Part shown: piece by piece, positions 1-13,475 of the stretch
How the letters are laid out: each line of letters begins with the position of its first letter
Numbering within the stretch: position 1 is the first letter of the stretch
Assembly: GCA_001784175.1 (NCBI GenBank)
Contig: MFPR01000032.1
Span: 1-13,475, forward strand
Direction: 5' to 3'
Source of the DNA: Candidatus Lindowbacteria bacterium RIFCSPLOWO2_12_FULL_62_27
Lineage (GTDB): Bacteria; Lindowbacteria; 2-12-FULL-62-27
DNA: 13,475 bases
Translations under genes and position numbers: made by a program
Notes under the pieces: generated by a model
Database searches by the model: none
Told to the model about the DNA's origin: nothing
Seen by the model: only the letters and a program-made list of their open reading frames with translations

Positions 1-146
1 CCGTAAGCCCTGCGCTGAATGACGCGGACCTTGTTGTTGAGACCCTCCATGAATCCGAGAGAGACTTTGTTGTCGGGATGGCAGTAACTGGTCCTCGACT
101 CATTGTTCGGAAGTTGGTCGGGTGTTGTGAGCACCCAGTGGCTGCT
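1..146 (-). pseudogene. C-terminal fragment of an ISL3-type (IS204/IS1001/IS1096/IS1165) transposase
   Basis: Read on the minus strand, bases 86 to 1 encode a run containing HPDNKVSLGF, then EGLNNKVRVIQRRAYG. This is the signature found near the end of DDE transposases of the ISL3 group, where GLNNK and an RRAYG block follow the last catalytic acidic residue (E in MEGLNNK). The frame runs off the left edge, so the true C-terminus lies outside the window. Going upstream, the frame meets a stop at 147-149, and the catalytic core expected there is absent, so the element is truncated or frame-shifted. Recognisable similarity covers only about 1-86; the stretch 87-146 is merely open. The family call comes from remembered motifs and was not searched. 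The break marks a past insertion or deletion just left of the gene at 103-960. Confidence 0.6.
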
Positions 147-960
147 TTATCAGGGCGGGGCTTATTTGGATGTCCCCAAGCGGCCAACCGCCGCTGTCCG
201 GAAGCAACCCGTCAAGACGACGGATCCCAGCCGTGGGAATAAGGTTGCGAAGTCCCCGTCTTATCCGGGAGTTCCGTCGGGACGCGATGTTTCGGCAGGG
301 TCCCCCACGACGCTGTCTAGGCAGCAAGTGAACAGAGGCAACCAGCTTACAGCGCGGCCCAAGGATTGCTATACGCCTTATGTACAAGCCGCGATGCGCC
401 TTTGGATGAAGGATTATCACAATGTGGCGAGGGATATCCGGGGTCAGATTCTCTCATACGTTGATCGAAAGGAATATGTGATGCGAGTTCGGCACGGTCT
501 TGGCAAACTGGCATATGTGAAAGGCGATCTCAAGATGACTTTTTTGAATGGGAGGATCGAGTTGCCTCTCGATTATGACTGGGATGACACTCGGCCGTCG
601 AAACCGCCGACGGAAAACATGGAACGAATCGAGAGATGGATTCAGAAAACGGCCGCCGGGGAAAAAATGAAAACTGCATTGACCAGCGAGGAGAGGAGTC
701 TTTTTCAGTACCCCCGGGTTCGATTGAACACAGAAATTCAACGTCAGACAAACCTGTCCACGCAGATATATTATTGGCAAAATCTCCTGAAGAATTACGA
801 ACGACGTGCTGACAATGAAATTTCTGACACCGTCGCTCGCTTAACCGCCTTGGGCGCCGTATCCCATCTTCATAACAGTCTGACACGGATCGCCCATGAC
901 ACCGAATTGCTGCCCCAATTGATAATCTTGGAAAAGGCGCTGAATACTCTTACACAATAG
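103..960 (+). CDS. Hypothetical protein, unrecognised, lower-GC than the rest
   Basis: This is an open frame of 285 codons that I do not recognise. Residues about 25-85 are rich in Pro, Ser, Thr, Arg and Lys and look disordered. From about residue 90 the composition becomes that of a folded, largely helical protein, with a charged region around RIERWIQKTAAGEK and a C-terminal helical part with several Leu/Ile heptad-like stretches. There is no signal peptide or membrane segment. The TTG at 103 is only the most upstream start; TTG 166, preceded by GGCGGGG, and ATG 394 are alternatives. The 5' end overlaps the transposase remnant on the other strand, so the original N-terminus may have been lost. 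Its base composition is visibly lower in GC than the regulatory operon downstream, with many A/T third positions, which suggests foreign origin or decay. Confidence 0.5.
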   Translation: MFGSWSGVVSTQWLLYQGGAYLDVPKRPTAAVRKQPVKTTDPSRGNKVAKSPSYPGVPSGRDVSAGSPTTLSRQQVNRGNQLTARPKDCYTPYVQAAMRLWMKDYHNVARDIRGQILSYVDRKEYVMRVRHGLGKLAYVKGDLKMTFLNGRIELPLDYDWDDTRPSKPPTENMERIERWIQKTAAGEKMKTALTSEERSLFQYPRVRLNTEIQRQTNLSTQIYYWQNLLKNYERRADNEISDTVARLTALGAVSHLHNSLTRIAHDTELLPQLIILEKALNTLTQ

Positions 961-1149
961 TCATAGATTTTGTCTACTTGAGGAACTCAACGAGAGGCGA
1001 CGGGCTTCACTGCGCTCCCTCGTGCGGCGGCTCCGGCAGTTCCGCAGTGCAGACCAGACCGTAAGTTGTTAAGTTGTTTCCTATCCATCCGGACATCAAA
1101 GCAATAAGATCGGATTTCAAGCGGCCTTTATCTGTTTGGGGACCACGGG

Positions 1150-1201
1150 GGACCACGGTGCCAGGCGTTGAATAGTTGAATAAAAATTGAAAGCGCGATT
1201 C
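1150..1201 (+). repeat. 52-bp direct repeat, left copy
   Basis: It begins GGACCACGGTGCCAGGCG and ends GAAAGCGCGATTC. It matches 1892-1943 in the same orientation, with only two mismatches (1162 C/T and 1175 G/A). Similarity stops abruptly on the right at 1201. The two copies lie 742 bp apart and flank the DUF4160-DUF2442 genes. Confidence 0.9.
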
Positions 1202-1278
1202 CGGTTTCAAGTTGGCCAGGACGATTTCCGGGATTTGTCCCGGCGATTGGCATGGTTCATTCGGAACGTCGGGGGCGG

Positions 1279-1307
1279 TTGACGGAAGCTACCTTTTGCC
1301 GGATAAT
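1279..1307 (+). promoter_or_regulatory. Sigma-70-type promoter for the DUF4160-DUF2442 pair
   Basis: A -35 box TTGACG (1279-1284) and a -10 box GATAAT (1302-1307) are separated by exactly 17 bp; each differs from consensus at one base. Transcription would start near 1314, leaving a leader of about 33 nt before the ATG at 1347 and a good Shine-Dalgarno (GGAGGGG at 1332-1338). Confidence 0.6.
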
Positions 1308-1346
1308 CGGACGGTATAGTATAAATTTATCGGAGGGGTAGAGGTA

Positions 1347-1616
1347 ATGCCGATCATATCCATGTTTTACGGGATCATCGTGTCGTTGTATTTTGTGGAC
1401 AACAAGCAGCACAATCGGCCGCATATTCACGTTAGGTTTCAGGAAGACGAGGCGGTGTTGTCGATTCCCGACGGCGAATTGCTGGAAGGGGGATTGCCGC
1501 CGGCCAAGATGCGGTTGGCGCTTGCGTGGATCGAAATTCACAAGGACGAATTGATAGCGGATTGGGAGCTGGCTGTCAGCGGACAGCAGCCGTTCAAGAT
1601 TGAGCCGTTGAGGTGA
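1347..1616 (+). CDS. DUF4160 family protein
   Basis: This 89-residue protein matches DUF4160. It opens with MPIISMFYGIIVSLYF and has the hallmark P-H-x-H block (PHIHV, residues 25-29). The mid-protein LLEGGLPP follows at 45-52, and the C-terminal half has W61, HKDEL (65-69) and W73. Length is normal for the family. The start is supported by GGAGGGG nine bases upstream, and a sigma-70-type promoter sits at 1279-1307. The DUF2442 gene begins four bases after the stop, so the two are co-translated. DUF4160 and DUF2442 genes commonly occur side by side and have been treated as a candidate toxin-antitoxin-like pair, but no biochemical activity is established to my knowledge. The pair sits between two 52-bp direct repeats, which suggests it moved as a cassette. 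Confidence 0.9.
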   Translation: MPIISMFYGIIVSLYFVDNKQHNRPHIHVRFQEDEAVLSIPDGELLEGGLPPAKMRLALAWIEIHKDELIADWELAVSGQQPFKIEPLR

Positions 1617-1620
1617 GCGT

Positions 1621-1881
1621 ATGAATCCCAGAGTGAAGGCCGTGACGGCCGCGAAACCATATCTGTTGGAAATTGAGTTCACCAACGGCGATTCGGGTGT
1701 GTACGACTGTACGCCCCTTCTGGATTTCGGCGTTTTCAAAGAACTCCGGGAAATCGCCTACTTCCGGCAGGCCAAAGTCGTGAACGGTACCGTTGCATGG
1801 CCTCGTGACCAGGATATCTGCCCCGACACCTTGTACTTGGACTCCAAAAAACATCGCTCGCCCGTCGAGTCGAGACAGTAA
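1621..1881 (+). CDS. DUF2442 family protein
   Basis: This 86-residue protein has the DUF2442 layout. An N-terminal strand pattern YLLEIEFTNGD (14-24) is followed by VFKELREIAYF (38-48). The conserved C-terminal motif is W60-x-x-D63-x-D65-x-x-P68-D69-x-L71. The family adopts the NE0471 N-terminal-like fold and is typically found beside DUF4160, as here. The start ATG at 1621 has GAGGTGAG just upstream, which overlaps the stop of the preceding gene and indicates translational coupling. The last dozen residues, after LYLDSKK, are extra and poorly conserved in character. Function is unknown. Calling it an antitoxin partner of DUF4160 is inference from gene order alone. The right-hand 52-bp repeat begins 11 bases after the stop codon. 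Confidence 0.9.
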   Translation: MNPRVKAVTAAKPYLLEIEFTNGDSGVYDCTPLLDFGVFKELREIAYFRQAKVVNGTVAWPRDQDICPDTLYLDSKKHRSPVESRQ

Positions 1882-1891
1882 GCCTGTTGCC

Positions 1892-1943
1892 GGACCACGG
1901 TGCTAGGCGTTGAATAATTGAATAAAAATTGAAAGCGCGATTC
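1892..1943 (+). repeat. 52-bp direct repeat, right copy
   Basis: This is the second copy of 1150-1201, at 50 of 52 identical positions and in the same orientation, beginning 11 bp after the DUF2442 stop codon. Beyond 1943 the flanks differ, so this is a discrete unit and not part of a larger duplication. Confidence 0.9.
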
Positions 1944-1953
1944 GCAGACCTCG

Positions 1954-2169
1954 CTACCGCTCAGATGCGTTGCGCGGAATGGGCCCGCCGTTTTTCGGCG
2001 GGCCGAAGGTGAGAAAATCCCGGTACAGCGCGGCCATGGCCCGCGCCGGCCGGCGAACCCTCATGGTCGCCGGACGGGATTTCTCCCTGGTTTTTTCAGG
2101 CAGCGTTCCGCAGCGCCTGCAAAAAAGATCCGCTTTACGGAGGCCGGCTCCGCAGGGGACGCACTTCAT
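1954..2169 (-). CDS. Possible small zinc-ribbon protein (doubtful)
   Basis: A minus-strand frame of 71 codons from ATG 2169 has two CxxC pairs (C3/C6 and C17/C20, in KCVPCG and FCRRCG), with a spacer of ten residues. This is the pattern of a short zinc ribbon. A GTG at 2208 would add 13 residues. Third positions are mostly G or C, as in real genes here. Against it: there is no Shine-Dalgarno at either start, the rest of the protein is basic and low in complexity, and the opposite strand is also open over the same bases. The whole block may instead be a dispersed repeat element. Confidence 0.25.
   Translation of the reverse strand: MKCVPCGAGLRKADLFCRRCGTLPEKTREKSRPATMRVRRPARAMAALYRDFLTFGPPKNGGPIPRNASER
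1982..2004. repeat. GC-rich perfect hairpin
   Basis: A 9-bp perfect stem (GGCCCGCCG at 1982-1990 with CGGCGGGCC at 1996-2004) encloses a TTTTT loop. No U-tract follows on either strand, so it is not a canonical intrinsic terminator. It lies inside the open frames on both strands. Confidence 0.7.
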
Positions 2170-2259
2170 GAGGACAAGCGCGAAACACGCAAGAGGGCCA
2201 TTTGTCACCGTGGACTTTTTTTATTTCCCTCTCTGTAGTTAAGTCGCCGCATCGTGCAG

Positions 2260-2601
2260 ATGATCCTGCTGACGGAACCGATGACGAAAACCGATCTTTG
2301 CGGGCTGGCCCGAAAGCAGTTCGGGAACATGATGAAGGCCGTGGTCGACGTGACGCAGGAGCGCATGGCCGTCGGGGGGGAGCTTCATGCGGACGAGGAG
2401 GCGTTGCTCCTGGAGCGGGGTTCCCTGTCCGAGGATCTCTGGGGCATCAACCTCTATCCTGACCGCGGGCGTGCGGATTGGATCGAATTTGATGCCATGA
2501 TCAACATCCGCCCTTCAAGGGGAAATCGCAGCCGCGGCGTGGAAGACGCGGCGCTGCGAAATAAAATTATGGACATCGTAAACAAATGGATTCCGGACTA
2601 A
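2260..2601 (+). CDS. DUF5674 family protein
   Basis: This 113-residue protein (starting MILLTEP) matches DUF5674. It has KAVVDV around 26-31, GGELHADEE at 39-47, DLWGINLYP at 59-67, and the strongly conserved NIRPSRGNRSRGVED at 82-96. I chose ATG 2260 over GTG 2254 because family members begin with MILLTEP or similar; neither start has a clear Shine-Dalgarno. The biochemical role of the family is unknown. The acidic and Arg/Asn-rich conserved stretches suggest a binding or catalytic surface, but that is inference. The next gene starts 16 bases before this stop in another frame, so the two are translationally coupled. I recall the same small partner beside DUF5674 in other genomes. Confidence 0.9.
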   Translation: MILLTEPMTKTDLCGLARKQFGNMMKAVVDVTQERMAVGGELHADEEALLLERGSLSEDLWGINLYPDRGRADWIEFDAMINIRPSRGNRSRGVEDAALRNKIMDIVNKWIPD

Positions 2602-2933
2602 CCAGCGGGGTTCGGCATCCCGGCCTGGCCGCCGGCCGTTGGCATACCCTGTCTTTGGCCGAGCAGATGGGGAACATCGGCAGCGAAGTCGGCCGGGCCC
2701 GCCGGTGGCGTGACCGGGACCATGGGCAGTTCGAGTCCGCGGCGTTTCGCGCGCTGGAACTATTGGAGTTGACCATCCGTGACCCGCGGTGGCGCCGGCG
2801 TTTGAAAGAGCTGACCCGCGTGAAGGAGATTTTCTGCGATGAGGTGTGGGGGTCGCGCGTCTACCAGACCAACCTTGAAGCATTAGAGCGGTATTTTAAT
2901 GTGTTCGCGCTTTACGCCAGAAGGGACAAATAG
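2586..2933 (+). CDS. Conserved hypothetical partner of DUF5674
   Basis: This 115-residue, mostly helical protein has the pattern W-x-x-L-S-L-x-E-Q-M-x-N-I-G-S-E-V (19-35), RWRDRD (40-45), FRALELLELTI (54-64), RRLKELTRVKEIFCD (71-85), and a C-terminal YF-x-x-FALYARR (103-113). I recognise this architecture as a small family regularly encoded next to DUF5674, without a function that I know. It has no signal peptide or membrane segment and should be cytoplasmic. The ATG at 2586 overlaps the end of the DUF5674 gene by 16 bases. About 18 residues before W19 look non-conserved, so a start further inside is possible. The pairing suggests the two products act together, perhaps as a complex or a toxin-antitoxin-like module, but nothing in the sequence settles this. 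Confidence 0.8.
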   Translation: MDSGLTSGVRHPGLAAGRWHTLSLAEQMGNIGSEVGRARRWRDRDHGQFESAAFRALELLELTIRDPRWRRRLKELTRVKEIFCDEVWGSRVYQTNLEALERYFNVFALYARRDK

Positions 2934-2950
2934 GGCAGTACGATATTTCC

Positions 2951-2967
2951 ACGATACATGGTATCGT
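2951..2967. promoter_or_regulatory. Perfect palindrome centred on a candidate start codon
   Basis: ACGATAC (2951-2957) and GTATCGT (2961-2967) are exact inverted 7-mers, and the three bases between them are the ATG at 2958. It could be an operator at the head of the regulatory operon or an mRNA hairpin that buries this start and leaves ATG 2976 for use. Confidence 0.5.
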
Positions 2968-3500
2968 TCCCTGCGATGGTGAAGCGCACTGCTACGCGGG
3001 AGATACGCATCCATGAGATGACGGGCGGCGTCATCCGCCGCCTCGCGACCGCACTCGGCCGGTTGTTGATTCCTGCGAAACAAAATCGGCTTCTCAATGT
3101 GCTTCAATACTGCGTGCTCGAACTTTGTTCGAACGCGGTCGAAGCGGCCGGGCGGCGGCCCGTGCGGGTCGGGCTGGGCGTGCGCGGCGGGCGCCTCGAG
3201 GTCGAGGTGTGCGGCGATACGCGGGCCCGCCCGGCGGATTGGCGGAACATTCAGAAGCAGCTTGCGGAAGGGGCGCGGCCCGGCGGCATCCGGGCGGCGC
3301 TTCTTGGCAGAAAAGGCGGCGGTGTTCGGACCGGCGTCGGCATCGTCAGTGTGATGACCATTCTCCGAAAACTCGGCGGATCTCAGAATTCGCTCACCTA
3401 TAGAAAAAGCAAAGACGGAATCGTGACAGCGCGGCTTTGTGTCCGGCCGCCGAAGTCCAGAAAGGAAGGAACGTCTCATGGAATACGCGGCGGAAATTGA
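2958..3500 (+). CDS. GHKL-type anti-sigma / serine-kinase-like regulator, degenerate ATP site
   Basis: This cytoplasmic protein of 180 residues (174 if ATG 2976 is used) resembles SpoIIAB/RsbW-type HATPase_c proteins. Its N-box is E55-x-x-x-N59 within VLELCSNAVEA. A strand pair at 67-85 (VRVGLGVRGGRLEVEVCGD) leads to the place where the D-x-G-x-G box should be, but here it reads CGDTRARP. A G2-like segment TGVGIVSV (125-132) is followed by a terminal strand GIVTARLCV (154-162). In this family the protein binds a sigma factor or other target and phosphorylates a STAS protein. The altered G1 box makes kinase activity uncertain. Neither start has a Shine-Dalgarno, and the first ATG sits in a palindrome. 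The gene overlaps the STAS gene by 23 bases. The usual neighbouring sigma factor is missing. Confidence 0.75.
   Translation: MVSFPAMVKRTATREIRIHEMTGGVIRRLATALGRLLIPAKQNRLLNVLQYCVLELCSNAVEAAGRRPVRVGLGVRGGRLEVEVCGDTRARPADWRNIQKQLAEGARPGGIRAALLGRKGGGVRTGVGIVSVMTILRKLGGSQNSLTYRKSKDGIVTARLCVRPPKSRKEGTSHGIRGGN
3461..3470 (+). promoter_or_regulatory. Ribosome-binding site fixing the STAS start
   Basis: AAAGGAAGGA lies seven bases before the ATG at 3478. It settles that codon as the start in preference to the in-frame upstream start at 3439, which would add 13 basic residues unlike any STAS protein. Confidence 0.75.
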
Positions 3501-3825
3501 GAGGGCGAAGGACCGGAAGGACGTGACGGTGGTGAAAGTCCGGGGGTTCCTGGACGAGCGGACTTCCCTCGAACTCGAAAAGCGCATTCGGGAGGAGATC
3601 GAGGGCGGCCGCGCGAAGATCGTCTTTGACTGCGGCGATCTCAAGTACATCTCCAGCCGGGGATTCGCCGTCCTCGTGAGCCTGCACGGCCGCGCGCTGT
3701 CGAAGGGCGGCGACCTGATCCTTGCGGAACTCAAGGCGTCCATTCACGAAGTGTTCACGGTGCTGAACCTGGCGGATCTGTTTAAAATCAAGGACAGCGT
3801 TTCGCAGGCCATCGAAGCGTTTTAG
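3478..3825 (+). CDS. STAS-domain anti-anti-sigma factor
   Basis: At 115 residues, this is the full length of a single STAS domain of the SpoIIAA/RsbV type. The core shows VVKVRGFLDER (18-28), then IVFDCGDLKYISSRGFAVLV. S60 occupies the position of the phosphorylated serine in D-S-[ST]-G, although the preceding Asp is replaced by Ser and the following Ser/Thr by Arg. In partner switching the dephosphorylated form binds the anti-sigma protein and releases that protein's target, while the phosphorylated form does not. The upstream gene encodes the presumed anti-sigma partner and the downstream gene the presumed phosphatase, so the set is complete apart from a sigma factor. The protein starts inside the preceding gene and ends 13 bases before the next start. 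It is cytoplasmic. Confidence 0.92.
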   Translation: MEYAAEIERAKDRKDVTVVKVRGFLDERTSLELEKRIREEIEGGRAKIVFDCGDLKYISSRGFAVLVSLHGRALSKGGDLILAELKASIHEVFTVLNLADLFKIKDSVSQAIEAF

Positions 3826-3838
3826 GTTCGCCGCCGCC

Positions 3839-5398
3839 ATGCGCGTGTCCATCCGGGTCAAATTCGTCCTCATCATCCTCGGCCTTCTGCTCGTCACGCT
3901 CGGCGTGAACTGGGCCCTGACCCTGCGTCGGCACGAGTCAATGGAGCGGAGAATCACGGCGCGCCAGCAGGAACTCCTTCATCGGGAACTGCAGCGCCGG
4001 GCACTCTATATTTTTTCCATGCTGACGGCCAATGCCGAGTCGCTGGCCGTCGACGATTATCTCACCCTCAACACATTCGTCCGCCAGGCGAAGGAGGCCT
4101 CGCCGGATGTGCGGTACATCCATCTGGTTCAAAACGGCAAACTCGTGGTGCCCATTCCCGAAGACGGCGTCGCTCCCGACTACGCGCCGGTGGAGGGCCT
4201 CGAGGCGCCCGACACGGGCCTCGCGTATCAGGACCATACGGCGGAGGACGGCGAGCCGATGGTGGTGGTGGCCGGCCCGATCGTGGACCGCGCGGCCAAT
4301 CTTCGGGTCGGATTCGCGTACGTCGGATTTTCGAGCCGGAAAATCGTGGAGGAGCTGGCGCGGACGCAGGTCGATTTTCGTGAAGCGGGCGCGCGCACGC
4401 GGTGGGAGATCACGGCGCTGGCCCTCGGAGTCCTCGCGCTTGGATTCGTATCGTCCCTCCTGATCGTTCCGCTGATGATCCGCCCCATCCGCAGGCTGGC
4501 GGCGAGCGTCCGGCGGGTCGGCGAGGGCGATCTGGAACACCGCGCGACGAGGCTCTCGAACGACGAGGTCGGGGACCTGGCGGACCATTTCAACGACATG
4601 GTGGTGAACCTCAAGAAGGCGCAGGAGGACCGGATCGAGAAGGAGCGGATGAAGCAGGAGATGGAGGTGGCGATGGAGATTCAGCGGTCGCTGTTTCCGC
4701 AGTCCGTGCCCAAGACGCCGGGCTTTTCCTGCGGCGCGGTCTACGCGGCCGCGCGCGAAGTCGGTGGCGACTACTACGATTTCATCCATCTCGATTACGA
4801 CGGGGAGAGCCGGCTCGGAATCGTGGTCGCCGACGTGACGGGCAAGGGCGTGGGCGGGGCGATCATGATGGCCGAGACGCGCAGTGTGATGCGGGCCCAG
4901 ATTCAGAAGGCCGGCACGCCGGCCGAGGCGCTGAAACTCACGAATTCCGTGCTCCTGCCGGACATGCAGAAAGGCATCATGTTCGTCACCATGTTCTACG
5001 GCATGCTCGACTGGCGTTTGGCCCGGATGGAAATCTGCAACGCCGGCCACAATCCCACGATGGTCTACCGCGCGGCGCGGGACGGGTTTGAGAAAATCAC
5101 TTTGCGAGGCAAACCGCTGGGCGTTCTTCAGAACGACGAGTTCGATAAACACATCGAGTCGGCGGCGGTCGCGCTCGATTGCGGGGACATCCTCGTCCAG
5201 TACACGGACGGCGTCGGCGAAGCCGCCAACGCGAAGGAGGAGGCGTTCGGGATGGACCGGTTTCTGTCCGTGATCCGCAAATGCCGACTGTCCGACGCGC
5301 AGGTGATCGCCGACCGGGTGTTGGATGAAATCGGCGCCTTCGCCGGCGGCTGGCCGCAGTCGGATGACATCACCGTCGTGATCGTCAAACGGGCGTGA
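3839..5398 (+). CDS. Membrane sensor, HAMP and SpoIIE/RsbU-type PP2C phosphatase
   Basis: This 519-residue inner-membrane protein has a first membrane helix at about 7-27 and an extracytoplasmic sensor of about 160 residues, probably Cache-like, with YIHLVQNGKLVVPIP at 93-107 and EPMVVVAGPIVD at 139-150. A second helix follows at about 191-213, then a HAMP domain (214-266) and a coiled linker with the family motif MEIQRSLFPQSVP (279-291). The SpoIIE phosphatase domain runs from 296 to 518. Metal-binding acidic residues are in place: GGDYYDF (309-315), ADVTGKG (331-337), YTDG (455-458) and SDDIT (508-512). It should dephosphorylate the upstream STAS protein in response to an external signal. 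The ATG at 3839 is 13 bases after the STAS stop and immediately precedes an Arg-containing N-terminus. The last bases overlap the next gene as GTGA. Confidence 0.95.
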   Translation: MRVSIRVKFVLIILGLLLVTLGVNWALTLRRHESMERRITARQQELLHRELQRRALYIFSMLTANAESLAVDDYLTLNTFVRQAKEASPDVRYIHLVQNGKLVVPIPEDGVAPDYAPVEGLEAPDTGLAYQDHTAEDGEPMVVVAGPIVDRAANLRVGFAYVGFSSRKIVEELARTQVDFREAGARTRWEITALALGVLALGFVSSLLIVPLMIRPIRRLAASVRRVGEGDLEHRATRLSNDEVGDLADHFNDMVVNLKKAQEDRIEKERMKQEMEVAMEIQRSLFPQSVPKTPGFSCGAVYAAAREVGGDYYDFIHLDYDGESRLGIVVADVTGKGVGGAIMMAETRSVMRAQIQKAGTPAEALKLTNSVLLPDMQKGIMFVTMFYGMLDWRLARMEICNAGHNPTMVYRAARDGFEKITLRGKPLGVLQNDEFDKHIESAAVALDCGDILVQYTDGVGEAANAKEEAFGMDRFLSVIRKCRLSDAQVIADRVLDEIGAFAGGWPQSDDITVVIVKRA

Positions 5399-6906
5399 CC
5401 GCGCCGGTGCGGCCGCCGTCCCCGGAGGATTTTGCGCGCGCGTTTGAGGGGCTGGTCGACGTCGCGGTTGTCGCCGATCCCGACGGGCGGATTCTGGCCG
5501 CGAACGAGGCGGCTGCGGCGTTTTGGGGATACCGGCGGGACGAGTTGGGCGGCCGTCGGATGGACGACCTGATCTCGGCCGACGGGGCGGCCCAGCGGGA
5601 GTTTCTCTTGGAGAAAGTGCGTTCGGAAGAAGGCGTCAAGGAAGTATGCCTCATCTGCAGGACGAGGGATGACCGCCGGGTCCCGATGTTCTTTTCGGTG
5701 TCGGCGCTGAAAGACGGCCGGCGGCTGTCCGCGCTCGTGTACATCGGGCGGGAGATGGCGGAAACGCGGAGTCTCCTGGAGCAGACGGCGGGCGCCGCGG
5801 TCAGTTCCAGAAAAAAAGTGGAAGAGCTGCAGCTCGAAAACGTGCGGCTTCGGGCGGGCTGGCGCGTCGGATCGCAGACGCTGGTGTACGTCAGCGCCGC
5901 CATGCAGTCGATCATGGACACGGTCACCCAGATCGCGCGGTTCGATGTGCCGGTCCTGATCCACGGCGAGACGGGGACCGGCAAGGAGCTGATCGCGGGC
6001 GCGATTCACCAAAGTCCCACCAATCTCAGACGCGACCGGCCTTTTGTCGCCATCAACTGCGCGACCCTCGCAGCGCCGTTGCTTGAAAGCGAACTCTTCG
6101 GATACGCGCGCGGCGCGTTTACGGGTGCGGTGGGCGCCAAGCAGGGAATTCTGGAGGCGGCCTCCGGCGGGACGTTGTTTCTCGACGAAGTCGTCGAAGC
6201 GCCGCCGTCGATCCAGGCCAAGCTGTTGCGGGTCCTGGACACGGGCGAGTACATGAAACTGGGCGAGACGCGCAGCCGGCGGGCGGACGTTCGATTGATC
6301 GCGGCCACCAACAAGAGCGTCCCGGACGAAATCGCCGCCGGGCGGTTTCGGGAGGATTTATACCAGCGGCTGAAGGGCGTCGAAATCCACGTCCAGCCGC
6401 TGAGGGATCGTCCGGAGGACATTCCGGTGATCGTGCGGTTTTATCTCGACGAGTTCAACCGGACGATGAACAAGCAGGTGTCGATCAGCGACGAGGCGTT
6501 CCGGGTATTGGAGGGGTGCGATTGGATCGGGAATGTCCGGGAACTGCGCAACGCGATCCAGCAACTCGTGGTGATGGCGGCGTCCGTCCGTCCGGTGGTG
6601 ATCGGGCGGAAGGATCTGCCGGATGCCATCGTGCGTCCCGATCATCGGACGCGGAGTCGCGTGAAGCTGGAGTGGAGCCCCGTTCGATTCACGTCAGACG
6701 CGGGTGAGATTCTGTCCATCTTCGATGTGCGTGCGGCGGCGCTCCGGCAGGTGGAAAAGGAGTATCTGATCCATCTGCTCAAGCGGCACAACGGAAAGAT
6801 CATTGCGGCGGCGCGGGCGGCGGGGGCCAGCCGGCGGTTCATGCATCAGAAGTTGAAGGAACTGAAGATCAGTCCGAGGGCGTTTAAGACAGGGAAGAAG
6901 GCGTGA
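5395..6906 (+). CDS. PAS-containing sigma-54-dependent transcriptional activator
   Basis: This 503-residue enhancer-binding protein has a PAS domain at about 15-122 (VVADPDGRILAANEAAAAFWGY) and a short coiled linker at 138-153. The AAA+ domain spans about 160-395, and a Fis-type helix-turn-helix lies at about 451-492. Key parts are intact: Walker A GETGTGKE (191-198), the sigma-54 contact loop GAFTGA (240-245), Walker B GGTLFLDE (258-265) and the FREDLYQRL segment (318-326). Oddities are WIGNVREL where WPGNVREL is usual, and DEVVEAPP where DEIG[ED] is usual. The GTG start shares GTGA with the phosphatase stop, so it is translationally coupled to a partner-switch set. There is no receiver domain, so control must come from the PAS domain or from a protein partner. 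A perfect sigma-54 promoter lies about 300 bases downstream. Confidence 0.95.
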   Translation: MTAPVRPPSPEDFARAFEGLVDVAVVADPDGRILAANEAAAAFWGYRRDELGGRRMDDLISADGAAQREFLLEKVRSEEGVKEVCLICRTRDDRRVPMFFSVSALKDGRRLSALVYIGREMAETRSLLEQTAGAAVSSRKKVEELQLENVRLRAGWRVGSQTLVYVSAAMQSIMDTVTQIARFDVPVLIHGETGTGKELIAGAIHQSPTNLRRDRPFVAINCATLAAPLLESELFGYARGAFTGAVGAKQGILEAASGGTLFLDEVVEAPPSIQAKLLRVLDTGEYMKLGETRSRRADVRLIAATNKSVPDEIAAGRFREDLYQRLKGVEIHVQPLRDRPEDIPVIVRFYLDEFNRTMNKQVSISDEAFRVLEGCDWIGNVRELRNAIQQLVVMAASVRPVVIGRKDLPDAIVRPDHRTRSRVKLEWSPVRFTSDAGEILSIFDVRAAALRQVEKEYLIHLLKRHNGKIIAAARAAGASRRFMHQKLKELKISPRAFKTGKKA

Positions 6907-6935
6907 GATAAGGCTCGGTGAACAGAGAAACCATT

Positions 6936-6975
6936 GGACACGAACGGACACGAACGATCACGAACGGACACGAAT
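6936..6975 (+). repeat. Four-copy 10-bp tandem repeat
   Basis: Four head-to-tail decamers: GGACACGAAC, GGACACGAAC, GATCACGAAC and GGACACGAAT. Three of the four are identical except for the last base of the final copy; the third differs at two positions. The array lies 30 bp after the activator stop codon. Confidence 0.9.
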
Positions 6976-7054
6976 GAAACATTCAACCCGTGTGAACGAT
7001 GTAATTGTCTATAATGCGCACATAATTGCACGTTTATTGTTTGTTACATATCAT

Positions 7055-7075
7055 TTAAATAATCAGAATATTATA
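7055..7075. promoter_or_regulatory. Candidate upstream activator site A
   Basis: This 21-bp imperfect dyad is centred on 7065, with 7 of 10 arm positions complementary (core half AATA-TC facing GA-TATT). It matches site B (7161-7181) at 19 of 21 positions. Its centre is about 164 bp before the predicted start of transcription, a typical distance for an enhancer bound by a Fis-type sigma-54 activator. The identity of the binding protein is inferred. Confidence 0.5.
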
Positions 7076-7160
7076 TAAATTAACAGCGTAATTTGTATAC
7101 TTTTATTCCCCTTTTTTGGCCAACCCGGAAATGTCCTGCCGAGAGGAGTACATCTAATTA

Positions 7161-7181
7161 TTAAATAATCAGAGTGTTATA
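7161..7181. promoter_or_regulatory. Candidate upstream activator site B
   Basis: This is the second copy of the 21-bp dyad, differing from site A by two A-to-G changes, exactly 106 bp further on (close to ten helical turns). It is centred near -58 relative to the predicted start of transcription. Confidence 0.5.
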
Positions 7182-7202
7182 ATTTTTGTCTGGTTCCTAA
7201 AC

Positions 7203-7218
7203 TGGCACGCAAGTTGCA
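7203..7218 (+). promoter_or_regulatory. Sigma-54 (RpoN) promoter
   Basis: TGGCACGCAAGTTGCA matches the sigma-54 consensus TGGCAC-N5-TTGC[AT] at every fixed position, with GG (7204-7205) and GC (7216-7217) separated by the required 10 bp. Transcription should start near 7229 and read into the giant gene. The operon just upstream encodes a sigma-54 activator. Confidence 0.85.
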
Positions 7219-7308
7219 ACGATATATATTATAGTGGATATAAATGCCGCAAGAGTAATTAATGAAATCGTGAAATGCATCTGTGAACGGCGGGTAGACC
7301 ACCCTTTG

Positions 7309-7339
7309 TCCCCCCATGTATTAGGGGGAAAGAGGGGGG
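7309..7339 (+). promoter_or_regulatory. Leader hairpin with competing G-runs
   Basis: TCCCCC (7309-7314) pairs with GGGGGA (7324-7329) around a 9-nt loop. The same C-run (7310-7315) could instead pair with a second G-run (7334-7339), which is the Shine-Dalgarno-like stretch before the TTG start at 7351. The pairing options are visible; a regulatory role is speculative. Confidence 0.4.
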
Positions 7340-7350
7340 TTGACCCGGTT

Positions 7351-10300
7351 TTGTTGTCCCCTCAGAAAACGGTATTGTCTGTGATTTTGGCAGCGGGCTT
7401 CTTGTGCATGGCCGCGTCATCCGAGGCCAAGATGATGTCGGATACGATAGTGGTTTATCAGGTGCAGATCGGGGGAGATACGGGTGGGGCAACTGGCGAG
7501 TTTGTTACGCTATTTAATCCTCGGCCAGAGTCCGTCAGTTTGACGCCTTACAAAATCGTAAAGGCCTCCAGTGCCGGTGGAAGCATAGCAAATTGGACCG
7601 CTTCACTTGCGGGAACCATCGGCCCGTTTGGATTCTATAGGATCGTGGCCAAAAACGCCGGCAACGTTTTGTTGTCAACAAAAGACGAGGCGACATCTGT
7701 CAACGCCGCCCTCGCCGCCAGTAATCAAATCGCGTTGGTGAACAGCACCCAAACGGACACCCGGGATCGTTTCGGATGGGGCGCCATTACGGTTCCCATG
7801 TACACCGACACGCCACCGCACAATACATCCGACCCCGGCGACAACCAGTCCTTTATGCGGCTTGCGGATACTTTGGCCGGCGGCATGATCAAGACGAACA
7901 GCAATAGGGCCGATTTTGTGATCAACGCGCCAACAGACACGTTCAACACTGCCACCCGACACCGGCGCGTGGTTTTCGACTGCAAAACGCCCCCGGGCGC
8001 CGTCACGGTGGGCACGGCGTTCAATCTTTACTGCACGGCCACGCTGGTGGTCGGCGATACCTACTTTCTTCAGGATTCCAACGTGATTACTGATTATTCC
8101 GGAGACTCCGCGTGGGCGGACTTGACCGGTTGGGGAACGGACACCCTTGTGGTGAACAGTTCAAACGATGCGGCCGACACGACCGATGTGTTTTCCGCCG
8201 GCCGGCGGACCATGACGCTGCGGTTCACAGCCGGCGTGGACGGATCGGTTCAGCGGCTGGTGATCAGCGATGCGTATTGCACGGGGTTCGTTTCGATCAC
8301 CCTCAACAGCCCGGCCGACACCATTCAGTTCCGCGTAGCCGCATCGCAGGGGACCCATGAAACGAGCACGGCGAGTTTCACCACTTCGGGCACCGACAGC
8401 GGGGCCGCGGCGGACACGGTGGTGGTGGCGTTTCGAAACGGGATCGACACGCAGATCGTGACGCACAGTTCCAGCGGCGTGTGGGCCTGTACCGGCAACT
8501 ACACGTTTCGCGACATGGACGGCGGCGAGACCGTGTTTGCCTACGTCTACAAAGGCGGGGTGCAGAAGGCCAACGACACGATCACGATTTTATACGACGG
8601 CACGTCGCCGAAAATATCGGCCATCGCGAACACCGGTGTGATCAGCGGGTCCAGCTACAACAACACCAGCCAGACCGTCATCTTCTACGTCGTCGACACC
8701 GGCGCCGGATTCAGTTCCAGTTCCGGATGCACGCTCCATTACCAGCAGATCGGCGGATCCACCATCAACGACACGGCCCAGGCGACGGAGAACAACGCGG
8801 CGGGCACCTGGACTGTCAGCGCGTCCATTCCGTTCAATCTGGTGACCGCCACCGACACCCAGTGGAAGTTCTGGCTGACGTGTTCGGACGACGCCGGAAA
8901 CAGCTCGCTGTCGAGTTCGCTGTCTCCGCCCTATACCGCGAACAACAACGGCACCGCGACCATCAATGTGATCGGCGCGCGCGATGTCGTCATCAGCGAG
9001 GTCATGTGGGACGGCAACGACAGCGAGTATATTGAGCTGTACAACACGACGAATGCGGACGTCGATTTGAGCGGCTGGACCCTGTCCGATTATGTGGGAG
9101 GGGGCGCCACGGGATTTACGTACACCTTTGTGGCGGGAGACAGCATCCCGGCCTACGGCCATTTTCTCCTACTTCAGGGCAGCGGCGGGTCGGGCGCGTT
9201 GGGCGTCAACGATCTGGTGGGTGCCGGGGGCAAGCGAGAGGCGGGGATCGACACGGCGGAGACCGACGATTTTGACGATGAAGATCTGGATGACCAAGGC
9301 GACTCCGTGGGGCTGAGGGACAACAACGGCAATCTGATCGACACGGCCGCCTTCACGTCGGGTTGGCCCAAGGGCTCGGGCGGCACGACCGACGACGTGC
9401 GGGTTTCGATGGAGCGCAAGCTGACGGGTGTCAACTTCCAAACGTCGGCGGACGGATCGACCGCCAGTGAGTGGGACTCGCATTTGATGAGGGCCGGTCA
9501 TCACGGGCGGCGGCACGGAACGCCCGGGCACGCCAACAGCATCAACGTGCCGTACAGCGATGTGTCTCCGAAAAATCCCGTCATGGAAGGCGGGCGCGGC
9601 AAGTGGACGTTCACGGTGACGAACGGGCCCACCGCGTTTGCCGGCGGCCGGGTCGTCCTGCAGATGCCGGTCGGGTGGTCCAAGCCCGGAAGCACGGCGA
9701 CGGACTCGGGATACACGACGGTCAGCATTGCCAACGGATCGATCAGCACGACGACGTTCAGCGGCCAGAGCGTCGTCGTGGACCTCACCTCGTGGACGGC
9801 GTCGACCGGTCAATTGACGGTCACGTACGGCGACGCGGCGTCGTCCGGGGACCGGAGTTCCATCGCCAAAGTCCAGTCGTCGTCGAGCGGAACGCCGGCG
9901 GCCGTGCAGCTCTTTTATGATTTCGACGGTACCTCGGTCGTGCAGGCGGGCGACAGCGGCATGGGAAACTGGGGGAGCAAGTCCGGCGACACGCTGCCGG
10001 TGGTGGACCTCGGGGGCGCGAGTGTCGACACGGTCCCGTCATCGAATCCGCGAAGTTTCATAGGGTCGGAGTACGAGCTGACATCGACGTACAGCGACTC
10101 GATCGGCCGGAAAATTTACGGGGCGCACGATTCGGTTTCGATCCGGCCGTTTCTGACAGGGTCAGACGTCGCCGACGATTCGCATATTCACGAGTACGCG
10201 AGTTTCACCGGATTCTACGATCCGTCGGCGAACGACTCGACGGAGGTCGGAGGCTGGACCAACAGTTCCGGAGAGTTCGCCGTCACGGTGCATGTCAGCG

Positions 10301-13300
10301 CCATCGCGGGGAACGACGCGCAGCTCAACCAATTCCGCCTGACGGACGCCGACAAGGGAGCCTTGTTGCGGACGTACAATGATTCGGCCCGCCTGCCGGT
10401 GCCGGTCATCAACGAGGTGGGATGGGACGGGATATCGACCGAATTTATTGAAATATATAATCCGACCCATCAAGTCCAGACGCTGTCCGGGTATCGGGTC
10501 ATCCAGGTGTCGAATATTTCCGACAGCCCGGCAAATAACGCGGCCGACCACATCGGGCCGGCGACGTTTAACTCGGTGTTCAGTATCAATCCCTTTTCGT
10601 ATGTCATCATCACAGACGCGGCCAATATCGTTCAGGACACAGCCGGCACAGATTCGGATTTTACGGACGCCCAAGACCATACGGACGATCCGGGCGACAC
10701 ACTGGTTTTGCAAAACGCGGGCGGTCAGTTTTCGGATGCAATGGGGATTTTGGGAAACGGCAATTATTACAATGGGAACACCACGGGCGACCCGGTGGCA
10801 TCGCTGTGGGCGCTGGAGCGGATCTATCCAAACCGGAGCGGTATGGACAGCGCGTCGTGGTCGGCGTCGGATTCGGGTTTGGATTTTGGCGGCACGGCCC
10901 AGAGCGGCTCGCCGGGCCGGCCCAATGCCAAGTCTCTGTTCAAGACGGAGGTTGACCGGATGGACACCTTCGTGAAGGCTGGCGACACAGGGCGGGTGCA
11001 ACTGATTCTGAAAATCGCGTCAGGCGACACCCAGCCCAACCAGCAGATCGGATGTACGGCGACAGTGGATGCATGGGCGGTTCACGGAGATTCTTCGTTC
11101 CTCGTCACGTTCGTTTTGACCACCAACGCTTACGGGACAGCACTGATCGAGATTCACCCCAGCGGCGGCAACACATCCGGGACCGTAACGGTGCGGATCA
11201 AGCAGCCCTACGGCGTGACCGACAGCGCCTACGTGGTGTTTGACCGGGGCGAGTCGCTCGTATACGTCTTTCAGGCGTCGGAAACAAATGTTTTTGACAC
11301 TTCCTCCACCAACGCGCTTCTTGTTTACGCTTGGTTTTCCGACACGATTTCCGGGCTCGATTCCACGATCATGCCGCAATTGCGGTGGAAAATCGGATCG
11401 GGCGGAACGTATTCGACGCTGGCCAACATGACGCAGTACTCGGGCGACACCTATTTGTACCGGATCGACATTTCGCCGGACTCGTGGTCGAAGATTCCGC
11501 ACGACACCGTATACTGGCAGGCCGTATGGAGGGACCGGGCGGGGAACTGGGACACGTCGCCCGACAATCATTCCCGGTCGGGCGAGTACGTCGACAACAC
11601 GCGCGCGTTCGACACGCTGGCGTCGCCGGGCGGGTCGGACACCGTGAACGGGGCCAATGCGCTCATCCGGATTCGAATGGGCGACGCCGCGCGGGACTAC
11701 TGCACCATCACGCTCAAGTACGACTCGGGCAGTTCAGGCCTGTGGACCAACGTCACGCTGGTGTCGGAGTCGGACACGAAAACGAACATCCGAACGTCTC
11801 CGTCGGGCGAGACGCTGGATTTGCGCTGGAACACCAGAGCCGACATCTCCGGCACGACGGTGGCGAGCATGCGGCTGAGGATCGAAGTATTCGACGGATT
11901 CGACACCCGAACGGATACGAGCGGGTATTTTGGACTGAACAATTACTTGAAGGTGACTCCATCGAATCCGCCGGACGGACAAGAAACCAATTCCGCGTCG
12001 GTGCGGTTTGAGTGGTCCTCGACGGTCGGCGCGGAGACCTACACATGGCAGTTGTCAAAGAGCGCGGCATTCACAACCCTCACGGACAGCGCCGTCGACA
12101 CGACCGTCACCAGCCTCATCAAGAGCCTGCCCAACGAGGATACTTTCTATTGGCGAGTGATCGGGCAGGACTCGATTTCGAATTTTGACACAACGGCCGC
12201 GCGGGGCCTGATCCTGGACACGTCGGTCGCGCAGGTGACACCATCGCAGCCGGCGGACGGGCACGAGACGACAGCGATCGACATCGTGGTGAGCTGGAGC
12301 GCGGTATCGGACAGTGTGGGGGTGGATTCCTACGCGGTGGAGGTGTCGAAGAACACGGGGTTCACGAACATCGCGTTTACGGACACGATTGACGGGGGGC
12401 TGACGAGCGACACGGTGACGGGGCTGTACAATGACACGTACTTTTGGCGGGTGCGCGGGATCGACGATCTTGCGAACGGGGGGACGTACTCGACGACAAG
12501 GGGGTTTGTGACGGACACGCTGATCGGTCAGACAAGTTTGTCGCAGCCTGCGGATGGTCATGAGACGACAGTGATCGACTTTTTGGTGATCTGGGGTGCT
12601 CTGTCGGACAGCGTCGGTATCGACAGTTACGCGGTGGAGGTATCGAAGAACACGGCGTTTACGAACGTCGCCTTTACGGACACGGTGGACGGCGCGACCG
12701 GCGTCGCGAGCGATACGGTGACCGGGCTGTACAACGACACATACTATTGGCGGGTGCGTGTGATCGACGATCTGGCGAACGGGGGAACGTATTCGAGCAC
12801 GCAGGGGTTTGTGACGGACACGATCGTGAACACGCCGAGCTTGTCGCAGCCGGCGGACGGGCACGAGACGACGGCGATCGACTTTCAGGTGAGCTGGAGC
12901 GCGGTAACGGACAGTGTGGGCGTGGACAGTTACGCGGTGGAGGTATCGAAGAACACGGGGTTCACGAGCATCGCCTTTACGGACACGGTTGACCAGGCGT
13001 TCACGGCGGACACGGTGACGGGGTTGTACAACGACACATATTATTGGCGTGTGCGAGGGATCGATGATCTGGCGAACGGGGGGGCGTATTCGACGACGCG
13101 AGGGTTTGTGGCGGACACGATCGTGAACGCGCCGAGCCTGTCGCAGCCTGCGGACGGGCACGAGACGACGGCGATCAACCTATTGGTGAGCTGGAGCCTG
13201 TCGGACAGCGTTGGGGTGGACAGTTACGCGGTGGAGGTATCGAAGAACACGGGATTCACGAACATCGCGTTTACGGACACGTTGGACGGCGCGTTCACGA

Positions 13301-13475
13301 GCGACACGGTGACGGGGTTGTATAACGACACGTACTACTGGCGAGTGCGGGCGGTGGACGATCTGGCGAACGGCGGGGGGTTTTCAAGCATGCGAGGGTT
13401 TGTGACGGACACGCTGATCGGCCAGGTGAGCCTGTCGCAGCCTGCGGACGGGCATGAAACGAGCGTGATCAACAT
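7351..13475 (+). CDS. Giant secreted protein with lamin-tail and fibronectin-like repeats (3' end outside window)
   Basis: One frame stays open to the right edge: 2,041 complete codons, no stop. From TTG 7351 the N-terminus is a signal peptide: MLSPQKTV, a hydrophobic core (LSVILAAGFLCMAAS), then likely cleavage after SEA (about residue 26). GAGGGGGG lies 11 bases upstream; GTG 7270 is an alternative but weakens the signal peptide. Lamin-tail (LTD)-like modules begin at about residues 33 (FVTLFNPRPE), 546 (VISEVMWDGNDSEYIELYN) and 1019 (VINEVGWDGISTEFIEIYN). Ig-like segments lie between and after them, and 630-652 is an acidic patch. A fibronectin-like array begins at about 1538, with near-identical units from 1632. 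Such proteins are exported and used as surface, adhesive or matrix components. No catalytic domain or anchor is visible; a C-terminal sorting signal would lie outside the window. A sigma-54 promoter lies 133 bp upstream. Confidence 0.92.
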   Translation, partial: MLSPQKTVLSVILAAGFLCMAASSEAKMMSDTIVVYQVQIGGDTGGATGEFVTLFNPRPESVSLTPYKIVKASSAGGSIANWTASLAGTIGPFGFYRIVAKNAGNVLLSTKDEATSVNAALAASNQIALVNSTQTDTRDRFGWGAITVPMYTDTPPHNTSDPGDNQSFMRLADTLAGGMIKTNSNRADFVINAPTDTFNTATRHRRVVFDCKTPPGAVTVGTAFNLYCTATLVVGDTYFLQDSNVITDYSGDSAWADLTGWGTDTLVVNSSNDAADTTDVFSAGRRTMTLRFTAGVDGSVQRLVISDAYCTGFVSITLNSPADTIQFRVAASQGTHETSTASFTTSGTDSGAAADTVVVAFRNGIDTQIVTHSSSGVWACTGNYTFRDMDGGETVFAYVYKGGVQKANDTITILYDGTSPKISAIANTGVISGSSYNNTSQTVIFYVVDTGAGFSSSSGCTLHYQQIGGSTINDTAQATENNAAGTWTVSASIPFNLVTATDTQWKFWLTCSDDAGNSSLSSSLSPPYTANNNGTATINVIGARDVVISEVMWDGNDSEYIELYNTTNADVDLSGWTLSDYVGGGATGFTYTFVAGDSIPAYGHFLLLQGSGGSGALGVNDLVGAGGKREAGIDTAETDDFDDEDLDDQGDSVGLRDNNGNLIDTAAFTSGWPKGSGGTTDDVRVSMERKLTGVNFQTSADGSTASEWDSHLMRAGHHGRRHGTPGHANSINVPYSDVSPKNPVMEGGRGKWTFTVTNGPTAFAGGRVVLQMPVGWSKPGSTATDSGYTTVSIANGSISTTTFSGQSVVVDLTSWTASTGQLTVTYGDAASSGDRSSIAKVQSSSSGTPAAVQLFYDFDGTSVVQAGDSGMGNWGSKSGDTLPVVDLGGASVDTVPSSNPRSFIGSEYELTSTYSDSIGRKIYGAHDSVSIRPFLTGSDVADDSHIHEYASFTGFYDPSANDSTEVGGWTNSSGEFAVTVHVSAIAGNDAQLNQFRLTDADKGALLRTYNDSARLPVPVINEVGWDGISTEFIEIYNPTHQVQTLSGYRVIQVSNISDSPANNAADHIGPATFNSVFSINPFSYVIITDAANIVQDTAGTDSDFTDAQDHTDDPGDTLVLQNAGGQFSDAMGILGNGNYYNGNTTGDPVASLWALERIYPNRSGMDSASWSASDSGLDFGGTAQSGSPGRPNAKSLFKTEVDRMDTFVKAGDTGRVQLILKIASGDTQPNQQIGCTATVDAWAVHGDSSFLVTFVLTTNAYGTALIEIHPSGGNTSGTVTVRIKQPYGVTDSAYVVFDRGESLVYVFQASETNVFDTSSTNALLVYAWFSDTISGLDSTIMPQLRWKIGSGGTYSTLANMTQYSGDTYLYRIDISPDSWSKIPHDTVYWQAVWRDRAGNWDTSPDNHSRSGEYVDNTRAFDTLASPGGSDTVNGANALIRIRMGDAARDYCTITLKYDSGSSGLWTNVTLVSESDTKTNIRTSPSGETLDLRWNTRADISGTTVASMRLRIEVFDGFDTRTDTSGYFGLNNYLKVTPSNPPDGQETNSASVRFEWSSTVGAETYTWQLSKSAAFTTLTDSAVDTTVTSLIKSLPNEDTFYWRVIGQDSISNFDTTAARGLILDTSVAQVTPSQPADGHETTAIDIVVSWSAVSDSVGVDSYAVEVSKNTGFTNIAFTDTIDGGLTSDTVTGLYNDTYFWRVRGIDDLANGGTYSTTRGFVTDTLIGQTSLSQPADGHETTVIDFLVIWGALSDSVGIDSYAVEVSKNTAFTNVAFTDTVDGATGVASDTVTGLYNDTYYWRVRVIDDLANGGTYSSTQGFVTDTIVNTPSLSQPADGHETTAIDFQVSWSAVTDSVGVDSYAVEVSKNTGFTSIAFTDTVDQAFTADTVTGLYNDTYYWRVRGIDDLANGGAYSTTRGFVADTIVNAPSLSQPADGHETTAINLLVSWSLSDSVGVDSYAVEVSKNTGFTNIAFTDTLDGAFTSDTVTGLYNDTYYWRVRAVDDLANGGGFSSMRGFVTDTLIGQVSLSQPADGHETSVIN
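8986..9420 (+). other. Second lamin-tail (LTD) module of the giant protein
   Basis: Residues about 546-690 begin VISEVMWDGNDSEYIELYN and continue with the diagnostic DLSGWTLSDY, then a GHFLLLQG strand and a late DSVGLRDNNGNLIDTAAF. This is the order of strands in bacterial LTD domains. An acidic insertion (DDFDDEDLDDQGD) sits before the last strands and could bind calcium. Confidence 0.8.
10405..10930 (+). other. Third lamin-tail (LTD) module of the giant protein
   Basis: Residues about 1019-1193 start VINEVGWDGISTEFIEIYN and end with GDTLVLQNAGGQFSDAMG and an SPGRPN segment, which commonly closes LTD domains. The middle (SDSPANNAADHIGP) is longer than usual. Confidence 0.8.
11962..12243 (+). 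repeat. Diverged first unit of the fibronectin-like array
   Basis: This 94-residue unit (about 1538-1631) begins SNPPDGQET and contains TYTWQLSKSAAFTTLTDS and FYWRVIGQD. It aligns with the later units in layout but is clearly diverged, so it probably predates the amplification. Confidence 0.7.
12244..13475 (+). repeat. Array of near-identical ~297-bp coding repeats (fibronectin-like)
   Basis: Units begin at 12244, 12541, 12844, 13141 and 13435, giving lengths of 297, 303, 297 and 294 bp before the edge. Each encodes SQPADGHET, then SDSVGVDSYAVEVSKNT, FTDT, SDTVTGLYNDTYYWRVR, DDLANGG and a GFVTDT linker. This is the strand pattern of a fibronectin type III domain. Many stretches are identical in DNA between units, and length changes are in multiples of three. 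The fifth unit is cut by the window edge. Confidence 0.9.

Follow-up and report, generated by a model that had tools for sequence, protein, structure and literature searches.

A local sigma-54 circuit, in which an activator encoded next door, a −24/−12 promoter at 7203–7218 and two upstream repeats switch on a giant secreted protein, is the probable reading of the analysed window, i.e. the whole 13,475-bp stretch, which constitutes contig C32, one of 44 contigs that make up a 4.39 Mb genome. According to this model, sigma-54 RNA polymerase would sit closed on the −24/−12 site, and the PAS-AAA+-Fis activator from the neighbouring operon would bind the two 21-bp repeats, centred at −164 and −58. 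Upon signalling through its input domain, the activator would form an ATPase ring, contact sigma-54 via the GAFTGA loops and open the promoter, and transcription of the giant signal-peptide/LTD/repeat protein would start near 7229. The RsbU/STAS/RsbW-like proteins of the operon may feed the signal to the activator. The initial annotation had proposed a dedicated circuit leading from an external signal via a membrane sensor and the activator to a surface protein; its promoter and the proposed pairing with the neighbouring activator gained support, whereas the sensor step is suggested by operon membership and the surface location by a signal peptide and repeats. The pairing is well supported, because the repeat pair is unique in the genome, a second locus (C38) repeats this layout with a unique pair of its own, and loci combining activator, site and secreted protein occur in another genus (G001).

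Activator, promoter and paired repeats

Along the plus strand, C32 carries an operon-like run of genes for a divergent HATPase, a STAS protein, a HAMP-SpoIIE phosphatase and the PAS-AAA+-Fis activator, followed by a 445-bp gap and the giant frame. The activator gene (5395–6906, plus strand) has a GTG start overlapping the stop of the preceding gene, and its product combines PAS (PAS_9), AAA+ (Sigma54_activat, PF00158, 7.8e-62) and HTH_8 domains. With AAA+ Walker motifs, GAFTGA and a Fis-type HTH it was classified as an enhancer-binding protein, in agreement with the initial annotation of the nearest upstream gene, and among proteins of solved structure NifA and NtrC-type activators come closest. 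In total, 17 strong Sigma54_activat proteins were found in the genome; a response-regulator paralog on C19 shares 55% identity with the window activator across the AAA+ and HTH region. The rpoN gene, whose presence was a check on the promoter assignment, is located on C6 and is complete, with AID, CBD and DBD domains all present. Further features of the window are tandem GGACACGAAC repeats at 6936–6974, 3′ of the activator gene, with similar CACGAA-rich tracts upstream of C19 and C40 genes, as well as adjacent DUF4160 and DUF2442 genes at 1347–1881, a small gene pair of the kind often called toxin-antitoxin-like.

The predicted promoter (TGGCACGCAAGTTGCA, 7203–7218, plus strand) is, as had been annotated, an exact match with 0 mismatches, with GG at −25/−24, GC at −13/−12 and exact spacing, placing the predicted +1 at 7229. 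From base composition, the expected number of exact sites was 0.011 for the window and 0.0002 for the 445-bp gap. Genome-wide, the exact pattern was matched 2 times versus 4 times for a reversed control pattern, i.e. without over-representation, so that the sequence match by itself is weak proof of a promoter; the case is carried by position and context. The other exact match (C6:181112–181127, minus strand) was considered as a promoter antisense to the gene of a 9114-aa giant and was dropped: its sequence is complementary to the tmRNA leader, and since the same 16-mer precedes tmRNA in another genus (15/16 bases), it is almost certainly no sigma-54 promoter and was not counted as one. The C32 site is thus the sole exact site in the genome preceding a protein gene. 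The leader itself (AGCAAAAASTGTGCCA; L002 / L162) is conserved in two genera immediately before tmRNA, and the complementary sequence mimics a perfect sigma-54 promoter. Sites were scored with a matrix based on the published consensus, which served for ranking only.

An AT-rich regulatory stretch (6978–7260) with 32.5% GC, compared to 59.6% for the contig, surrounds the promoter; of all 283-bp segments in the window, only 0.25% have a GC content this low. It contains two copies of a 21-bp dyad-like sequence (TTAAATAATCAGANTNTTATA) as a direct repeat: candidate upstream activating site 1 (TTAAATAATCAGAATATTATA, 7055–7075, plus strand), an ATAAT-N6-ATTAT dyad centred at −164, and candidate site 2 (TTAAATAATCAGAGTGTTATA, 7161–7181, plus strand), a dyad of the same type with one mismatch, whose centre at −58 is unusually near the promoter. 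Both are 106 bp apart, corresponding to ~10 helical turns. Their likeness was reached by 0/500 dinucleotide shuffles, and at ≤3 mismatches the motif has exactly 2 copies in the 4.39 Mb genome, both in this gap (control, 0). Being genome-unique, the repeats were therefore taken as a candidate activator-binding pair, and they look like the paired binding site of a Fis-type dimer. This pair, absent from the initial annotation, is the strongest support for the circuit.

Parallel loci and competing explanations

The closest parallel was found on C38 (locus L066, minus strand), where an activator gene lacking an input domain (11302–12453) is followed by a gap of ~600 bp, a sigma-54-like site (AGGTACAGTTTTTGCA, 10731–10746, minus strand) and a giant LTD gene, the product of which opens with an MSDTLV stretch similar to the C32 giant. 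The gap holds its own repeat pair (TGAKAAATAWTTCTCTATWCA), unlike that of C32 and with exactly 2 genome copies, both located there, and the sequences downstream of the C32 and C38 promoters can be aligned (TTGCA...TATATAAAT). From the existence of two unique repeat pairs, a private activator for each such giant is suggested. On C40, GGGCATACCCTTTGCA and then a secreted glycoamylase-like protein come after a MshEN-type activator gene, and on C3 TGGAACCTTACTTGCT and then a secreted protein come after a signalling cluster that includes an activator gene; the sites at C38 and C40 are well below the sigma-54 consensus. A remnant of a giant 5′ end on C19 is preceded by TGGGTCGGATTTTGCA, while no sigma-54 site was detected at the intact giant 3 kb beyond it. 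This remnant (L067 about 19540–19620 and L068 about 2650), lying ~3 kb upstream of the intact gene, suggests a rearrangement or duplication.

At 12 other activator loci of this genome screened with one script, no intergenic site scoring ≥12 was found within 2.5 kb; three activator loci, including C40 and C19, were outside that script and were judged separately. Giants with readable 5′ ends that do not adjoin an activator gene (C23, C31, C14, C6, C20 and C40:27–38 kb) showed no comparable site. One sigma-54 site common to all giants was accordingly rejected, as such sites were seen only in the class with an MSDTLV-type N-terminus and LTD (C32, C38 and the C19 remnant). Repeats preceding the C40, C3, C19 and G001:C168 sites were likewise rejected as activator pairs, since they were within shuffle range or weak. 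Separately, MshEN-domain sigma-54 activators are encoded at L124 (5778–7310), L151 (3521–5146) and L122 (6474–8030), two of the three adjoining secreted-protein genes with sigma-54-like sites; in other proteins, MshEN is a c-di-GMP-binding domain.

In G001, a 3.4 Mb genome of the same family and another genus with ~15 activator genes, a search for TGGNACN5TTGCW yielded 11 near-consensus matches. Two of these precede genes for secreted proteins, one of them with LTD domains, at a distance of ~145 bp from an activator gene; by simple arithmetic, the expectation for sites within 200 bp of such a gene is ~0.02. At G001:C168, a divergent TGGAACACTAGTTGCA lies 144 bp from a MshEN activator gene and before a secreted PLD-LTD protein. 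At G001:C291, TGGAACCCTTTTTGCA follows 147 bp after a response-regulator-type activator gene and precedes a secreted protein. The fusion at G001:C168, together with a divergent PLD gene adjoining the C38 activator gene, hints at a functional tie between PLD and LTD. Among related genomes, activator, sigma-54 site and secreted protein stand together at two G001 loci, but the gene order of the C32 locus is absent in both relatives compared (G001 and G002). The C38 activator has an ortholog in G002 with 81% identity, the target of which is unreadable because the gene sits at a contig end, and no ortholog of the window activator was found in a GTDB r220 scan. The lineage is poorly sampled, with almost no relatives available.

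These loci bear on two other explanations. The sigma-54 promoter might be real and yet respond to a different one of the 17 activators, e.g. the C19 response-regulator paralog with its similar C-terminal HTH, the repeats then serving as bending sites of the IHF/HU type. IHF stays a rival for the repeats because both copies match its consensus WATCAAN4TTR with one mismatch; IHF-type sites should recur, however, and the 21-bp motif is restricted to the C32 gap. Since a different activator at C38 is accompanied by a different unique pair, and activator genes adjoin sites at several loci, control by another activator is considered unlikely. Alternatively, the sigma-54 match could be coincidental and the giant gene be driven by a housekeeping promoter. 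This would be in line with the missing genome-wide enrichment, with the tmRNA origin of the other exact match and with one weak overlapping sigma-70-like site (CTGGCA-17-TATATT, 9/12), but the number of sigma-70-like sites is at the shuffle mean, and the small number of exact sigma-54 sites expected in the gap as well as the parallel loci and unique repeat pairs render a chance match quite improbable.

The giant protein and the upstream operon

The giant frame (7351–13475, plus strand) runs off the contig, so that only its 5′ part is available. Its start was inferred to be TTG 7351 or 7354, as the open frame extends back to 7201. The product begins with a plausible signal peptide (MLSPQKTVLSVILAAGFLCMAASSEA) and contains three LTD stretches above the Pfam cut-off (2.6e-39, 134 bits) and ~99-aa tandem repeats, encoded by a 297-bp tandem repeat; fn3 reached 23.0 bits versus a cut-off of 25, and an AlphaFold model of one repeat (pLDDT 58.7) was too poor for fold classing. 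Export of the protein and a location at the cell surface are suggested by the signal peptide and the repeats. Function and regulation of giant LTD/repeat proteins are obscure. The genome harbours a whole family of such secreted giants, with frames up to 9114 aa, and a common ~99-aa repeat for which 150 matches were scored, on contigs C6, C9, C13, C14, C15, C19, C20, C22, C23, C32 and C38, many of which end within giants. For giant LTD/repeat proteins C32 offers a candidate regulator-target pair from a lineage of which hardly any relatives have been sampled, and private activators would mean that families of huge exterior proteins may be switched singly, one by one.

The leader preceding the giant gene can form a strong hairpin over the G-rich ribosome-binding region (7292–7346, plus strand; −33.8 kcal/mol, z −2.4; 3/200 shuffles as stable). 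That the gap acts mainly post-transcriptionally, with this very stable structure hiding the only strong SD-like stretch and setting expression from a weakly regulated promoter, is hardly credible, given that the C38 leader showed no significant fold and the hairpin was not found at the other loci compared.

Regarding the input to the proposed sigma-54 circuit, the gene directly upstream of the activator encodes a HAMP-SpoIIE phosphatase (RsbU-like PP2C; 3839–5398, plus strand; SpoIIE 1.1e-44, HAMP 2.4e-13) with two TM segments read from the sequence. It is the candidate membrane sensor, and its co-operonic position would link it to the activator. It is preceded by a STAS anti-anti-sigma-like protein (3481–3825, plus strand; 1.6e-17; a longer frame opens at 3439), which aligns with TM1442 and SpoIIAA and keeps the phospho-acceptor serine position, and by a divergent, RsbW-like HATPase (2958–3500, plus strand), the gene of which overlaps the STAS gene. 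The phosphatase and STAS assignments are clear, the HATPase_c_2 match (1.7e-4) is below the cut-off, and no clear match of the ATPase to solved structures was found. Together, the three genes of this one operon resemble an RsbU/RsbV/RsbW partner switch and could gate the activator. In a tentative and rather doubtful version, the ATPase would directly bind the PAS-AAA+ protein and keep it inactive until the dephosphorylated STAS protein replaces the activator, so that an external signal would reach a sigma-54 promoter with no histidine kinase involved. Recurrence of the same operon elsewhere was rejected, as none of the phosphatase homologs (C13, C38:23715, G001:C207 and G002:C105) has an activator gene next downstream. 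Whether sigma-54 activators can come under the control of a partner switch is a question that this operon makes accessible.

Relation to known sigma-54 systems

In systems of the PspF and NorR type, the sigma-54 activator gene lies next to its target. Circuits with the enhancer-binding-protein gene beside the target were described in the Desulfovibrio vulgaris regulome (PMC4641369), and C32 is like these systems in the predicted −24/−12 promoter, the candidate upstream repeats and the neighbouring GAFTGA AAA+ Fis-type activator; it differs in its presumed target, a secreted LTD/repeat giant from an unsampled lineage. Sigma-54 as a controller of the bacterial exterior was put forward by Francke 2011 (PMC3162934), and site-bearing targets here were largely secreted proteins as well; well-known genomes were searched in that study, and the Lindowbacteria lineage and LTD giants were not found in the parts consulted.

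The SypG/SypE/SypA system of Vibrio fischeri (PMC4517449) has parts resembling those of C32, namely a sigma-54 activator and a STAS protein with its kinase/phosphatase, which govern an exterior product. SypG is, however, a response regulator acting in a phosphorelay, and the STAS protein SypA acts after transcription, whereas at C32 the phosphatase, STAS protein and ATPase are encoded by separate genes that share an operon with a PAS activator. BerB of Burkholderia cenocepacia (PMC5552954), a sigma-54 activator tied to surface/biofilm output, is comparable to the MshEN sister loci, where this domain suggests a c-di-GMP input; BerB is without an N-terminal input domain, and the window activator carries a PAS domain instead of MshEN. 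The proposed C32 circuit belongs to a known type of control, sigma-54 governing the cell exterior via a neighbouring activator, and stands out by its unusual target and an unusually clean pair of genome-unique candidate binding sites.
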